Of a stretch of DNA of 64,000 nt, positions 1-64,000 are shown piece by piece; position 1 is the stretch's first letter, and every line of letters begins with the position of its first letter. Position numbers and translations under genes: made by a program. Below the pieces are notes generated by a model. That model was given only the letters and a program-made list of their open reading frames with translations, was not told the origin of the DNA and ran no database searches. The DNA is from Faecalibacterium prausnitzii (GTDB taxonomy: Bacteria > Bacillota > Clostridia > Oscillospirales > Ruminococcaceae), in contig NZ_PRLE01000007.1 in the NCBI RefSeq assembly GCF_003287495.1, positions 1 to 64,000 of the forward strand, written 5' to 3'.

Positions 1-192
1 ACATGTTTTCCACTGAAAAATAATTGCCGGAATGACATGACGGCGTTCAACCGCAACTTCGGCGGCTCGTCCGGCGGTAGTGGTGGAAACCACAACAATG
101 GCGGCGGATGCGGCTGTCTGACTGCTATTATCTTGGCAAACAGAATGGGCACGGTTCCCGAATCCTGTACTGAAAATGGAGAAAAATGTTGA
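1..192 (+). CDS. 3' end of a glycine/asparagine-rich protein (5' partial)
   Basis: Frame 1 is open from the window edge to TGA at 190-192. It encodes about 63 residues with a Gly/Asn/Ser-rich stretch (positions about 64-117) containing GGSSGGSGG and GGGCGC, followed by a short hydrophobic stretch. The start lies outside the window. The last codons overlap the start of the next chimeric reading frame at 186. No family is recognised. Because the neighbouring DNA is rearranged ICE and sfsA sequence, the tail of this frame may itself be a junction product rather than the original C-terminus. Confidence 0.35.
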   Translation, partial: TCFPLKNNCRNDMTAFNRNFGGSSGGSGGNHNNGGGCGCLTAIILANRMGTVPESCTENGEKC

Positions 193-368
193 AATACAGA
201 GAAATCGTGGACGGCATTTTTCTTGAGTTCCCCAACTATTTTATTGCCTATGTGGGCGTGAACGGCACGGTGGAAACCGCCCTGCGGGAACTGTCGGAGG
301 GCGTTATCGAAAAGCTGAAACTGCTGACCGATGCCGAGTTTGCCGAACTGGATTTTCCACTGGACTGA
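186..368 (+). pseudogene. Chimeric ORF: SfsA N-terminus fused to an ICE gene tail
   Basis: This 60-codon frame begins like SfsA (sugar fermentation stimulation protein), with MLKYREIVDGIFLE then FIAYVGVNGTVETA. Normal SfsA would continue with HVKNTGRC. Here it switches to ALRELSEGVIEKLKLL and stops at 368. The same tail occurs at 3225-3320 inside unrelated ICE sequence, and the same SfsA start, continuing properly, occurs at 13691. The switch falls at the shared 10-mer gaaaccgccc, so the frame looks like a recombination product at microhomology. It is probably not a functional protein, although it has a start codon and an intact frame. Confidence 0.65.
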
Positions 369-396
369 CTTTTGCCGCCTGCGGGCGGCGTACATA
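273..396. repeat. Direct repeat R1, copy 1 (ICE gene tail plus GC hairpin)
   Basis: These 124 bp recur almost identically at 3225-3348 in the same orientation. The repeat covers the last 32 codons of an ICE reading frame (ALRELSE...FAELDFPLD, stop) and a downstream hairpin, gccgcctgcgggcggc, ending at tacata. In both copies the sequence diverges immediately after tacata, where different cargo begins, so R1 marks the left edge of each cargo block. Confidence 0.9.
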
Positions 397-403
397 AAGT
401 ATT

Positions 404-430
404 TTGTTCTTCCAAAAGATATGCTATAAT
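404..430 (+). promoter_or_regulatory. Promoter candidate for cargo block 1
   Basis: A perfect -10 box TATAAT lies at 425-430. Upstream is TTGTTC at 404-409 (15-bp spacer), or alternatively TTTTGT at 402-407 (17-bp spacer). It starts just after the end of R1 and lies about 110 bp before the first cargo gene at 542. Confidence 0.5.
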
Positions 431-541
431 CAAATTAGACAAAATTCCTCTCTTCAAGCGATTTCTCCGCAATTTTCCTGTGGCTCTGCTCGTATCAAAA
501 ATAAGGGACCGATTTTTCATTGTCAGAACGGAGGAACCATT

Positions 542-889
542 ATGGCAATCCTTGAAAAGACCATCCGAAACAAGAATTTTGACAAACTGCTTCGGAAGCT
601 GGAACAAGAAATCCCGGACAGCAGTTGGTCGGCAGATTTAGAGGCAGGCAGTGATTTCAAAGAGGGCGATGCCCGGTGCAGTGTCCGTGTGTTTGAACGG
701 TACAGCATGATGGGAGGCAACCGCCTGAGTCTGACACTGACCATGTTCCAGAATGCGGACAGTCCGATTCGGCTGTCTGCCATCACCGCAGGAGGCAGTC
801 AAGCGGTGTTCTTCAAGGTGAACACCCTCGGAGAAGAATCTTTTCTGGACGATGTAAAGGACCTGCTGGAAGAAATTTTGGAGGAATAA
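542..889 (+). CDS. Small DUF6054-like protein
   Basis: The protein has 115 residues. The start at 542 is preferred because it has an upstream cggagga ribosome site; the frame is open further upstream, but that part overlaps the promoter. The sequence has short acidic ends and a central RCSVRVFERYSMMGGNRLSL segment followed by a glycine-containing strand. This resembles the DUF6054 family of small Firmicutes proteins of unknown function, recalled from family appearance and not searched. No signal peptide or membrane segment is seen. The next gene begins 1 bp after its stop, so the two are cotranscribed. Confidence 0.6.
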   Translation: MAILEKTIRNKNFDKLLRKLEQEIPDSSWSADLEAGSDFKEGDARCSVRVFERYSMMGGNRLSLTLTMFQNADSPIRLSAITAGGSQAVFFKVNTLGEESFLDDVKDLLEEILEE

Positions 890-890
890 G

Positions 891-1250
891 ATGTTTTACG
901 CTGGAATTGATATGCTGTTCAGCATTCTGTTTCCCATCCTGTTTCTTGTGGTTTTGGGTATGATCCTATACACCATCATCGGAAATATCAGCACATGGAA
1001 TAAAAACAACCATTCGCCGCGGCTGACTGTTCCGGCAACGGTTGTGGCAAAGCGAACGGAAGTTTCTCGCCACCATACAGACAATACGATGGCGCATACG
1101 TTCACGACCTATTATGTGACCTTTCAGGTAGAGAGCGGCGACCGCATGGAGCTTACCGTAAGTGGTCCGGACTACGGAATGCTTGTGGAGGGCGACATTG
1201 GAAAGCTGAGTTTTCAGGGCACCCGCTATCTTGGGTTTGAGCGGAGCTAA
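891..1250 (+). CDS. DUF2500-type membrane protein
   Basis: The protein has 119 residues. Residues about 7-31 form one transmembrane helix (FSILFPILFLVVLGMILYTI). A beta-rich soluble part follows, with the pattern VPATVVAKRTEV...TYYVTFQVESGDRMEL...GDIGKLSFQGTRYLGFER. This matches the layout of DUF2500 proteins: an N-terminal anchor and a small extracytoplasmic domain of unknown function. It is tightly linked to the gene before it. Function cannot be stated beyond membrane anchoring. Confidence 0.65.
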   Translation: MFYAGIDMLFSILFPILFLVVLGMILYTIIGNISTWNKNNHSPRLTVPATVVAKRTEVSRHHTDNTMAHTFTTYYVTFQVESGDRMELTVSGPDYGMLVEGDIGKLSFQGTRYLGFERS

Positions 1251-1269
1251 GCGTTCTCTTACATTATAT

Positions 1270-1446
1270 AGTATCGTATCACATTCACCCATTCTCCTTG
1301 GAATGCCTGATGCTGAAATTTTCAGCTTCGACAATGGCACGATTCATCCTTGTCAGTATGAAGATACGGACAGCTACGTTATCACCAAAACAGTTGTAAA
1401 TAATCGGCAGCATTTTTTGAACCAGCTTCTGAACGAAGAGCCGTAA
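1270..1446 (+). pseudogene. C-terminal stub of an AAA/ABC-type ATPase
   Basis: The reading frame contains SIVSHSPILLGMPDAEIF, then a stretch ending NNRQHFLNQLLNEEP. SHSPILL followed by the PDAEIFSFD strand is typical of the end of predicted AAA ATPases (COG3910/RecF-like), where the H-motif histidine follows the Walker B strand. The Walker A, signature and Walker B regions are absent. The frame upstream (from 1231) overlaps the DUF2500 gene in another phase, so this is a 3' remnant. A separate small gene is possible but less likely. Confidence 0.6.
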
Positions 1447-1467
1447 TGCCGGGAAAGGACATTCCTT

Positions 1468-2403
1468 ATGAGTGATTCTACGTTGAAAGAACTTTGGCAG
1501 CAGGTCGCTGAAAAGAAAAGCTGCGAAGCAAAACAGAAAGAACTGACCGCCCAGAGAGATACGCTTGCTGACCGCCTGAAAAAGCTGGAAAAATCCAAGC
1601 TGGCAGAGCAGGCTGATGTGGACCGTCTGGAGGGACACAGCCTTGCCGCATTTTTCTATCAGGTTATCGGAAAAATGGATGAGAAGCTGGACAAGGAACG
1701 GAAGGAAGCCTATGCAGCCCGTGTCAAGTACGACGCGGCTCTCCATGATCTTTCTTCCGTTGATGCCGACTTGGGGCAGATTCAAAATAGACTGGCACGG
1801 CTGTCCGATTGCGAAAGGCAGTATCAAGCTGCTCTTTCCGAAAAAATCAAAAGCATCAAAGCATCTGCCCACCCTGCCGCACAGCAGGTTGCGGAAAGCG
1901 AAAGCCGCATTGCCGCGCTGAAAGTCCAAAAACGGGAGCTGCTGGAAGCCATCAACGCCGGAAAGACCGCCCTGCATACGGTCAATGAAGTTCTGGAAAC
2001 CCTCGACAATGCCGAGAGCTGGAGTACATGGGACGTAATGGGCGGCGGTTTGATGGCCGATCTTGCCAAGTATGAGGAACTGGACGATGCACGGGAACAA
2101 ATCGAACAGCTCCAAGTGGAACTGCGGCGGTTCAAAACTGAGCTTGCCGATGTTGAGATCACCGCAGACCTTCAGGTTACGGTGGACAGCTTTTTGAAAT
2201 TTGCGGATTTCTTCTTTGATGGCCTCTTTGCGGACTGGGCAGTTCTGGATCACATCAATCAGGCACAGAGCAGGGTGGAAAACACCAAGGATCAAATCAA
2301 GCGAGTCCTTGCACTTTTGAAAAAGATGCGCGAAGATGTTGATGTCCAAATCGCTGACGAAAAAGAGAAGCAGGAGCAGCTTGCAGTGGAAACTGAGCTG
2401 TAA
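1468..2403 (+). CDS. Coiled-coil cytoplasmic protein of unknown function
   Basis: The protein has 311 residues and is rich in Glu, Lys, Leu, Ala and Gln. Long heptad-like stretches run at about residues 1-55, 70-165 and 195-225, with another from about 265 to the end. A less charged central patch (SWSTWDVMGGGLMADLA) interrupts the coils. There is no signal peptide, membrane helix or catalytic motif. It sits in cargo block 1 after an ATPase stub; coiled-coil partners of SbcC/RecN-like ATPases are common, but no such link can be shown here. Ribosome site: gggaaaggac just upstream. Confidence 0.6.
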   Translation: MSDSTLKELWQQVAEKKSCEAKQKELTAQRDTLADRLKKLEKSKLAEQADVDRLEGHSLAAFFYQVIGKMDEKLDKERKEAYAARVKYDAALHDLSSVDADLGQIQNRLARLSDCERQYQAALSEKIKSIKASAHPAAQQVAESESRIAALKVQKRELLEAINAGKTALHTVNEVLETLDNAESWSTWDVMGGGLMADLAKYEELDDAREQIEQLQVELRRFKTELADVEITADLQVTVDSFLKFADFFFDGLFADWAVLDHINQAQSRVENTKDQIKRVLALLKKMREDVDVQIADEKEKQEQLAVETEL

Positions 2404-2464
2404 GTTTGAAGCATCCACTTATGTGATATGACTCGATAAAACCGAATTTACAGGAGGTGTTTCG

Positions 2465-2794
2465 ATGAAAACAAGAAAGTTTGCCTTATGTCTGGCAGCG
2501 GTTTTTCTGGTGGCGATTTATATCAATATTCAGAGAAGCCATACTTTCACCCTTTCAAACGATGAAGGCACCATAAAGACAGAACAAATACAGCCACTTT
2601 GGGGAACTGTAAAAGTGAGCGGTGATTGTGATACTGAGGTGGTCTTTACCGATGTAGAGACTGGAGAAAAATACAGAATCGGATATATTACACAGGGCGT
2701 AACGGAAAGAATCAAACTCGAAAGAGGCAAATGGTATAAGGTGGCGGGCGGAGGCAACCTTACACTGAATCCGGTAAACATTCGAGTCGAATAA
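2465..2794 (+). CDS. Small membrane-anchored extracytoplasmic protein
   Basis: The protein has 109 residues. A basic start, MKTRK, is followed by a hydrophobic segment (residues about 7-20, FALCLAAVFLVAIYI). This is a signal anchor or uncleaved signal peptide without a lipobox. The remaining 85 residues are beta-rich and outside the cell membrane if anchored. A good aggaggtg ribosome site is 6 bp upstream. No family is recognised. It lies in cargo block 1, separated from the coiled-coil gene by 61 bp. Confidence 0.6.
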   Translation: MKTRKFALCLAAVFLVAIYINIQRSHTFTLSNDEGTIKTEQIQPLWGTVKVSGDCDTEVVFTDVETGEKYRIGYITQGVTERIKLERGKWYKVAGGGNLTLNPVNIRVE

Positions 2795-2876
2795 ATGGAA
2801 GTTCCTTGCGGGCAGCTATGAAAGCTGAAGCTGAGAAGAGAGCTTTGAATATTCACATAGGAAGGAGTACAGTTCT

Positions 2877-3041
2877 ATGAATTATGGATGGGCAGCGATT
2901 TTCACCGTGGGAGCATGGTTTATCGGAGGCTTCCTTGATGGTCTTTTGGATTCTGGTGCCCTCGGTCTGAACACTTTGTTCGCTATTATTGCAATGGGCT
3001 GCTGCATCATGAAATTCATAAAGGACAACAATATTCAATAA
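2877..3041 (+). CDS. 54-residue two-helix membrane protein
   Basis: A short reading frame, MNYGWAAIFTVGAWFIGG to MKFIKDNNIQ, has a ggaagga ribosome site 10 bp upstream. It contains two hydrophobic segments (about residues 4-20 and 29-45) joined by a short acidic turn (DGLLDSG). It is the last gene of cargo block 1 and is followed after 21 bp by the terminator of repeat T. No function is recognised; the ribosome site and clean helices support it being real. Confidence 0.55.
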   Translation: MNYGWAAIFTVGAWFIGGFLDGLLDSGALGLNTLFAIIAMGCCIMKFIKDNNIQ

Positions 3042-3061
3042 TCAATCTTTATTACATCCCT

Positions 3062-3168
3062 TGCGGGCAACCTTAAAACGGTTGCCCGCTCTTTTTATAC
3101 CCTAAAATCTGAAAAAGGAGGAACGCTATGCCAAGCAAAACCGAAGAATATCTCGCCCTTGCCCAGCG
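3062..3168. repeat. Direct repeat T, copy 1 (terminator plus ICE methylase start)
   Basis: These 107 bp recur at 5183-5289 in the same orientation with only a few differences. The repeat contains a terminator hairpin (arms gcgggcaacc / ggttgcccgc), a ggagga ribosome site and the first 13 codons of an ICE gene (MPSKTEEYLALAQ). It forms the right edge of cargo block 1. Confidence 0.9.
3063..3097 (+). terminator. Rho-independent terminator after cargo block 1
   Basis: A perfect 10-bp stem, gcgggcaacc / ggttgcccgc, with a 7-nt loop is followed by a T-rich tail (tcttttta). Confidence 0.85.
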
Positions 3169-3320
3169 TCCGGCTGGGGCTGGTGCAGGAGTTGCGGCTC
3201 ATGCAGTGCTATCTGATGCCCGATGAAACCGCCCTGCGGGAACTGTCGGAGAGGGTTATTGAAAAGCTGAAACTGCTGACCGATGCGGAGTTTGCCGAAC
3301 TGGAATTTCCACCGGACTGA
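3128..3320 (+). pseudogene. ICE methylase/helicase start stub joined to the R1 gene tail
   Basis: ATG at 3128 opens MPSKTEEYLALAQR, the characteristic start of the very large SNF2/N6-adenine methylase-like proteins of gut Firmicutes ICEs. After codon 13 the sequence is foreign and that frame stops at 3226. In another frame, 3171-3320 encodes 49 residues, RLGLVQELRLMQCYLMPDE through FAELEFPPD, the longer form of the R1 gene tail. The two partial ICE genes therefore meet head to tail at about 3169, which is the junction between cargo unit 1 and cargo unit 2. Confidence 0.7.
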
Positions 3321-3348
3321 TTTTTGCCGCCTGCGGGCGGCGTACATA
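3225..3348. repeat. Direct repeat R1, copy 2
   Basis: This is the second copy of the 124-bp R1 sequence (first at 273-396), again ending in a gccgcctgcgggcggc hairpin and tacat. It opens cargo block 2. Confidence 0.9.
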
Positions 3349-3426
3349 GGGTTGTTGTCAACGATGATATTGCTCTATTCTGAGAATATGTGTATAATAA
3401 ATAAAAAAGAAAAGGAGAAAACTCAT

Positions 3427-4446
3427 ATGGATAACACTACATATTCGAACTGTATCTTTTGCGGAAATAGCATAAAAACAGAATTGATTGCGAATCCGCA
3501 TAGTCGATTGTATGTTTGCCCCATCTGTGGTAGGTATGAATATCTCCCACAGTATTGTGATTTTTCTCACTTCAACCGAAATCACCTTTCATCATATCTT
3601 GCTTATAATGGATTTAATAACCTCAGTAAAGATTATGGCTTCTTTTCGACTCGTTCCAAGGACGCTTGTGCGAGATTAAAGGAAAACCATGAAAAAGGAC
3701 TCTTCCTATATGGATTTCCCGTACATTTAGATCCTATTGATGTTGAAAACTGGTTTCCGTACAAAATCGAGGAAAAAGTTGAATGGATTCTGAAATGGCT
3801 TGATTGGAATACCAGATATTGGGGTGATTCCATCTGCATAGAAAACAAAAAAGTTTACAGTGCTTTTTTTGTCGAGATATATAAACACGAAGAAGATCAG
3901 TGGATAAGACGCCCTGATGAAGAGTTAGATACACAACTTAAATATATTATCAATTATCTGCGAGAGCAAGAGTTGATTGAAAGTCCACTGAGCTATTCTG
4001 GAAATCGCCCCATAACATTAGCTCCAAAAGGCTATGCAAGACTAGAAAAATCAAAATATACCTCGACAACACAAAAAAGCGCATTGGTTGCAATGGCGTT
4101 TAACGAAAAGACCTTAAAACTGCGTGAAGCAATACGAAAAGGAATTCAAGATGCTGGATATCTTGCTGTTTTTATTGATGAGGTTGAACATAATGATTTT
4201 ATCACTCCGGAACTGTTAAAGCATATCGAGGACAGCAAGTTTGTTGTAGTCGACCTCTCACATCAAAATAATGGTGCATATTTCGAAGAGGGCTACGCAA
4301 TGGGCATAGGTAAACCAGTAATTCAACTGTGCAAGCAAGATGTGAAATTGCATTTTGACATTGCTCAAAAGAACACCATAATTTGGAGCAATGAATCGGA
4401 AATTCCTGACAGACTAAAAAGAAGAATTCTTGCAACAATTGATTGA
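3427..4446 (+). CDS. Zinc-ribbon plus nucleoside deoxyribosyltransferase/TIR-like protein (putative defence effector)
   Basis: The protein has 339 residues, starting at 3427 with an aaaaggagaa ribosome site. The frame opens upstream but only through repeat DNA. Residues 9-34 carry two CxxC knuckles (C9/C12, C31/C34), a zinc ribbon. The middle is helical. Residues about 217-339 form a Rossmann-like domain: SALVAMAF, DAGYLAVFIDEVEHNDFITPELL, SKFVVVDLSHQNNGAYFEEG, GIGKPVI. This pattern matches nucleoside 2-deoxyribosyltransferase/TIR-like domains, where the Glu of the YFEEG segment would be catalytic and the substrate a nucleotide such as NAD. Such domains are frequent effectors in antiphage systems. 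The gene is AT-rich against its surroundings and overlaps its partner by 17 bp. Function as a defence effector is inference. Confidence 0.65.
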   Translation: MDNTTYSNCIFCGNSIKTELIANPHSRLYVCPICGRYEYLPQYCDFSHFNRNHLSSYLAYNGFNNLSKDYGFFSTRSKDACARLKENHEKGLFLYGFPVHLDPIDVENWFPYKIEEKVEWILKWLDWNTRYWGDSICIENKKVYSAFFVEIYKHEEDQWIRRPDEELDTQLKYIINYLREQELIESPLSYSGNRPITLAPKGYARLEKSKYTSTTQKSALVAMAFNEKTLKLREAIRKGIQDAGYLAVFIDEVEHNDFITPELLKHIEDSKFVVVDLSHQNNGAYFEEGYAMGIGKPVIQLCKQDVKLHFDIAQKNTIIWSNESEIPDRLKRRILATID

Positions 4447-5158
4447 CCAAGGTTGTGATTTAATGAATAACGCGAAATGGGGGTTTGGAATGGCTCCCCT
4501 AAAGCCTATTACTGACTTAAAAAACAAACAGGCGCTTCGTGAAGTGAAAAAATTCGTCATAGGCGAGGATATTGTTGATTTTGACACATTACCAGAAAAT
4601 ATCAGCTTGGTGAAAGGCCTTTTTAATCGTGTCATAAAACAAGATCAGTGGGATTGGTTTACAGTCAATATGTACTTTGACTATCCGACTTACCGACATA
4701 TGGAAAACATTGTCAAATCTTTGCGAAATCTTCGAAATGCCATATCTTATAACAACAATGCTTTGGGAGAAGAAAGCCTAATTGCTTTAAAAAAGAATCG
4801 ATTTATAGAGTATTGTGACAACTATTTAACATTTGATATTGGCAACGACTCTAATAGTGAATACCTTTATATACTATCTCGACGCGAAGAAAAGGATATT
4901 TTAAAAATCGGTATGACCACACGAAACATTCAAAAACGTGTTAATGAAATAAATTCAGCAACGGGTGTTTTATATCCATACTCAGCCAGAAAAGTGTTTA
5001 AAGTGAAAAATTGCAAAAAAGTCGAGAAGGAAGTTCATGAACTATTGGCTCAATATAGAATTCGCAATGACAGAGAATTTTTCAAGCTAAGCTATTCAGA
5101 TGCTTGTTCATTTATTGAGCAGTATTTAACTAGCACCCACCAACATTATTATGACTAA
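4430..5158 (+). CDS. Abi/HEPN-like and GIY-YIG (T5orf172-type) nuclease fusion
   Basis: The protein has 242 residues from TTG at 4430; an ATG at 4463 would give 231. The 17-bp overlap with the upstream gene suggests translational coupling, so the TTG is kept. Residues about 75-120 resemble the Abi_2/HEPN tail (YPTYRHMENIVKSLRNLRNAI), though the usual Rx4-6H histidine is not evident. Residues about 143-235 form a GIY-YIG-like domain of the T5orf172/MUG113 group: EYLYILSR, ILKIGMTTRNIQKRVNEI, KKVEKEVHELL, NDREFFKL. Together with the upstream gene it forms an AT-rich two-gene cassette between ICE repeats. An antiphage role is inferred from domain types and setting only. Confidence 0.65.
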   Translation: MQQLIDQGCDLMNNAKWGFGMAPLKPITDLKNKQALREVKKFVIGEDIVDFDTLPENISLVKGLFNRVIKQDQWDWFTVNMYFDYPTYRHMENIVKSLRNLRNAISYNNNALGEESLIALKKNRFIEYCDNYLTFDIGNDSNSEYLYILSRREEKDILKIGMTTRNIQKRVNEINSATGVLYPYSARKVFKVKNCKKVEKEVHELLAQYRIRNDREFFKLSYSDACSFIEQYLTSTHQHYYD

Positions 5159-5182
5159 AGCTCTTCTATTAGCAAAATTTTA

Positions 5183-5289
5183 TGCGGGCAACCTTAAAAC
5201 GGTTGCCCGCTCTTTTTATACCCTAAAATCCGAAAACGGAGGAACGCTATGCCAAGCAAAACCGAAGAATATCTCGCCCTTGCCCAGCG
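5183..5289. repeat. Direct repeat T, copy 2
   Basis: This is the second copy of the 107-bp T sequence (first at 3062-3168): terminator, ribosome site and MPSKTEEYLALAQ start. It forms the right edge of cargo block 2. Confidence 0.9.
5184..5218 (+). terminator. Rho-independent terminator after the defence-like pair
   Basis: It has the same 10-bp stem and T-rich tail as at 3063-3097, lying 25 bp after the stop of the GIY-YIG gene. Confidence 0.85.
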
Positions 5290-5335
5290 CACAGCCAACG
5301 GCTTGACCCGGTACTGGGAAAGCTGGACGGATTAA
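5249..5335 (+). pseudogene. 28-codon start of an ICE SNF2/methylase-like gene
   Basis: The frame reads MPSKTEEYLALAQRTANGLT then RYWESWTD and stops. Full-length ICE homologues continue WTDYLTTA and run for well over a thousand residues. Here the sequence breaks immediately after WTD, so almost the whole gene is gone. A strong terminator follows. This is the right boundary of recognisable ICE DNA in the window. Confidence 0.7.
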
Positions 5336-5342
5336 ACGAATA

Positions 5343-5389
5343 CCGCCGAGGAACTTCCCCAGTTGGGAGGCATCCTCGGCGGATTTTTT
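5343..5389 (+). terminator. Terminator at the right end of the ICE remnant
   Basis: Arms ccgccgagga (5343-5352) and tcctcggcgg (5373-5382) form a 10-bp stem, followed by attttttta. Confidence 0.8.
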
Positions 5390-5424
5390 AGTTTATAGAG
5401 CAGTTTTTCGGAGCAATGCGCCTG

Positions 5425-6225
5425 TTACCCGTATATTTTCCCCACGATCTTTCCTCGTGCTGCAGCAGGCAGGAGCTTGCACAAAAGGCTCAGGAATTTA
5501 TACTGTGCACCGGCAACATAAACGACTGCCGGGTTCTTTTTCTCCACAATACCGGCGATGTACCGTCCAATGCGTGCCGGGTCCATGCCGTTTTGCTCGT
5601 CATGCTCCATCTGACTGACGCTCCGGGAAATACGCCCGCCGTATTCATCATCGCCGAGAATGCTTTTCTGGCGTGCTTTTGTAAAACCGGTACAGATGTC
5701 ACCCAATTCTACGACGGTAACATGGATGCCGTAGGGCTTGACTTCGTTTGCCAGCGCATAGGAGTAAGAGGAAACAGCAGCTTTGCTTGCAGAGTAGAAA
5801 GCCTGGAACGGAATGTGCGCTACGGCGGCAACCGAGCTGATGTTCACAATATGCCCCTTCCCTTGATGGCGCAGGAAGGGGAGAACTGCTCTATTTACAG
5901 TGACCGTCCCGAAAAAATTCACATCAAACTGTGCTTTGGCTTGCTCCAAGGACGTAAACTCCACCGCACCGGAAATGCCAAAGCCTGCACAGTTGATCAC
6001 TGCATCAATTTTGGTCTCTTTTTGGATGACCTGCTGCACAGCGGCGTTGACCGCATCTTCATTGGTCACATCGACGGATAGATGGGTGACGCCCTCCATA
6101 GGGATACTTCTGCGGCTGAACTCATAGACGATGCAGCCGTTCTCTTTCAGAGCGGATGCCGTGCACCGTCCGATGCCGGAGCTTCCTCCGGTAACAATGA
6201 CCACCTTGTTGGTTTCTCCCACCAT
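5425..6225 (-). CDS. Short-chain dehydrogenase/reductase (SDR)
   Basis: The protein has 266 residues and the classical SDR fold. The cofactor loop TGGSSGIG is at residues 12-19, the NCAG motif at 78-81, the catalytic Ser near 130 (NISS), and YSASK at 144-148 gives the catalytic Tyr and Lys. A C-terminal hydrophobic stretch (FLSLLCKLLPAAARG) resembles the membrane-associated tail of retinol-dehydrogenase-like SDRs. The substrate is unknown. The gene is monocistronic, with its own promoter at 6258-6286, and is divergent from the histidine kinase gene. ATG at 6225 follows a tcctcctg complement, a strong ribosome site. Confidence 0.9.
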   Translation of the reverse strand: MVGETNKVVIVTGGSSGIGRCTASALKENGCIVYEFSRRSIPMEGVTHLSVDVTNEDAVNAAVQQVIQKETKIDAVINCAGFGISGAVEFTSLEQAKAQFDVNFFGTVTVNRAVLPFLRHQGKGHIVNISSVAAVAHIPFQAFYSASKAAVSSYSYALANEVKPYGIHVTVVELGDICTGFTKARQKSILGDDEYGGRISRSVSQMEHDEQNGMDPARIGRYIAGIVEKKNPAVVYVAGAQYKFLSLLCKLLPAAARGKIVGKIYG

Positions 6226-6257
6226 GATTTTCCTCCTGAAAATGTTGATCTGGTTCG

Positions 6258-6286
6258 AGTATACCGCATCGCAAGACGACTGTCTA
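6258..6286 (-). promoter_or_regulatory. Promoter of the SDR gene
   Basis: On the minus strand TAGACA (6281-6286) and TATACT (6258-6263) are separated by 17 bp, about 33 bp upstream of the SDR start codon. Confidence 0.6.
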
Positions 6287-6386
6287 TACGGATAGCCGGA
6301 TTGTGGAAAAGTACAGGGATCAACTTGCGTAAATTTTCACGCAGATTGGCCTCTCTTTTTTTTACACAGCCAATGCCAATTAGCGC

Positions 6387-6415
6387 TTGAAATCGAAACG
6401 CTGCGCAAGTATACT
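6387..6415 (+). promoter_or_regulatory. Promoter of the hybrid histidine kinase gene
   Basis: TTGAAA (6387-6392) and TATACT (6410-6415) are 17 bp apart. The leader to the start codon is about 110 nt. The rest of 6226-6523 shows nothing further beyond this and the divergent SDR promoter. Confidence 0.6.
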
Positions 6416-6529
6416 ATACTATATTAGCGATACTGTACAAGCTTGATCAAAAATCAGTATGCCAGTTGACCATAAAAGACATACCAGAATTGAAGTGCGC
6501 GGCAGAATCAAAACCCTACGAGGATGAAA

Positions 6530-9500
6530 ATGAAATTCGATAGAAGACTTACAGATGAAATCTACACTTCCGACACGGTAAGGCTGGGAAAAGATGCATT
6601 TCAGGCCATGCAGGAGACGATCTATCATAATGGCGGTGTCGGAACCATTGCCGGGTACTATGATGCCGAATTGTCGATCCTGTCGGTCAGTGATCTGTTG
6701 CTGCATAATCTGAACCATAGCTATGCATCCCTGATGGAGCAGACAAAGGGTTCGCTGAAGAATCTTTTCAATCAAAAGGATGCTACGTTCCTCGACAATG
6801 CGCGCTTTCGTCAGATTCAGGGCGAAGGGGAAGGCCGGATCCTCACGGCAGATGGGTCTCCCGTCTATGTGCGTCTCTACAAAAAAGATGCAGTCGATAC
6901 GGATGGAACACCGATCTGGATCATGTCAGTACAGATGAACTGGGCGTATGAGAACCTTGCGCTGGTCAACGAATCCATCCATTCTGCACTATGGTATTTT
7001 GAGTGTAATGAAAACGGTGAGATCGTTCATGTGAACTGGAGCCATGCGTTCCGGCAGATCCTTGGTTATCATGACATTCTGGATTTTCCGAACAAACTGG
7101 ATTCGTGGTCGAACCTTCTGCACCCGGAGGATCATGACCGGGTAATGCAGCTGCTTTTGGAAACGATTGCGGACAAAACCAATACTACAAAATATAATGT
7201 TGAGTACCGACTGAAAATGCAGGATGGCCAATACCAGTGGTTCCGGGCATCGGCGGAGGTGATACGCCGTCTGGATGGTTCGGCCAATCGAATTGCCGGA
7301 ATCATCAGCAACATTGACGCGGAAAAAAGAAGCCGGATGCAGGCGCAGCGGGCAGCGGCATTTCACCGTGCATTTACCAGCGCAAACCTCTGCGAATACT
7401 ATGTAAATCTGGAAAAGAACACCTTTGATACGTTCAAAGTGGAGCCCTCTTTGATGACGGCCTTTGAGCAGAACCACACATGGGATGGACTGGTCCGATT
7501 CTTTGTGGATCACTATGTGGTGGAAGAGGACAAAAAGCCTGTAACGGATTTCTGCAATCGCGCTTACATCACAGAAAAACTAAAGGGGCTTGAGACGGAG
7601 CTGCGTCAGGAGTGCCGCATCGTTCTGGATGGGGAGGAACGATGGGTCAGCAACGTGGTCATGCGCGGTGAGATCGAAGATTCCGAATATGCGATGATTT
7701 TTCTGCGGGACATCACAGAGTCCAAAGCAGAGACGGCACGGCGGATGCAGATGGCCTCAGATAACGCATCGATGGATCTTTTGATCAAGAGTATGGTGCG
7801 TCTGCTGGACCGCTTTGTCGTCTGCGATCTGGAGAATGACCGGTATCGGTTCTATAATCTGCAAGGTGAAATGATATACGCGCCGACGGGAACCTACCAT
7901 GATTTTGTGGAGCAGGTGGTTGCAAAGTATAAGACACTGGAACCGCTGGACGCATTGGCCACTTTGATTTCACCGGAAAATATCCGAAAGAATCTGCAGG
8001 GCGAGAACGACATCTACAAATTTGAATACTGCTCCATAGATGAGAACACCTATAAGATCGCTTCTTTCATTCCGCTGGAGTGGGATGGCAAAAAACTGGT
8101 CAAAGCACTGTTGGCATCTATGGATGTGTCACAGGAGAAAAAGGCCGAGATCGAATCCCATAAGGCACTGAAGGAAGCGTACCGGGTGGCGGAAAACGCA
8201 AGCCACGCCAAGACGGAATTCCTCTCCAATATGTCCCATGATATCCGTACACCGATGAATGCAATCGTTGGCTTGACCGCCATTGCGGGCGCGAATATCG
8301 AGAGTCAGGACAGGGTGGTCGAGTGCCTTGGCAAGATCACAAAATCGAGCCGTCATCTGTTGGGACTGATCAATGAAGTGCTGGATATGGCCCGGATCGA
8401 GAGCGGGCGAATGAGCCTTGCCGAGGAGGATTTCAGCCTGCCGGAGCTGGTCGATAACCTGCTCACCCTCATAAAACCGGCAATCGACGAGCACCACCAT
8501 CAGCTCGAAGTCCATGTTGAGCACATCGAGCACGAAGCTGTCTGCGGCGACAGCCTGCGCATCCAGCAGGTCTTTGTGAACCTGATGAGCAACGCCGTCA
8601 AGTATACCCCGGATGGAGGAAACATCACCTTCACGATCAAGGAAAAACCGAACGGCTTCTCGGAGCTTGGCTGCTACGAGTTTTCCATCGAGGACAACGG
8701 CATCGGTATGACGCCGGAATTCCAGAAGATCATGTTCGAGCCGTTCAGCCGGGCAGACGATCACCGGACGACCAAAGTGCAGGGCACCGGTCTTGGCATG
8801 GCCATTGCAAGAAACATCGTCAACCTGATGAATGGTGACATTCAGGTCGAAAGCGCTCCCAACAAGGGAACGAAGATCACGGTCACGGTCTATCTGAAAC
8901 TTCAGGAGAACGAGAAGGAACAGGAAAAAGAACTGCTCGATCTGCCGGTACTGGTCGTGGACGATGACAAGACCTGCTGCGAAAGCACCGTTGCAACCCT
9001 TCAGGAGATCGGCATCGCGGGCGAATGGGTCCTGACCGGCAAGGAAGCCGTGGAACGCTGCGCGGCGCGGCACAAGACCGGCCGCGACTATTTTGCGGTG
9101 ATCCTGGACTGGAAGATGCCGCAGATGGACGGCATCGCAACGGCCAGAAGAATTCGGGAATGCGTCGGGGAGGACGTCACGATCATCATCCTGACTTCCT
9201 TTGATTTTAGCGAGATCGAAGAAGAAGCCAGAGCAGCGGGCGTGAATGCGTTTATGGCAAAACCGCTGTTCCGTTCCCGTCTGACGGCAACTCTGCGGCA
9301 GTTTACATCCGGGAAGAAGGAGAAAAACGCCCGGAACTATCTGGAAGACTTTGCAAAGGAAAACTATGCGGGCAAGCGGATCCTTCTTGTGGAAGACAAT
9401 GCGCTGAACCGTGAGATCGCAACCGAGATCATAGGCATGACGGGCGTGACCATTGACATTGCCGAAAACGGAAAAATTGCAGTCGAAAAGGTGATGGAAG

Positions 9501-9742
9501 CGCCAGAAAAGTGGTACGATCTCATTTTTATGGACATCCAGATGCCCATCATGAATGGTTACGAAGCCACTGCTGCGATCCGTGCCCTTGCCGGCAGCCG
9601 GGGCAAAGTGCCCATCATTGCCATGACGGCAAATGCCTTTGCCGAGGACGTGCAGCTGGCAAAGAACACCGGCATGAACGAGCATATCGCCAAACCGCTT
9701 GATTTGAATAAGCTGAACGATGTGCTGAAACAGTGGCTGTGA
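6530..9742 (+). CDS. Hybrid sensor histidine kinase with PAS domains and two receiver domains
   Basis: The protein has about 1070 residues. The start at 6530 has cgagga 5 bp upstream; 6524 is possible. The N-terminal half holds PAS-like sensory repeats, including a PAS_3-type block with the phrase HPEDHDRVMQLL. There are no clear membrane helices, so it is probably cytoplasmic. HisKA carries H570 (NMSHDIRTP), and HATPase_c follows with SNAVKY, DNGIGM and GTGLGMAIA. Receiver 1 has phosphoacceptor D860 (VILDWKMP) and receiver 2 has D1002 (IFMDIQMP), both with a downstream K-P. It could autophosphorylate and relay phosphate internally. No separate output regulator is next to it, so its target is unknown. 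The following gene is a GH31 glucosidase. Confidence 0.92.
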   Translation: MKFDRRLTDEIYTSDTVRLGKDAFQAMQETIYHNGGVGTIAGYYDAELSILSVSDLLLHNLNHSYASLMEQTKGSLKNLFNQKDATFLDNARFRQIQGEGEGRILTADGSPVYVRLYKKDAVDTDGTPIWIMSVQMNWAYENLALVNESIHSALWYFECNENGEIVHVNWSHAFRQILGYHDILDFPNKLDSWSNLLHPEDHDRVMQLLLETIADKTNTTKYNVEYRLKMQDGQYQWFRASAEVIRRLDGSANRIAGIISNIDAEKRSRMQAQRAAAFHRAFTSANLCEYYVNLEKNTFDTFKVEPSLMTAFEQNHTWDGLVRFFVDHYVVEEDKKPVTDFCNRAYITEKLKGLETELRQECRIVLDGEERWVSNVVMRGEIEDSEYAMIFLRDITESKAETARRMQMASDNASMDLLIKSMVRLLDRFVVCDLENDRYRFYNLQGEMIYAPTGTYHDFVEQVVAKYKTLEPLDALATLISPENIRKNLQGENDIYKFEYCSIDENTYKIASFIPLEWDGKKLVKALLASMDVSQEKKAEIESHKALKEAYRVAENASHAKTEFLSNMSHDIRTPMNAIVGLTAIAGANIESQDRVVECLGKITKSSRHLLGLINEVLDMARIESGRMSLAEEDFSLPELVDNLLTLIKPAIDEHHHQLEVHVEHIEHEAVCGDSLRIQQVFVNLMSNAVKYTPDGGNITFTIKEKPNGFSELGCYEFSIEDNGIGMTPEFQKIMFEPFSRADDHRTTKVQGTGLGMAIARNIVNLMNGDIQVESAPNKGTKITVTVYLKLQENEKEQEKELLDLPVLVVDDDKTCCESTVATLQEIGIAGEWVLTGKEAVERCAARHKTGRDYFAVILDWKMPQMDGIATARRIRECVGEDVTIIILTSFDFSEIEEEARAAGVNAFMAKPLFRSRLTATLRQFTSGKKEKNARNYLEDFAKENYAGKRILLVEDNALNREIATEIIGMTGVTIDIAENGKIAVEKVMEAPEKWYDLIFMDIQMPIMNGYEATAAIRALAGSRGKVPIIAMTANAFAEDVQLAKNTGMNEHIAKPLDLNKLNDVLKQWL

Positions 9743-9826
9743 TCTGTGCATTGCCGTAAGGCGCGTGATAAGGCTGAAGCCCCAATTGCTCCAGCCAATG
9801 TCAGAGTTTCTTAATTGTCCATTAAA

Positions 9827-9844
9827 AATACGTTGGTACGTTTT
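9827..9844. promoter_or_regulatory. Possible operator upstream of the GH31 gene
   Basis: An imperfect 18-bp palindrome, aatacgt-tggt-acgtttt (6 of 7 arm positions match), lies 42 bp before the GH31 start. LacI-family sugar regulators bind sites of this size. No regulator is encoded nearby, so the call is weak. Confidence 0.25.
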
Positions 9845-9885
9845 ACACTGTGACGATTCAAAAAACAGAGGAGAGATATTTTACT

Positions 9886-11940
9886 ATGATCTACAAAAAG
9901 CGATACGGTCAACCGTTTGATACCGAAAGTGTAGTGGGTTCTTTTTTGCCCATGATGGAAACGATCCCCTATCTGACCAAGGAGCCGGATGGTTTCTCCT
10001 ATGCCATGGAGCCGCAGGATGTCCTGTATGGTCTTGGCGAAAACGTCCGTGGTATCAACAAGCGTGGGTGGGTGTACGAAAGCAAATGCTCCGATGACGG
10101 CAACCATACCGAGGGCAAATCCTCGCTGTACGGTGCTTATAATTTTATGATCGTGTCCGGCAAGGATACATTTGGCTTTTTTATCGACTACCCGGGCAAG
10201 GTCACCTTTGACTGCGGCTACACCGACATGGATACTTTACGCATCACGGTGGCCGAGGAAAATTACGATGTCTACATCATTGAGGGGGAGAGCCTGACCG
10301 ATATTGTGCACCAGTTCCGCCAGTTGGTGGGGCGCAGTTATATTCCGCCCAAATGGGCTTTTGGCAACGCCCAGAGCCGTTGGAGCTACATGAACGAGGA
10401 CGAGGTCCGCGAGGTGGTGGCAAATTACCGTGCCAACAATATGCCGCTGGACGCTGTGGTTCTGGATATTGATTACATGGAGCGTTACAAGGACTTTACG
10501 GTGGATGCGCAGCGCTTCCCGCGTTTTGCAGACTTTGCCGCCGAGATGAAAGCGCAGGGCATCCATCTTGTCCCCATCATCGATGCAGGAGTCAAGGTCG
10601 AAGAGGGATATGATGTGTACGAGGAAGGCGTGAAAAACGGCTACTTCTGCACGAATCAGGATGGCACCCCCTTTGTAGCCGGTGTGTGGCCGGGACGGGT
10701 ACACTTCCCCGATATGCTCAACCCGGAAGCCCGTGCTTGGTTTGGCAGTCAATATAAAGTTCTGCTGGATCAGGGAATCGAGGGCTTCTGGAATGATATG
10801 AACGAGCCTGCGATCTTCTACGCAGAGGAAAGACTGAAAAAGACCTTTGCTAAAATTGGGGAATACAACAAGCAAAACCTGGATATTTCCAGCTTTGGTG
10901 CTTTTACCGGCATGGTGGCAGAGCTTTCCAACAACGAAAACGATTATAAGATGTTCTACCACAACACCAAGCAGGGGCGTATGCGGCACGACAAGGTACA
11001 TAATCTTTTTGGTTATAACATGACCCGTGCTGCAGGCGAGGCTTTTGAGCGGCTGGAGCCGGACAAGCGCATTTTGATGTACTCCCGTTCTGCCTGCATC
11101 GGGATGCACCGGTATGGCGGCATCTGGACTGGCGACAACCATTCTTGGTGGAGCCACATTCTGCTTGCGCTGCACATGATGCCCTCCCTGAATATGTGCG
11201 GCTTCCTGTACGAGGGCCCCGACATTGGCGGCTTTGGCAGCAATACCACGGAGGATCTGGTGCTGCGCTGGTACGGCATGGGCATCTTCTCTCCGCTGCT
11301 GCGGAACCACTCTGCCAAGGACACCCGCCGGCAGGAGCCCTACCGCTTTAAGAACAAGGCTGCCTTTGCCGGTATTTTACAGCTGCGCTACCTGCTGCTG
11401 CCCTACATTTACAGCGAGTACATGAAAGCTGCCCTGCACGACGGCATGTACTGTATGCCGTTGGCGTTCGCCTTCCCGGAGGACGACTTTGCCCGCCGGG
11501 TGGAGGATGAGGTGATGATCGGTGAAAGCCTGTTGATCGCCCCGGTATATGAGCAAAATGCCCGTGGTCGGTATGTTTATCTGCCGGAGGAGATGCTGCA
11601 GGTGCGGGTAAAGTGCAGCGAAAGCAACCGCATCGAAACCAGCGTGCTGCCAGCAGGCCATCATTACATTCCGGTGGAGCTGGATGAAGTGGTGTTCTTT
11701 ATGCGCAAGGGACACCTTCTGCCCCTTGCCAAGGACGGCAAAAAGATCCAGAGCGTTGCCGATGTGGATTTTGCAGATCTGCGCCTGCTTGCCTATGCTC
11801 CCGATGGTGCATCCTATGAATACTATACCGATGACGGCGAGACAAAGGATTACGACAAGCCGGAACATTTTGTGCAGATCACGCTGGATGCGGATGGAAA
11901 CGCAAAGAGCGATCGTGCTACGGTCAAAGTAGAAAGATAA
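9886..11940 (+). CDS. GH31 family alpha-glucosidase
   Basis: The protein has 684 residues, starting at ATG 9886 because gaggagag lies 10 bp before it; a GTG at 9850 is less likely. It has the full GH31 layout: an N-terminal beta domain (about 1-120), a (beta/alpha)8 barrel (about 135-480) and C-terminal beta domains. The nucleophile is D304 in FWNDMNEP and the acid/base is D417 in WTGDNHSWW. No signal peptide is present, so it acts in the cytosol, probably releasing glucose from imported alpha-glucosides. It stands alone without transporter genes. Confidence 0.93.
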   Translation: MIYKKRYGQPFDTESVVGSFLPMMETIPYLTKEPDGFSYAMEPQDVLYGLGENVRGINKRGWVYESKCSDDGNHTEGKSSLYGAYNFMIVSGKDTFGFFIDYPGKVTFDCGYTDMDTLRITVAEENYDVYIIEGESLTDIVHQFRQLVGRSYIPPKWAFGNAQSRWSYMNEDEVREVVANYRANNMPLDAVVLDIDYMERYKDFTVDAQRFPRFADFAAEMKAQGIHLVPIIDAGVKVEEGYDVYEEGVKNGYFCTNQDGTPFVAGVWPGRVHFPDMLNPEARAWFGSQYKVLLDQGIEGFWNDMNEPAIFYAEERLKKTFAKIGEYNKQNLDISSFGAFTGMVAELSNNENDYKMFYHNTKQGRMRHDKVHNLFGYNMTRAAGEAFERLEPDKRILMYSRSACIGMHRYGGIWTGDNHSWWSHILLALHMMPSLNMCGFLYEGPDIGGFGSNTTEDLVLRWYGMGIFSPLLRNHSAKDTRRQEPYRFKNKAAFAGILQLRYLLLPYIYSEYMKAALHDGMYCMPLAFAFPEDDFARRVEDEVMIGESLLIAPVYEQNARGRYVYLPEEMLQVRVKCSESNRIETSVLPAGHHYIPVELDEVVFFMRKGHLLPLAKDGKKIQSVADVDFADLRLLAYAPDGASYEYYTDDGETKDYDKPEHFVQITLDADGNAKSDRATVKVER

Positions 11941-12238
11941 TCGTCAGTCATTACGCAGTTCCTACAGAGTGACAGTGTTTCAGCTTGAAATGCTGCCACT
12001 CTTTTTTGTTGTCTGAATCACAGAGATCGGTTCTGTTTGAGCTGTTTCATGAAGTCGTCGGGTACCCGCTGTGTGCTGGGAAGTGGCTCAAGGATAGATT
12101 GGCATTCACAGCGACATTTGTGAAAAGAGCAGATCCTGTAGGGATGCGCTTTGCAACACCGAAAACGGACGGATGATCGTGGAGCTGTATCTGGGCAAGC
12201 AGGAACATCACGTCTCCAGAATTTTGTACTGAAAAAAA
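11941..12238. other. Intergenic remnant region without an intact gene
   Basis: Short open frames exist (for example 11985-12176) but have no ribosome site and no recognisable family. The plus-strand frame ending YLGKQEHHVSRILY (stop near 12231) looks like a gene tail but is not identified. The 37-bp repeat at 11988-12024 lies here. Confidence 0.4.
11988..12024. repeat. 37-bp dispersed repeat, copy 1
   Basis: Sequence aaatgctgccactc, a T-run, then gttgtctgaatcacaga. It recurs at 29223-29260 with one substitution and one extra T. Both copies sit in gene-free stretches. Confidence 0.75.
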
Positions 12239-12276
12239 GGGCTGCTGCACAGGGAACAGACCTTGTGCAGCAGCCC
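12239..12276 (-). terminator. Terminator of the BASS transporter gene (bidirectional)
   Basis: A 13-bp stem, gggctgctgcaca / tgtgcagcagccc, lies directly after the transporter gene. It is followed on the minus strand by a run of seven T. Confidence 0.9.
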
Positions 12277-12294
12277 TTTATGGTATGGAGGAAC

Positions 12295-13239
12295 TCAGTC
12301 CTTCTTCTCGGCGGTGCGGGCAAAGAAGTTGGCGAGGACGGCACCGGAAATGTTATGCCACACAGAGAACACAGCGCCGGGGATGGTTGCCAGCGGATAC
12401 TGTGCAAAGTGGGCGGCAGCCAGAGAGGTGGCCAGACCGGAGTTCTGCATTCCGACCTCGATGGAAATTGCACGGCACTTGGTGGAATCCAGCTTCAGCA
12501 GCTTCCCCACGCCAAAGCCGGTGAGGTAGCCCAGCAGGTTGTGCAGGATGACCACGGCAAGGATCAGCAGGCCGCTGGTCATGATCTTGGCGGAGTTTGC
12601 GGACACAACAGCGCAGATGATGAGCACGATGGCGGTGGTGGAGATCAGCGGCAGCACCCGGACGGCGTTCTGGGTGAAAGCGTGGAAGAAGTGGTTGACC
12701 ACAAAGCCCAGTGCGATGGGAACCAGCACCACCTTGACGATGGACAGGAACATATTTACAGGGTTCACATCCACGCGCTGGCCGGCATACAGCAGGGTGA
12801 GCAGCGGGGTGAGGAAAGGTGCCAGCACGGTGGAAACTGCGGTCATGCCAACGGACAGTGCAACGTCGCCCTTGGAAAGGTAGGTCATCACGTTAGAGGA
12901 GGTGCCGCCGGGGCAGGTACCCACCAGAATGACACCGATGGCAAGCTCAGTGGGCAAGTGGAACACCTGGGTCAGCGCCCATGCCAGAAAGGGCATCAGG
13001 GTGAACTGGGCAATGCAGCCGATGACCACGTCTTTCGGGCGGCTGAACACGACCTTGAAGTCCTCCGGCTTCAGGGTGAGACCCATGCCGAACATGACGA
13101 TGCCCAGCAGGGTGTTGACCCATGCGGTCTTTACCACACTGAAAGTGCCGGGGAACAGCAGAGCCAGTGCCGCTACCACAATGACGATGGCGGCCATATA
13201 CTTGCCCACAAAGTCGCTTACTTTTTCCAATGTTTTCAT
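12295..13239 (-). CDS. Bile acid:sodium symporter (BASS) family transporter
   Basis: The protein has 314 residues. The start at 13239 (MKTLEK) is chosen for its aaggag site 8 bp upstream, over the upstream ATG at 13263. About nine or ten hydrophobic helices run through the protein. Typical BASS features include MFGMGLTLKPEDF and GTCPGGTSSNVMTYLSKGD early on, and IEVGMQNSGLA(T) near the end. BASS proteins move organic anions, including 2-oxo acids, pantothenate and bile acids, with sodium. The leader carries a T-box (13324-13612), so expression should respond to an uncharged tRNA. That suggests an amino-acid-related substrate rather than bile acid. Confidence 0.9.
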   Translation of the reverse strand: MKTLEKVSDFVGKYMAAIVIVVAALALLFPGTFSVVKTAWVNTLLGIVMFGMGLTLKPEDFKVVFSRPKDVVIGCIAQFTLMPFLAWALTQVFHLPTELAIGVILVGTCPGGTSSNVMTYLSKGDVALSVGMTAVSTVLAPFLTPLLTLLYAGQRVDVNPVNMFLSIVKVVLVPIALGFVVNHFFHAFTQNAVRVLPLISTTAIVLIICAVVSANSAKIMTSGLLILAVVILHNLLGYLTGFGVGKLLKLDSTKCRAISIEVGMQNSGLATSLAAAHFAQYPLATIPGAVFSVWHNISGAVLANFFARTAEKKD

Positions 13240-13323
13240 GATGAAATCTCCTTTTCTGAACACTTATTTTTGCGGATGCAAAGGCAATGAAACATCCGGA
13301 AAATGGCTTTCCCGCAAACAAAA

Positions 13324-13362
13324 ACGCCTTTGTCCCCTACGGTTCGTAAGAGACAAAGGCGT
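13324..13362 (-). terminator. Conditional terminator of the T-box leader
   Basis: A stem of about 11 bp (acgcctttgtc / gacaaaggcgt) is followed on the minus strand by TTTTTG. It would compete with an antiterminator formed by the T-box core. Confidence 0.85.
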
Positions 13363-13612
13363 ATAAACTCCTCTGCGGTACCACTCTTATTGCCGGTGCA
13401 AAGCCCGGCCCCTCAGTGCGCATCCAACAATGCGCGGCCCGTGATAACGGGGGCCTGCCGTTCCCGCTTACTGGGGCGCATACACCGCCCATTCAGCCGG
13501 AAAGCTCGGAGAGGATCTTCCCACGGACGCCCTGCACTGCCTTGCACCATCCGGCAGCTCTCTGCAGCATTCTTTCCGGGTACTCTTTCTCGTCATAGCC
13601 GAATATTTCACT
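13324..13612 (-). promoter_or_regulatory. T-box riboswitch controlling the BASS transporter
   Basis: On the minus strand the leader shows a stem I with GACGAGAAAGAGTA and AGAGAGCTGCCGG...GGTGCAAG. The T-box core AGAGTGGTACCGC (13375-13387) comes next, then a terminator hairpin with arms acgcctttgtc / gacaaaggcgt and a T-run (13324-13362). By the usual AGUA/GAA loop pattern the specifier codon would be GAU (Asp). Shifting by one gives AUC (Ile), so the amino acid is not settled by eye. The T-box class itself is clear. Confidence 0.88.
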
Positions 13613-13619
13613 GCCACGG

Positions 13620-13648
13620 AGTATACTCTTCTGCCGGGTCGAAGTCAA
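13620..13648 (-). promoter_or_regulatory. Promoter of the T-box leader
   Basis: Minus-strand TTGACT (13643-13648) and TATACT (13620-13625) with an exact 17-bp spacer. Transcription would begin near 13612, giving a leader of about 370 nt. Confidence 0.85.
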
Positions 13649-13690
13649 GAAAAACGACCCTTCTAGTTTTTCATCCGGCTCACGCCAAAA

Positions 13691-13852
13691 GTGAAGCTGG
13701 CTCATGCAATGGCGAACGGCATTTTTCTTGACCGCCCCAACCGTTTTATTGCCCATGTAGATGTGAACGGCACAGTGGAAACCGCCCATGTCAAAAACAC
13801 CGGGCGGTGCAGGGAACTGCTGCTGCCCGGTGCGGCGGTGCGTCTGGAAATC
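13691..13852 (+). pseudogene. SfsA N-terminal fragment
   Basis: The frame contains NGIFLDRPNRFIAHVDVNGT, then HVKNTGRCRELLLPGAAVRLE, which is the conserved start of SfsA (a DNA-binding/nuclease-like protein of about 230 residues). SfsA similarity ends near codon 54. The frame then runs on without similarity to 14020 through a terminator. The first seven codons also differ from SfsA. It is broken at both ends and lies against the promoter of the T-box leader. It is about 84% identical over the shared part to the stub at 186, so the two are not a recent copy of each other. Confidence 0.75.
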
Positions 13853-13895
13853 GTGGAGCAGCGGGAAATGAAAGATACCGGTGCATCGGATCTGT

Positions 13896-13935
13896 CCCCG
13901 GAGAGTGGCAACAAGCCCTCCGGGGGCATTTTTGT
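13896..13935 (+). terminator. Terminator downstream of the sfsA fragment
   Basis: Arms ccccggag (13896-13903) and ctccgggg (13918-13925), then gcatttttgttttt. It is probably the original terminator of a lost gene end. Confidence 0.7.
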
Positions 13936-14016
13936 TTTTCACTATCTTTTCCGCAAGGGAAAACCATGGTATACTGAACGCAACGAATCCAAAGCCATAA
14001 AATGGGAGGTACCGTT

Positions 14017-15000
14017 ATGAAGTGGGGAATTTTAGCGACCGGCACCATTGCCAAAAAGTTTGCATCCACGGTGGAACAGATGGGCGCAGAGGGAGAGCAG
14101 CTTGTTGCCGTGGGGTCACGGCACATGGAAAGTGCCCGGGCGTTTGCGCAGCAGTACGGCATCCCCCGCTGCTATGACTCCTATGAAGCCCTTGCCGCCG
14201 ACCCGGAGGTGGAGGCCATCTATATCGCCACCCCCAACACCCTGCATTACGAAAACTGCAAGCTCTGCTTGGAGCAGGGCAAGCACGTTTTGTGCGAAAA
14301 GCCCTTTACCATCCGCCCGGAGCAGGCGCAGGAGCTGTACCGTCTGGCAGAGGAAAAGCACCTCTTTCTCATGGAGGCGTTCTGGATCTGGCTGCTGCCG
14401 CTGTACGACCGCCTGCGCCAGATCCTTGCGGCGGGCACCATCGGAGAACTGAAGCAGATCACCTGTCAGTACGGCTTTGTGGCCTCCGGTGCCCGGAAGG
14501 ACCGCAAGTTTGATTCCGGTCTGGGCGGCGGTGCGCTGCTGGATATCGGTATCTACAATCTGGGCTTTCTGCGCATCCTTACCGGACAGGACCCGGAGAG
14601 GGTGGAGACCAAAGAGGTGCACATCAACGAGTACGGCACCGATGATTACAGCCGCCTTGTGCTGACCTACCCCGGTGGCTGCAAGGCAGAGTCGGTCCAG
14701 ACCATCGGGCAGGAGCTGGAGCGCAATGCCCGCATCCTTGGCACCAAGGGCAGCATCTTTCTGCCGGATTTCCAGCACGCCGAGACCATGACGCTGGAAG
14801 TGGAGGGCAAAGAGCCGGAGGTCATCCGCTGCCCGGTGGACATCAACGGCTTTGAGTACGAGATCCGGGAAGCAAGCCGCTGCGTCAAGCTGGGGCGCAC
14901 CGGCAGTGACCGCTACACCCCGCAGGACAGCCTTGCCCTGACTCGCCTGATGTACGACACCCGCATGAACTGGGGCATGAAGTTTGCGGGCGAGGTGTAA
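14017..15000 (+). CDS. Gfo/Idh/MocA family NAD(P)-dependent oxidoreductase
   Basis: The protein has 327 residues. ATG 14017 follows gggagg; an in-frame ATG at 14002 lies before that site. The N-terminal Rossmann part starts MKWGILATGTIAKKFA. The family motif CEKPF (here LCEKPFTIRPEQA) marks the catalytic lysine. The C-terminal half includes GGALLDIGIYNLGFL with the usual D-x3-Y/H pattern. Such enzymes oxidise or reduce sugars and sugar derivatives; the substrate cannot be read here. A TATACT box at 13970-13975 lies upstream. It is monocistronic. Confidence 0.9.
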   Translation: MKWGILATGTIAKKFASTVEQMGAEGEQLVAVGSRHMESARAFAQQYGIPRCYDSYEALAADPEVEAIYIATPNTLHYENCKLCLEQGKHVLCEKPFTIRPEQAQELYRLAEEKHLFLMEAFWIWLLPLYDRLRQILAAGTIGELKQITCQYGFVASGARKDRKFDSGLGGGALLDIGIYNLGFLRILTGQDPERVETKEVHINEYGTDDYSRLVLTYPGGCKAESVQTIGQELERNARILGTKGSIFLPDFQHAETMTLEVEGKEPEVIRCPVDINGFEYEIREASRCVKLGRTGSDRYTPQDSLALTRLMYDTRMNWGMKFAGEV

Positions 15001-15111
15001 GTGCACACCCTGCCGCAAAGGGCTTTTTTGCGTGCGAAAACCATGGTATACAGAGAGCGAAAACTCGGAATTTGTTAAATTGAAAAATTAGAATTTAGAG
15101 GAGGCAATGCA

Positions 15112-15588
15112 ATGGATATTTCCTATAATTGTGAAAATCAAAAATTTAATTATAGAGTATGTGCCATGATAATCGCGGAAAATAAAATTTTAGCGATGCA
15201 CGATGAACGTTCACCCTATTTTTATCTTCCGGGTGGAAGAGTTAAGATGGGTGAAACTGCTGAGCAAGCAGTGGTTCGGGAAGTTCAGGAAGAACTTGGT
15301 GTAACTCCAAAGATTACACGTCCATTATGGCTCAATCAGGCTTTTTTTACCGAAGATGTGGATAATCTACATTATCATGAACTGTGTATTTATTTTCTGG
15401 TGGATATTTCAGAGACAACTCTACTGGAAAGAGGAAACGTCTTTACTCTGACAGAAGGAAAGCATATCCATACTTTTGAATGGCTGGAGTTTGATAGATT
15501 GAAAGATGAATATTTTTATCCGCTTTTCCTGAAAAAAGCAATTTACGATCTTCCCGATGAATTCACCCTTCGCACGGAATTAGAGTAA
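15112..15588 (+). CDS. Nudix hydrolase
   Basis: The protein has 158 residues. A full Nudix box runs from about residue 41: GGRVKMGETAEQAVVREV followed by QEELGV, giving the G-x5-E-x7-REx2EEx(G) signature for Mg-dependent pyrophosphate cleavage. The substrate is unknown. The gene is clearly more AT-rich than its neighbours (runs of aaaatttt), a sign of acquisition from elsewhere. It has a strong gaggagg ribosome site. Confidence 0.92.
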   Translation: MDISYNCENQKFNYRVCAMIIAENKILAMHDERSPYFYLPGGRVKMGETAEQAVVREVQEELGVTPKITRPLWLNQAFFTEDVDNLHYHELCIYFLVDISETTLLERGNVFTLTEGKHIHTFEWLEFDRLKDEYFYPLFLKKAIYDLPDEFTLRTELE

Positions 15589-15649
15589 CAAATCCCAGTT
15601 TGCCGGGCAGACAGGCAACTGAAAACCACACAAAAACGAGGAAACAGCC

Positions 15650-16417
15650 ATGGTACTTTATTTTACGGGAACCGGCAACAGCCGGTATCTGGCGCGGCGC
15701 ATTGCCGAAAGGCTGGAGATGCCGCTTTGCGACCTGAACGCCTGCATCAAGGCAGGGGATACCGCCCCGGTGCAGACCGGGCGGGACGTGGTGCTGGTGA
15801 CGCCTACCTACGCATGGCGCATCCCCCGGGTGGTGTCCGAGTGGCTGGGCAAGACCGCGCTGACCGGGGCAGAGCGCATCTGGTTTGTGATGGATTGCGG
15901 CAGCGAGATCGGCAATGCGGCAGGCTATAACCGGCAGCTTGCAGCACAAAAGCAGCTGCAGTACATGGGCACAGCCCAGATCATCATGCCGGAAAACTAC
16001 ATTGCCATGTTCAATGCACCCCAAAAAGAGCAGGCACGGAGCATCGTGGAGCAGGCAGAGCCAGCACTTCAGAGAGTGCTGGCGCAGCTCAAAGCCGGGC
16101 AGGAATTTCCCCCGCCGAGAGACAACCTCTACGACCGCCTTATGAGCGGCCCGGTGAACCCGGTGTTCTATCGCTTTTTTGTAAAAGCCGATGCTTTCCG
16201 GGCAACGGATGCCTGCATCGGCTGCGGTAAGTGCGTGGAGTTGTGCCCTTTGAACAACATCCGTCTGGAAAACGGCAAACCGGTCTGGGGCCAAAACTGC
16301 ACCCACTGCATGGCCTGCATCTGCTATTGCCCCAAAGAAGCCATCGAGTACGGCAAAAAGAGCAAAGGCAAGCCCCGGTATCACTTTGAAGCACTGGAAA
16401 AGCAGCAGGACGTATGA
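15650..16417 (+). CDS. EFR1-type ferredoxin (flavodoxin-like domain plus two [4Fe-4S] clusters)
   Basis: The protein has 255 residues. The N-terminal flavodoxin-like fold begins MVLYFTGTGNSRYLARRIA, where TGTGNS binds the FMN phosphate. Residues about 190-235 carry two CxxCxxCxxxCP clusters: CIGCGKCVELCP and CTHCMACICYCP. The arrangement matches EFRODO/EFR1 family proteins of Clostridia, cytosolic electron carriers of uncertain partner. It lies between a Nudix gene and a hydrolase gene, all on the plus strand, with gaps of 61 and 34 bp. Confidence 0.9.
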   Translation: MVLYFTGTGNSRYLARRIAERLEMPLCDLNACIKAGDTAPVQTGRDVVLVTPTYAWRIPRVVSEWLGKTALTGAERIWFVMDCGSEIGNAAGYNRQLAAQKQLQYMGTAQIIMPENYIAMFNAPQKEQARSIVEQAEPALQRVLAQLKAGQEFPPPRDNLYDRLMSGPVNPVFYRFFVKADAFRATDACIGCGKCVELCPLNNIRLENGKPVWGQNCTHCMACICYCPKEAIEYGKKSKGKPRYHFEALEKQQDV

Positions 16418-16451
16418 AGAAAAAAGGAAAAACGATGATGGTAAAAAGTAG

Positions 16452-17078
16452 ATGAAGTATTTATACTTACATGGATTAGGACAAAAACCAGACAGTTGGG
16501 ACAGAGTAATAAAAGAAACGACGGTTTCGGACAGAAGCGTCAGCTTGAGTCTGGCAGAGATGCTGGAAGGAAAAGCGGCTACCTATGGGGAGCTGTATAC
16601 TGCATTCTCAGAAGAGTGCAACAAGGAAAATGACGAAATCGTCTTATGTGGGCTCTCTCTGGGTGCTGTTTTGGCACTTAATTATGCAATAGACCATCCG
16701 GATAAAGTAAAGGCGCTTGTGTTAATTGCGGCACAATACAAAATGCCTGAAAAATTATTGAAATTCCAGAATATGCTGTTCCGCTTTATGCCAAATGCAA
16801 TGTTCAAGCAATTTGGATTCAAAAAAGCCGATGTGATCAGTTTGTGCGGCACGATGGCAGAATTGGATTTCAGAGATTCATTGTGTAAAGTGTCTTGTCC
16901 TGTATTGATCGTTTGTGGGGAAAAGGACAACGCAAACAAAAAAGCCTCAAAGGAACTTGTCAGCTATTTGAACGATTCCCACTTCCATGAACTTCTGAAA
17001 GCAGGTCATGAAGCAAACATAGAATCTCCGGAGGAATTGGCAACAGTGTTACAGGAATTTTATGATAATGTCGAATAA
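16452..17078 (+). CDS. Alpha/beta hydrolase
   Basis: The protein has 208 residues. The triad can be read directly: nucleophile S69 in CGLSLGA, D159 in VCGEKD, and H186 in AGHEAN. The oxyanion region is LHGLGQ near the start. There is no signal peptide, so it is cytosolic, an esterase or thioesterase-like enzyme with unknown substrate. It is AT-richer than the flanking genes and may have been acquired. A weak ribosome site (gatgatggtaaaaag) precedes it. Confidence 0.9.
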   Translation: MKYLYLHGLGQKPDSWDRVIKETTVSDRSVSLSLAEMLEGKAATYGELYTAFSEECNKENDEIVLCGLSLGAVLALNYAIDHPDKVKALVLIAAQYKMPEKLLKFQNMLFRFMPNAMFKQFGFKKADVISLCGTMAELDFRDSLCKVSCPVLIVCGEKDNANKKASKELVSYLNDSHFHELLKAGHEANIESPEELATVLQEFYDNVE

Positions 17079-17110
17079 ACTACGATTCATCAAAGAAAGA
17101 GGACTGTAAA

Positions 17111-17220
17111 ATGAACATCGAAGAACGGGCGGCACAGGCAGATGCTTGGAAAGCACCTGCGGTGCACGAATCGGCGCGGTGATGGCGGCGGGCAACCGGC
17201 GGACGAAAAGGCAGAGTTGT
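17111..17220 (+). pseudogene. Remnant of a C_GCAxxG_C_C family redox protein
   Basis: ATG 17111 starts MNIEERAAQADAWKAP, similar to the start of C_GCAxxG_C_C family proteins. Shortly after, in another frame, GAVMAAGN appears, a motif from the middle of that family. The cysteine segments between and after are missing. It is best read as a gene with internal deletions, identified only by short matches. Confidence 0.35.
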
Positions 17221-17239
17221 CTTTACGAGAACAAACCTA

Positions 17240-17268
17240 TTGACATGGTGCGAAAATGGGTTTATACT
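17240..17268 (+). promoter_or_regulatory. Strong promoter of the cyclase gene
   Basis: TTGACA (17240-17245) and TATACT (17263-17268) with exactly 17 bp between. The transcript would have a leader of about 180 nt before the ATG at 17456. Confidence 0.85.
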
Positions 17269-17455
17269 ATCCCCAACACAAGGAAAGGGAGCACAGGCAG
17301 ATGAAACGTACAGCAGATGCCCGGCACGGGCTGCCCGGGCGAATGCGCTGCTCCCAGACAAATTCCCGGCAGACAGACTGAGAAAAAACAGGAAGATGCC
17401 GTTGTCTGGGAGAAGTGCCCGAACATACATCGTCACAATAAAAGGAGAACCGACA

Positions 17456-18214
17456 ATGGCTGATTATAAACTGTGGAACGCACTGAAGAATGCTAAAAAA
17501 TATCGCTGGGTGGAACTTTCTCACTCGCTGAACAACGAAAGCCCCTACTGGTCCGGCATCCCGGAAGGCTCTGTGGAGCTGGCAAAGACCGTGTGGGACT
17601 GGGGCAAGCCGGAACTGGAATGCCTGATCCAGACTTTCAAATTCCCCGGACAGTTCGGTACCCATATCGACTTTCCGGGGCACTTCATCAAGGGCAAAGC
17701 GCTGTCCGAAAAGTACGATGTGAACGACCTGATCTTCCCGCTGGTGGTCATCGATATTTCCCAGCAGGCCAAGAAAGACCCCCGCTACGCCGTGACGGTA
17801 GAGGACATCAAGGCCTATGAAGCAAAGTATGGTCCTATCCCGGATGGTGCGCTGGTGGCTCTGCGCAGCGACTGGTACAAGAAGTGGCCGGATATGGATG
17901 CGCTGTCCGGCATCGACGCAGAGGGCAAAGAAAATGCCCCCGGCTGGTCGCTGGAAGCATTGGAGTATATCTACAAGGTGCGCAACGCCGCCGCCAACGG
18001 CCACGAAACGCTGGATACCGATTCCTCTGCGGTGGCGGAGGAAAAGGGCGACCTTGCCTGCGAGCGCTATGTTCTGGACAACGACAAGCTGCAGGTGGAG
18101 GTGCTTGCAAATCTGGATAAAGTTCAGCCTGCCGGTGCGGTGGTCATCGTTTCTTATCCCCGCATTGAAGGTGCAACTGGTCTGCCCGCACGAGTCTGGG
18201 CCATTACCGAATAA
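17456..18214 (+). CDS. Cyclase / kynurenine-formamidase-like metal-dependent hydrolase
   Basis: The protein has 252 residues. ATG 17456 follows aaaggag; the frame opens earlier but would overlap the promoter at 17240. Metal-binding motif FGTHIDFPGHF gives H70, D72 and H76, the HxDxxxH signature of the cyclase family PF04199. Known members hydrolyse formylkynurenine, isatin or related amides. No tryptophan-catabolism genes are present, so the substrate stays open. It is monocistronic, with its own promoter and a strong terminator downstream. Confidence 0.88.
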   Translation: MADYKLWNALKNAKKYRWVELSHSLNNESPYWSGIPEGSVELAKTVWDWGKPELECLIQTFKFPGQFGTHIDFPGHFIKGKALSEKYDVNDLIFPLVVIDISQQAKKDPRYAVTVEDIKAYEAKYGPIPDGALVALRSDWYKKWPDMDALSGIDAEGKENAPGWSLEALEYIYKVRNAAANGHETLDTDSSAVAEEKGDLACERYVLDNDKLQVEVLANLDKVQPAGAVVIVSYPRIEGATGLPARVWAITE

Positions 18215-18292
18215 GAGCGGAGAAGTGGGAAAATGTCCTTTGAAAAAGCAAAAGCAGACCTGTTGGAGCAGAAGTCTTCCCTGTAAAAATGG

Positions 18293-18324
18293 TACGCCGG
18301 AGCGTCCGCAGAGGCTCCGGCGTA
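18293..18324 (-). terminator. Hairpin with a minus-strand T-run
   Basis: Arms tacgccggagc (18293-18303) and gctccggcgta (18314-18324) form an 11-bp stem. On the minus strand it is followed by ccattttta. It acts as a back-up terminator for the minus-strand electron transfer operon. Confidence 0.6.
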
Positions 18325-18351
18325 TCGAAATGATAGATCTCCCAGCCAAAA

Positions 18352-18393
18352 GGAGGCTGCTGCACAAATACTGCGCAGCAGCCTCCTTTTTTT
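18352..18393. terminator. Bidirectional terminator between convergent operons
   Basis: Arms ggaggctgctgc / gcagcagcctcc are followed by seven T on the plus strand and TTTT on the minus strand. It separates the cyclase gene from the NapH-like gene. Confidence 0.9.
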
Positions 18394-18396
18394 AGT

Positions 18397-19296
18397 TCAG
18401 ATGAATCGGCAAAAGCCCAGCCAGCAGCCCAGCAGGAAGAAGAGCAACCCTTTACCCAGCACCGGCAGCCATAGATGCTTGCACAAGGTGGTATCCCACC
18501 GGTGGATGTTCTGCTTGGGGCAGGTGCCAACGCAGGCTTCACAGGCGATGCATTCCGCGCTGCGCAGGCTGGTTTCCTCCAGCTTCAGGCACACCGGGCA
18601 CTGCTGTTTACAGGCATTGCAGTCCGGGATGCAGCCGTCGCTCTTCCGGTGCAGCCGCGCAAATGGCAGCACCGGCAGCAGGGCAAACACCGCTCCCATG
18701 GGGCAGAGGAACTGACAGAAGAACCGGGGCTGCACCGCCATACCCAGCAAAATGAGCACAAGCAGCCCGATGCCCACACCAAAGCCCTCCGGCGGCAGAT
18801 GCAGAGCCGTCAGGCGGGAAAACACCTCCCACGGGCTTGCGCCGGTCAGCATCTTTTCCTGCCGGGTCACATACAGTGCTACCAGCCATGCCAGCAGCAG
18901 ATATTTGACCTTCTGCCCCAAAAGCACCGCCCGCTCCGGCAGACGGAGCTGCTTTTTGCGGTGGAACAGCTTTTTCTGAATAAGCCCGGAAAGCGCCCAG
19001 ACGGCATCGCCCAAGCTGCCGAAAGCACAGGCGTACCCACAGAAAAAACGGTCGAAAAGCAGGGTGAAGCCGCACAGCCCCAGCAGGGAAAGTGTGAAGC
19101 TGTCCACAGAGAGCACCTCGCCTGCACCGATGTGCAGAAAGATCTGTTTTACCCCGGAAAACCCGGCCACGAATGCGCCCGGCATGGACACAAAGAAGAA
19201 CAACTGCACCCCGGTGCGCAGCCATGTACGGCGCTTTTTGTCCCGCTGACGCTGCTGCGCCGCTGTTAAAGGCTTTGCCTGCGTTTTTTCCATCAT
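18397..19296 (-). CDS. NapH/NosR-like membrane polyferredoxin
   Basis: The protein has 299 residues. About five transmembrane helices (from about residues 29, 63, 130, 175 and 275) surround the paired NapH-type motifs FFCGYACAFGSLGD and FFCQFLCPMGAVF. A soluble loop (about 212-260) binds two [4Fe-4S] clusters: CIPDCNACKQQCP and CIACEACVGTCP. Proteins of this type pass electrons from the cytoplasm or quinones across the membrane to covalent flavins. It is the last gene of a four-gene minus-strand operon, overlapping the FMN-binding gene by 4 bp. Confidence 0.88.
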   Translation of the reverse strand: MMEKTQAKPLTAAQQRQRDKKRRTWLRTGVQLFFFVSMPGAFVAGFSGVKQIFLHIGAGEVLSVDSFTLSLLGLCGFTLLFDRFFCGYACAFGSLGDAVWALSGLIQKKLFHRKKQLRLPERAVLLGQKVKYLLLAWLVALYVTRQEKMLTGASPWEVFSRLTALHLPPEGFGVGIGLLVLILLGMAVQPRFFCQFLCPMGAVFALLPVLPFARLHRKSDGCIPDCNACKQQCPVCLKLEETSLRSAECIACEACVGTCPKQNIHRWDTTLCKHLWLPVLGKGLLFFLLGCWLGFCRFI

Positions 19297-19751
19297 CCTG
19301 CCGCCTTTCCCAGTGCGTTCTCTACCGCACCGATCAGTCCTTCTGCCGTGAGGGTGGCGCCGGAAACGGTATCCACCTCAGCAGACTGCACTGCCAGCAT
19401 CTCGTCCAGCAAAGGCAGCGCCTGCTTATAGTAGGGCTTATCCTCGCCGGAAGCATCCAGCACCGCAATATCGGTCATTTTTCCGTTCTGGATCGTCACC
19501 GACACCCGAATGACATCGCCAAAACCATAGGCGCTGCCCTCATAGATGCCGTCCCGGTAGCCGCTCTGCTCTGCCTGTGCTGCGCTCTGCGCCTGCAAAA
19601 CGGAAGCATTGTAGGCTTCCACTTCGGCAATTTCCTGCTCGCGCTGGCTTACCGCTGCCGCCCGGGTCAGCGCCACCTGCTGGTATTGCCACAGTACCCC
19701 CAAAATTAGCAGCAGGTTCACCGCCCGGAGGAGAAAATTTTTGTATTTCAT
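19293..19751 (-). CDS. Small membrane-anchored FMN-binding protein
   Basis: The protein has 152 residues: an N-terminal signal anchor (residues about 7-21, LLRAVNLLLILGVLW), a short coiled linker, then an FMN_bind domain (about 65-145). The covalent flavin site is DTVSGATLT, with T123 expected to carry FMN through ApbE. The domain would sit outside the membrane. ATG and stop overlap on both sides (4 bp each), so translation is coupled to its neighbours. No apbE gene is in the window. Confidence 0.88.
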   Translation of the reverse strand: MKYKNFLLRAVNLLLILGVLWQYQQVALTRAAAVSQREQEIAEVEAYNASVLQAQSAAQAEQSGYRDGIYEGSAYGFGDVIRVSVTIQNGKMTDIAVLDASGEDKPYYKQALPLLDEMLAVQSAEVDTVSGATLTAEGLIGAVENALGKAAG

Positions 19752-20857
19752 TCTGCTGCTCCTTCCGTTTCAGGTTCAATCCCGGTCTCTTCCGGCGGCA
19801 GTGCCGGCTCGGATGTCGGCAGCACTTCCTCAGAAGATGCCGGTTCCGGTTCAGAGGATGCCGGTGCATCTGCCGGGAAAAGCTGCTGCCATACTTCCTT
19901 GAGCCACACGGGAACGGCGCTCTTTTCCTCCGGCTGCACCACCTCCACGGTGGGCGCGGTGACCGGCGTTTCCCCGGGCTCTGCTGCTTCAGACAGTGCG
20001 GTTTCCTCTGCCGTCTCTTCCGATGCAGTCTGCTCCGGAGCGGTTTTCTCTGCCGGGGCAACAGCGGCCTTTGCCAGTGCCAGCTTGACTGCGTTCAGAA
20101 TTCCGGTGGAGGAGTAGGTGGCACCGGAAACAGTATCCACGTTGGGGCTTTGTCCCTCCAGAATGGCGGGGATGACCTGTTTTGCCCGGGAGAGATATTC
20201 CTCCTCGTCCTCGGCGCTCAGGATCGTGATATCGGTAATTTTATCCTCTGTCACCGTGACCTGCACTGTGATCTGCCCCTCAAAGCCCGTGGCTTCGGCA
20301 GTGTAGATGCCGTCCAAGTAGATGGAGGGAGCCGTAAATTCCTCCACCACAAGCGTTGCAGCGGGCTTTGGCTGGGGCGGCAGGGGATTGTTGACCACCT
20401 CGCCGGTCAGGGCGTTCTGCACTGCGCCCAGAATGCCCCGGCTGGTGTAGGTGGCCTCGGAAATGGCATCCACCTCCCAGCTCTGAGCCTCCACCACGGT
20501 GGTCAAAAGCCGCTTGGCACGCCGCAGAAACTGCTTGGTCTCGTGGGATGCGTCCAAGATCTCCACCTCCGTGATGCTGCCGTTTTCCATGGTGACCTGT
20601 ACTCGGACGGCACCGCCGTAGCCCCGGGAAGAGCCGACGTAAACGCCGTCGGCATAGGGCAGCTTGGGCAGGGTTTCTTTCTCCGCTTCGGAGGAGGCGG
20701 CTTCCACAGGCTGCTCCACCACGGTTGTCAGCTTTTCCGGCACGGCGGCCAGCACCGGAACGGTGCGGGGCAGGGCAAAAAGTACAGCTGCCGCTACCGC
20801 CACCGTCGGGAGCAGCTGCACCAGCGGCAGCAGGGTATGGCATCGTTTTTTGTTCAT
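19748..20857 (-). CDS. Membrane-anchored protein with two FMN-binding domains and an acidic Pro/Glu/Ser tail
   Basis: The protein has 369 residues. ATG 20857 lies 7 bp after aggagg; the frame's GTG at 20875 precedes that site. A signal anchor spans residues about 11-30. FMN_bind domain 1 (about 66-150) ends in DAISEATYTSRG, where the usual SGAT is SEAT. Domain 2 (about 178-262) has a regular DTVSGATYSSTG with T247 as the flavin acceptor. Residues 270-369 are a low-complexity Pro/Glu/Ala/Ser tail, probably a wall-spanning spacer. It is the second gene of the operon and was probably formed by duplication of an FMN domain. Confidence 0.85.
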   Translation of the reverse strand: MNKKRCHTLLPLVQLLPTVAVAAAVLFALPRTVPVLAAVPEKLTTVVEQPVEAASSEAEKETLPKLPYADGVYVGSSRGYGGAVRVQVTMENGSITEVEILDASHETKQFLRRAKRLLTTVVEAQSWEVDAISEATYTSRGILGAVQNALTGEVVNNPLPPQPKPAATLVVEEFTAPSIYLDGIYTAEATGFEGQITVQVTVTEDKITDITILSAEDEEEYLSRAKQVIPAILEGQSPNVDTVSGATYSSTGILNAVKLALAKAAVAPAEKTAPEQTASEETAEETALSEAAEPGETPVTAPTVEVVQPEEKSAVPVWLKEVWQQLFPADAPASSEPEPASSEEVLPTSEPALPPEETGIEPETEGAAE

Positions 20858-20957
20858 TCCAACTCCTCCTGACACGGAAAAGCAAGGCCGCCTGATGCCA
20901 AGCGACCTTGCCGTTTTGTGCTATATTTTACAATAAATTAGGCAGTTTCCCGTGCAT

Positions 20958-21794
20958 TCACAGCGCCACATTGACCGGCAGGACATACACGCCGTCGGCG
21001 GCGTAGAAGGTGATCTGAGTAATCGTCTTGCCGATGATGGATGCAAAGTAAGGATCATCGGCATTGAAGCCCAGCTTGGTACCATGCCAGATGTTGGTCA
21101 CATGATGCAGGCCGTACTCACTGCCATCGGCGGTGGTCAGAACTACGCCGTAGACCTTGTTGGCCTTGTAGTCCAGATCAAAACCGGAGAGCTTCATCTC
21201 GTAGGTGGCGTGGTGACCGTTGGGATTCAGCTCCACAGTGGTGCCCTCTACGGTGGTCTCGGTGGCGTGGACCTTGCCAAACTCCCACTTGCCGCTCAGC
21301 AGGTTATACCATGCGGTGATGTAGTAGGCAGGGGTCTCACTGAGTTTGTAGTAAGCGTAGCTCTCGTTCTCAAACAAGGCATCTACGCCGGTGTAGGTGG
21401 TGGTGGATTCCTTGCCCTTCAGGGTAACGGTAATGTCGTAGCTGTCGGCATCGGTGACCTGCTTTGCGTTCTTCAGCGCCCACGGGGTCAGCACCTTGAC
21501 CGGGAAGGAAACGCCGGTGATGTCGGTGCCATCTGCGTTGACGTGGTAGGAACCGGCGGCAAGGTTGCCTGCACGGGTCTTGTTCTTGGTGGCGCTGGTC
21601 ACAGCGTCGATCTCAGATGCGTTGTCCACACCGGCAGCCTTGTAGAAGTCGGCGTAGGGGATGTTCATCTGGACATAGCTGGAGGTCAGGCCGTTTTCCT
21701 GTTCCACCTCTTCCGCAGCGAAGGCCGGGACTGCCACAGCGCATACCAGCATAGCGGTCGCAAGTGCACCTGCAAATACTTTTTTCAATCTCAT
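20958..21794 (-). CDS. Secreted PBP-Tp47 C-domain-like protein
   Basis: The protein has 278 residues with a cleavable signal peptide (MRLKKVFAGALATAMLVCA, cut after AFA near residue 26). The body resembles the C-domain of the treponemal Tp47 protein: NIPYADFYKAAG, EIDAVTSATKNKT, GSYHVNADG, FPVKV. Its role in Clostridia is not known. The segment D63-A-V-T-S-A-T69 looks like the covalent flavin site of FMN_bind proteins. It is the first gene of the operon, 35 bp downstream of an iron-box-like palindrome. Confidence 0.7.
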   Translation of the reverse strand: MRLKKVFAGALATAMLVCAVAVPAFAAEEVEQENGLTSSYVQMNIPYADFYKAAGVDNASEIDAVTSATKNKTRAGNLAAGSYHVNADGTDITGVSFPVKVLTPWALKNAKQVTDADSYDITVTLKGKESTTTYTGVDALFENESYAYYKLSETPAYYITAWYNLLSGKWEFGKVHATETTVEGTTVELNPNGHHATYEMKLSGFDLDYKANKVYGVVLTTADGSEYGLHHVTNIWHGTKLGFNADDPYFASIIGKTITQITFYAADGVYVLPVNVAL

Positions 21795-21828
21795 GATAAC
21801 ACACCTCTATCTCAGTTTTGAAAAAACA

Positions 21829-21844
21829 GTTAGCTTTACCTAAC
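21829..21844 (-). promoter_or_regulatory. DtxR/IdeR-like iron box upstream of the electron transfer operon
   Basis: The 16-bp palindrome gttagctttacctaac (arms GTTAG / CTAAC) resembles DtxR/IdeR/MntR sites of the TTAGG...CCTAA type. An identical copy is at 22361-22376. It sits 35 bp before the Tp47-like ATG, overlapping or adjoining the promoter, so repression by a metal-loaded regulator is likely. The regulator is not in the window. Confidence 0.65.
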
Positions 21845-22047
21845 AATTGATGCAAAAAAATGCAGGGGCAAAACCCCTCAGATGGTTAGGCAAAACAAAT
21901 TCGCGAACTAAAAATAGCACTCCCACTGGGCGTTGTCAAGCAGAAACCGGCAAGTTTGCAGAGGTGAACTTTTCGGTGCAGGAAACGATCTGCATCCGCT
22001 ATCTCGCAAAGTCCTTGACCTTTTTGCCGGAGCGCAGGATTCTGGCA

Positions 22048-22227
22048 GCAGGCATCGTGGTGCCCGCGTTGCCCTATCTGCTCAGCTTTGCTGCCGGAGC
22101 CATGCTGTATGTCGTGGCGGAGGAACGGATCCCCGAAATGTCGCAGAGGCAGCACTCCAACGTTGGCACGGTATTTTTCGCGGTGGGCTTCAGCGTGATG
22201 ATGGTGCTGGATGTGGCACTGGGGTGA
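22048..22227 (+). pseudogene. C-terminal stub of a ZIP family metal transporter
   Basis: The frame reads AGIVVPALPYLLSFAAGAML, then EERIPEMSQRQHSNVGT and ends VMMVLDVALG. These are the last helices of ZIP (ZupT-like) transporters, including the conserved Glu/Glu and His. The N-terminal two thirds of the protein is missing and the upstream frame is unrelated. Its position between two iron boxes suggests it once belonged to a metal-regulated gene. Confidence 0.8.
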
Positions 22228-22286
22228 CGGTTGGGGGTTCCCGAAAGCGAAATCTCTTTCGGAATCTCCGAAAATGCCTAAACTCC

Positions 22287-22315
22287 TTGACAGAGGCAAC
22301 GGCAGGGCGTATTAT
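22287..22315 (+). promoter_or_regulatory. Consensus promoter upstream of iron box 2
   Basis: TTGACA (22287-22292) and TATTAT (22310-22315) with a 17-bp spacer. Transcription would start near 22322, pass a small ccgc...gcgg hairpin with TTTTT (about 22330-22348), and then cross the iron box. Confidence 0.65.
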
Positions 22316-22360
22316 TTTGGCAGAAGGACCGCTGAGAGGCGGCTTTTTATAGAACAGAAA

Positions 22361-22376
22361 GTTAGCTTTACCTAAC
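22361..22376 (+). promoter_or_regulatory. DtxR/IdeR-like iron box upstream of the methyltransferase pair
   Basis: The sequence gttagctttacctaac is identical over all 16 bp to the site at 21829-21844. It lies 98 bp before the methyltransferase start. Confidence 0.65.
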
Positions 22377-22474
22377 TTGCAGCACGAGGAATTGCTGGCC
22401 TGTCATCCGGTGCAGTGGGCGCATCTGGTAAAAAGCATTGCATTGTGAACGGTAAACAGAAAGAGGGAGGCATT

Positions 22475-23086
22475 ATGTCCTTTTTTGAAAACACCCGAAA
22501 GCCCGTAGGACTTGGCGGGAAGATCATGGTTGCTATGATGAACTTTGGACACAGCGCAATGGCAGAATGGGGGCTACGTTTTTTACAGCCTGCCCCGGAT
22601 GCCATGGTGCTGGACTGCGGCTGCGGCGGTGGAGCGAACATGAAAACGCTGTTGAAACTGTGCCCCAACGGCAAGGTGCAGGGCATCGACTACTCAGCCG
22701 TCAGCGTGGAAAAAGCGCGAAAAGTCAATGCCGGAGCCATTGCGGCAGGACGGTGTACCGTGCAACAGGCAAGTGTGGCAGAACTGCCGTTTGAGGCGGA
22801 GCAGTTTGATGTGGTGACTGCCTTTGAAACGGTCTACTTCTGGCCGGAGCTTGCACAGAATTTCAGAGAGGTTTATCGGGTGCTGAAACCCGGCGGAATC
22901 TTTTTTATCTGTAACGAAGCAAACGGCGAAACGACAAAAGACGATAAATGGACGCAGATCATCGATGGCATGGCCATCTATACGGATACTGCACTGAAAG
23001 AGTATCTGGAACAAGCAGGATTTTGTCAGATCCAAAGCCACAAAAATAAAAAGGGCTGGCTTTGCGTTACGGCGCAAAAGCGGTGA
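22475..23086 (+). CDS. Class I SAM-dependent methyltransferase
   Basis: The protein has 203 residues. ATG 22475 follows agaggga; the frame opens at 22415 but through the leader. Motif I is VLDCGCGGGANMKTLL, the acidic loop is GIDYSAVSVEKA, and a later motif is FDVVTAFETVYFWPEL, with LKPGGIFFICNE after it. This is the ubiE/Methyltransf_11 type. The substrate is unknown. It is paired with another methyltransferase gene 88 bp downstream under a putative iron box, which hints at metallophore or thiol chemistry, but nothing in the sequence proves this. Confidence 0.88.
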   Translation: MSFFENTRKPVGLGGKIMVAMMNFGHSAMAEWGLRFLQPAPDAMVLDCGCGGGANMKTLLKLCPNGKVQGIDYSAVSVEKARKVNAGAIAAGRCTVQQASVAELPFEAEQFDVVTAFETVYFWPELAQNFREVYRVLKPGGIFFICNEANGETTKDDKWTQIIDGMAIYTDTALKEYLEQAGFCQIQSHKNKKGWLCVTAQKR

Positions 23087-23174
23087 AGTAGTGCAACCGT
23101 AACACTTGGAACAGGGAAGAGCATGGCATGGTTTGTCTGCCGGAAAGCAGAATGAGGAGAACAGGGAGGAACCT

Positions 23175-24017
23175 ATGAAATACAAGATCGAGAAAAACAC
23201 CGTGCAGGAGACGTTGATCCTCCCACTGTATTCCCGGAAGCTGTGCACCGAGCTGTATCCGAACCTTTACCGGGACGAAACGGCGGTGCGCTTGCTGAGC
23301 GAGATCGACTACGACTTTTCAGAGGCAGAGAAAAATTCCCGCAGCCTGATGCAGCGTTTCGGTGCACTGGAGGTGGCCATGCGGCAGAATGACCTTGCCT
23401 TTGAAGTGCAGGCGTACCTGAAAAACCACCCCTGCGCGGCAGTAGTCAACCTGGGCTGTGGGCTGGATAACACCGGCAGAGCCTGCGACAACGGCAGATG
23501 CAAGATCTACAATCTGGACTTCCCGGATGTGATTGCCTTGCGCCAGCAGCTTCTGCCCGCCGGGGAGCGGGAACAAAACATCCCCTGCGACCTGAAAGAC
23601 CCCGCATGGTTTGACAAGATCGATGCCACCGGCGGGGCGGTGTTTTTTGCCTCCGGGGTGTTCTATTACTTCCTGACCCAGCAGGTCAAGACGCTGGTGC
23701 AGGGGATGGCGGATGCTTTCCCCGGCGGGGTGCTGGTGTTCGATGCCGCCAACCGCACGGCGGTAAAGATGATCGCCAAGACATGGCTCAGGACGGCGAA
23801 AATCAAGGATGTAGGAGCATATTTCGCGGTTTCGGATGCGAAAAGCGAGCTTTCCCCATGGGACAGCCGTCTGCAGGTCACAAGCCGGGGCTATATGCTG
23901 GGGTACAACGATTTGAAAGATCCTTCTGTCAGCGGCTTTTTCCGATTTCTCGCCAAGGTCGGGGACAACGGGATGAAAATGCAGATCGTGAAGATCAGAT
24001 TTGGAGACAGACAATGA
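23175..24017 (+). CDS. Leucine carboxyl methyltransferase-like O-methyltransferase
   Basis: The protein has 280 residues. ATG 23175 follows agggagga. The fold is of the PF04072 (LCM/PPM1/TcmP) type: the N-terminal region includes LPLYSRKLCTELYPNLYRDE, then VVNLGCGLDNTGR for SAM binding, YNLDFPDVI, and GGVFYYF-like segments around AVFFASGVFYYFL. Members methylate carboxyl or hydroxyl groups of small metabolites. The stop overlaps the ATG of a truncated third gene at 24014, so the original operon continued. Confidence 0.85.
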   Translation: MKYKIEKNTVQETLILPLYSRKLCTELYPNLYRDETAVRLLSEIDYDFSEAEKNSRSLMQRFGALEVAMRQNDLAFEVQAYLKNHPCAAVVNLGCGLDNTGRACDNGRCKIYNLDFPDVIALRQQLLPAGEREQNIPCDLKDPAWFDKIDATGGAVFFASGVFYYFLTQQVKTLVQGMADAFPGGVLVFDAANRTAVKMIAKTWLRTAKIKDVGAYFAVSDAKSELSPWDSRLQVTSRGYMLGYNDLKDPSVSGFFRFLAKVGDNGMKMQIVKIRFGDRQ

Positions 24018-24118
24018 AATATGTCGGGATGCCCATGGGGATGTGGGTGCTGTTTGCCGGTTCCTTTCAAAAGCAGCCGACCGCAGCCCCTACTCGTGGA
24101 ACAGTGTTCTATATATAG
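24014..24118 (+). pseudogene. N-terminal stub of an ATC-hydrolase family gene
   Basis: ATG overlaps the preceding stop by 4 bp. The frame MKYVGMPMGMWVLFAGSFQK matches the start of L-2-amino-thiazoline-4-carboxylate hydrolase-like proteins. It breaks after about 22 codons and stops at 24118. A full gene would be over 180 codons. Confidence 0.6.
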
Positions 24119-24202
24119 CAGCAATATGAAAGCAGTATTTCACAGCGGGGCATGATGAATCTATAATAGTAGTTGGAAATAAACAGAAAGAGGGTCTTTT
24201 TG

Positions 24203-24955
24203 ATGGCAACGATATTTCCAAGAGAAGAAAAGGCAGAGGCACTGTTCGGGGAGATCCTGAAAAATCCAGAAGCCTGCCACCGCCTGATGGATACCTTCAA
24301 CGACTCGCTGGACATGGCAGACGTACTGGATGCGCCGGCCGTGAGTGCACAGCAGTTTGCCGCGGCGCTGTTCAATGCCTACGAGAACAAGGATCTGTCT
24401 GCCTTTCTGATGGCGATCTGCCAGCACAGTATGTTTGACCTGCTACGGAACGCTGCCCTGATCCCGTTCAAATTCAACGCCGATGGTCAGCCGAACCCGG
24501 TGATCCTGACGGATGATGCCGGCGTTCTTTTGCCGAACAACAAAGTTGCCGTGAGCAGCAAAGTATACGACCGGTTCACCCGGGTGTTCCAGAAGCAGGA
24601 AAAGGTAAAAATGTACCTTGCCAGCGGCTACTGCAAGTATCACGGCTACGACGAAGGCTCGATGGATGTGGTGGAGTACCACTACAACCAGCATTTGGGG
24701 CTGCTGCTGATCTACGAACTGCCGGACACCGTGAAGCAGAAGGTAACGGAAGCGGAGGCCTACTCCACCGTCTGGGATATCCAGATGAAGCTGCAGCACG
24801 CACTGCCCCGTTCCGTGGTCTACTATGGACAGGATACGCTCAAGGACGGCGGAACCCGCTACGATGAACTTGGCGTTTTTCTGCCGCTGGAACACTTTGC
24901 CGACCGGCTGGAACGCCATGTGGAAACTGCTACCAAGATCGTTTACGGCGAGTAA
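24203..24955 (+). CDS. Unknown cytosolic protein of 250 residues
   Basis: ATG 24203 has gaaagaggg 9 bp upstream, and a TATAAT box lies at 24162-24167 (with TTCACA 17 bp before it). The protein has an alpha-helical N-terminal third (to about residue 80) and a mixed C-terminal part with GYCKYHGYDEGSMDVVEYHY and VYYGQDTLKDGGTRYDELGVF. There is no signal peptide, membrane segment or recognised catalytic motif. It is monocistronic, ending at a large palindrome. No family is assigned. Confidence 0.7.
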   Translation: MATIFPREEKAEALFGEILKNPEACHRLMDTFNDSLDMADVLDAPAVSAQQFAAALFNAYENKDLSAFLMAICQHSMFDLLRNAALIPFKFNADGQPNPVILTDDAGVLLPNNKVAVSSKVYDRFTRVFQKQEKVKMYLASGYCKYHGYDEGSMDVVEYHYNQHLGLLLIYELPDTVKQKVTEAEAYSTVWDIQMKLQHALPRSVVYYGQDTLKDGGTRYDELGVFLPLEHFADRLERHVETATKIVYGE

Positions 24956-24971
24956 ACGCCCTGTAAACGGA

Positions 24972-25050
24972 CTCCCTTATAAGTGCATCACAGCAAAACA
25001 AAACGCAGCGAACCGTTAAAAGATTCGCTGCGTTTTGCCTTATAAGGGAG
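24972..25050. repeat. 79-nt nested palindrome acting as a bidirectional terminator
   Basis: Outer arms ctcccttataag / cttataagggag (12 bp, perfect) enclose inner arms aacgcagcgaa / ttcgctgcgtt (25002-25012 / 25024-25034) with a T-run on both strands. It separates convergent genes. The size and nesting exceed a normal terminator and resemble a miniature palindromic element. Confidence 0.75.
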
Positions 25051-25067
25051 AATGGAAATGCTGCACA

Positions 25068-26402
25068 TCAGGTGCAATAACGGAAAGTCTTGTCAGTGAC
25101 AATACGGGCGAAGATCAGCCCTAACGGCAGTGCTACGATGATGAGAATGGCATCTGCAAACCATGTGGCGGAGTCCATCAGAGACAGGATGCCCAGATTA
25201 TAGATGGCACGGTAGAAATACAGTCCCGGTACCATGATAACGATGGACGGCACGGTGACGGAGATGCGGGGATAACCGACGGCGCTCTTCAGGCAGGAGG
25301 CCAGCAATCCGGACAGCAGTGCGCCCAGAAACGCTGCAATAGCGGGCGGAAAGCCCGCAAGGCTCACCAGCTCCAGCCGGAACGTGTTCGTTACCGCACC
25401 GATAAGGGCGGCGCAGACTGCCAGGTTCCGGGGACTGTTGAACATGAGCGAAAAGCCGAACACACCGCCAAAACTTGCCAGCAGCCGGAACACGATCTCT
25501 TCCGGGAGTGTCAGGCTCAGGGCAGGGAACTGCACCGGCTGCAAATGCAGCAGCAGTGCCATGATCCAAGCCGTCATGGTTGCCACCAGAATGATGAGGA
25601 CGGCGTAGGCCAGACGTTCCAGCCCGGAGCGCATATCCAGCTTGGCAAGGTCGATGCCGCTGGTAATGAACGGAAAGCCCGGAATGATGAAGAGCATGGA
25701 GCAGATATACCCCGCCTCGTGCTGCACCGATACGGCAAACAGCACCTCTGCCAGCTTCAGCAGGATGGCATACACGAGGCTTGCTGAACAGACCGACGCC
25801 GTAATGCCCAGAAACAGGGTGAAATGGTGCTTTGTCAGCTTGCACCGTACAAAGTTGCCGATGCCTGCACCGCAGAAAGCACACAGCATTTCCACAATGC
25901 CGCCGCCAAGCAGAAAGGTGAAGCAGCCGCAGGCCAGTGCAGCTGCAAAACCCAGTGCGATGGGCGAATACAAGCCGTGGATGCGCTCGATCTCATCAAG
26001 GTGGCTGTGCAGCTCTTCGCCGGTCATAAATTTTCCTTCCCGTTCGAAGTCGCTGACGAAATGCTCCAGCCGGTTCAGCCGGGAGGTATTCACGCCCGTA
26101 TTTGTCAGACAGAGTGACTGGGTATAACACTGGTCACCGTCAAAGCAGGTGAACTCAATGGACAACAGGCCGATGTCCGCTGTTGTTGTGACTCCCAGCT
26201 CCCGCGAAAGGGTGTTCATGGAGCTTCGGACACGCCATGCGCCGGTGCCGCATTCCAGCAGCATCAGCCCGGTGCGTCCAATGACGGAAGCTTTTTCCAC
26301 AAGCCCCGCCTCGGTAATGGGGACGCCCTTGCTGGCCGAAGCATAGTCGTGCCAGTAGACTTCCATGTGATTTTTGATGATCTCACTTTGCCGTTGTCCC
26401 AT
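25068..26402 (-). CDS. ThrE-type threonine/serine exporter, fused two-domain form
   Basis: The protein has 444 residues. The N-terminal half carries the cytosolic start (ASKGVPITEAGLVEKASVIGRTGLMLLECG) and helices of ThrE (PF06738). The second half (about 290-444) is the ThrE_2 domain (PF12821), with segments like FPALSLTLPEEIVFRLLASFGG and VPSIVIMVPGLYFYRAIYN. About ten transmembrane helices are expected. In many Firmicutes these halves are separate genes; here they are one. It probably exports Thr/Ser or related solutes. It is monocistronic. Confidence 0.9.
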   Translation of the reverse strand: MGQRQSEIIKNHMEVYWHDYASASKGVPITEAGLVEKASVIGRTGLMLLECGTGAWRVRSSMNTLSRELGVTTTADIGLLSIEFTCFDGDQCYTQSLCLTNTGVNTSRLNRLEHFVSDFEREGKFMTGEELHSHLDEIERIHGLYSPIALGFAAALACGCFTFLLGGGIVEMLCAFCGAGIGNFVRCKLTKHHFTLFLGITASVCSASLVYAILLKLAEVLFAVSVQHEAGYICSMLFIIPGFPFITSGIDLAKLDMRSGLERLAYAVLIILVATMTAWIMALLLHLQPVQFPALSLTLPEEIVFRLLASFGGVFGFSLMFNSPRNLAVCAALIGAVTNTFRLELVSLAGFPPAIAAFLGALLSGLLASCLKSAVGYPRISVTVPSIVIMVPGLYFYRAIYNLGILSLMDSATWFADAILIIVALPLGLIFARIVTDKTFRYCT

Positions 26403-26601
26403 ACCGGAAAGCCTCCTTTGTGATATGGGAATGTTGCAGCCGTTTCAAGACTGCGGTGCTATTATAAGGGAAATTGCAGGGCGGGTAAAACGTATCTTGG
26501 ATATGCCGGCAATGTTCGTTTGGTATTTCAAAGAAGAAAATACGTTGCGTTTTTGGCGGCTCTGCGGTAGGATAGAAAAAACACGCCGAAAGGCAACCGC
26601 C

Positions 26602-26655
26602 GTGACCCTTCAACAACTCCGCTATGTCACGGCTGTTGCCGGCACCATTACTTGA
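26602..26655 (+). pseudogene. N-terminal stub of a LysR family regulator
   Basis: From GTG at 26602 the frame reads VTLQQLRYVTAVAGTIT and stops. The typical LysR start is MTLQQLRYVxxVAExGTIT, so only the first helix of the HTH domain is left. The rest of 26403-26758 shows only this stub and the terminator at 26676. Confidence 0.55.
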
Positions 26656-26675
26656 TAACTGTATACGATAAAACC

Positions 26676-26723
26676 AAAGGGAGCTCTGCCCGGATCTTCG
26701 TCCGTGACGGAACTCCCCTTTTT
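26676..26723. terminator. Bidirectional terminator upstream of the LysR stub / downstream of the SLC13 gene
   Basis: Arms aaagggag (26676-26683) and ctcccctttt (26713-26722) have further pairing inside (cggat...gtccg). T-runs occur on both strands. It terminates the minus-strand SLC13 gene. Confidence 0.7.
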
Positions 26724-26758
26724 AGCTTTATAGAAAAACCATAAGTCATCTGCCACAC

Positions 26759-27892
26759 TCAACGGAGCAAGAACCACACGCCCAGCAGGAGCACAAGGAA
26801 GATCAGGTTGGATAGGGTGAACAGCCCAAAATATTGCTTCTTCCCCTGTGGCAGCTCCCGTGCGATCTGCCGGTAGGAAATAAGACTGGCCATGGATGCG
26901 ATCAAAGTGCCAAGACCTCCCAGATTGGTGCCGATGATGAGGGCTTGTGTCTCTGCCGTGAACCCGGATAGCAGCAGGGCGGCGGGAACATTACTGGTGA
27001 CCTGCGAAGCAAGAACCGCCACCAGCACTTCCCGGCCGGTCAGAAACTCCTGCAGCCAGCCGGAAAAAGCGGGAATACGGCCCAGATTGCCAATGAAGAT
27101 GAAAAAAGCCACAAAGGTCAAAAGCAGGGAATAGTCCACCGCCCGTAAGGTGTGCGGGTCTGCAAAAAGGGCGCAGACGAGCACAGCGGCAAAGGCAATG
27201 CCATAGGGCAGCACCCGGATCACGGACAGCAGGCAGACGGCAAACAACACCAGATACAGCAGGATGATCTTCTGATCTCCCTGAGATGCAGAGGAAGAAA
27301 CAAGCTCGTCCACGGAGAGGGCGGCAGAGGCTTTCCGGCAGACCAGCGCTGCCCAAGCCAGCAGCAGGAGCAGAGAGACCAGGGTGTAGGGCAGCATAAG
27401 AAGCACAAATCCCCCGATGCTCATGCCGCTTTTTCCGTAAAGATAGAGGTTCTGCGGGTTGCCGATGGGGGTCAGCATGCTGCCAAGGTTTGCCGCAATG
27501 GTCTGCATACAGACCACCGGAATCAGAAGGGAGCGGCGAACATCCGCTCCCAGACGGCTCAGGACTACGAACGTAAAGGGAACGAAGGTCAGCAGGGAAA
27601 CATCGTTGGTGATGAACATGCTTCCGAAAAAGCACAGCCCGACCAGCACCAGCGTCAGCTGAAAGGTGCTGTGGGTACGGGACAGCAATGCTCGGCCCAG
27701 TCCATCAAAAACGCCCTGCCGCCGCAGTCCGGCCATGACCGTCATCAGGGAAAACAGAATCGCCAGCGTGCGCAGGTCGATGTAGCCGAGATACTGCACA
27801 TCCGGCGGAACAAAGAAAGCGGAGACAACGGCCAGCACAGCGGCTGCGGTGAGGACCGTTTCCTGCTGAATGAATTGTTTGAGTAGTTTCAT
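26759..27892 (-). CDS. SLC13/ArsB-NhaD superfamily anion permease
   Basis: The protein has 377 residues and about ten transmembrane helices. Motifs include FITNDVSLLTFVPFTF and ANLGSMLTPIGNPQNLYLY in the first half and SQVTSNVPAALLL with IIGTNLGGLGTLIASMASLIS in the second. These inverted-repeat hairpins with N-D/N-V-P signatures are typical of the ion transporter superfamily that carries citrate, dicarboxylates, sulfate or arsenite. The substrate is not readable. It is possibly cotranscribed with the AEC gene upstream (64-bp gap). Confidence 0.88.
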   Translation of the reverse strand: MKLLKQFIQQETVLTAAAVLAVVSAFFVPPDVQYLGYIDLRTLAILFSLMTVMAGLRRQGVFDGLGRALLSRTHSTFQLTLVLVGLCFFGSMFITNDVSLLTFVPFTFVVLSRLGADVRRSLLIPVVCMQTIAANLGSMLTPIGNPQNLYLYGKSGMSIGGFVLLMLPYTLVSLLLLLAWAALVCRKASAALSVDELVSSSASQGDQKIILLYLVLFAVCLLSVIRVLPYGIAFAAVLVCALFADPHTLRAVDYSLLLTFVAFFIFIGNLGRIPAFSGWLQEFLTGREVLVAVLASQVTSNVPAALLLSGFTAETQALIIGTNLGGLGTLIASMASLISYRQIARELPQGKKQYFGLFTLSNLIFLVLLLGVWFLLR

Positions 27893-27956
27893 AGAGACAC
27901 ATCCTTATAGTTGCAAAGGCAGTCCTGATGCGGTGCCGGACGGCCTTTTTTGTATT

Positions 27957-28889
27957 TCAGAGCAGCAGCTCAAACAACCCGATCATCAGCGGCATGGTCA
28001 GGATGGAAAGCAGCGTGCTCAGGACATAGATCGCACTGGAATGAGAAGCATCCCGGTCATAGAGCTGTGCCATGGAGGTGACCGTTGCACAGGCGGGGGT
28101 AATGGCAGAAAGGTAGACCGTCATCAGGATGGGCTTGCCGTCCGGGATCCAAAGGGATGCGTGAACTGCCCAAAGCAGCAGAACGATGACCAGCGGAACA
28201 CCCAGCAGACGCAGAAATACCGGCAGATAGTTGCGCGGGGTGCAGAAAACCTTTTTCAGGGGCACTTCCGCAATGGCCATGCCTGCCAGCAGCATTCCCA
28301 TGGGGCCGATCATATTGCCGACACTGCTCAGTGTGCTGGTGATCGGGGCAGGCAGCGAGACGTGCAGCAGGTACAGCAGAGCACCGGCTGCAATGGCAAT
28401 CAGGTTGACATTGGTAAGGAGCTTGCGCCATTCCAGCTGTGCAGACCCTTGCAGGCAGGCGCTTGCATGGGTCCAGAGCAGCACCAGCTGTACAATGACA
28501 AAGGCGCAGGAGTAGACAACATATTCCTCCCCCAGCAGGGCTTGCACGATGGGGATGACCAGCGCGGCGGCATTGCTGTAAATGATATTGACCTGCTCCA
28601 CAGCGTCCAGCTTGAGAGCTTTGCGGAACAGCGCATTCAGAAGCAGAAATACAACGTGCATTCCAACGGCGATGCCCATGGAATAAAGCAGGCCGGTGCG
28701 GATCTCCGGTGTATCCTTGATCTGAAAGGCGTTCAGAACGACACAGGGCATGACCAGATAGACAAAGACCACAGACAGCACCTTACTGTCCGATTCCTTC
28801 AACAGGCCGGTTTTTACAACGGCATATCCCATCAGCAGAATCAGAAATAGCTGCGCAATCTGCTGCATCAATAAAAGGCTGATTTGCAT
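27957..28889 (-). CDS. AEC family transporter (auxin efflux carrier-like)
   Basis: The protein has 310 residues. ATG 28889 follows agaggag 7 bp upstream, so the longer frame to 28955 (which begins in the promoter) is rejected. About ten helices occur in two five-helix halves, with the AEC start QIAQLFLILLMGYAVVKTGLL and a C-terminal half with AITPACATVTSMAQLYDRD. AEC carriers export or import organic acids such as malate, malonate or lactate. An AEC paralogue lies at 38792. The SLC13 gene follows directly. Confidence 0.9.
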   Translation of the reverse strand: MQISLLLMQQIAQLFLILLMGYAVVKTGLLKESDSKVLSVVFVYLVMPCVVLNAFQIKDTPEIRTGLLYSMGIAVGMHVVFLLLNALFRKALKLDAVEQVNIIYSNAAALVIPIVQALLGEEYVVYSCAFVIVQLVLLWTHASACLQGSAQLEWRKLLTNVNLIAIAAGALLYLLHVSLPAPITSTLSSVGNMIGPMGMLLAGMAIAEVPLKKVFCTPRNYLPVFLRLLGVPLVIVLLLWAVHASLWIPDGKPILMTVYLSAITPACATVTSMAQLYDRDASHSSAIYVLSTLLSILTMPLMIGLFELLL

Positions 28890-28926
28890 TTGAATCTCCT
28901 CTTTTGCAATTCGTTTTTGCAGCACC

Positions 28927-28955
28927 ATCCTACTCCATTGGCGGGGCATCGTCAA
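28927..28955 (-). promoter_or_regulatory. Promoter of the AEC-SLC13 transcription unit
   Basis: Minus-strand TTGACG (28950-28955) and TAGGAT (28927-28932) with a 17-bp spacer, 38 bp before the start codon. Confidence 0.65.
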
Positions 28956-28985
28956 GAGAAAACAGAAAAAATACGATTAGAGCAA

Positions 28986-29016
28986 GAAAAAACGGATGGC
29001 TCCGCAGAACCATCCG
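28986..29016 (-). terminator. Orphan terminator, minus strand
   Basis: Arms cggatgg (28993-28999) and ccatccg (29010-29016) with TTTTTT on the minus strand. No minus-strand gene precedes it, so it may end a lost gene or act in a leader. Confidence 0.6.
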
Positions 29017-29182
29017 CTAAAATCTGAGATCCACCCGGCAGCGAAAGGATCCATACATGCCCATTTTTGTATCGTTACTCGGAAGATATGTTTACTTATG
29101 CCTGTGGGGGGGCTGGCCATTTCCCTTGTTGATACAATTCAACACACATCCTTTTGTATTCATAACTGTATCGCATAAAAAT

Positions 29183-29214
29183 ACCCCCAATACTGGGTGT
29201 CCAGGATTAGGGGT
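29183..29214 (-). terminator. Long orphan hairpin with a minus-strand T-run
   Basis: Arms acccccaatactgg / ccaggattaggggt (12 of 14 pair), followed on the minus strand by tatttttat. It may be a mobile-element end rather than a terminator. Confidence 0.45.
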
Positions 29215-29222
29215 ACATATTA

Positions 29223-29260
29223 AAATGCTGCCACTCTTTTTTTGTTGTCCGAATCACAGA
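29223..29260. repeat. 38-bp dispersed repeat, copy 2
   Basis: It matches 11988-12024 with one substitution and one extra T. Confidence 0.75.
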
Positions 29261-29347
29261 CAAAATAGCTGCTCTATCTTGAAAACAGCGTAAAGATTTG
29301 CTTTAATAAGATAAATGGTTGTATCTTTTGCAAAGGAGGGCAGAAGT

Positions 29348-30853
29348 ATGGCAGCGCAGCGCACCTATCTGGCAATCGACCTGAAAAGTTTCTACGCCTC
29401 GGTGGAGTGCGTGGACCGCCATCTCGACCCTCTGACCACCAATCTGGTGGTGGCGGACGCAACCCGTACCGAAAAGACCATCTGCCTTGCAGTGTCGCCC
29501 TCCCTGAAAGCTTACAAGATACCCGGCAGAGCGCGGCTGTTTGAAGCCGTTCAGCGGGTGAAAGAGGTCAACGCTCAGCGGCTGCAGACTGCCATCCGGC
29601 AGCAAAAGGCAGTCCGAGGAGAGGATGGCAAATATCACTTTGCCAGCACCTCTTTCGATGCCAACGCCCTGAACGCAGACCCGGCGCTGGGCTTGAGTTA
29701 CATCATTGCGCCGCCCCGGATGCAGCGATATCTGGACGTGTCCACCCAGATCTACAAGACCTACCTCAAATATGTGTCCCCGGCGGATATCTACCCCTAC
29801 TCCATCGACGAGGTTTTCATTGATGTGACGGGCTACCTGCCCTATTACCACATGAGCGCCCACGAGCTTGCCATGACTATGGTGCGGGAGGTGCTGACCA
29901 ACACCGGAATCACCGCAACGGCAGGCATCGGCACCAACCTCTACCTTGCAAAGCTGGCCATGGACATTGTGGCCAAACACATCCCGGCAGACAAAGATGG
30001 CGTCCGCATTGCGGAACTGGATGAGCAGTCCTATCGGTATCTGCTGTGGGACCACCGCCCGCTGACGGATTTCTGGATGACAGGACCCGGCACCGTCAAA
30101 CGACTGGAGGCCCACGGCATTTATACGATGGGGGACTTGGCACGGTTTTCCATCCACGGGGAAGATCGTCTGTATGAAATTTTCGGCGTGGATGCAGAGA
30201 TTCTCATTGATCATGCATGGGGCTATGAACCCTGCGGCATGGAGCAGATCAAAAGCTACAAGCCCAGCACCAACAGCATCAGCGAGGGGCAGGTGCTATC
30301 TACTCCTTATCCGTGTGATAAAGCAAAACTCATCGTCCGGGAAATGGCGGAAATTCTGATGTTCCGGCTCACGGAAAAGAAACTGGTGACGGAATCCATC
30401 ACTTTGGAGGTGGGCTACGACCGGGAGAACGTGGACAACGGCGGCTATCGTGGTCTGACCCAGACCGACCGCTACGGCAGAACCATCCCCAAGGCAGCCC
30501 ACGGCACCGTCCGGTTCGATGCTCCTACCAATCTGGGCAGCACCCTCATCAACGAAAGTGCAAAGCTGTTTGAGCGTATTACAAATCCGGCACTGACGGT
30601 GCGGCGCATCACCATCAACGCCAACAAGGTCACGCCGGACGAGGGGATTTATCAGGTGGATTTTTTCACCGACACCAAGAAGCTGGAAAAGGAGAAGAAA
30701 CTCCAGCAAGCCATGTTGGGCATCAAGAACAAGTACGGCAAAAATGCGGTGTTGAAAGCCAGCAGCTACGAAGAAGGTGCCACCATGCGCCAGCGAAATG
30801 CGCAGATCGGCGGTCACAGCGCAGGAGATTCAGATGGAAAACTACAAAAATAG
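29348..30853 (+). CDS. Y-family DNA polymerase (UmuC/DinB-like, mobile-element type)
   Basis: The protein has 501 residues. ATG 29348 follows aaggaggg. The polymerase start is TYLAIDLKSFYASVECVDR, with catalytic D-L-K-S-F-Y, and the palm acidic pair is in YSIDEVFIDVTGY. A helix-hairpin-helix region and little-finger domain follow. The subgroup resembles UvrX/ImpB-MucB-SamB proteins of Firmicutes plasmids and ICEs. It performs error-prone translesion synthesis. It overlaps its YolD partner by 20 bp. No LexA-type box was seen upstream. No beta-clamp motif was checked. Confidence 0.92.
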   Translation: MAAQRTYLAIDLKSFYASVECVDRHLDPLTTNLVVADATRTEKTICLAVSPSLKAYKIPGRARLFEAVQRVKEVNAQRLQTAIRQQKAVRGEDGKYHFASTSFDANALNADPALGLSYIIAPPRMQRYLDVSTQIYKTYLKYVSPADIYPYSIDEVFIDVTGYLPYYHMSAHELAMTMVREVLTNTGITATAGIGTNLYLAKLAMDIVAKHIPADKDGVRIAELDEQSYRYLLWDHRPLTDFWMTGPGTVKRLEAHGIYTMGDLARFSIHGEDRLYEIFGVDAEILIDHAWGYEPCGMEQIKSYKPSTNSISEGQVLSTPYPCDKAKLIVREMAEILMFRLTEKKLVTESITLEVGYDRENVDNGGYRGLTQTDRYGRTIPKAAHGTVRFDAPTNLGSTLINESAKLFERITNPALTVRRITINANKVTPDEGIYQVDFFTDTKKLEKEKKLQQAMLGIKNKYGKNAVLKASSYEEGATMRQRNAQIGGHSAGDSDGKLQK

Positions 30854-31358
30854 CAAGGCCGGGCGGGAGACCGTCCGGAAATACGGGGACATTCTGGAGA
30901 TGGAACGCCCCCAGACCGAAGAATCCCTCCGTAAGCACCCGCGCATGACCTTACAGAACCGGGCAAAGATCTTTTCGCCTTTCTCTCCGCTGCGGGGTTA
31001 CGACGAGCAGCTTGCCGCAGAAAAACAGCGCACCGAGCGTGTGGCCAAGCGCATTCTGACCGAGGAAGAAAAGTCCGCCCTGTCCGATCGGCTGATGCAG
31101 GTCACCAAGGGCATGACCATCACGGTGCGGTACTTCAAGGAGGACACCGCCCACCCGGAGGTTCCGGCGGTGGGCAACTACATCACCCTGACCGGAAAAG
31201 CGGACCGCATCGACCCGGTGTTCCGCACCCTGCAGGTGGGCGACACCGTGGTGCCCTTTGAAGATCTGGTGGAGGTCAGCGGGGGGCGAATAGAGGAAAA
31301 TCTGCCGGACTTTTTTTACCAGCAGCTCTTCCGAGATGTGGGAGAAAGGCAGGAGTAA
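30834..31358 (+). CDS. YolD-like partner of the Y-family polymerase
   Basis: The protein has 174 residues. ATG 30834 follows caggag inside the polymerase gene. The N-terminal part is charged (GRETVRKYGDILEMERPQ). The region about 95-160 matches YolD-like proteins: MTITVRYFKEDTAHPEVPAV, NYITLTGKADRID, LQVGDTVVPFEDLVEV. YolD proteins accompany UvrX-type polymerases and probably adjust their activity. Translation is coupled to the polymerase by the 20-bp overlap. Confidence 0.8.
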   Translation: MENYKNSKAGRETVRKYGDILEMERPQTEESLRKHPRMTLQNRAKIFSPFSPLRGYDEQLAAEKQRTERVAKRILTEEEKSALSDRLMQVTKGMTITVRYFKEDTAHPEVPAVGNYITLTGKADRIDPVFRTLQVGDTVVPFEDLVEVSGGRIEENLPDFFYQQLFRDVGERQE

Positions 31359-31394
31359 AGATTCAGACTTTCCGCCAGTGTGCCGATGCCGCGG

Positions 31395-31423
31395 TTGCGT
31401 CTGGGAAGAAAATACAGTATAAT
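31395..31423 (+). promoter_or_regulatory. Promoter of the cupin gene
   Basis: TTGCGT (31395-31400) and TATAAT (31418-31423) with a 17-bp spacer. Confidence 0.7.
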
Positions 31424-31494
31424 GGTCACAGAGATTCCATGGGTTTCTGAACACGAAAAACGCCGCCACTGCGGCAGAAAACGAGGAAATGAAT

Positions 31495-31839
31495 ATGAAT
31501 CTGCCTGAAAAGAAACAGCGCTGGGTCTCCCATGCTGAGGTTCTGCCGCAGCCCGCCGGGGCGGGCGTCACCCGCCGGGTGCTGGCTTATACCGACGGCC
31601 TGATGTGCGTGGAGAACACCTTTGAAAAAGGAGCCGTGGGTGCTTTACATCACCACCCGCACACCCAGATCACCTATGTGGTGTCGGGCGCGTTTGAATT
31701 TACCGTGGACGGCGAGACCCATACCGTCCGGGCAGGGGATACCATCCTGAAAGAGGACGGCGTGGAGCACGGCTGTGTCTGCACCGAGGCCGGTATCCTG
31801 CTGGACATCTTTACCCCTATGCGGGAGGATTTTGTCTAA
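31495..31839 (+). CDS. Small cupin-domain protein
   Basis: The protein has 114 residues from ATG 31495 (gagga 7 bp upstream); ATG 31489 would add two residues. It has a single cupin barrel. Metal-binding motif 1 is HHHPHTQITYVVSGAFEF (His, His and Glu replaced by Q-x-x-Y) and motif 2 is GDTILKEDGVEHGC. It may be a sensor or small isomerase/dioxygenase-like enzyme; no specific activity can be stated. It is monocistronic, with its own promoter and terminator. Confidence 0.88.
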   Translation: MNLPEKKQRWVSHAEVLPQPAGAGVTRRVLAYTDGLMCVENTFEKGAVGALHHHPHTQITYVVSGAFEFTVDGETHTVRAGDTILKEDGVEHGCVCTEAGILLDIFTPMREDFV

Positions 31840-31872
31840 GCAAAGTGCAGACCGAACCAGAATCAAAGCAAA

Positions 31873-31917
31873 ACAGCACCCTGAACGCTCTTTGCAGCGT
31901 CTCAGGGTGCTGTTTTT
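31873..31917. terminator. Bidirectional terminator between cupin and nfnB
   Basis: Arms agcaccctga / tcagggtgct (10 bp) are followed by TTTTT on plus and TTTT on minus. Confidence 0.9.
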
Positions 31918-31933
31918 ACAGAGAAATTACGGA

Positions 31934-33328
31934 TTACTTGCTCTGGATGTACTCGTCGATGGCCTTGGCGGCGGCCTTGCCGGCACCCATGGCCTTGATG
32001 ACGGTAGCGGCGCCGGTCACGGCGTCACCGCCAGCGTACACACCCTCGCGGCTGGTCTTGCCCTCATCGCCCTCGGTGACGATGCAGCCATGCTTGTTGG
32101 TCTCCAGGCCCGGGGTGGTGGAGCGGATGAGCGGGTTGGGGCTGGTGCCCAGGCTCATGATGACGGTATCCACATCCATGGTGAACTCGCTGCCCTTTTT
32201 CTCAATGGGGCGGCGGCGGCCGGAAGCGTCCGGCTCACCCAGTTCCATCTCGATGCAGGTAATGGCCTTGACAAAACCGTCCTCATCAGGCAGGATCTCC
32301 ACAGGGTTGCAAAGGGTCTTGAAGATGATGCCCTCCTCCTCGGCGTGCTCAACCTCCTCCTTGCGGGCGGGCAGCTCGGCCATGCCGCGGCGGTAGACGA
32401 TGTAGACCGTCTCAGCACCCAGGCGCAGAGCGCTGCGGGCAGCGTCCATGGCCACATTGCCGCCCCCAACAACGGCCACTTTCTTGCCGGTGCGGATGGG
32501 GGTCTTGCTGGTGGGCAGGTAGGCTTTCATCAGGTTGGAACGGGTGAGGAACTCATTGGCGGAGTACACGCCTTTGAGGCTCTCGCCGGGGATGCCCATA
32601 AAGCGGGGCAGGCCGGCACCGGAGCCTACAAAAACGGCCTCATAGCCGTACTCGCCCATCAGCTCGTCGATGGTGAGCACCTTGCCGATGACCATATTGC
32701 ACTCAAAATCCACGCCCATCTTCTTCAGGCCGTCGATCTCCTGCTGGACAATGGCCTTGGGCAGACGGAACTCAGGGATGCCGTACATCAGCACGCCGCC
32801 GGCCACATGCAGGGCCTCGTACACGGTGACTTTATAGCCCAGCTTGGCCAGATCGCCTGCAGCGGTCAGACCGGCAGGACCGGCGCCGATGATGGCGACT
32901 TTGTGGCCGTTGGACGCGGGAACGATGGGAGCGGTGTGGACATTCTCGCGGTGCCAGTCGGCCACAAAGCGCTCCAGACGGCCGATGCCGACGGGCTCGT
33001 TCTTGATGCCGCGGGTGCACTTGCCCTCGCACTGGCTCTCCTGCGGGCAGACACGGCCGCAGACGGCAGGCAGGGAAGAGGAGCGGTTGATGACCTGATA
33101 AGCGGCCTCAAAATCGCCCTCTGCCACATGGCCGATGAATTCCGGGATATCAATGCCGACGGGGCAGCCCGTCTGGCAGGGTTTGTTTTTGCAGTGGACG
33201 CAGCGCTTGGCCTCGTTGACAGCCATCTCAGCGGTGTAGCCCAGTGCCACTTCCTCAAAGTTCTTGTTGCGGACGTTGGGGTCCTGGGTGGGCATGGGGC
33301 ATTTCTTCGGGTCCATATTGAAAGCCAT
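31934..33328 (-). CDS. gltA: NfnB-type large subunit of ferredoxin:NADP oxidoreductase (glutamate synthase small-subunit family)
   Basis: The protein has 464 residues. The N-terminal segment carries the cysteine-rich [4Fe-4S] part: CVHCKNKPCQTGCPVGIDIP and CGRVCPQESQCEGKC. A first FAD Rossmann motif is IIGAGPAGLTAAGDLA and an NADPH motif is VVGGGNVAMDAARSA, with GGDAVTGAATVIKAMGAGK closing the FAD site. It pairs with the gene ending 1 bp before its start, the NfnA/dihydroorotate dehydrogenase electron transfer-like subunit. Together they form NfnAB, which transfers electrons between NADH, ferredoxin and NADP. The same family was earlier annotated as glutamate synthase gltA or sulfide dehydrogenase. 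Confidence 0.9.
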   Translation of the reverse strand: MAFNMDPKKCPMPTQDPNVRNKNFEEVALGYTAEMAVNEAKRCVHCKNKPCQTGCPVGIDIPEFIGHVAEGDFEAAYQVINRSSSLPAVCGRVCPQESQCEGKCTRGIKNEPVGIGRLERFVADWHRENVHTAPIVPASNGHKVAIIGAGPAGLTAAGDLAKLGYKVTVYEALHVAGGVLMYGIPEFRLPKAIVQQEIDGLKKMGVDFECNMVIGKVLTIDELMGEYGYEAVFVGSGAGLPRFMGIPGESLKGVYSANEFLTRSNLMKAYLPTSKTPIRTGKKVAVVGGGNVAMDAARSALRLGAETVYIVYRRGMAELPARKEEVEHAEEEGIIFKTLCNPVEILPDEDGFVKAITCIEMELGEPDASGRRRPIEKKGSEFTMDVDTVIMSLGTSPNPLIRSTTPGLETNKHGCIVTEGDEGKTSREGVYAGGDAVTGAATVIKAMGAGKAAAKAIDEYIQSK

Positions 33329-33329
33329 C

Positions 33330-34172
33330 TTATTTTACCTCCTGATTCAGCAGATTGCAGGCTGCTTCGCGGGCGCGGGCCTCAAAGGGGCGGTACATGG
33401 TGCCGCGGGCCATTGCCTCGTCAAAATCCACGAGGTCGCCGTCAAAGTCGGGGCCGTCCACGCAGGCAAACTTGGTCTGGCCGCCCACGGTCAGGCGGCA
33501 GCCGCCGCACATGCCGGTGCCGTCGATCATAATGGGGTTCATGGAGACGATGCTCTTCAGGCCATGCTTCTGGCAGGTCTTGACCACAAACTTCATCATG
33601 ATGAGCGGGCCGATGGTGATGACCAGATCATACTGGTTGCCGGCGGCCACCAGCTCGTCCAGGGCAGCAGTGACCACACCCTTGGTGCCGTAGCTGCCGT
33701 CGTCGGTCATCACGCGCAGCTCGTCGCTGCAGGCCTTGAACTCGTCCTCGAGGATGAGCAGGTCTTTGCTGCGGAAACCGACCACGCTGTGCACCACGCA
33801 GCCCTGCTCGTGCAGTTCACGGGCGATGGGCAGAGCGATGGCACAGCCCACGCCGCCGCCGACCACGCAGACCTTTTTCAGGCCCTCCACCTCTGTGGCG
33901 CGGCCCAGGGGGCCCACAAAATCGTGGACGCTCTCGCCCACCTTGAGGCTGTTCAGCTCCATGGTGGTGCCGCCCACGATCTGGAAAATGATATCCACAG
34001 TGCCTGCCTCGCGGTCATAACCGGCCACGGTCAGGGGGATGCGCTCGCTGTCCTCAAACGGGCGCACAATGATAAACTGGCCCGGCTTTGCTTTTTTGGC
34101 AATGAGCGGGGCTTCAATGACCATCTTTGTCACGGTGGGGTTCAGCGCGACTTTCTCAGTGATCTTATACAT
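33330..34172 (-). CDS. NfnA-type FAD/[2Fe-2S] subunit of ferredoxin:NADP oxidoreductase
   Basis: The protein has 280 residues. ATG 34172 follows aaggag, so the open frame upstream to 34310 is leader. FAD-binding motif is RIPLTVAGYDREAG, the NAD-binding loop is VVGGGVGCAIALPIA, and the C-terminal [2Fe-2S] site is GTGMCGGCRLTVGGQTKFACVDGPDFDG. The layout is that of dihydroorotate dehydrogenase electron transfer (PyrK-like) proteins. It is the first gene of the nfnAB operon, 1 bp before nfnB. Confidence 0.9.
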   Translation of the reverse strand: MYKITEKVALNPTVTKMVIEAPLIAKKAKPGQFIIVRPFEDSERIPLTVAGYDREAGTVDIIFQIVGGTTMELNSLKVGESVHDFVGPLGRATEVEGLKKVCVVGGGVGCAIALPIARELHEQGCVVHSVVGFRSKDLLILEDEFKACSDELRVMTDDGSYGTKGVVTAALDELVAAGNQYDLVITIGPLIMMKFVVKTCQKHGLKSIVSMNPIMIDGTGMCGGCRLTVGGQTKFACVDGPDFDGDLVDFDEAMARGTMYRPFEARAREAACNLLNQEVK

Positions 34173-34281
34173 TGCGTTTGCTCCTTTTTCTGGCAAGATC
34201 TCAGTGCATGAAAACGCGTCTGCCCTGCCCGCACGGCAGGCTACAGACGCGGAATCCTTCAGGCAACAATTTGACAAAATA

Positions 34282-34310
34282 ATTATAACGGTTTTAGGAT
34301 GGAATTGCAA
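34282..34310 (-). promoter_or_regulatory. Promoter of nfnAB
   Basis: Minus-strand TTGCAA (34305-34310) and TATAAT (34282-34287) with a 17-bp spacer. The leader is about 100 nt. Confidence 0.75.
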
Positions 34311-34381
34311 TTAAATTCTCTTCGTGTCAGCGGCGGCAAACTTGACCAAACAAAAAAATTGAAAAAAATGCAAATTTGTGG

Positions 34382-34410
34382 TTGACAATGACCCCGGGGT
34401 GCGGTATAAT
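34382..34410 (+). promoter_or_regulatory. Consensus promoter of the tRNA cluster
   Basis: Perfect TTGACA (34382-34387) and TATAAT (34405-34410) with a 17-bp spacer, 47 bp before the first tRNA. Confidence 0.9.
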
Positions 34411-34456
34411 AATCGACGTCGCCGGGAGCAACACCCCGGGACGCCACATGGAGTAT

Positions 34457-34532
34457 GCGGCCGTAGCTCATCTGGTAGAGCGCCACCTTGCCAAGGTGGA
34501 GGTAGCGAGTTCGAGCCTCGTCGGCCGCTCCA
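34457..34532 (+). tRNA. tRNA-Gly (GCC), copy 1
   Basis: Acceptor GCGGCCG / CGGCCGC. Anticodon loop TTGCCAA on stem CCACC/GGTGG gives GCC. The T arm has GTTCGAGCC. CCA is encoded (34530-34532). Confidence 0.96.
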
Positions 34533-34539
34533 TTATTGT

Positions 34540-34615
34540 GGAAGTTTAGCTCAGCTGGGAGAGCATCTGCCTTACAAGCAGAGGGTCAGCGGTTCGAGCC
34601 CGTTAACTTCCACCA
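34540..34615 (+). tRNA. tRNA-Val (TAC)
   Basis: Acceptor GGAAGTT / AACTTCC. Anticodon loop CTTACAA gives TAC. GGTTCGAGCC lies in the T arm. CCA is encoded. Confidence 0.96.
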
Positions 34616-34618
34616 TGT

Positions 34619-34695
34619 GGCCCGGTAGCTCAGTTGGTTAGAGCACCAGCCTGTCACGCTGGGGGTCGTCGGTTCGAGCCCGATCCGGGTCGCTA
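34619..34695 (+). tRNA. tRNA-Asp (GTC)
   Basis: Acceptor GGCCCGG / CCGGGTC (one G-U pair). Anticodon loop CTGTCAC gives GTC. The 3' end is encoded as CTA rather than CCA, so the tail must be added or repaired by nucleotidyltransferase. Confidence 0.95.
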
Positions 34696-34779
34696 CATTT
34701 GAGGCGAAAGCTTCTACCTACTTTGAACTTGTTTCAGGGCGTCAGAAATGACGGGTGCAAGGGTAAATGCACCGATTAT

Positions 34780-34855
34780 GCGGCCGTAGCTCATCTGGTA
34801 GAGCGCCACCTTGCCAAGGTGGAGGTAGCGAGTTCGAGCCTCGTCGGCCGCTCCA
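34780..34855 (+). tRNA. tRNA-Gly (GCC), copy 2
   Basis: It is identical over all 76 bases to the copy at 34457-34532, including CCA. It lies 84 bp after tRNA-Asp, and a terminator follows. Confidence 0.96.
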
Positions 34856-34860
34856 ACACG

Positions 34861-34903
34861 AAGCCATCATCAATGCGTATTGCAAAGATGATGGCTTTTT
34901 TGT
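34861..34903 (+). terminator. Terminator of the tRNA cluster
   Basis: Arms aagccatcatc / gatgatggctt (11 bp) followed by TTTTTG. Confidence 0.92.
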
Positions 34904-34934
34904 TTGATTCTCGGAGTGGGAAAGTTTGCAGATG

Positions 34935-34963
34935 TTGACAGAATCTGCGAATGCCCTTATACT
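34935..34963 (+). promoter_or_regulatory. Promoter of the ABC exporter operon
   Basis: TTGACA (34935-34940) and TATACT (34958-34963), 17-bp spacer. The leader is about 80 nt. Confidence 0.85.
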
Positions 34964-35051
34964 GGCATCGTTCGGTTTTGAAAAGCATATAGGGCGGCTC
35001 GCCTTTGTGCGCGTTTTTGCTGATGGATAGGAAAAGGAGGGAAACGTTGCA

Positions 35052-36836
35052 GTGATCTTTGGCAAGTACATCAACCGCTACTACCTCAAGAATGCTCCGG
35101 TGCTTCTGCTGGGCCTGGCGGCACTGCTGACGGTAGACTACATCCAGCTTTTGATCCCCCGGCTTTACCGGCTGGTGATCAACGGGGTCAACATGGGGCA
35201 GGTGGTCGTGGACGGGCAGACTGTGGCTTTTGGCAAAGAGGTGCTGTTCCAGCACATCTGCCTGCCGATGATCTACATTATTATATTGATGGTGCTGGGC
35301 CGCTTTTTGTGGCGCGTCTGCTTCTTTGGCAGTGCCGTGCGGGTCACGGCAGATCTGCGGGAGCGGATGTTTGACCACAGCCGCCAGCTCTCCCAGCAAT
35401 ATTATCAGGTCAACAAGGTGGGCAACCTGATGAGCCTGTACACCAACGACCTGGATACCATCCAGGAGTGCTTTGGCGATGGCGTGCTCATGTTTTTTGA
35501 CGCCCTGACCCTTGGCCTGCTGGCCCTTTATAAAATGTGGAACATGGATCACCAGCTCACGCTGTTGGCCCTGATCCCGGCGCTGCTGATGCTGGCCATT
35601 GGCACCGTGATGGGCAAGACGATGACCAAGACCTGGGAGAAGCGCCAGCAGGCTTTCTCCGACCTCTCAGACTTCGCGCAGGAGAATTTCTCCGGCATCG
35701 CGGTCATCAAGGCCTTTGTCAAGGAACTGAAAGAGCTGATCGCGTTCCGGAAGCTCAACAAGGAAAACGAGAAGATCAACGTGGAGTATACCCGCATCTC
35801 GGTGCTGCTGGAGATCATGGTCACCCTGCTTGTGGAGTCGGTCATCTGCGTGATCCTGGGTTTTGGCGGCTATCTTGTCTACGTCGGGCAGTTCAACGCG
35901 GGCCAGCTGGTGGAGTACATCGGTTACTTTGAGGCCATCGTCTGGCCCATCATGGCCGTGGCCATGCTCATTGAAAAATCCTCCCGTGGCAAGGCGTCCC
36001 TCAACCGCATCACCGAGCTGCTGGATGCCCCCATTGATGTGGCTGACCGTCCCGGCGTGCCGGATCTGGCCAATGTGCAGGGCGGCGTGGAATTCCGGGA
36101 CCTGACGTTCCGCTACCCGGACGGCGAGTTCGATGTGCTCAAAAACATCAGCTTCACGATCCAGCCCGGCGAGAGAGTGGGCATCGTGGGCAAGACGGGC
36201 GCGGGCAAGACCGCTCTGGTAGACCTGCTGCTTCGCACCTACAACGTGCCGGACGGCACCCTGTTTGTGGATGGAAAAGACGTCAACACCGTTTCCATCC
36301 ACTCGGTGCGCAACGCCTGCGCCTATGTCCCGCAGGACAACTTCCTCTTCTCGGACACCATCGCCCATAACATCGGGTTCGGTGTGGATGACGCTACCCG
36401 GGAGGACATTGACCGTGCTGCCGCGCTGGCGGACGTCCGTGACAACATCGTGGACTTTAAAGACGGTTATGAGACCGTGCTGGGCGAGCGCGGTGTGACC
36501 GTTTCCGGCGGCCAGAAGCAGCGCATCTCCATTGCCCGCGCCCTGCTCAAGAACGCGCCCATCCTGATTCTGGACGATTCCGTCTCGGCCGTGGACACTC
36601 GCACCGAGAAGATCATTCTGGACAACCTCAAGGCCAGCCGGGCAGGGAAGACCACCCTCCTCATTGCCCACCGCATTTCCACGGTGGAGGGGCTGGACAA
36701 GATCATCTTCCTTGAGGATGGCCGGGTGGAGGCCGTGGGCCCCCACGACAGCCTGTATGCTTCCTGCCCCGAGTATCGCCGGATGGTGGACCTCCAGCGG
36801 CTGGAAGATGAGGTAGGAGGTGACAGCAATGGCTAA
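35052..36836 (+). CDS. ABC exporter half-transporter, subunit 1 (BmrC-like, degenerate Walker B)
   Basis: The protein has 594 residues with a GTG start, aaggaggg upstream. Six transmembrane helices fill residues about 15-310. In the ATPase domain Walker A is VGKTGAGKTAL (about 377-387), the signature is VSGGQKQRISIARAL and the Walker B strand reads ILILDDSVSAVD, with Asp where the catalytic Glu should be. That is the usual mark of the inactive site in heterodimeric exporters. It overlaps subunit 2 by 8 bp. It probably exports drugs, lipids or peptides. Confidence 0.92.
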   Translation: MIFGKYINRYYLKNAPVLLLGLAALLTVDYIQLLIPRLYRLVINGVNMGQVVVDGQTVAFGKEVLFQHICLPMIYIIILMVLGRFLWRVCFFGSAVRVTADLRERMFDHSRQLSQQYYQVNKVGNLMSLYTNDLDTIQECFGDGVLMFFDALTLGLLALYKMWNMDHQLTLLALIPALLMLAIGTVMGKTMTKTWEKRQQAFSDLSDFAQENFSGIAVIKAFVKELKELIAFRKLNKENEKINVEYTRISVLLEIMVTLLVESVICVILGFGGYLVYVGQFNAGQLVEYIGYFEAIVWPIMAVAMLIEKSSRGKASLNRITELLDAPIDVADRPGVPDLANVQGGVEFRDLTFRYPDGEFDVLKNISFTIQPGERVGIVGKTGAGKTALVDLLLRTYNVPDGTLFVDGKDVNTVSIHSVRNACAYVPQDNFLFSDTIAHNIGFGVDDATREDIDRAAALADVRDNIVDFKDGYETVLGERGVTVSGGQKQRISIARALLKNAPILILDDSVSAVDTRTEKIILDNLKASRAGKTTLLIAHRISTVEGLDKIIFLEDGRVEAVGPHDSLYASCPEYRRMVDLQRLEDEVGGDSNG

Positions 36837-38715
36837 TGTGAATCCGCTTCTGCTGGTGGGAGCCGTTATTGGTGTGGTCACGGCCCTGCTGGTGTTTGCC
36901 TACGCCTCCGTCAAGGACAAAAAAGGATCCATGGGCTTTGAACGGAATATGGCCGATGGCGAGATCGTCCGCCGTCTGGTCCAGTACGCCAAGCCCTATG
37001 GCGGAAAATTCATCATTGTGGGCTTTCTGGTCCTCTTCTCCATCAGTTACGATATTGCGTCTCCTCTCATCGTGGGCTATATTGAAGAGCTGGTGGTAGG
37101 GGACTTTACCCTCGACCATCTGTTTGCCTCGGTGGCGGTCTATGCGGGCGTGCTCGTCTTCTCGATGCTGAGCACCTATTTCCAGGCCGTCATCCTCCAG
37201 AAAGTGGGGCAGCGCATCATTTCCGACCTGCGCGAAGACCTGTTTACCCACATCGAGTCACTGGCTCACGAACAGCTCAATGAGATCCCGGTGGGCAAGC
37301 TGGTCACCCGCGTGACCAACGACACCAATGCCATCTCGATGATGTTTACAAACTTGCTGGTCAACCTGACCAAGAACGCGTTCGTCATTCTGGGCATTCT
37401 GGTGGCGATGCTCTGCCTCAACTATGAGCTGACCCTGATGGTGCTCTGCTTTGTGCCGTTCATCGTCATCTTCACGGTCATCTTCCGCAAGTTCTCCCGT
37501 CGGGCTTACCGCAAGGTGAAAGATGCCACGACCGACATCAATACCTATCTTTCCGAGAACCTCTCTGGCATCAAAGTGACCCAGATCTTTGGCCGGGAAG
37601 ACGAGAAGATGACCGAGTTCCGCCAGAAGAGCCAGACTCTGGCCCGGGCGAACCAGGAGCAGATCTTCGTTTTTGGCGTGTTCCGCCCGCTGGTGTATAT
37701 GCTTTATATCAGTTCCATTCTCTGCCTGTTCTATCTGGGCGGCATGGGCCACCTGACGGGGGCCACGTTCCTGGGGCAGAGCATTTCGTCCGGCACCATC
37801 GTCACGTTCTACATGTACATCTCCAAGTTCTTTACGCCGATCCAGAACCTGGCGGAGCAATTCAACTGGCTGCAGTCGGCCTTTGCGTCGTCGGAGAAAG
37901 TTTTCTCCATCATGGACATTGAGCCCAAGATGCAGGATGCCCCGGACGCCATCGAGCTGGAGGACATCAAGGGCGAGATCGAATTCAAGGATGTCTGGTT
38001 CAGCTATATCCCCGGCGAGTGGGTGCTGCAGGGCGTTTCGTTCCATGTGAACCCCCGCCAGACCGTTGCATTCGTGGGCTCCACGGGCTCCGGCAAGAGC
38101 ACGATCCTCTCCCTCATCTGCCGCAACTATGAGTTCCAGAGAGGTGAGATTTTGATTGATGGCATCGACATCCGCAAGATCAAAATTTCCTGCCTGCGGA
38201 AGCACTTCGGCCAGATGCTGCAGGATGTTTTCCTCTTCTCAGGTACCATCCGCTCCAATATTGTCCTGCGGGAGGAGAACATCCCGGATGAAGAAATTAT
38301 GGAGGTCTGCCGCTATGTCAACGCGGACCACTTCATCAACAAGCTGGACCATGGGCTGGACGAGGAAGTCCGGGAGCGGGGCAACAACTTCTCGGCAGGC
38401 CAGCGCCAGCTGCTCAGTTTTGCCCGCACCATCCTGCACAAGCCCAGCGTGATGATCCTGGACGAGGCCACCGCCAACATCGACACCGAGACCGAGCTGC
38501 TGATCCAGGATTCGCTGGAAAAGATGCGCTCGGTGGGCACTATGCTCATTGTGGCTCACCGCCTGTCCACCATTCAGCACGCGGACAACATCATTGTGCT
38601 CTCGCACGGCAAAATTCTGGAGCAGGGCACTCACCAGAAGCTGCTGGCCCGGCACGGGCGGTATTACCAGCTCTACACGCTGCAATACCACAAAGAGCAG
38701 CTGAATTCGCAATAA
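36829..38715 (+). CDS. ABC exporter half-transporter, subunit 2 (BmrD-like, catalytic)
   Basis: The protein has 628 residues. ATG 36829 follows aggagg inside the end of subunit 1. An extra N-terminal helix (PLLLVGAVIGVVTALLVFAY) precedes the six-helix core. Walker A is GSTGSGKST (about 419-427) and Walker B is VMILDEATANID with the catalytic Glu. The signature NFSAGQRQLLSFART has Ala in place of the usual second Gly. Deviant signature here plus the Asp in subunit 1 together define one degenerate and one active site. Confidence 0.93.
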   Translation: MANVNPLLLVGAVIGVVTALLVFAYASVKDKKGSMGFERNMADGEIVRRLVQYAKPYGGKFIIVGFLVLFSISYDIASPLIVGYIEELVVGDFTLDHLFASVAVYAGVLVFSMLSTYFQAVILQKVGQRIISDLREDLFTHIESLAHEQLNEIPVGKLVTRVTNDTNAISMMFTNLLVNLTKNAFVILGILVAMLCLNYELTLMVLCFVPFIVIFTVIFRKFSRRAYRKVKDATTDINTYLSENLSGIKVTQIFGREDEKMTEFRQKSQTLARANQEQIFVFGVFRPLVYMLYISSILCLFYLGGMGHLTGATFLGQSISSGTIVTFYMYISKFFTPIQNLAEQFNWLQSAFASSEKVFSIMDIEPKMQDAPDAIELEDIKGEIEFKDVWFSYIPGEWVLQGVSFHVNPRQTVAFVGSTGSGKSTILSLICRNYEFQRGEILIDGIDIRKIKISCLRKHFGQMLQDVFLFSGTIRSNIVLREENIPDEEIMEVCRYVNADHFINKLDHGLDEEVRERGNNFSAGQRQLLSFARTILHKPSVMILDEATANIDTETELLIQDSLEKMRSVGTMLIVAHRLSTIQHADNIIVLSHGKILEQGTHQKLLARHGRYYQLYTLQYHKEQLNSQ

Positions 38716-38730
38716 AGGAAATCAAAAGAC

Positions 38731-38776
38731 AAAACGCTCCCGCATTGGGCCAAGACCCTTTGCAGGAGCGTTTTTT
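38731..38776. terminator. Terminator of the ABC operon
   Basis: Arms aaacgctcc / ggagcgttt with additional inner pairing, then TTTTTT on plus. On minus, T-rich sequence follows too, so it can also serve the AEC gene. Confidence 0.88.
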
Positions 38777-38791
38777 GAGAACATTTTCGTT

Positions 38792-39721
38792 TTACGCCAT
38801 CGTGAGCACCAGCGCGCACAGCGGCAGGGTAAGGATGCTGAGCAGGGTGGTGAGTACAACGCACCCGGCGGCAAACTGCTCATCGTGGCCGAACTGCACC
38901 GCAAACACCGAGGTGATGGCAGCAGCGGGGCAGCACTCGAGCAGCAGCACGACCTGTGCGGCCATCCCGAAGCGGAACAGCCCCAGCAGAGCAAAGGCCC
39001 CAAGGCAGAGGGCTGGGATGACCAGCATCCGCACGGCGGCCAGTTTCCAGATGGGGCGGCTGCAGACGATGCTCTTTAAATCGCCCGCTGCGATCAGCAT
39101 TCCGGTGATGAGCATGGAAAGAGGGGTGTTCATGGCACCCAGCAGGGAGATGGGCTGGGCCAGCAGGGCGGGGATGGGGATTTGCAGGAGGTAAATGGCC
39201 AGGCCAACCAGGACAGCGTAAATGGCCGGGGTGTGGGCCAGGCTCTTCACCACGGCTTTGGGGTCAGAGCTGCCGCTGACCATGCTGTAGCCCAGCGTCC
39301 AGAGCAGGACGTTGAACACCGTGACATAGGCGCTGGCGTAAAGCAGCCCCTCCGAGCCGAACAGGGCCGAGATGAGCGGGAAGCCCATGTAAGCTGCATT
39401 GGAAAAGATGCTGGCGAAGCGGAAGATCGCGGTCCGGCTGTTCTTGCGGCGGGCGGTGAGGGCCAGCGTGAGCACGGTACCCAGTGCAACGGTGAGGATG
39501 CTCAGGCCGAACGCCGCCAGCAGGTTGCGCAGAATTTCAAAGCTGAACTCCATCTGATAGGAGTTTACGATCATGGCCGGGACCACGATGTTGACCAGCA
39601 GATTGGACAGCGGCTGTTTATGTTCCAGCTTCAGGACACCCGTTTTGACAGCCAACGTGCCCACCCCAATGAGCAGAAACAGCACAATGACCTGTTGGGC
39701 GCAGATAAGTGCCAACTCCAT
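38792..39721 (-). CDS. AEC family transporter (second copy)
   Basis: The protein has 309 residues. ATG 39721 has aaggagg upstream. About ten helices are present, starting ALICAQQVIVLFLLIGVGTL then AVKTGVL. The C-terminal half has CCPAAAITSVFAVQFGHDEQ. It shares topology and key positions with the AEC protein at 27957 but is clearly diverged (not a recent copy). It probably carries an organic acid. It is monocistronic and convergent with the ABC operon. Confidence 0.9.
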   Translation of the reverse strand: MELALICAQQVIVLFLLIGVGTLAVKTGVLKLEHKQPLSNLLVNIVVPAMIVNSYQMEFSFEILRNLLAAFGLSILTVALGTVLTLALTARRKNSRTAIFRFASIFSNAAYMGFPLISALFGSEGLLYASAYVTVFNVLLWTLGYSMVSGSSDPKAVVKSLAHTPAIYAVLVGLAIYLLQIPIPALLAQPISLLGAMNTPLSMLITGMLIAAGDLKSIVCSRPIWKLAAVRMLVIPALCLGAFALLGLFRFGMAAQVVLLLECCPAAAITSVFAVQFGHDEQFAAGCVVLTTLLSILTLPLCALVLTMA

Positions 39722-39822
39722 AAAGAATCCTCCTTGCAGTCCAGACAATCAAAAACATTACGAAGAATACAACACGGGTATACCATAGAAAGACTGAAAT
39801 TGCAAGAGGGAGCGCGGTAAAA

Positions 39823-40818
39823 TTACAAAATCACATTTTTAATCAGGAGGGAGACACTGCCGTCCGCATCGTGGAGGAATTCCACGGCCGAATCCTCGGA
39901 AAGCATCTCGGTAGGGATCTTGACCTCAATGCCGTTGGCAGTGTGGATGCTGCGGCTCTCCATCCGGCGGATGCGGGCAGGCGTCACCGTCACGGGCTGG
40001 TCGTGCATGGCGGGTTCCAGCACGTCGCTTTTCTCCACATAGTCATCAAAGGGGACGGCAGCCAGCGGGTAGTCCTCGGCCAGCTGTCTGCGCACCTGCT
40101 CCACAGTGACTTGATTGTCGTTGTCAGAGGCCTGATTGGCGATGAGCATGGCTACCTGTGCCTCGGCGTGGGGCTCGTCGGCATAGCTGTCTTTCACAGC
40201 CTGGGCAGCGGCTTCCTGGATGGCCTGCAGCTTTTTCTTTTCGGGCTCGGCCTGGGTGTACTGGAACACCACTGTGGAGAGGTAAAACTCTTTGTGGCCG
40301 TCGATGTCGTATTTCTTTTCCAGCAGGCGCATGGAGTAATCGGTCAGGTCCACAAGGGCACCCTCCTCCACCTTGCCGCTCTGGGTGGGCAGGCAGGCCC
40401 GCTGCTGGATAATGGAGTTGACGGGGGCTCCGCCCACCTCCTCCGTGTAATGGGTGTAGCCGTTTTTGTAGTTCAGTTTCAGGATCCCCAGCCAGGGCTC
40501 GCCATCCCGGGTGAAATCCACCACGGCCAGGTCTGCCCCGGGGATGGTGGTGTGGGCGTGCATGTAATCAAACAGGACACCCGCGATCCGGCAGGAGAGG
40601 TCCACGAAATCCTTGTTCTGTTCCAGCTCGTTCTGAAACGCGGAGTCGGGCAGGGGACGGCACTGGCGGATGTCATCGCTGGCCAGCAGTTTTTCAATGT
40701 GGTATTGCAGGTACGCCATTTTCTCGGCGGTAGGCTCCATGCAGCTGCCGCTGAGCACCGGGGCGTCCAGTGTGGTGTCCAGCACATGCAGAATGGCCTG
40801 ATGAATGATGATCTCCAT
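39823..40818 (-). CDS. 37-kDa nucleoid-associated protein (NdpA family)
   Basis: The protein has 331 residues. ATG 40818 (MEIIIHQAILHVLD) has gaggg upstream; 40830 is also possible. The NdpA/YejK pattern (PF04245) is visible: IHQAILHVLDTT at the start, LGILKLNYKNGYTHY in the middle, and IEVKIPTEMLSEDSAVEFLHD near the end. In Gammaproteobacteria the family binds DNA in the nucleoid; in Firmicutes the role is less studied. It is monocistronic. Confidence 0.8.
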   Translation of the reverse strand: MEIIIHQAILHVLDTTLDAPVLSGSCMEPTAEKMAYLQYHIEKLLASDDIRQCRPLPDSAFQNELEQNKDFVDLSCRIAGVLFDYMHAHTTIPGADLAVVDFTRDGEPWLGILKLNYKNGYTHYTEEVGGAPVNSIIQQRACLPTQSGKVEEGALVDLTDYSMRLLEKKYDIDGHKEFYLSTVVFQYTQAEPEKKKLQAIQEAAAQAVKDSYADEPHAEAQVAMLIANQASDNDNQVTVEQVRRQLAEDYPLAAVPFDDYVEKSDVLEPAMHDQPVTVTPARIRRMESRSIHTANGIEVKIPTEMLSEDSAVEFLHDADGSVSLLIKNVIL

Positions 40819-40996
40819 AATATCCCTCACGGTTCTCGTTTATTTTGGGCCCCGGGAGCGGGGCAGAAGTTCTCGAAGTGAATTATAACATATCCCGCGC
40901 CCAAAAGCGAGAGCTGGACATCTTGCAACACCACGCTGCAGATGCTATACTGGGCACAGAATGAACTGCGCTACAGCACTGAAAGGGGAAGACAGA

Positions 40997-41374
40997 ATGG
41001 AATTTCGGGATAAACCGATGCAGAACCTCATCCGCGTCAAAGAAAAAGAGATCTGCAAAAATGTGCAGGAGCTGCTGCTGGACGGCGAGCAGATCGTGGG
41101 AGCCTACAAGACGGTGCGTGACCAGGCCGTGTTTACCTCCCACCGTATTTTTATTGTGGATATGCAGGGCGTCACGGGCACCCGGCAGGAGATCTTTGTG
41201 CTGCCCTACCGGAAGATCGTCCATTTCGGCATCCAGACGGCCGGCTTTGGCGACCCGCTGCAGACCTCACAGCTGACGGTCTGCTATGCGGATGAGCACG
41301 AGATGAAGTTTGGCTTTATCGGGCAGGAGGAACTGCTGGCGGTGGCAAAGGCCATCAGCCGCTGCATCCTGTAA
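40997..41374 (+). CDS. Bacterial PH-domain protein (bPH_1-like)
   Basis: The protein has 125 residues. ATG 40997 follows gaaagggg. It is a single beta-barrel plus helix: LDGEQIVGAYKTVRDQAVFT, then HRIFIVDMQGVTGTRQEI, LPYRKIVHFGIQT, and a C-terminal helix LLAVAKAISRCIL. This matches small bacterial PH-like domains (YvbH/PF08000 type). There is no signal peptide. It may act as a scaffold or stress-linked protein; no function is established from sequence. Confidence 0.82.
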   Translation: MEFRDKPMQNLIRVKEKEICKNVQELLLDGEQIVGAYKTVRDQAVFTSHRIFIVDMQGVTGTRQEIFVLPYRKIVHFGIQTAGFGDPLQTSQLTVCYADEHEMKFGFIGQEELLAVAKAISRCIL

Positions 41375-41380
41375 AACAGC

Positions 41381-41440
41381 AAAGCAAACGAAAGGCCCGC
41401 TCCGGGGCATTGTACGCCGGGGCGGGTCTCTCGTTTTGCT
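41381..41440 (+). terminator. Terminator of the PH-domain gene
   Basis: Long imperfect hairpin aacga...ggcccgctccgggg / gccggggcgggtctctcgtt followed by TTTTGC. Confidence 0.75.
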
Positions 41441-41467
41441 GTAATATGTGAATGAGATGATGGCAAT

Positions 41468-41716
41468 TTAGCAGGCGCGGTCCTTGCGGCCGGCCTCCAG
41501 CATATAGTGCAGGAAGCCCGTCACGTCAGCAGGGTCGGCCACGCTGATGGAAAAGCCCTTGGCGGGGGCTTTCATCATCTGGAACAGCTCGGTGGCGGCA
41601 GAATCTTTCTTCAGGTCGCAGGTCTCGCCATTGTCCAGATGCAGGTAAACACTGCCCTTGCTGGCAGCAACCTGGCGCATAAAACGGTCTTTATCAAGAT
41701 ATTGAATCCGAAGCAT
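41468..41716 (-). CDS. 82-residue protein of unknown function
   Basis: The sequence MLRIQYLDKDRFMRQVAASK to GFLHYMLEAGRKDRAC suggests a small alpha/beta fold. It has a strong taggaggt ribosome site 7 bp before ATG. There is no membrane segment or known motif. It is divergent from the AraC-type regulator, but the gap has no clear shared operator. Confidence 0.7.
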   Translation of the reverse strand: MLRIQYLDKDRFMRQVAASKGSVYLHLDNGETCDLKKDSAATELFQMMKAPAKGFSISVADPADVTGFLHYMLEAGRKDRAC

Positions 41717-41921
41717 AAAAATACCTCCTAGAAAACAGATTTAGAGACATCGGGTGCGGGCAGTTGTTTTCCGTCCGTCGCGGTGTTATACTGAGCTTGC
41801 AGCTCTGATGAAATAATACCACAAAACAGGTGGATGTAGTAGAATAAAAGCACCCGATTTATACAACAAAATCGGCTTGGATAAAAAACTAACATTCATG
41901 TGGGGAAAGGAATTGGCAAAT

Positions 41922-42815
41922 ATGGCGGTACAGGTCTGCAACATTGTTGTGGCAAGCTCGGAGGGCCGGGAGCTGGCACAACACGGAAGCCCAATGTTCC
42001 CCATCGCGTGCTATGCGGAGGACATGACGGCAGATTCCGTGGCATGGCACTGGCACGAGGAATTTGAGTATATCCTATCGGAAAAAGGCATTTTGTGTGT
42101 GGATGTGAACAAGACCCGCGTCCGCCTGAATCAGGGAGAGGGTATTTTTGTGAACTCCGGGGCGCTTCATGCGGTGGAGCAGAGCCCCGCCCTGCTCCAC
42201 TCCTGCGTGTTCCACCCGCGGCTGGTGGGCGGTATGGACACCATCTTCTGGCAGAAGCTCATCAAGCCCATGACCCAGCCGGGAGCTCCGGCGTTCTTCC
42301 TCCTCAATGAGGCGGTGCCCTGGCAGAAAGAGGTGCTGGCCTGCCTGCGGGATGCCTGGCGGGAGGTGGCCGATGAGCCCTTTGATTATGAGAACCGGGC
42401 GCGGTATCATCTCTCGGCGGCGTTGCGGATCCTCAGCACCCAGTGCGTGGGCGGCAAGACCAAAGTCTCCCAGCAGGAGCAGATCGCGGCCGAGCGGATG
42501 AAGCAGATGCTCCGCTTTGTGGAGGAGCACTATGCGGAGGAGCTGACCGTGGAGAAGATCGCCGCCTGTGTGGCTCTGAGCGAGAGTGCCTGCCTGCGCT
42601 CGTTCCGGCAGCTGCTGGGAACCACCCCCATCCAGTATGTCAAGCAGTACCGGGTGGAAAAGGCCGCCGAACTCCTCCGTTCCACCCGCCTCAAGACCGG
42701 GGAGATCGGGGCTGAGTGCGGTTTTGCAGATGGCAGCTACTTTATTAAAACATTCCGCGAGGTGAAACACTGTACTCCGCTGGAATACCGGCAGCGCTTC
42801 GGCCTGGAAGCATAA
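41922..42815 (+). CDS. AraC family transcriptional regulator with a cupin sensor
   Basis: The protein has 297 residues. ATG 41922 has a ribosome-site-like aaagga 12 bp upstream; TTG 41877 and ATG 41898 are alternatives. The N-terminal AraC-cupin has WHWHEEFEYILSEKGILCV and LNQGEGIFVNSGALH. The C-terminal double HTH starts near residue 190, with LTVEKIAACVALSESACLRSF and TGEIGAECGFADGSYFIKTF, ending in the PLEYRQRF tail. It probably regulates the MATE pump gene that begins 17 bp after its stop. Confidence 0.92.
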   Translation: MAVQVCNIVVASSEGRELAQHGSPMFPIACYAEDMTADSVAWHWHEEFEYILSEKGILCVDVNKTRVRLNQGEGIFVNSGALHAVEQSPALLHSCVFHPRLVGGMDTIFWQKLIKPMTQPGAPAFFLLNEAVPWQKEVLACLRDAWREVADEPFDYENRARYHLSAALRILSTQCVGGKTKVSQQEQIAAERMKQMLRFVEEHYAEELTVEKIAACVALSESACLRSFRQLLGTTPIQYVKQYRVEKAAELLRSTRLKTGEIGAECGFADGSYFIKTFREVKHCTPLEYRQRFGLEA

Positions 42816-42832
42816 AACAGGAGTTGAAAAAA

Positions 42833-44191
42833 TTGGAAAAGGAGAATCCGTTTATCGTGCAGCGCAGTCTTACCCAAGGGCCCATTACCCGCAATATGCT
42901 GCTGTTTGCCCTGCCGCTGATGTGCGGCAACCTCTTGCAGCAGATGTATAACATTGCCGATACCTGGGTGGTGGGCCGCTTCCTCGGAGCGGACGCTCTG
43001 GCCGCCGTGGGTTCATCTTACACCCTGATGACCTTCCTTACCTCCATTGTGCTGGGCCTGTGTATGGGCAGCGGCGCGGTCATCTCCATGCAGTATGGCG
43101 GTGGGGAAGAGGCCCGGATGCGGCAGAGCGTGTTCCAGTCCTTTGCCCTCATTGCGGGCATCTCGCTGGCAGTCAACCTGCTGGTTTATCTGGGCCTCAA
43201 CGGCATTTTGTGGGTGCTGCGGGTCCCGGTGGAGATCCGCCCGCTGATGAAGCAGTACCTCGTTATGATCTTCGGCGGCATTTTTGCCACTTTTTTGTAT
43301 AACTACTTTGCAAATCTGCTCCGGGCTATCGGGAACTCGATGGTGCCGCTGGTCTTTCTGGCAGTGTCGTCGATCCTGAACGTGGTGCTGGACCTGGTCT
43401 GTGTGCTGGTGCTCCACTGGGGCGTCCAGGGTGCGGCCATCGCCACCGTGTTTTCCCAGTTTGTATCCGGCGTGGGCATCGGGCTTTATACCTTAAAGCA
43501 GTTCCCGGAGCTCTGCCCCCGGCGGGAAGACTGCAAGTGGGACAAGCACAATCTGGGAACCATCCTGAATCTGTCCGTTATGACCAGCGTCCAGCAGTCC
43601 ATCATGAACTTTGGCATCCTGATGGTGCAGGGCCTTGTCAACAGTTTTGGCACGGTCATCATGGCGGCCTTTGCAGCGGCGGTCAAAATTGATTCCTTTG
43701 CCTATATGCCGGTGCAGGATTTCGGCAACGCGTTCTCCACCTATGTGGCCCAGAACTACGGGGCCAACCAGCCGGAGCGCATCCGTAAGGGCATCCGGAG
43801 CGCGGCGGCCACTTCTGCTGTGTTCTGCATCTGCATCAGCGTGCTGGTCTGCCTGTTTGCAGCTCCGCTCATACAGATTTTTATGGATCCGTCCCAGACG
43901 GGGATCGTCGCGGCGGGGGTGCACTACCTCCACATTGAGGGGGCCTGTTATCTTGGCATTGGCATCCTGTTCCTGCTGTACGGCTACTACCGCGCTGTCA
44001 ACCAGCCGGGAATGTCGGTCATCCTGACCATTGCTTCGCTGGGCACCCGTGTGGCGCTGGCCTACCTGCTCTCGGCCACTCCACTGGGCGTGACGGGCAT
44101 CTGGCTCAGTGTGCCCATTGGCTGGGCACTGGCGGACGCCATTGGCATTGGCTATTATTTCAAAAATAAGAAAACGAAGGCAGCAGCATGA
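42833..44191 (+). CDS. MATE family multidrug/sodium antiporter
   Basis: The protein has 452 residues. TTG 42833 (MEKENPF) lies 9 bp after aggag; TTG 42824 is too close to it. Twelve helices lie in two halves. The start, PITRNMLLFALPLMCGNLLQ followed by QMYNIADTWVVGRFLG, is typical of the DinF/NorM-like branch. It exports cationic drugs or metabolites with Na+ or H+. It follows the AraC-type regulator closely, suggesting coregulation. Confidence 0.92.
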   Translation: MEKENPFIVQRSLTQGPITRNMLLFALPLMCGNLLQQMYNIADTWVVGRFLGADALAAVGSSYTLMTFLTSIVLGLCMGSGAVISMQYGGGEEARMRQSVFQSFALIAGISLAVNLLVYLGLNGILWVLRVPVEIRPLMKQYLVMIFGGIFATFLYNYFANLLRAIGNSMVPLVFLAVSSILNVVLDLVCVLVLHWGVQGAAIATVFSQFVSGVGIGLYTLKQFPELCPRREDCKWDKHNLGTILNLSVMTSVQQSIMNFGILMVQGLVNSFGTVIMAAFAAAVKIDSFAYMPVQDFGNAFSTYVAQNYGANQPERIRKGIRSAAATSAVFCICISVLVCLFAAPLIQIFMDPSQTGIVAAGVHYLHIEGACYLGIGILFLLYGYYRAVNQPGMSVILTIASLGTRVALAYLLSATPLGVTGIWLSVPIGWALADAIGIGYYFKNKKTKAAA

Positions 44192-44298
44192 AAACCATCT
44201 GCCTTATGTGCCATGGCGAGACGCTTTTCAAGGGGATAAATCTGGACTCTTTGGCGCCGGGGTGGTGGATTTCATATAAGATGCTTGCGGTAAACTAA
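44188..44298 (+). pseudogene. N-terminal stub of a histidine phosphatase (phosphoglycerate mutase family)
   Basis: The ATG overlaps the MATE stop. MKTICLMCHGETLF corresponds to the MRHGxTxxN start of phosphoglycerate-mutase-like phosphatases, with Arg of the RHG motif replaced by Cys. After about 16 codons similarity ends and the frame stops at 44298, against over 190 codons normally. Confidence 0.6.
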
Positions 44299-44309
44299 GA
44301 ATCGGCGAA

Positions 44310-44342
44310 GCCCTCTCACCAGTTGCGTGGGAGGGCCTTTTT
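44310..44342 (+). terminator. Terminator after the MATE gene
   Basis: Arms gccctctcac / gtgggagggc (10 bp), then CTTTTTG. Confidence 0.88.
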
Positions 44343-44439
44343 GCGCCCAAAACAGGGATTTACACAACGAAAACTTTTGTTTGGTTTGATAAATACTTGT
44401 GAAAGAACTGTAAAAGCTAAATCTTTTTAGATAAAACTC

Positions 44440-44467
44440 TTGACATCTGACCGGAATTCGATATAAT
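44440..44467 (+). promoter_or_regulatory. Promoter of the fatty acid operon
   Basis: TTGACA (44440-44445) and TATAAT (44462-44467) with a 16-bp spacer, 83 bp before acpP. No clear FapR or FabT palindrome was recognised between promoter and gene. Confidence 0.85.
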
Positions 44468-44550
44468 GGCCTTGTTCGACAACTCAAAAACTTTAGGTAA
44501 ACAATTTGAAACACACAAGATAAACCATTTGATAAAAGGAGACCATTACT

Positions 44551-44781
44551 ATGACTTTCGATGAGATGAAGAAGATCGTTGTTGACACCCTGAACTGCGA
44601 GGAAGACAAGGTGACCATGGAGGCCAGCCTGACCGAGGACCTGGAGGCCGACAGCCTGGATGCTGTGGAACTGAACATGGCTCTGGAAGATGCATTCGGC
44701 GTCTCTATCTCCGATGAGGAGCTGGCCAACATGAAGACCGTGGGCGATATCTTTAACTACCTGACGGCCCACGCGGAATAA
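44551..44781 (+). CDS. acpP: Acyl carrier protein
   Basis: The protein has 76 residues and is acidic, with a four-helix ACP sequence. The phosphopantetheine attachment Ser is S35 in EADSLDAVEL. A strong aaaggag site lies 8 bp before ATG. It carries growing acyl chains in type II fatty acid synthesis. It is the first gene of the operon, 18 bp before accD, close to its own promoter. Confidence 0.96.
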   Translation: MTFDEMKKIVVDTLNCEEDKVTMEASLTEDLEADSLDAVELNMALEDAFGVSISDEELANMKTVGDIFNYLTAHAE

Positions 44782-44799
44782 GGTACCGAGGCAAGCGAG

Positions 44800-45681
44800 A
44801 TGAACGATATCAGAGACCTGCTCCCTGGCGGCAAGATGCGGGAACGCACGTTCCAGCTCAAGGCCCGGCGTGACGTCGGCGTGGCCTGGACAGAACCCCA
44901 GTTTGTGGAGTGTAAGCAGTGCGGCCGCCGCACTACCCGGCAAATCTGGGCCAAAAGCTTTTTCGTCTGCCCCAACTGCGGCTTCCACCTGCCCATCGGC
45001 GGCTACTATCGGCTCAGCCTTGTGCTGGACCATGGCAGTTTCCGGGAGCTGGATGAGTCGCTGCCTCCGCAGGATGTCCTCCATTTCCCGGGCTATCCGG
45101 AAAAGCTGGCAGGGGCAACGGCGAAGACAGGCCTGAGCGAAGCTGCCGTCACGGCCGTGGGTCGGATCGGCGGCGTGGCCTGCGTGGCCGCGGTGCTGGA
45201 CAGCCGCTTCTTTATGGGCAGCATGAGCACGGCTGTGGGCGATAAGATCACCCGCGCCATTGAGTATGCTACCAGCAAGCACCTGCCTCTGGTCATCTTC
45301 TCGGCCAGCGGCGGCGCCCGGATGCAGGAGGGCATTTTCAGCCTGATGCAGATGGCCAAGACCAGTGCCGCCATTGAGCGTTTTTCCAGCAAGGGCGGGC
45401 TGTACATCAGTGTGCTGACCCACCCCACCACGGGCGGTGTCACCGCCAGCTTTGCCAGCCTGGGCGATATCATGCTGGCCGAGCCCGGGGCACTCATCGG
45501 CTTTGCCGGCCCCCGCGTCATCGAGCAGACCATCGGTGAGACACTGCCGGCGGGCTTCCAGCGCAGTGAGTTCCAGCTGGAGCACGGCTTTGTGGATAAG
45601 GTGGTGCCCCGCAGTGAGCTGCGCGCTACGCTGATCCAACTGCTGCAGCTCCACGCAGAGGGAGGAAGACGGAATGATTAA
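44800..45681 (+). CDS. accD: Acetyl-CoA carboxylase carboxyltransferase beta subunit
   Basis: The protein has 293 residues. The N-terminal zinc ribbon has C38/C41 and C57/C60 (CKQCG...CPNCG). The crotonase-like core includes [12 protein letters not shown] and the oxyanion-forming [11 protein letters not shown], then [11 protein letters not shown]. With AccA it transfers carboxyl from carboxybiotin to acetyl-CoA, giving malonyl-CoA. The stop region overlaps accA by 8 bp. Confidence 0.95.
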
Positions 45682-46639
45682 AGACCTTTTGGAGCAGCTT
45701 GCTCCGCTGGATGCCCAGATCGCAGCCCTGCGCGGCAATGCAGCCGACGAAGAGAGCGATATGAGCGCCATCACGGCCCATGCCTCTGAGCTGGCGGAGC
45801 TGGCTGTGGAGGAGGATGAGATCCTCCGCAGCTGCGGCCCGCTGACCGCCGAAGACCGGGTCTTTCTGGCCCGGCATCCGGCCCGCCCCCACATCGACGA
45901 GACCGTCAACGCTCTGTTTACCGATTTCTTTGAGCAGTGCGGTGACCGCCAGTGCCGGGAAGACCGGGCCATTCTGGGCGGCATCGCCAAATTCCACGGG
46001 ATGCCCGTGACTGTCATCGGTCACCGCAAGGGGGCCACACTGGAAGAAAACATGGCCTGCAATTTTGGAATGCCGGGCCCCGAGGGGTACCGCAAGGCCC
46101 TGCGCCTGATGAAGCAGGCCGAAAAATTTGGCCGCCCCATCATTACCTTTATTGACACGCCGGGCGCTTACCCCGGCAAGGAAGCCGAGGAACGGGGTCA
46201 GGGCGAGGCCATCGCCCGCAACCTGATGGAGATGAGCGGCCTGACGGTGCCCATCATCGCCGTCGTCACGGGCGAGGGCTCCAGCGGCGGTGCACTGGCA
46301 TTGGGCGTGGCAAACCACATCCTCATGCTGGAAAACGCCGTTTACTCGGTGCTCAGTCCGGAGGGCTTTGCCAGCATCCTGTGGAAAGATTCTTCCCGCA
46401 GCGGCGAGGCCTGTGAGCTGATGAAGTTGACGGCCCAGGACCTCTATCGGGATGGGATTGTGGAAGAGATCATCCCGGAGCCGGTGGGCGGCGCGCAGCG
46501 CAGCCACGCGGCTCTGTACGCGGCGCTGGACACGGCCCTGAAAAACCATCTGCGCACTCTCTGCAAGATGGGCGGCAAGGCCCTGGCCGAGCAGCGTTAT
46601 AAAAAATACCGCCAGATCGGGGAAACGAGGAAAGCATGA
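45674..46639 (+). CDS. accA: Acetyl-CoA carboxylase carboxyltransferase alpha subunit
   Basis: The protein has 321 residues, matching the usual AccA length. Motifs include the coiled N-terminal helix region, [41 protein letters not shown] and [20 protein letters not shown], then [15 protein letters not shown]. Partner of AccD. accB and accC are not in this operon. Overlaps accD by 8 bp and fabH by 4 bp. Confidence 0.95.
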
Positions 46640-47580
46640 ACGGGTTACAGCTGATCGCAACCGGCGGGGCACTGCCCGGCCGCACGGTCACCAACGAAGA
46701 TCTGAGCCGCGTCGTGGACACCAGCGACGAGTGGATCACCACTCGCACGGGCATCCGCACCCGGCACTGGTGCACGGAGGGGGAGAGCGCGGCCACCCTG
46801 GCGATCGCAGCCGCCCGGCAGGCGCTGGAACGCAGCGGCCTGGCCCCGGAGCAGATCGCCTGTTGTGTCTGTGCTACCCTCTCGGCCCCGGACGCGACCC
46901 CGAGCGTGGCCTGTCAGGTACAGCGTGCGCTGGGCCTGCCCGAAGACCGCCCGGCACTGGACGTCAACGCGGCCTGCTCCGGCTTTGTCTACGGCACCGC
47001 CGTGGCCCGCGGCCTGCTCACCACACTGGGCGGGCAGTATGCGCTGGTGGTAGGGTGCGAGGCCCTTTCCCGTCTGATGGACCCAACCGATCGCTCTACC
47101 TGTGTCCTCTTTGGAGATGGCGCGGGCGCGGCCGTTTACGCGCTGGCCGATACTCCTTTCGCCATCACGCTGGGAGCCCGGGGCAATGATGCCATCCACG
47201 CAGGCGGGCCTGATCGGGCTGGTTCTGCGCCCATTACTATGGACGGCAAGGCTGTTTTCCGCTTTGCGGTGGATGCCCTGCCCAAGAGCTTGAACAAGGT
47301 TTTGGCTGAGACAGGACTGACGCTGGACGATCTGGGCTGGGTGGTCTGCCATCAGGCCAACAGCCGGATCATCGACCACTGCATCAAACACCTGAATGCC
47401 GACCCGGCCAAGTTCTACAAGAACATGGACCGCCACGGCAACACCAGTGCTGCCAGCATTCCGGTGGCCCTCAATGAGCTGGCCGAAGCAGGGAAGCTGA
47501 CTCCCGGCCAGCGGGTGGCCTGCATTGGCTTTGGCGGCGGCCTCACCTGGGGCGGCATGATTCTGACATACAAAGGTTGA
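46636..47580 (+). CDS. fabH: 3-oxoacyl-ACP synthase III
   Basis: The protein has 314 residues. The condensing triad is visible: C114 in [11 protein letters not shown]239 in VCHQANSRI and N269 in GNTSAASI. It starts fatty acid synthesis by condensing an acyl-CoA with malonyl-ACP. It is slightly shorter than typical FabH (about 317-325). The ATG overlaps the accA stop by 4 bp. Confidence 0.95.
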
Positions 47581-47584
47581 AAAA

Positions 47585-48523
47585 ATGAAACTTCTAAACG
47601 AGATTCTGGGGACGAAGTACCCCATCATTCAGGGCGGTATGGCCAACATCGCCACCGGCGAGTTTGCGGCCGCCTGCTCCAATGCGGGGGCCCTGGGCCT
47701 CATCGGCGCGGGCGGAATGCGGGATGCGGATACCCTGCGGGAGAACATCCGCCGCTGCAAGGCATTGACCGACCAGCCCTTTGGCGTCAACATCATGCTG
47801 ATGCACCCCCTTGCAGATGAGTTTGCAAAGATCGTGGTGGAAGAGGGCGTGCAGGTGGTTACCACCGGCGCGGGCAATCCGGGCAAGTATATCCAGATGT
47901 GGAAAGAAGCCGGCATCAAGGTCATCCCCGTGGTGGCTGCTGCCGTGCTGGCAAAGCATCTGGAGCCGCTGGGCGTGGATGCCATCATCGCCGAAGGCAC
48001 CGAGAGCGGCGGCCATGTGGGCGAGATGACCACCATGGCGCTGGTGCCCCAGGTAGTGGATGCCGTCAATGTCCCGGTCATCGCGGCGGGCGGCATTGCC
48101 GATGGCCGCCAGCTGGCAGCAGCTTTTGCGCTGGGGGCCTGCGGTGCTCAGGTGGGCACCTGCCTGCTGGTGAGCGAGGAGTGCCCCATCCACGAAAACT
48201 ACAAAGCGGCCCTCCTCCGGGCCAAGGACAGTGACACCATCGTGACCGGCCGCATCGGCGGCACCCCCGTCCGTGTTTTGAAAAACCGGATGAGCCGGGA
48301 ATATGTCCGGCAGGAAAAGGCCGGTGCCGATAAGATGGAGCTGGAAAAATACACGCTGGGCAGCCTGCGCCGTGCCGTCTTTGAGGGCGACACTGCCACG
48401 GGCAGCCTGATGGCCGGTCAGGTGGCCGGAATGCTCCATGAGGTGCGCCCGGTGGCTGCCATTCTGGAGGAACTGTGGGAGAGTGGGAGGCAGCGCATGG
48501 CCGCGCTGAGTGAGCTATGCTGA
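47585..48523 (+). CDS. fabK: Enoyl-ACP reductase II (FMN-dependent)
   Basis: The protein has 312 residues and a TIM-barrel flavoprotein fold. The start TKYPIIQGGMANIATGEFAA is typical of FabK. FMN-binding segments are EGTESGGHVGEM and AAGGIADGRQLAAAFALGA, followed by GAQVGTCLLVSEE. It reduces the enoyl-ACP in the last step of each elongation cycle. No FabI-type reductase is present in the window. Its stop overlaps the next gene by 7 bp. Confidence 0.93.
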   Translation: MKLLNEILGTKYPIIQGGMANIATGEFAAACSNAGALGLIGAGGMRDADTLRENIRRCKALTDQPFGVNIMLMHPLADEFAKIVVEEGVQVVTTGAGNPGKYIQMWKEAGIKVIPVVAAAVLAKHLEPLGVDAIIAEGTESGGHVGEMTTMALVPQVVDAVNVPVIAAGGIADGRQLAAAFALGACGAQVGTCLLVSEECPIHENYKAALLRAKDSDTIVTGRIGGTPVRVLKNRMSREYVRQEKAGADKMELEKYTLGSLRRAVFEGDTATGSLMAGQVAGMLHEVRPVAAILEELWESGRQRMAALSELC

Positions 48524-49584
48524 CCCTCGCGGGCAAACCCCTTGCAGTCCCCATTTTACAGGGCGGCATGGGCGTGGGCGTTTCCCTGGGCGGGCTGGCC
48601 GGAGCCGTGGCGGCCTGCGGCGGCATGGGGTGCATCTCCACCGCTGACACCGGCTACCGGGAACCGGATTTTGCCAAAGACCCGGTCGGCGCCAACCGCC
48701 GCGCCCTGGCGGCGGAGATCAAAAAAGCAAAAGAGATTGCCAATGGTGTGGGTCTTGTGGCCATCAACGCCATGGTTGCCACCCAGAACTATGCCGACGC
48801 CGTGAAAACAGCGGTGGAGGCGGGAGTGGACGCCATCGTCTCGGGGGCCGGGCTCCCGCTGGAGCTGCCCGGTCTGGTGGAAAAAGCCGATGTGGCGCTG
48901 GCACCCATCGTATCCAGCGGCCGAGCGGCCAGGCTGATCTTGCGCCGCTGGGCCAAATCCTTTGGCCGTACCGCTGATTTTGTGGTCATTGAGGGCTGCA
49001 AGGCGGGCGGACACCTTGGCTTTTCCGAGGAAGAGCTGCTGGCAGGCAAATGCCAGACCTTAGATGAAATTCTGCCGGAAGTCCTTGCGGAGGTAAAACC
49101 CTACGAGGAGCAGTTCGGCCACGCCATCCCCGTGTTTGTGGCGGGCGGCGTTTACACGGGCGAGGACATCGCCCACTATGCCCGGCTGGGAGCCGCCGGT
49201 GCCCAGCTGGCCACACGATTCATCCCGACCTATGAGTGCGACGCCAGCCAGACCTATAAAGATGTCCTGCTGGCGGCACAGCCGGAGGATGTCCGTATCA
49301 TCCACAGCCCGGTGGGAATGCCCGGCCGTGCGCTGAACACCCCGCTGGTGCAGAAGCTGGCCGAGGGCCTGCGCTTCCCCCCGAAACGGTGCGCCCGCTG
49401 CCTGAAAGCCTGCGACCCTGCAAAAGTACCCTACTGCATTACCCACGCGCTGATTGAAGCGGTCAAGGGCAATGTGGAAGAGGGCCTGTTCTTCTGCGGG
49501 GCCAACGTGGGGCAGCTGGACCGGATGCGCAGCGTCCGGGAGCTGATGGATGAACTGATGGACGATTGGAGGAAACACCAATGA
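48517..49584 (+). CDS. FabK-like / nitronate monooxygenase family flavoprotein
   Basis: The protein has 355 residues. It has the same fold class as FabK: VPILQGGMGVGVSLGGLAGA, IEGCKAGGHLGFSEEEL, VFVAGGVYTGEDIAHYA, GAAGAQLATRFIPTYECDAS. A C-terminal part absent from FabK has CARCLKACDPAKVPYC (about residues 291-306), a possible metal site. The family includes nitronate monooxygenases and relatives of unknown function. Embedded between fabK and fabD with overlaps on both sides, it probably has a role in lipid metabolism. A second enoyl reductase is the alternative. Confidence 0.85.
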   Translation: MLTLAGKPLAVPILQGGMGVGVSLGGLAGAVAACGGMGCISTADTGYREPDFAKDPVGANRRALAAEIKKAKEIANGVGLVAINAMVATQNYADAVKTAVEAGVDAIVSGAGLPLELPGLVEKADVALAPIVSSGRAARLILRRWAKSFGRTADFVVIEGCKAGGHLGFSEEELLAGKCQTLDEILPEVLAEVKPYEEQFGHAIPVFVAGGVYTGEDIAHYARLGAAGAQLATRFIPTYECDASQTYKDVLLAAQPEDVRIIHSPVGMPGRALNTPLVQKLAEGLRFPPKRCARCLKACDPAKVPYCITHALIEAVKGNVEEGLFFCGANVGQLDRMRSVRELMDELMDDWRKHQ

Positions 49585-50519
49585 AACTTGCCATTCTTTA
49601 CGCCGGGCAGGGCAGTCAGCACCCCGGCATGGGCAAAGACCTTTACGAAGCATATCCCGCTTTCCGGGCCGCTTTTGATGCCGCCGCGCTGGATTTTGAC
49701 CTGCACAGCGTCTGCTTTGAAGACCCGGACGGCGTTTTGAATCAAACCGAATACACCCAGCCCTGCATGGTGGCCTTTGCGGCCGGCGTGACTGCTGTTT
49801 TGCAGGAAAACGGCGTCAAGGCGGATGATCTGGCCGGCCTCTCGCTGGGTGAGTATTCCGCCCTGCAGGCCGCCGGTGTCTTTACGGCCAAGCAGGCGGT
49901 GGAACTGGCGGCTTACCGCGGCAAGGCGATGGCCGATGCCGCCAAAGGCATCGACTGCGGCATGACCGCTGTGATGAACCTGGACCGGGACGCCCTCGCA
50001 AAATGCTGCGAAGAGGCTTCCGCACTGGGTGTTGTTCAAATTTGTAATTACAACTGCCCGGGTCAGCTGGTCATCGGCGGCGAGAAAGCCGCTGTGGAAA
50101 AGGCTGCCGAGCTGGCAAAAGCCGCCGGTGCCCGCCGCTGCATCCCCCTCAAGGTCAGCGGCCCGTTCCACACCCGACTGATGGCCCCGGCAGGCGATGC
50201 ACTGGCCAAGCGCTTTGCCACTGAGAACTTCGGAGAGATGAAAACTCCCGTTCTCTTCAACTGCTTGGGCCATGAAAAGAGCGCGGAGAATTCCATCCCG
50301 GCGCTGCTGGAAAAGCAGGTGCAGAGCAGTGTTTACATGGAGGATACCCTCCGCCGCCTGGGTGAGCTGGGCGTCACCGAGATCCTGGAAGTTGGCCCGG
50401 GCAAGGCACTGAGCGGCTTTGTCAAAAAGACGCTGGGCCCGGACGTGCCCTGCACTGCCGTGGAAACGGCGGAGGAGCTGGCCGCGTTCCTGACCAAGTG
50501 GAAGGAGGCCCACGCATGA
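49581..50519 (+). CDS. fabD: Malonyl-CoA:ACP transacylase
   Basis: The protein has 312 residues. ATG 49581 follows ggagg and overlaps the previous stop. The motif GQGSQHPGMG is at residues 9-18, the nucleophile is S88 in GLSLGEYSAL, and H197 is in SGPFHTRLM. It loads malonyl groups from CoA onto ACP. The family length is typical. Confidence 0.95.
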   Translation: MKLAILYAGQGSQHPGMGKDLYEAYPAFRAAFDAAALDFDLHSVCFEDPDGVLNQTEYTQPCMVAFAAGVTAVLQENGVKADDLAGLSLGEYSALQAAGVFTAKQAVELAAYRGKAMADAAKGIDCGMTAVMNLDRDALAKCCEEASALGVVQICNYNCPGQLVIGGEKAAVEKAAELAKAAGARRCIPLKVSGPFHTRLMAPAGDALAKRFATENFGEMKTPVLFNCLGHEKSAENSIPALLEKQVQSSVYMEDTLRRLGELGVTEILEVGPGKALSGFVKKTLGPDVPCTAVETAEELAAFLTKWKEAHA

Positions 50520-51265
50520 GCGAAGCTGTGGTGAAGCGTGCTGCCGTTGTCACCGGCGGCAGCCGGGGCATTGGCCGTGCCATCTGCGTGGCTCTGGCCA
50601 AACAGGGTTGCAATGTGGTGGTCAACTACTGCCGCGGTGTGGATGCTGCTGCTGAGACGGTGGCCCAGTGCACCACTCTGGGCGTGCAGGCTGTGGCCGT
50701 ACAGGCCGATGTCTCCACCGCCGAGGGCTGTAAAAAACTGTTTGAAGAGGCGGTCAACGCCTTTGGCCGGGTGGATATCCTCGTGAACAACGCCGGTGTC
50801 ACCCGGGATAATTTGATCCTGCGGCTGAGCGAGGAGGATTTTGACAAAGTCCTCAACGCCAACCTCAAGGGAGCGTTCCTCTGCTGCAAGGAGGCTGCCC
50901 GACGAATGGTCCGTCAACGCTTTGGCCGGATCATCAACCTCAGCAGCGTGGTGGCCCTGCGGGGCAATGCGGGCCAGACCAACTACGCCGCCAGCAAGGC
51001 AGGCCTCATCGGTCTGACCAAGAGCCTGGCCCGGGAGCTGGCCAGCCGCGGCGTTACGGTCAATGCGGTGGCCCCCGGCTTTATTGCAACGGATATGACG
51101 GCTGTCCTGCCCGAAGCGGTTCAGGCGGAAATGACAAAGGGCATCCCGCTGGGCCGTGTGGGCCAGCCGGATGATGTGGCAAACGCGGTGGCGTTCCTCG
51201 CTGCCGAACAAAGCGGCTATCTCACCGGGCAGGTGCTCTGTGTAGACGGCGGCATGGCAATGTAA
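50516..51265 (+). CDS. fabG: 3-oxoacyl-ACP reductase
   Basis: The protein has 249 residues. ATG 50516 follows aaggagg and overlaps the fabD stop by 4 bp. NADP motif is TGGSRGIG, then NNAGVTRDNL. The catalytic set is S144, Y157 and K161 (NLSSVVALRG, NYAASKAG). The C-terminus YLTGQVLCVDGGMAM is typical. It reduces beta-ketoacyl-ACP. Confidence 0.95.
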   Translation: MSEAVVKRAAVVTGGSRGIGRAICVALAKQGCNVVVNYCRGVDAAAETVAQCTTLGVQAVAVQADVSTAEGCKKLFEEAVNAFGRVDILVNNAGVTRDNLILRLSEEDFDKVLNANLKGAFLCCKEAARRMVRQRFGRIINLSSVVALRGNAGQTNYAASKAGLIGLTKSLARELASRGVTVNAVAPGFIATDMTAVLPEAVQAEMTKGIPLGRVGQPDDVANAVAFLAAEQSGYLTGQVLCVDGGMAM

Positions 51266-51281
51266 AAGGAGAAATTCTCTT

Positions 51282-52520
51282 ATGGAAAAACGCAGAGTCG
51301 TGATTACGGGCCTTGGCACCGTGAACCCGCTGGGCAACACCACCGCCGAGAGCTGGGCCGCTGCCAAAGCAGGCAAGTGCGGCATTGGGCCCATCACCCA
51401 GTTTGACGCCAGCGAATTCAAGTGCAAGCTGGCCGCTGAGGTCAAAAACTTTGACCCCGAGACGGTTGTGGATAAAAAAGAGGCCCGCAAGATGGCCCGG
51501 TTCACCCTGCTGGCGCTGGGCGCTGCCGCGGAGGCACTGACCGACAGCGGCCTGGATCTGGCCGCAGAGGGCGAACACATCGGTGTCAGCGTGTCCAGCG
51601 GCATCGGCGGCCTGCCCACCATCGAGGAGCAGCACAGCCGTGGTCTGGAAAAGGGAATGGAAAAGGTCAGCCCTTATTTTGTCCCGATGGCCATTGCCAA
51701 CATGGCAGCGGCCCAGATCGCTATTCGCTTTGGCCTCAAGGGAATGTGCACCTGCCCGGTCACGGCCTGCGCGGGCGGCACCAACGCCGTGGGCGATGCC
51801 TTCCATCGCATCCGGGATGGCTATGAGCCCATCATGGTCTGCGGCGGTGCCGAGAGCTGCATCAGCCCGCTGGGCATCGGCGGTTTTACCAGCATGAAAG
51901 CCCTCTCCACGGCCCAGGACCCGGAGGCAGCCAGCCTGCCCTTTGACGCCCGCCGCGGCGGCTTCGTCATGGGCGAGGGCAGCGGCATCCTCGTACTGGA
52001 AAGCCTTGAACACGCCCAGGCGCGCGGTGCCAAAATTTACGCGGAAGTAGTGGGTTACGGTGCCAACTGTGACGCCTACCACTTTACCGCCCCGGCTCCC
52101 GGCGGCGTGGGGGCCATCGGCTGCATGAAGCAGGCGCTGGCCGACGCCGGCGTTGCCCCGGAGCAGGTGGACCACATCAACGCCCACGGCACGGGCACCC
52201 ACATGAACGACAGCTGTGAGACGGCTGCCATCCATGCGGTGTTCGGCGAGCACGCCAAGGAGCTGGCGGTTGTCTCTACCAAGAGCATGACGGGCCACCT
52301 GCTGGGCGGTGCCGGCGGTGTGGAAGCGGTGTTCACGGCGCTGGCCCTGCGGGACCAGTTCGCCCCGCCCACCATCCACTATGAGCAGCCGGACCCGGAG
52401 TGTGACCTGGACTATGTGCCCAATGTGGGCCGGGAAATGTCCATGACCTACGCGTTGAGCAACAGCCTGGGTTTTGGCGGCCACAACGCCTGCCTGCTGC
52501 TGCGCAAGTGGGAGGGCTGA
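51282..52520 (+). CDS. fabF: 3-oxoacyl-ACP synthase II
   Basis: The protein has 412 residues. The Cys-His-His triad is C163 (VTACAGGTNA), H302 (NAHGTGTHMND) and H339 (MTGHLLGGAGG). It elongates acyl-ACP with malonyl-ACP. Start VVITGLGTVNPLGN is standard. It is separated from fabG by 16 bp with its own aaggag site. Confidence 0.95.
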   Translation: MEKRRVVITGLGTVNPLGNTTAESWAAAKAGKCGIGPITQFDASEFKCKLAAEVKNFDPETVVDKKEARKMARFTLLALGAAAEALTDSGLDLAAEGEHIGVSVSSGIGGLPTIEEQHSRGLEKGMEKVSPYFVPMAIANMAAAQIAIRFGLKGMCTCPVTACAGGTNAVGDAFHRIRDGYEPIMVCGGAESCISPLGIGGFTSMKALSTAQDPEAASLPFDARRGGFVMGEGSGILVLESLEHAQARGAKIYAEVVGYGANCDAYHFTAPAPGGVGAIGCMKQALADAGVAPEQVDHINAHGTGTHMNDSCETAAIHAVFGEHAKELAVVSTKSMTGHLLGGAGGVEAVFTALALRDQFAPPTIHYEQPDPECDLDYVPNVGREMSMTYALSNSLGFGGHNACLLLRKWEG

Positions 52521-52523
52521 ACC

Positions 52524-52994
52524 ATGGCGGAACCTCGCACCGTGCGTGAAAACGCAAACAGCCTCACCTCGGAGCAGATCGCGGCCATCCTGCCGCACCG
52601 CTACCCGTTTGCACTGGTGGACCGCATCCTGGACTATGAGCCGGGCCAGTGGGCCATCGGCCGCAAGTGTGTTTCCCGCAATGAGGAATTTTTCTGCGGC
52701 CACTTCCCAGGCCAGCCTGTCATGCCGGGCGTCCTCATCCTGGAAGCGCTGGCTCAGACCGGGGCCGTCGCGGCTCTCAGCCTGCCGGAAAACGCGGGCA
52801 AACTGGCCCTCTTTGGCGGCATCAAGAATGCACGCTTCCGCAAACAAGTCACGCCGGGGGATGTGCTCACCCTCCACTGTGAGCTGGTGGAACAGCGGGG
52901 CCCGGTGGGCATCGGCAAGGCGTCCGCCTATGTGGACGGCAAATGTGCCGCCACTGCCGAGCTGACCTTTGTACTGACCGACCGCACCGAATAA
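52524..52994 (+). CDS. fabZ: 3-hydroxyacyl-ACP dehydratase
   Basis: The protein has 156 residues and a hot-dog fold. The catalytic pair is H60 ([12 protein letters not shown]) and E74 ([10 protein letters not shown]), with 14-residue spacing as in Fab[15 protein letters not shown] lies near the start. It is the last gene of the operon, 3 bp after fabF, followed by a terminator. No FabA-type isomerase is present. Confidence 0.95.
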
Positions 52995-53005
52995 CAAAAA
53001 CGAGA

Positions 53006-53052
53006 AAAGCACTCCGGAGCTGCAGAGATGCTGCGGCTCTGGGGTGCTTTTT
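53006..53052 (+). terminator. Terminator of the fatty acid operon
   Basis: Long hairpin agcactccggagc ... gctctggggtgct followed by TTTTTG. Confidence 0.88.
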
Positions 53053-53155
53053 GCCAAAAACAGGCGGCAGCGGGTAGCGCTCCCACAAGGTGTTTGAAAT
53101 GGTGCATAAAATGCACAAAAATGGAAAGATATGCAGTACCATTTCTTGAACGGGG

Positions 53156-53184
53156 TTGCGCCGAAAAGCGTTTCGTGTTATGAT
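53156..53184 (+). promoter_or_regulatory. Promoter of the EAL protein gene
   Basis: TTGCGC (53156-53161) and TATGAT (53179-53184) with a 17-bp spacer. Confidence 0.6.
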
Positions 53185-53241
53185 TGTTCAAAGAAAGAAA
53201 CAGACACCATCAGACGTTGACCGGAAGGAAGCAAACGAACC

Positions 53242-54693
53242 ATGGCAAAGCTGGAAACGTGCGGAAAAAAGGGCTTGGCACAGCAGGGATCAAAAGATGC
53301 GCTTTTAGAGGAACTGGAAGATTTTTTGCGGGAAAACGCGGAACGGCGCTTGTGTATGGCGGCCGTGGATGTGGAGCATTTCAAGCTGGATGAGGCGGGC
53401 TGCAACTGGGAGCAGTACAGTCCCTCCATGCGGGAAAAGCTCAAGCAGCGCCAGCAGTTGCTCATTGAGATAGAGCGGGCGCTGCAGAACAAGGAATTCT
53501 GCTTTTACTTACAGCCCAAGTGCAACAGCATGACCCACGCCATTGTGGGGATGGAAGCGCTGGTGCGCTGGAACCACCCCACCCGGGGCATCGTGTCGCC
53601 CGGGGAGTTTGTGCCCCTGATGGAAGAGACGGGCCTCATCACCCGGCTGGACCTCTACCTGTGGGAAGAGGTCTGCCAGATGCTCCAAGGCTGGAAAGCC
53701 CGGAACGAGAACATGGTGCCCATCTCGGTCAATGTCTCCATTTCGGATATCGCGGCGCTGGATGTGGCGCAGGTGCTCTGGGAGCTGGTGCAGAAATATC
53801 AGCTGGAGCCCAAACTGCTGCTGGTGGAGATCACCGAGAGTATGCTGGCCCAAAACCTGAAAATGGTGGAAAACACCATCGCGGCCCTCCACCGCAAGGG
53901 CTTTGCCGTGCTGATGGATGATTTTGGCAGCGGCTATTCCTCCCTGAATATGCTCCGCAATACCAGCGTGGATGCCATCAAGCTGGATATGCAGTTCATC
54001 GTGCGGGACAGTGAAAGCAGCAAGGGCAGGCAGATCGTGGAATCGGTCATCGAGATGGCCAGGCGGCTGAACCTGCCCATCATCGCCGAGGGCGTGGAGA
54101 CGCAGGAGCAGGTGTTCATGCTCCAGTCCATGGACTGCCTTTACACCCAGGGGTACTATTTTTATAAGCCCATGGCCGTGAAACAGGCCGAGGAGCTGCT
54201 TGCGCAGCCTGCCATGGAAAATTACTGGGACTTGCGCCGGGACATGACCCGCCGGAATTACAAGGCCTTTACGGGCGGTCTTGTGAGCGAAAAGAGTGCC
54301 ATTACCCTGCAGGCGTTTCAGATCCTGGCCGATAACGCCCTGGTGCTGGCCCGCCTGGATCTGGTTACAGGGGAATACCGCATCGTCAAGCGGGACGAAC
54401 GGCTGATGGGGGTTCCCGAAGAGAAAACGCTTCAGCTGGAAAGCTACTGCGAGCAGCTGGTGGCCGAAAAAGCCATCCACCCGGAGGACGCAGCGCAGTT
54501 CCGCGCGCAGGCGAAGCTGGAGCTGCTTCAGGCGGCATTGTTCCGGGAGCGGCGCTCGGTGATCCGCCGCTGCCGCCGAATGGTGGCGGGGGAGTATGTC
54601 TGGGTACGCATCGAGGTGCTGCCCTGCAAAGACTGCAGCCCGGAAGACCCCTGGGCTGTGGTGGTCGCGCGGGAAGAATTTCCCGAGGAATAA
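53242..54693 (+). CDS. EAL-domain cyclic-di-GMP phosphodiesterase with vestigial GGDEF start
   Basis: The protein has 483 residues. Residues about 37-48 (LCMAAVDVEHFKL) look like the first strand of a GGDEF domain. The sequence then passes directly to MREKLKQRQQLLIEIERAL and the EAL domain (about 75-325), so the rest of GGDEF is missing. EAL active-site parts are intact: E105 in MEALVRW, SVNVS, LLVEITES, D226-D227 in MDDFGSGYSS, and AEGVET. A C-terminal region (about 335-483) may be PAS-like. It should hydrolyse cyclic di-GMP. No membrane segment is present. Confidence 0.88.
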   Translation: MAKLETCGKKGLAQQGSKDALLEELEDFLRENAERRLCMAAVDVEHFKLDEAGCNWEQYSPSMREKLKQRQQLLIEIERALQNKEFCFYLQPKCNSMTHAIVGMEALVRWNHPTRGIVSPGEFVPLMEETGLITRLDLYLWEEVCQMLQGWKARNENMVPISVNVSISDIAALDVAQVLWELVQKYQLEPKLLLVEITESMLAQNLKMVENTIAALHRKGFAVLMDDFGSGYSSLNMLRNTSVDAIKLDMQFIVRDSESSKGRQIVESVIEMARRLNLPIIAEGVETQEQVFMLQSMDCLYTQGYYFYKPMAVKQAEELLAQPAMENYWDLRRDMTRRNYKAFTGGLVSEKSAITLQAFQILADNALVLARLDLVTGEYRIVKRDERLMGVPEEKTLQLESYCEQLVAEKAIHPEDAAQFRAQAKLELLQAALFRERRSVIRRCRRMVAGEYVWVRIEVLPCKDCSPEDPWAVVVAREEFPEE

Positions 54694-54712
54694 CGGTTTT
54701 ATCAAGGCCCTC

Positions 54713-54735
54713 TGCCGTGGTGCAGGGGGCCTTTT
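54713..54735 (+). terminator. Terminator of the EAL gene
   Basis: Arms aaggccc / gggggcctt, then TTTG. Confidence 0.75.
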
Positions 54736-54767
54736 GTGCTGTCTGGCGGCAAAATCTAAAGCAAAGA

Positions 54768-54782
54768 TTAAGATTTCCTAAG
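54768..54782 (+). promoter_or_regulatory. Candidate response-regulator site upstream of the two-component operon
   Basis: Direct repeat TTAAG-N5-CTAAG (period 10), followed by aaaatcc. The end of the site is 34 bp before the -10 box at 54816. A matching arrangement precedes the MacAB operon at 56996-57011. Confidence 0.5.
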
Positions 54783-54792
54783 AAAAATCCAA

Positions 54793-54821
54793 TGGAAAAG
54801 CCGGGCCGTTGCTGATATACT
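54793..54821 (+). promoter_or_regulatory. Promoter of the two-component operon
   Basis: TATACT at 54816-54821 and a weak -35, TGGAAA, at 54793-54798 (17-bp spacer). The poor -35 agrees with activator dependence. Confidence 0.5.
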
Positions 54822-54868
54822 GAAAACGGTAAACGCTGGAAACGTGAAAAATGGGAGGAAACAAGATC

Positions 54869-55588
54869 ATGGCGGCACAGACGATACTCATTGCGGAAGA
54901 TGATCCGGACATCCGGGACGGTGTGCGCATTTTGCTGGCCGGGGAGGGCTACCATATCCTGGAGGCAGAAAACGGCACCCGGGCGCTGGAGATCTTCAAC
55001 CCGGAAGTAGACCTGGTCATCCTGGACATCATGATGCCCGGCATGAGCGGGCTGCGAGTCTGCGAGGAGCTGCGCAAGGTGTCCACGGTGCCCATCCTGT
55101 TCCTGACGGCAAAATCGCAGGAATCGGACAAGCTGCTGGGCCTGACGGCGGGCGGCGATGATTACCTGCCAAAGCCGTTCTCCTTTGCGGAGCTCAGTGC
55201 CCGGGTCAAGGCTCTGCTGCGGCGGTACTGCGTCTATCAGGGCAAGGGGCAGGTGGCTGCCCAGCCCGAAAACCTGAAGCTCATTTCCAATGGCGTCCAG
55301 CTGGCACTGGACTGCAACCGGGTCTGGGTAGAAGAGCGGGAAGTGGACCTGACCGAGACGGAGTATAAAATTCTGCGGATGCTGATGCAGAACCCGGAGC
55401 GCATCTTCTCCGTGGAGATGATCTATGAGACCGTGTGGGGCGAGCCTTACTACTATACTTCCAACGGCACGGTCATGGTCCACATCCGCAACCTGCGGAC
55501 AAAAATTGAAGCCGACCCTCAGAACCCCAAGCGGGTGTGTACCGTGTGGGGCAAGGGGTACCGGTTTGTGAGTGAGGAACAGGTATGA
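54869..55588 (+). CDS. OmpR/VncR-type response regulator
   Basis: The protein has 239 residues. ATG 54869 follows gggagg; the upstream ATG 54851 overlaps that site. The receiver domain has D53 as phosphoacceptor (VILDIMMPG), the acidic pair EDD near residue 10, and K-P in YLPKPF. The winged-helix DNA-binding domain (about 140-235) includes LTETEYKILRMLMQNPERIF and VWGKGYRF. ATG/stop overlap with the kinase gene by 4 bp. It probably autoregulates and controls the MacAB-like operon downstream. Confidence 0.93.
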   Translation: MAAQTILIAEDDPDIRDGVRILLAGEGYHILEAENGTRALEIFNPEVDLVILDIMMPGMSGLRVCEELRKVSTVPILFLTAKSQESDKLLGLTAGGDDYLPKPFSFAELSARVKALLRRYCVYQGKGQVAAQPENLKLISNGVQLALDCNRVWVEEREVDLTETEYKILRMLMQNPERIFSVEMIYETVWGEPYYYTSNGTVMVHIRNLRTKIEADPQNPKRVCTVWGKGYRFVSEEQV

Positions 55589-56934
55589 ACAGACAGAGCC
55601 TCGTTGCAAAAATGCTCCACCTGCAGGTGGCGTCGGCGCTGGGGTGCATTCTGCTGTATTTTGCGCTCTTGTTTGCCACGCGAGCGGGGCTGAGTTACTA
55701 CAATAACCACTCCGATATTCAGCAGCGCTCCATTGCCCGGCAGGTGGAACGATTTCAGAAATACGTTACAGCACAGGAGATCTCCGCAAAAGACACCCGG
55801 GCCATTGATGAGTGGGTGGGGCAGCAGAGCTTTTTGCTGATGAACATTTACCGCGGGCATCGGATGCTCTACTCAAACTTTTCGTTCAGTTTTGGAGATG
55901 GCCCGGATGAGGAACGGGAACCCGGTTCAAACTTTTCGTTCAGTTTTGGAGATGGCTCGGATGAGGAACGGGAATCCGGTAAGAGCTGGCAGGAGTTTTA
56001 TCTTGTCCAATTCTCGGATGGCCCGGCCCAGGTACAGCTGTTCTGCAATGTGGTGCTCAACTGGTGGGTCCTGTTCAGTAAATTGCTGATCGTTTTCTGC
56101 GTGGGTGTGTTTCTGGTGGTGTTCTGGTTTGCCTGCCGCCGCATTGTGAAATATATCATCCAGCTCAGTGAGGAGATCCAGGCCATGGAGGGCGGCGACC
56201 TCGACCACCCCATCACCATCCGGGGAGATGATGAGCTGACGACGCTGGCCCGCTGCCTGGACTCCATGCGGGTCACCCTGCGCCAGCAGCAGGAGGAGGA
56301 AGCAAAGGCCTCCGCCAAGGTGAAGAACCTCATCACCGAAATGTCCCACGACCTGCGCACTCCGCTGACCACGCTGCTGCTGTATACCGAGATCGTCCGG
56401 AGCCGCAAATATGAGAACGACGCCCAGAAGGATGACTACCTGAACAAGATCGACACCAAGGCCCGGCAGCTCAAACAGCTGTCCGATAACCTGTTTGAGT
56501 ATGCCCTTGTCACCCGGGACACTGTCGTTACATTGGACCCGCCAGCTTACTTCTCCCGCATTTTCGAGGAACCGCTGGCTGAGATGGTGGATACATTGCA
56601 GCAGCGTGGCTTTGCCTGCGCGCTGGACCTTGGCAGTGAGGACCTGATGCTGACGGTCAAGATGCAGTATATCCGCCGTGTTTTTGATAACATCACGTCC
56701 AATGCCATCAAGTATGCCGACCCCGGCCGGGAGATCTCCGTTACCTTTCGAAAGGAAGAAAAGTGGGTGGGCCTGCGTTTTGCAAACCATGTGCTGCCCG
56801 GCCAGCACCGGGAGGAAAGCACCCAGGTGGGCTTGACCAGCATTGAGACCATGATGGAAAAGATGAACGCGGTCTGCCGGGTGGAGCAGGGGACAGAGCA
56901 GTTTGCGATCACGCTGCTGTTTCCCATCACCTGA
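55585..56934 (+). CDS. Membrane sensor histidine kinase
   Basis: The protein has 449 residues. Helix 1 (about 11-32) and helix 2 (about 160-183) flank an extracytoplasmic sensor of about 125 residues. A HAMP-like segment and HisKA follow, with H255 in EMSHDLRTP. The ATPase domain is short: NITSNAIKYAD for the N box, but the usual D-x-G-x-G and GTGLGL motifs are reduced (RFANHVLPG, STQVGLTS). This short form occurs in VncS-like kinases. The sensor carries a perfect-length tandem duplication (residues about 97-132). Confidence 0.9.
   Translation: MNRQSLVAKMLHLQVASALGCILLYFALLFATRAGLSYYNNHSDIQQRSIARQVERFQKYVTAQEISAKDTRAIDEWVGQQSFLLMNIYRGHRMLYSNFSFSFGDGPDEEREPGSNFSFSFGDGSDEERESGKSWQEFYLVQFSDGPAQVQLFCNVVLNWWVLFSKLLIVFCVGVFLVVFWFACRRIVKYIIQLSEEIQAMEGGDLDHPITIRGDDELTTLARCLDSMRVTLRQQQEEEAKASAKVKNLITEMSHDLRTPLTTLLLYTEIVRSRKYENDAQKDDYLNKIDTKARQLKQLSDNLFEYALVTRDTVVTLDPPAYFSRIFEEPLAEMVDTLQQRGFACALDLGSEDLMLTVKMQYIRRVFDNITSNAIKYADPGREISVTFRKEEKWVGLRFANHVLPGQHREESTQVGLTSIETMMEKMNAVCRVEQGTEQFAITLLFPIT
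55873..55980. repeat. 54-bp tandem duplication inside the kinase sensor domain
   Basis: Units 55873-55926 and 55927-55980 are each 54 bp (18 codons) and nearly identical. Each encodes SNFSFSFGDG then a DEERE-type acidic run ending in a Gly. It keeps frame. Confidence 0.95.
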
Positions 56935-56995
56935 GAGCGCCGGAAACGGGTGTCAGCGCGGTTTCTGACGCGCTTTCATAAATTGTTCACGATTC

Positions 56996-57011
56996 TTAAG
57001 CCAAATTTAAG
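56996..57011 (+). promoter_or_regulatory. Candidate response-regulator site upstream of the MacAB-like operon
   Basis: Direct repeat TTAAG-N6-TTAAG (period 11), followed by aaaatcc, ending 34 bp before the TATAAT box at 57045-57050. The -35 region is poor. Spacing and sequence match the site at 54768-54782. Confidence 0.55.
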
Positions 57012-57044
57012 AAAATCCTCGGGAATTTCTGAAGAAAAGCCTGC

Positions 57045-57050
57045 TATAAT
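57045..57050 (+). promoter_or_regulatory. -10 box of the MacAB-like operon promoter
   Basis: Perfect TATAAT with no acceptable -35 (ggaatt at 57022-57027), suggesting an activated promoter. The leader is about 70 nt. Confidence 0.6.
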
Positions 57051-57121
57051 TCCGTTGTATCATATAGAGGGGCATTTTGGAAGCCCCATCCCCCCGAAAA
57101 AAACCCAGGAGGCCAATGTTT

Positions 57122-58840
57122 ATGCTATTTAGAAAAAAGCCAGCGGAGGAACGCTCCCCGCAAGAACTGGAAATCGCGCTACAGGAAGCGGAAATGCCGC
57201 AAAAGGGCCTGAAGCCATTCCTGCACAAAAATGGGAAGAAGCTGGTGGCCGTTCTGGTCATCGCGGCCATCCTCGTTGTGCTGCTGGTGCCCAAGGGCCA
57301 GAAGAAAGCGGTCAACGCGGAGACCGCGTATACCCAGGTGACGCCCGAAAACCGGGACATCACCAATGTGTACAGCGAATCAGGCGTGCTGAACGCCGCC
57401 AACAGCTACACCGTCAAGGCGACGGTCAAGGGCGATGTCCTGACCGCGGATTTTGAGGTGGGCGATGTGGTGGAAAAGGGCGCGGTCCTTTACACCATCG
57501 ACAGCTCCGATGTCGTCAGCGGCGTGGAAAAGGCAGAGCTGAACCTCGGCCAGGCCCAGCGCAGCTACGATGACGCTGTGGACGCCCAGTACATCCGCAC
57601 CGACATTGCCGGCACCGTCGCTTCCTTTAAAGTGCGGGTAGGCGATGTGGTCAACGCAGGGCAGGAAGTCGCCACCATCCGGGACGACACCACCCTGCTG
57701 CTGGAGCTGGAGTTCCCGGCGGCGGACGCCGCCAACTTTGCCGTGGGCCAGAGCGCGGAGGTGCTGCTGGACAGTACCTTTGAGGCCATCACCGGCAGCG
57801 TGCAGTCCGTCTCCGGTGCGGATACCCTCAGCAGCGGCAACCTGCTGGTCCGCACCGTGACCATCGCGGTCCGCAACACCGGCAACCTGACCGCTTCCCA
57901 GGCGGCCACTGCCACCATCAACGGCGTCAGCGCCCTGTCTTCCGCCCGGTTCAGCTACCAGCGTGAGCAGAGCGTTACCGCCCAGAACAGCGGCACCGTC
58001 TCCGCTCTCTGCGTCAAGGAGGGAGCTCAGGTCAGCGCCGACACGGCCCTGCTCCAGCTCTCTGGCAATAACCTGACCAAGCAGGTGCTCAACGCCTCCG
58101 ACAACCTGCGCAGCGCCGAGCTCTCTGTGGAAGACACCCAGAAGCAGGTGGACGATTACACCATCACCGCCCCCATCAGCGGCACGATCATTTCCAAGGA
58201 TGTCAAGGTGGGTGATACCGTGGGCACCAGCACGGCAACGGCCGATACCATGTGCGTCATCTACGATATGAGCTACCTGGAAATGACCCTGAACGTGGAC
58301 GAGCTGGACATCCTCAACATCAAGGAGGGCCAGAAAGCCACCATTACCGCCGATGCCGTTTCCGGCCAGACCTTTGAGGGCGTTGTTACCAGCATCTCCA
58401 AGGCAGGCACCACCACCGGCGGTACCACCACGTACCCCGTTACCATCCGCATCGACGAGATGGGCGACCTGCTGCCCGGCATGAACGCCACGGCAGAGAT
58501 CGTGACCGAGAGCGCCGACAATGTTCTCTCGGTGCCCAATGCGGCCATCACCCGCGGCAATTACGTCCTTGTAACCAAGGATTCGCCCAGCGCCGCCAAC
58601 GCGGATGACAGCATGACCGCTCCGGACGGCTACGTTTACGTCAAGGTGGAGACCGGTGTCAGCGATGATGACTACATTGCCATCACCAGCGGCCTGACCG
58701 CGGAAGACACCGTGGCCTATGATTCCAGCTACAGCACCACCACCCTCGCCGGGGATGTACAACTGGTGATGGACGGCGGTGATATGGGCGGCGGCCCCGG
58801 CGGTGCTCCTGGCGGTGGCGGCCCGGGAGGTGGCCAGTAA
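57122..58840 (+). CDS. HlyD/MacA-type membrane fusion protein
   Basis: The protein has 572 residues. ATG 57122 lies 9 bp after aggagg; ATG 57116 is too close. An N-terminal cytosolic stretch is followed by one helix (KLVAVLVIAAILVVLLV, about 43-59). The extracytoplasmic part has lipoyl-like and beta-barrel segments: YTVKATVKGDVLTADFEVGD, FKVRVGDVVNAGQ, ITAPISGTIISKDVKVGDTV, LPGMNATAEI. The C-terminal tail is Gly/Pro-rich (GGGPGGAPGGGG). With the next two genes it forms a tripartite-like exporter adapted to a single membrane. Confidence 0.9.
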   Translation: MLFRKKPAEERSPQELEIALQEAEMPQKGLKPFLHKNGKKLVAVLVIAAILVVLLVPKGQKKAVNAETAYTQVTPENRDITNVYSESGVLNAANSYTVKATVKGDVLTADFEVGDVVEKGAVLYTIDSSDVVSGVEKAELNLGQAQRSYDDAVDAQYIRTDIAGTVASFKVRVGDVVNAGQEVATIRDDTTLLLELEFPAADAANFAVGQSAEVLLDSTFEAITGSVQSVSGADTLSSGNLLVRTVTIAVRNTGNLTASQAATATINGVSALSSARFSYQREQSVTAQNSGTVSALCVKEGAQVSADTALLQLSGNNLTKQVLNASDNLRSAELSVEDTQKQVDDYTITAPISGTIISKDVKVGDTVGTSTATADTMCVIYDMSYLEMTLNVDELDILNIKEGQKATITADAVSGQTFEGVVTSISKAGTTTGGTTTYPVTIRIDEMGDLLPGMNATAEIVTESADNVLSVPNAAITRGNYVLVTKDSPSAANADDSMTAPDGYVYVKVETGVSDDDYIAITSGLTAEDTVAYDSSYSTTTLAGDVQLVMDGGDMGGGPGGAPGGGGPGGGQ

Positions 58841-59610
58841 TGAGTGCACTCATTGAGTTTGACAACGTGTGCAAGTATTACCAGATGGGTGACACGACGG
58901 TCAAGGCTGCCGACCATATCTCCATGAAGATCAACAAAGGCGAGTTCGTGGCCATCGTCGGCCAGTCCGGCTCGGGCAAATCCACCTGTATGAACATCAT
59001 CGGCTGCCTGGACGTGCCCACGGCGGGCACCTATCGGCTCAATGGCCGGGATGTGGGCAAGATGAACAAGAACGAGCTGGCCGAGATCCGCAACGAGATG
59101 CTGGGCTTCATCTTCCAGCAGTATAACCTGCTGCCCAAGCTCAGCCTGCTGGAAAACGTGGAAGTGCCGCTGGTGTACGCGGGCGTCCCCCTGGCTGAGC
59201 GCAAGCGCCGCGCGACCGCCTCTCTTGAGCGGGTAGGGCTGGGCGATAAGCTCAAGAACAAGCCCAACCAGCTTTCCGGCGGCCAGCAGCAGCGTGTCTC
59301 CATTGCACGTGCTCTGGCGGGTAATCCGGCGGTCATTCTGGCCGACGAGCCCACCGGCGCGCTGGACAGCCACACCGGCCGCGAGGTGCTGGGGATGCTG
59401 CAGGAGCTGCACCGGCAGGGGAACACCGTGGTGCTCATCACCCACGACAACTCCATTGCGGTGCAGGCCCAGCGGATCATCCGGCTGGAGGATGGGCGTG
59501 TCGTCTACGACGGCGACGCCCACGCCCCGGAGGCGGTGGTCCAGCCCAACCTGGTCATCCCGGATCCGGTAAAACCACAGAATGAAACCAAACAGGAGGG
59601 CAGCGTATGA
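58840..59610 (+). CDS. MacB-type ABC transporter ATPase subunit
   Basis: The protein has 256 residues. Walker A is GQSGSGKST (41-49), with Q-loop QQYNLLPKLS, signature LSGGQQQRVSIARAL, Walker B VILADEPTGALD and H-loop ITHDNS. It belongs to the LolD/MacB/SalX group. It overlaps the adaptor stop by 1 bp (taATG) and the permease ATG by 4 bp. It powers the FtsX-like permease. A short charged C-terminal extension beyond the core is unremarkable. Confidence 0.95.
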   Translation: MSALIEFDNVCKYYQMGDTTVKAADHISMKINKGEFVAIVGQSGSGKSTCMNIIGCLDVPTAGTYRLNGRDVGKMNKNELAEIRNEMLGFIFQQYNLLPKLSLLENVEVPLVYAGVPLAERKRRATASLERVGLGDKLKNKPNQLSGGQQQRVSIARALAGNPAVILADEPTGALDSHTGREVLGMLQELHRQGNTVVLITHDNSIAVQAQRIIRLEDGRVVYDGDAHAPEAVVQPNLVIPDPVKPQNETKQEGSV

Positions 59611-60812
59611 TCTACGAAACCTTCCGTGAAGCCATCCAGAACATCTGGAGCAATAAATTCCGTACATTCCTTACCATGCTGGGCATCATCATTGGCGTGA
59701 TGGCTGTTATGGTCATTGTGGGTCTGGGCAACGGTATGACCACCAGCATCCAGAACGAGTTTGCCGATATGGGCACCAACCTCCTGACCGTGCAGATCAT
59801 GGGCTACGGCTCCCGTTCTGTCAAAGTCAAGGACTTCTATGAACTGGTGGAAAAAAACTCGGATGTCCTCGGGGCTGTTTCGCCCTCCATCAGTATGAGC
59901 GGAACAGTCAAAGTCGGTACGGACGATGACAGTTACAGCAGCACCTCCGTCAAAGGCGTCAGCGAAGTGTATCTGAACATGGGAGGCTACACCATCGCGC
60001 AGGGCCGTCCCCTGAACTACGTGGACATGGACGCCAACAAAAAGGTCTGCATTGTAGGCGATTACATCAGCCGGGTGGGCTATGGCGGCGACGCCATTGG
60101 CCAGAGCATCAAGATCGGCAGAGAGTGGTACACCATTGTGGGCGTGCTGGAAGCCAAGATCGACGACCCCTCCAATCAGGAGGGCAGCAGCGACGACTGC
60201 ATTTTTGTGCCCTACACCACGGCCATGCGTGTCTCTGGCATCAGCACGGCCAGTTCTTACGCGGTCCTTGTGTCCGATGAGGAGAATATCTCCAAGGGCA
60301 AGGCCATCATTGAGAATGGCCTGCAGGAGCTGCTTCACTCGGATAGCGGCTATATGGTCATCAGCCTGAGCGAGATGCTGGATATGATGACGAGCATGGT
60401 CAACATGGTGGTCACGGTCCTGACGGCCATTGCGGCCATCTCGCTGCTGGTCGGCGGCATCGGCATCATGAACATCATGATGGTCTCTGTTACCGAGCGC
60501 ACCCGTGAAATCGGCATCCGCAAGGCACTGGGTGCCAAGGAAAGAACGATCCTGAGCCTGTTTGTGGTGGAGGCGGGCACAACGTCTGCTCTGGGCGGTA
60601 TCATTGGCATTGGCCTGGGGTACATCGTCTCAACCATTGTCACCAAGGTCCTGGCCGTCATCATGACCGATATGCCCATTACGGTCACCCCCACCGCCGG
60701 CTCCATTGCCGTGGCCTTTGGCATCTCGGTGGGCATTGGCGTGATGTTTGGCTACCTGCCTGCAAAACGTGCCGCACGCCTCAACCCCATTGAAGCTCTG
60801 AGATATGATTAA
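59607..60812 (+). CDS. MacB/FtsX-type ABC permease
   Basis: The protein has 401 residues. One N-terminal helix (FLTMLGIIIGVMAVMVIVGLG) is followed by an extracytoplasmic MacB_PCD domain (about 45-270). Three C-terminal helices come next, with the family motif SVTERTREIGIRKALGAKE and the end PAKRAARLNPIEALRYD. It works by mechanotransmission with the ATPase and adaptor. Substrates of such exporters in Firmicutes include antimicrobial peptides. It is third in the operon. Confidence 0.94.
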   Translation: MIYETFREAIQNIWSNKFRTFLTMLGIIIGVMAVMVIVGLGNGMTTSIQNEFADMGTNLLTVQIMGYGSRSVKVKDFYELVEKNSDVLGAVSPSISMSGTVKVGTDDDSYSSTSVKGVSEVYLNMGGYTIAQGRPLNYVDMDANKKVCIVGDYISRVGYGGDAIGQSIKIGREWYTIVGVLEAKIDDPSNQEGSSDDCIFVPYTTAMRVSGISTASSYAVLVSDEENISKGKAIIENGLQELLHSDSGYMVISLSEMLDMMTSMVNMVVTVLTAIAAISLLVGGIGIMNIMMVSVTERTREIGIRKALGAKERTILSLFVVEAGTTSALGGIIGIGLGYIVSTIVTKVLAVIMTDMPITVTPTAGSIAVAFGISVGIGVMFGYLPAKRAARLNPIEALRYD

Positions 60813-60885
60813 CGCGCCCTCTCAGGCGCTCACGCGCCAGTTTTCCCCTTGGGAGAACCAAGCATACTGATTAAGGAGTGAAACT

Positions 60886-63033
60886 ATGAAGAAACGCATT
60901 CTTGCGCTGCTGTTGGCGGTCTGCGTGGCCTGCTCCATGCTCATCCTGCCCGCCTCGGCCAGCGGCTCCAACACGGCAGTCCAGACAGCCGTTACGCTGG
61001 GCGGCCTGACCTCCGACCAGACGGCAAACCTGGCCGCACCGCTTACCCGTGGCGCGCTGACCAAACTGATGGTGGCGTTCTCCGCCTACCGGGAAAGCGC
61101 CAAGACCCAGGGCTCCACGGGTACCCTCTTTTCGGACGTGGGCAGCGGCTCCGCCTATGCGCCCTACGTCCGCATTGCGGTCCAGCAGGGCTGGATCAGC
61201 GGCTATACGGACGGCAGCTTCCGCCCGGACAATGCTGTCACGCTGGAAGAAGCCTGCACCGCGGTCCTCAAGCTGCTGGGCTATGACGTGACCACCCTCA
61301 GCGGTACGTTCCCGGCCGCACAGCTCAACAAGGCAAACGAGCTGGGCCTGCGGGACAACCTGACCAAGACCCAGGGCGAGGGGATGACGCTGGAAGACGG
61401 CGCTGTCCTGCTCTACAATGCTCTGACGGCCACCACCGCGGAGGGCAAAGTCTATGCCTCTTCGCTGGGTTTTACCGTGAACAACGGCGTGGTGGATGTC
61501 TCTTCCATCCTGCTCAGCAATGTCAAGGGCCCCTTTGTGGCGGGCCTGGGCACCCAGCTGCCCTTTGCACCCACGGCGGTCTACCGCAACGATACCGTGA
61601 CCACGGACGCCACCCTCAACGCCTATGACGTTTACTACTACAACGAGACGGCCCAGACGGTATGGATCTACACCCGCAAGGCCGCAGGCCGCATCACGGC
61701 CGTGGCTCCCTCGGCCAATGCCCCCACTTCTGTTACCGTGGCAGGCACCGAGTACACCATCGCTTCCTCCTCTGTGGCGGCACAGCTCTCCGCTCTGAAC
61801 GGCGGCGGCGTGGGCCAGGTGGTCACCCTGCTGCTGGGCATGAACGATGAAGCGGTTTCCGTTCTGACGGGCGACGCCGCCAACGAGGTGTTCTACGGCG
61901 TGGTCCAGACCACCAGCCGCAGCCTGGTGGAGAACAGCGGCCCGGATGTGCAGCAGACCGTGGCCGTTGCCTGCACCGATGGCGTGACCCGCAGCGTGAA
62001 CGTGGACAAACAGTTCAACTATCCGGCAGGCAAGCTGGTGGCCATCACCGTGGATGAAAACGGTGAGAGCATCCAGAGCCTTGAGACCAAATCCACCAGC
62101 GGCACCGTCAACGCCGAGGGCACCGCCCTGGACAATACGGCCCTGGCCAGTAACGTGGAAATTCTGGACACGACTTCGGAGGGTTTGGCTGGGGCAGTTC
62201 GCCCCAGCCGCCTATCGGGGGTCACTCTGAGCGGCACGGACGTCAAATATTATACCACCAATGAAAAAGGCGAGATCGACCGCCTCATCCTCAGCGACGT
62301 GACGGGCGATCTGTGGGAGTACGCGGCACTGGATGGCATCCAGGCAGCCACCGATTATGCGGGCAGCAAGATCGACGAGAAAATCAACGAGAAAGTTTCC
62401 TCTTCCTCTTCGACAAGCTCGTCTCTGGCAGGCATGACCACGACCACCGAGGATGACGACCAGAAAGCCAAGCAGACCGCGCTGGATGTGCGCAACATCC
62501 TGCTGCCCAGCACCAGCGATGTGCTGTATGGTCTGGTGGATGGCAGCATCGTCAGCACCACCTGGAACCAGCTCACCGGCAGCACCGACCGGCTGGCTGC
62601 CTACGTGCTGAAAAAGGTGGGCGACAATGTAGGCGGCGTGGCAGGCAATATCATTGATTACTTTGCCTCCGGTGCCAACTATGTCTGCTATGTCAACGGC
62701 AAGCAGGTCACCTATACCACTTCGGTCAAGTACCCGGTCATCGCGGGCGGCGTGGCCATTGGCAAATCCGCCGACGGCAAAAAAGTCAACGCGATGGTCC
62801 AGCTTTCCCCGGTGGTGGTGGATAAGCTGGGCGCCGGCTGGGTCATGAAAGGTGATACCCGCTATGAGACCGCCGACGACATCCAGGTCTATCTGTGGAA
62901 CCAGGGAACTTATTACAAAGTTTCTCTGGCCGACCTCAATACCCAGGATTACAAACTGATCGGCTGGTACGATAACCAGGGCCATTCCGCAGGCAATAAG
63001 ATCCGCCTGCTGGTAGCCGTGCGCACCAACTAA
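60886..63033 (+). CDS. Secreted S-layer homology (SLH) domain protein
   Basis: The protein has 715 residues with a signal peptide (MKKRILALLLAVCVACSMLI, cleaved near ASA-SG at residue about 26). Residues about 45-185 carry SLH-type repeats: LTRGALTKLMVAF, SDVGSGSAYAPYVRIAVQQG, ISGYTDGSFRPDNAVTLEEA. These anchor proteins to secondary wall polymers. The remaining 500 residues are beta-rich, Thr/Ser/Val-rich and unrecognised, with a Ser-rich linker at about 503-515. A recent-looking insertion (GLAGAVRPSRLSG, about 431-443) coincides with a DNA palindrome. It is located after the exporter operon by 73 bp, with its own aaggag site. Confidence 0.85.
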   Translation: MKKRILALLLAVCVACSMLILPASASGSNTAVQTAVTLGGLTSDQTANLAAPLTRGALTKLMVAFSAYRESAKTQGSTGTLFSDVGSGSAYAPYVRIAVQQGWISGYTDGSFRPDNAVTLEEACTAVLKLLGYDVTTLSGTFPAAQLNKANELGLRDNLTKTQGEGMTLEDGAVLLYNALTATTAEGKVYASSLGFTVNNGVVDVSSILLSNVKGPFVAGLGTQLPFAPTAVYRNDTVTTDATLNAYDVYYYNETAQTVWIYTRKAAGRITAVAPSANAPTSVTVAGTEYTIASSSVAAQLSALNGGGVGQVVTLLLGMNDEAVSVLTGDAANEVFYGVVQTTSRSLVENSGPDVQQTVAVACTDGVTRSVNVDKQFNYPAGKLVAITVDENGESIQSLETKSTSGTVNAEGTALDNTALASNVEILDTTSEGLAGAVRPSRLSGVTLSGTDVKYYTTNEKGEIDRLILSDVTGDLWEYAALDGIQAATDYAGSKIDEKINEKVSSSSSTSSSLAGMTTTTEDDDQKAKQTALDVRNILLPSTSDVLYGLVDGSIVSTTWNQLTGSTDRLAAYVLKKVGDNVGGVAGNIIDYFASGANYVCYVNGKQVTYTTSVKYPVIAGGVAIGKSADGKKVNAMVQLSPVVVDKLGAGWVMKGDTRYETADDIQVYLWNQGTYYKVSLADLNTQDYKLIGWYDNQGHSAGNKIRLLVAVRTN
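62187..62209. repeat. Perfect 9-bp inverted repeat inside the SLH gene
   Basis: ggctggggc-agttc-gccccagcc lies in frame within the coding region. Confidence 0.8.
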
Positions 63034-63050
63034 AAGCGAAACAGAACCAA

Positions 63051-63090
63051 AGCCCCTGCGCAGGAGTTTCTCTTGCGCAGGGGCTTTTTG
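63051..63090 (+). terminator. Terminator of the SLH gene
   Basis: Arms agcccctgcgca / tgcgcaggggct (12 bp) followed by TTTTT. Confidence 0.93.
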
Positions 63091-63410
63091 GCATTGGGGA
63101 GCTTGAGCGAGCGACAACCACCAGCTCCGCTGGTGGAATAAAAACGGCTTTAGCGCTCGACAAAGAGAAACCTCCCCGTAGAATAGAGTGTGGGCTTGCC
63201 AACCACATTCTAGGAACAGGGAGGTTTCTCTTTGAAATCTTTACTTTGCCGCTGACGATCTCGGAGGCCGGCAGATCGTTCAGGATGCGGAGCGCAAGGA
63301 GAGCCGAAAATCCGCATGACACGGACGGTTAGTAGCAGCTAATGTGCAACAAGCACAAAAATAATTCAATAACATTGGTAAGTAGTAGATTAAAAAATGA
63401 TGTTAAAGTA
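63091..63410. other. Gene-free region with palindromes
   Basis: It contains a small hairpin (ccaccagc / gctggtgg near 63119-63137), the 72-nt palindrome at 63162-63233 and a frame SEAGRSFRMRSARRAENPH (stop near 63324) that looks like a gene tail of unknown origin. No intact gene is seen. Confidence 0.4.
63162..63233. repeat. 72-nt palindrome with perfect 15-bp arms
   Basis: Arms aaagagaaacctccc (63162-63176) and gggaggtttctcttt (63219-63233) are perfect complements. The interior can pair further (tagaat...attcta, tgtgg...ccaca). There is no T-run, so it is not a standard terminator. It may be a miniature mobile element or a structured RNA. Confidence 0.7.
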
Positions 63411-63440
63411 TTGACAATTTGCTCCGCACGGCGCTATAAT
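63411..63440 (+). promoter_or_regulatory. Promoter of the transaldolase-like gene
   Basis: TTGACA (63411-63416) and TATAAT (63435-63440) with an 18-bp spacer. The leader to the start codon is about 150 nt and contains the direct repeats at 63452 and 63560. Confidence 0.8.
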
Positions 63441-63451
63441 GCAGGTACAGT

Positions 63452-63578
63452 AATTGATTAACACTTTTAATCAATTAAAGATTTTTTACCGGATGAGATT
63501 TGAAGCTTGATAAAAAATGACGAATCTCAAACAAAAAACGATTGCTTGCTTGAAGAACGAATTGATTAACACTTTTAA
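63452..63578. repeat. Pair of 19-bp direct repeats in the aldolase leader
   Basis: aattgattaacacttttaa occurs at 63452-63470 and 63560-63578 without mismatch. The first copy is part of a hairpin (aattgatta / taatcaatt) followed by aaagatttttta. They are candidates for an operator or an RNA switch. Confidence 0.7.
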
Positions 63579-63597
63579 CTAAAAGGAGAAAATGATT

Positions 63598-64000
63598 ATG
63601 AAGTACTTCCTGGACAGCGCAAAACTCGATGAGATCAAGCTCGCTTACAACACCTTTGGCATTGACGGCGTTACCACCAACCCCCGCCACATCATGCTGA
63701 GCGGCAAGCCGTTCCTGACGGCCATTACCGACATCGCCAACTGGATCAAGGAAGAGGGCCTGGAGGGCTACGAGAAGTTCCCCGTCTCCGTGGAGATCAA
63801 CCCCCATCTGGACGACACTGAAGAGATGATCGCCGCCGCAAAGAAAGTCTCCGCCATCAGCGAGAACTTCGTCATCAAGATCCCCTGCACCGAGGCTGGT
63901 GTGGCTGCTGCCCGCCGCCTGGAGAAAGAGGGCATCCGCACCAACGTGACGCTGGTGTTCAGCCCGGCACAGGCCATCTGGCCCGCAAAGAACGGCTCCC
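63598..64000 (+). CDS. Transaldolase/fructose-6-phosphate aldolase-like enzyme (3' partial)
   Basis: ATG 63598 lies 9 bp after aaaggag; ATG 63592 is too close. The visible 134 residues begin MKYFLDSAKLDEIKLAYNTF with GVTTNPRHIM, the N-terminal pattern of the FSA/TalC branch. The catalytic lysine is likely in FVIKIPCTEAG, and NVTLVFSPAQA follows. It interconverts sugar phosphates through a Schiff base. The C-terminal part is beyond the window. Confidence 0.92.
   Translation, partial: MKYFLDSAKLDEIKLAYNTFGIDGVTTNPRHIMLSGKPFLTAITDIANWIKEEGLEGYEKFPVSVEINPHLDDTEEMIAAAKKVSAISENFVIKIPCTEAGVAAARRLEKEGIRTNVTLVFSPAQAIWPAKNGS

Follow-up and report, generated by a model that had tools for sequence, protein, structure and literature searches.

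A putative iron-regulated operon for flavin-based electron transfer at the cell surface of Faecalibacterium prausnitzii

The analysed DNA of Faecalibacterium prausnitzii (64,000 nucleotides, hereafter the window) contains an operon on the minus strand which, with the chances standing about even, we propose to encode a surface flavin relay that is induced by iron starvation and that would reduce, and so release, iron (ferric, possibly also that of haem or haemoproteins) at the cell surface. In Faecalibacterium, extracellular electron transfer makes use of flavins, and the Listeria-type locus for such transfer consists of Ndh2, EetA/EetB, PplA and quinone genes. A first-pass annotation had interpreted the operon as an iron-controlled system that moves electrons across the membrane to exposed flavins, an interpretation that as a whole is partly supported by the present study.

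All the genes were located, on the minus strand. The first, here called TP (20958-21794), encodes a secreted protein of 278 aa with a signal peptide and the sequence DAVTSAT at residues 63-69. It is followed by FMN2 (19748-20857, counted from an ATG, the list of open reading frames giving a GTG start at 20875), an exported protein that has a long Glu/Pro/Ser-rich tail and whose two FMN_bind domains carry DAISEAT and DTVSGAT, by FMN1 (19293-19751), 152 aa with a hydrophobic N-terminus and a single FMN_bind domain (DTVSGAT), and by a NapH-like membrane iron-sulfur protein (18397-19296) of 299 aa with Cys clusters at 75-90, 194-198, 222-236 and 249-259. The proposal that all four genes are coupled holds for the last three, which are joined via 4-nt overlaps, but not for TP, which is separated from FMN2 by a gap of ~100 nt containing a terminator-like inverted repeat with TTTT (20882-20911, minus strand), recognised by eye and not reported by the automated hairpin scan. 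At the gathering score no Rfam match was obtained for the operon, and at E <= 1 one chance-like match appeared within 21700-22500.

The membrane protein matches Fer4_5 (PF12801-type, E 3e-11, 43 bits vs a cut-off of 22), and its matches to the NapH/MauN model TIGR02163 (E 9e-18, 65 bits, cut-off 213) and to NCBIfam NF007013 (61 bits, cut-off 234) lie below the curated cut-offs; judged by these scores it is NapH-like, the term already used in the first-pass annotation, and not NapH. FMN1 and FMN2 together harbour three PF04205 (FMN_bind) domains, all over cut-off. The SGAT sequence attributed to both proteins was found in two of the three domains as DTVSGAT, the canonical ApbE form, but the third reads DAISEAT, the SEAT part of which is conserved in nine of nine relatives examined. 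Searching the genome for ApbE revealed a single gene, on contig C14 and outside the operon. FMN1 and FMN2 are predicted to be covalent flavin carriers, and the parts for moving electrons across the membrane to exposed flavins, as listed in the first-pass annotation, are encoded.

Comparable systems have been described by Meheust et al. 2021, who counted 539 clusters where a PF12801 membrane iron-sulfur protein adjoins a separate FMN_bind gene (PMC8238504). The operon has in common with these NapH-like flavinylation systems a PF12801-type protein, a separate FMN_bind gene in the same cluster and an ApbE available in the genome, but it differs from them in that ApbE is encoded away from the cluster, no respiratory enzyme is present in the cluster, a Tp47-like gene stands first and an iron box precedes it. 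In the same source MsrQ-like/ferric-reductase-like systems are read as assimilatory iron reductases when located beside VIT1; in other genera such systems, with Ferric_reduct and FMN_bind in one protein, accompany relatives of TP, whereas the window has a NapH-like membrane module with TP as the surface partner, and no VIT1 was seen. Neither "penicillin" nor "Faecalibacterium" occurs in the text of that paper.

The DtxR/IdeR-like palindrome previously noticed upstream of the operon is the sequence GTTAGCTTTACCTAAC at 21829-21844, 34 bp 5' of the start codon of TP, with the pattern GTTAG-N6-CTAAC, and an identical copy at 22361-22376 precedes a methyltransferase gene (22472-23086, plus strand). 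Exact sites number 12 in the genome vs one for the reversed pattern, and 226 vs 33 when summed over 31 genomes of the genus, with variation between genomes (10 vs 7 in G209, 10 vs 6 in G081 and 0 vs 0 in G214). When one mismatch was allowed the excess was gone (28 vs 24), and therefore only exact sites count. Sites are located before feo, flavodoxin, pyruvate formate-lyase (PFL) and transport genes, and an iron-type ABC transporter is also near a box. This distribution is, on the evidence of position, the signature of an iron regulon, with the box as its putative DtxR/IdeR-type operator, and it makes the suggested iron control of the operon firmer than the locus alone could. The arms of the box are unchanged across the 12 aligned TP upstream regions of the genus (12 of the 13 genomes with TP; L127 could not be placed). 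Three DtxR-family genes in the genome are candidate regulators, and in the open-access literature searched no work was found on a DtxR iron regulon of Faecalibacterium.

When analysing the leader of TP, a promoter-like sequence (TTGACA-17-TATTTT, 21911-21939, minus strand), preserved 5' of TP in congeners, and a hairpin resembling a terminator, with a T run after it (21864-21878, minus strand), were identified, the latter by hairpin scan, congener alignment and leader count. Many leaders of the regulon share the order promoter, terminator-like hairpin, box and gene, and because of this order repressor-assisted transcription termination is suggested. The count comprised the 12 own sites together with those among the matches listed for seven congeners (sites at TP of G199 and G204, and all sites listed for G201, G203, G206 and G207, being excluded), with gene direction taken from a codon score and at some sites (e.g. 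L014, L018:8029 and L132:887) incorrect or uncertain. The closest parallel is YtgR of Chlamydia, for which iron-dependent trans-attenuation has been proposed, the repressor stopping an elongating polymerase at an operator internal to the operon (PMC6504234, PMC7755916). In both cases an iron-dependent repressor is proposed to act on elongating polymerase, but the YtgR blockage is proposed without a specific RNA structure, whereas many leaders of the present regulon carry a terminator-like hairpin just 5' of the box.

The designation of TP as Tp47-like could be upheld by profile-profile comparison but not by searches with the single sequence, which gave no match in Pfam (E <= 0.01, PF14888 and PF14889 included) or NCBIfam (E <= 1) and nothing beyond chance among PDB sequences. 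The TP family aligned with true Tp47 homologues (hhalign Prob 97, E 5e-11) over 228 columns, signal peptides included, placing TP as a probable distant member of the Tp47 superfamily in the wider sense. Its sister gene in congeners, gene X, is a clear homologue of the 47-kDa lipoprotein Tp47 of Treponema pallidum, with matches to PDB 1o75 as well as to the Tp47 families that Pfam lists as penicillin-binding (PF14888, PF14889). PF14889 was found in one of 295 genomes of an order sample and in none of 398 of a phylum sample, where the search gave no signal anywhere. None of 32 TP-family candidates on viral contigs was confirmed.

TP and true Tp47 homologues have in common a nearly invariant sequence, DAV[ST]xAT, and because it resembles the ApbE motif both may be flavinylated, which would be new. 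In 1o75 the corresponding residues read DAVSRAT. The TP form DAVTSAT departs from [S/T]GA[S/T] by a Ser where Gly is expected, and this Gly is missing in all 14 TP rows and all five Tp47-type rows. In locus L112 the canonical-looking DAKTGAT was rejected as the TP motif, being situated in a separate N-terminal FMN_bind domain, while the TP motif itself reads DAVTSST. A circularly permuted FMN_bind domain at the N-terminus of TP found no support, the motif alone aligning, over 13 columns in one comparison (Prob 3) and 11 in the other (Prob 1). An AlphaFold2 model of TP from six rows, 94-98% alike, was unusable (pLDDT 49.7) and gave nothing in Foldseek at E <= 0.001; when the TP family profile was compared with PDB, the only match was a plastocyanin at E 0.8. 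The open-access literature searched contained no redox role of Tp47, no link between Tp47 and FMN binding and nothing on a Tp47 domain. As a tentative proposal, held with rather less confidence than the relay, TP, gene X and, judging from its sequence, Tp47 itself could form an unrecognised class of ApbE substrates carrying FMN on the last Thr of DAV[ST]xAT in a non-FMN_bind fold. They could then be the redox carriers lying furthest out in a system for iron starvation, whose leaders would contain a terminator at which polymerase is stalled by an iron repressor.

Among 31 congeners the NapH gene is present in ten, all of which also have TP, and three more have TP without NapH. TP adjoins FMN2-FMN1-NapH in five of the ten and is located elsewhere in the other five, and in the 12 aligned congener regions the box precedes TP wherever it stands. 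In L083 a similar inverted repeat lies 3' of both TP and gene X, and the TP-FMN2 junction of the window therefore looks like a deletion of gene X. The operon itself contains no iron-uptake gene, and the adjoining ZIP-type metal transporter gene, entire in L083 and L084, is reduced to a remnant of its end (22040-22227, plus strand).

Thirteen loci with TP homologues outside the genus were read, weak or contig-edge matches (G099, G1089 and G1009) being left out. An exact box precedes the homologue or its operon in 10 of the 13, FMN_bind is beside or inside it in 10, and a confirmed ApbE is present at seven. The partner in L089 and L091 has a Ferric_reduct match over cut-off; in L110 TP and an FMN_bind gene are divergent from FeoA/FeoB, in L112 TP is fused to FMN_bind, and L114 encodes a single SLH-TP-HID-Tp47-FMN_bind protein. 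The haemoglobin-interacting domain (HID) known from Shr of Streptococcus pyogenes was matched in 11 of 14 TP-family rows (E <= 1, best 4e-11) but not detected in the window TP, from which it was lost or always absent; the matches listed included no NEAT domain. A purpose in reducing iron, already suggested by the first-pass annotation, or in taking it up would fit the regulon, as well as the partner resembling a ferric reductase that some other genera have.

In the proposed relay, a DtxR-type repressor on GTTAG-N6-CTAAC would, when iron is present, block initiation and/or stop polymerase at the leader hairpin, and would leave the box when iron is absent. FMN would be attached to FMN1 and FMN2 by ApbE, and the NapH-like protein would take electrons from a cytosolic donor, candidates being the iron-regulated flavodoxin or a ferredoxin, and pass them across the membrane to FMN1, FMN2 and finally TP, which would face or bind the iron source, with ferrous iron entering via FeoB of the same regulon. 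The enrichment and company of the box, the FMN_bind motifs together with ApbE, the loci outside the genus, the HID and the presence of TP in every congener with NapH argue for this relay. It is weakened by the separation of TP from the redox genes in half of the congeners having both, by the three genomes with TP only, by the window TP lacking an HID, by the operon having no iron-uptake gene and by the missing one-mismatch excess of the box.

The strongest competitor, although we consider it unlikely, is a respiratory or redox-balancing extracellular electron transfer in which the flavins send surplus electrons to soluble gut acceptors and iron control reflects the replacement of iron-rich routes. 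NapH-like flavin systems, where known, mostly serve respiratory oxidoreductases (PMC8238504), the box before PFL and flavodoxin suggests a general electron-flow switch, and in L115 an exported [FeFe]-hydrogenase-like gene lies 3' of the FMN_bind gene; however, the operon has no terminal reductase gene, and the haemoglobin-interacting and ferric-reductase-like domains of relatives and the TP gene beside FeoAB in L110 point towards iron. Iron sparing, where a flavin envelope chain replaces an iron-rich one as flavodoxin does ferredoxin, and gathers no iron, is improbable: it agrees with the box common to flavodoxin and PFL and with the proposal that flavinylation pays in iron-poor places (PMC8238504), but a NapH-like protein requiring several iron-sulfur clusters is poor economy, and feo and the iron-type ABC transporter are also near boxes. 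A role of TP in the cell wall or in penicillin binding, with no more than an iron-regulated transcript shared with the redox genes, is very improbable, since despite the Tp47 matches of gene X and the frequent separation of TP from the redox genes, its homologues are fused to FMN_bind (L112 and L114) and adjoin ApbE, many members of its family match the haemoglobin-interacting domain and the box accompanies TP in the 12 aligned regions.

The leader layout would, if read correctly, make a simple system in which to study how a repressor may assist transcription termination. If true, the flavin relay would represent a reductive, iron-controlled route of iron acquisition in a major human gut commensal; flavinylated Tp47-like proteins would add a third non-FMN_bind class of ApbE targets beside DUF2271 and DUF3570, and a surface protein family whose best-known relative is the 47-kDa lipoprotein of syphilis would gain a redox role.

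The genome (2.68 Mb in 19 contigs, the window being C17:1-64000) carries on the minus strand a gene for a secreted Tp47-like protein, TP (20958-21794), followed by genes for two FMN_bind proteins, FMN2 (19748-20857) and FMN1 (19293-19751), and for a NapH-like membrane iron-sulfur protein (18397-19296). The first-pass annotation described four coupled genes; this holds for FMN2, FMN1 and the NapH-like gene, which are joined by 4-nt overlaps, but not for TP, located about 100 nt ahead of this set. A profile search placed two FMN_bind domains in FMN2 and one in FMN1, PDB sequence comparison revealed a resemblance of FMN2 to solved structures of clostridial FMN domains (8p2b, 8p2a), and the NapH-like protein contains Fer4_5 together with four Cys clusters. 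The genome search for ApbE proposed earlier found one, and the FMN_bind domains of the genome number seven. A T-box leader is located at 13346-13605 on the minus strand of the window (Rfam RF00230, 109 bits).

The window TP matched no Pfam or NCBIfam family, nor any PDB sequence beyond chance. In seven of the ten genomes with FMN2-FMN1-NapH, FMN2 is preceded by gene X, longer than TP and homologous to Tp47, the 47-kDa lipoprotein of Treponema pallidum; X of the congener loci L083 and L088 matched PF14889 and PF14888 with 211-232 bits and that of L083 also PDB 1o75, the 47-kDa Treponema antigen (E 3e-16). X is lacking in this genome, G199 and G222, where TP is located directly ahead of FMN2. 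Nearly identical sequence is found behind both TP and X in L083, so that a deletion between these repeats would explain the TP-FMN2 arrangement of the window, and the replacement of X by TP as first gene suggests that the two do similar work.

Within Faecalibacterium TP was found in 13 and the NapH gene (at least 72% identity) in 10 of 31 genomes, counted without correction for kinship; all ten genomes with the NapH gene also carry TP, while TP occurs alone in three (G198, G204, G224). TP adjoins the redox set in five of the ten, directly in this genome, G199 and G222 and with X between in G211 and G221, and is apart from it in the other five, being on other contigs in G205, G208 and G210 (the redox-set contig of G208 holds a TP fragment) and at a distance of about 1.3 Mb in G212 and about 10 kb in G223. 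In the record of F. prausnitzii ATCC 27768 a cyclase gene is located behind TP with no redox genes between.

TP contains the sequence DAVTSAT and X the sequence DAVSRAT, and these motifs are in register when the TP-family and Tp47-type profiles are aligned (Prob 97, E 5e-11, the score coming partly from signal peptides). Across 14 TP-family rows there is no variation at D, V, the second S or T, and each A is retained in at least 90% (L112 reads DAVTSST). The five Tp47-type rows, of which three are from close congeners, all read DAVSRAT. An excerpt of PMC8238504 writes the ApbE motif as [S/T]GA[S/T], and its Gly is missing from all 14 TP and all five Tp47-type rows. When ORFs from all six frames (100 residues or longer) were scanned in the window and six other stretches of the genome (171.5 kb, 107,281 residues), the pattern D-x-x-[ST]-x-A-T turned up at four places, one in each of the three FMN_bind domains of the operon and one in TP. 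In one FMN_bind domain of FMN2 the Gly is replaced by Glu, and since this SEAT is kept in 9/9 congeners examined, Gly would not seem strict in this system, the Glu domain itself being only putatively flavinylated. Profile alignment of TP with FMN_bind revealed nothing common beyond the motif; the same excerpt names DUF2271 and DUF3570 as further ApbE targets likewise outside FMN_bind. We hypothesise that TP may be flavinylated.

The putative iron box, GTTAG-N6-CTAAC, occurs in exact form 12 times in this genome against once for the pattern read backwards, and 226 against 33 times in 31 genomes of the genus (this one included); with one mismatch allowed the excess is gone (28 versus 24 in this genome). 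Ahead of TP its arms are invariant and its middle variable in 12 aligned genomes. The box would fit the expected look of an iron repressor's operator, and three DtxR-family genes of the genome are candidates for its binder. Of the two boxes in the window one is ahead of TP and one ahead of a methyltransferase gene. Two boxes each were found upstream of a flavodoxin gene, of pyruvate formate-lyase (L016:8569 and 8853) and of a DUF3793 gene followed by two genes that we read as FeoA-like, FeoB and a DtxR-like gene, and one each upstream of a CbiQ/ABC/Trep_Strep transporter and of a pair of ABC exporters accompanied by a DtxR-family gene (L018:8029-14955; C16:51028 and C16:53955). The target is ambiguous for a box between genes for a heavy-metal-associated-domain protein and a lipoprotein-like protein, and for one at a gene read by us as hydrolase-like near a Peripla_BP_2/FecCD transporter. 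The two boxes at pyruvate formate-lyase suggest that iron shortage shifts pyruvate metabolism. DUF3793, with its gene directly behind a box both here (L017:9121-9699, before feo) and in another genus (L090:7801-8352, before flavodoxin), is a candidate iron-starvation protein. A small Methyltransf_11 gene is located by a box or iron cluster in three genera (window 22472-23086, L090:9800-10585, L110:945-1604). Two gene-end remnants of a ZIP transporter each lie beside a box (window 22040-22227, L015:10156-10353); the entire gene adjoins TP in the congener loci L083 and L084, as does an entire homologue in L095, outside the genus. A gene at window 15650-16417, close to the operon with a few genes in between, encodes a flavodoxin-like plus 4Fe-4S ferredoxin protein; no box was seen there.

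In the leader of TP a promoter is followed by what is left of a first box (complete in 4 of 12 aligned congener regions), a terminator-like hairpin with a T run, the box and the start codon. The leaders of feo, flavodoxin and X have the same order with different hairpins, those of the methyltransferase and hydrolase-like genes have it minus the first box, and the CbiQ and ABC-exporter leaders carry the box in the middle of a long hairpin with T's behind it. Sites of the shared layout are window 21829-21939 and 22287-22376 and L013, L015, L017, L083, L135, L137 and L141. Scoring of 69 box sites from eight genomes (this one and seven congeners) revealed a hairpin with T run ending 8-24 nt before the box in 41 sites in gene direction versus 17 in the opposite, a range picked after a first scan in which a plain energy count at -7 kcal/mol was less lopsided (38 versus 24 of 69). 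After grouping of similar upstream sequences, 23 versus 11 of 46 groups remained, groups that still contain same-gene leaders from different species, against an average of 4.8 and a maximum of 8 over 40 dinucleotide-shuffled sets. A promoter (at least 9 of 12 matches) was found upstream of the hairpin in 12 of the 23 groups, with none in the opposite direction and 1.5 expected from mononucleotide shuffles. Repressor-assisted attenuation is possible at these leaders: a repressor bound at the box would meet a polymerase whose active site sits near the T run, and YtgR of Chlamydia is proposed in part of PMC6504234 to be an iron repressor halting elongation, which gives a precedent.

A family sample of 197 genomes yielded TP homologues in 9 and a class sample of 391 in 8 (this genome counted in both), and the close TP genes in named records are all from Faecalibacterium (F. 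prausnitzii, F. hattorii and two more species). Among 13 loci examined outside the genus (L089-L095, L110-L115; L114 located via its Tp47 domain) an exact box is found ahead of the TP homologue or operon in ten (L090, L092, L094, L095, L110-L115); the box of L089 differs at one position and that of L091, which precedes only its ApbE gene, at two, and no box was found ahead of the TP homologue of L093. ApbE was confirmed in seven (L089-L092, L094, L114, L115), the remaining six being partly scanned and two being short contigs. FMN_bind adjoins the TP homologue or forms part of it in ten (L089-L094, L110, L112, L114, L115), the usual partner protein ending in an FMN_bind tail. Ferric_reduct matched this partner above cut-off in L089 and L091 and below it in L093, and was not listed by the profile search for the partners in L090, L092, L094 and L110. 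Also in these clusters are NusG_II and Hpre_diP_synt_I genes (L092, L115) and, in L090, flavodoxin together with DUF3793. A Shr-type haemoglobin-interacting domain (HID) matched 11 of 14 TP-family rows at E <= 1 (best 4e-11), the window TP giving no match at this threshold, and in L114 a single protein of 1335 residues combines SLH, TP, HID, Tp47 and FMN_bind parts. The box cluster of another genus at L115:5312-13604 encodes side by side an SLH/Tp47/TP protein, an FMN_bind protein, an [FeFe]-hydrogenase-like protein with twin-arginine-like export, and TatC; this putative outer hydrogenase might feed flavins. Comparison of the loci indicates that the membrane module is exchanged, being ferric-reductase-like in some genera and NapH-like in the window, while TP, the flavin domains and the box tend to be kept.

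The proposal of an iron-controlled flavin-based electron-transfer operon is upheld by the gene parts, by the box with its regulon company and by the ApbE of the genome, and among the NapH-like flavinylation systems we take the operon to be a new variant. Two parts are the least ordinary: the Tp47/HID surface proteins, which carry a near-ApbE motif, and the layout of the leaders. As judged from sequence, the operon is best read as an iron-controlled, flavin-based electron-transfer system of the envelope, with reductive iron acquisition as its likeliest role.
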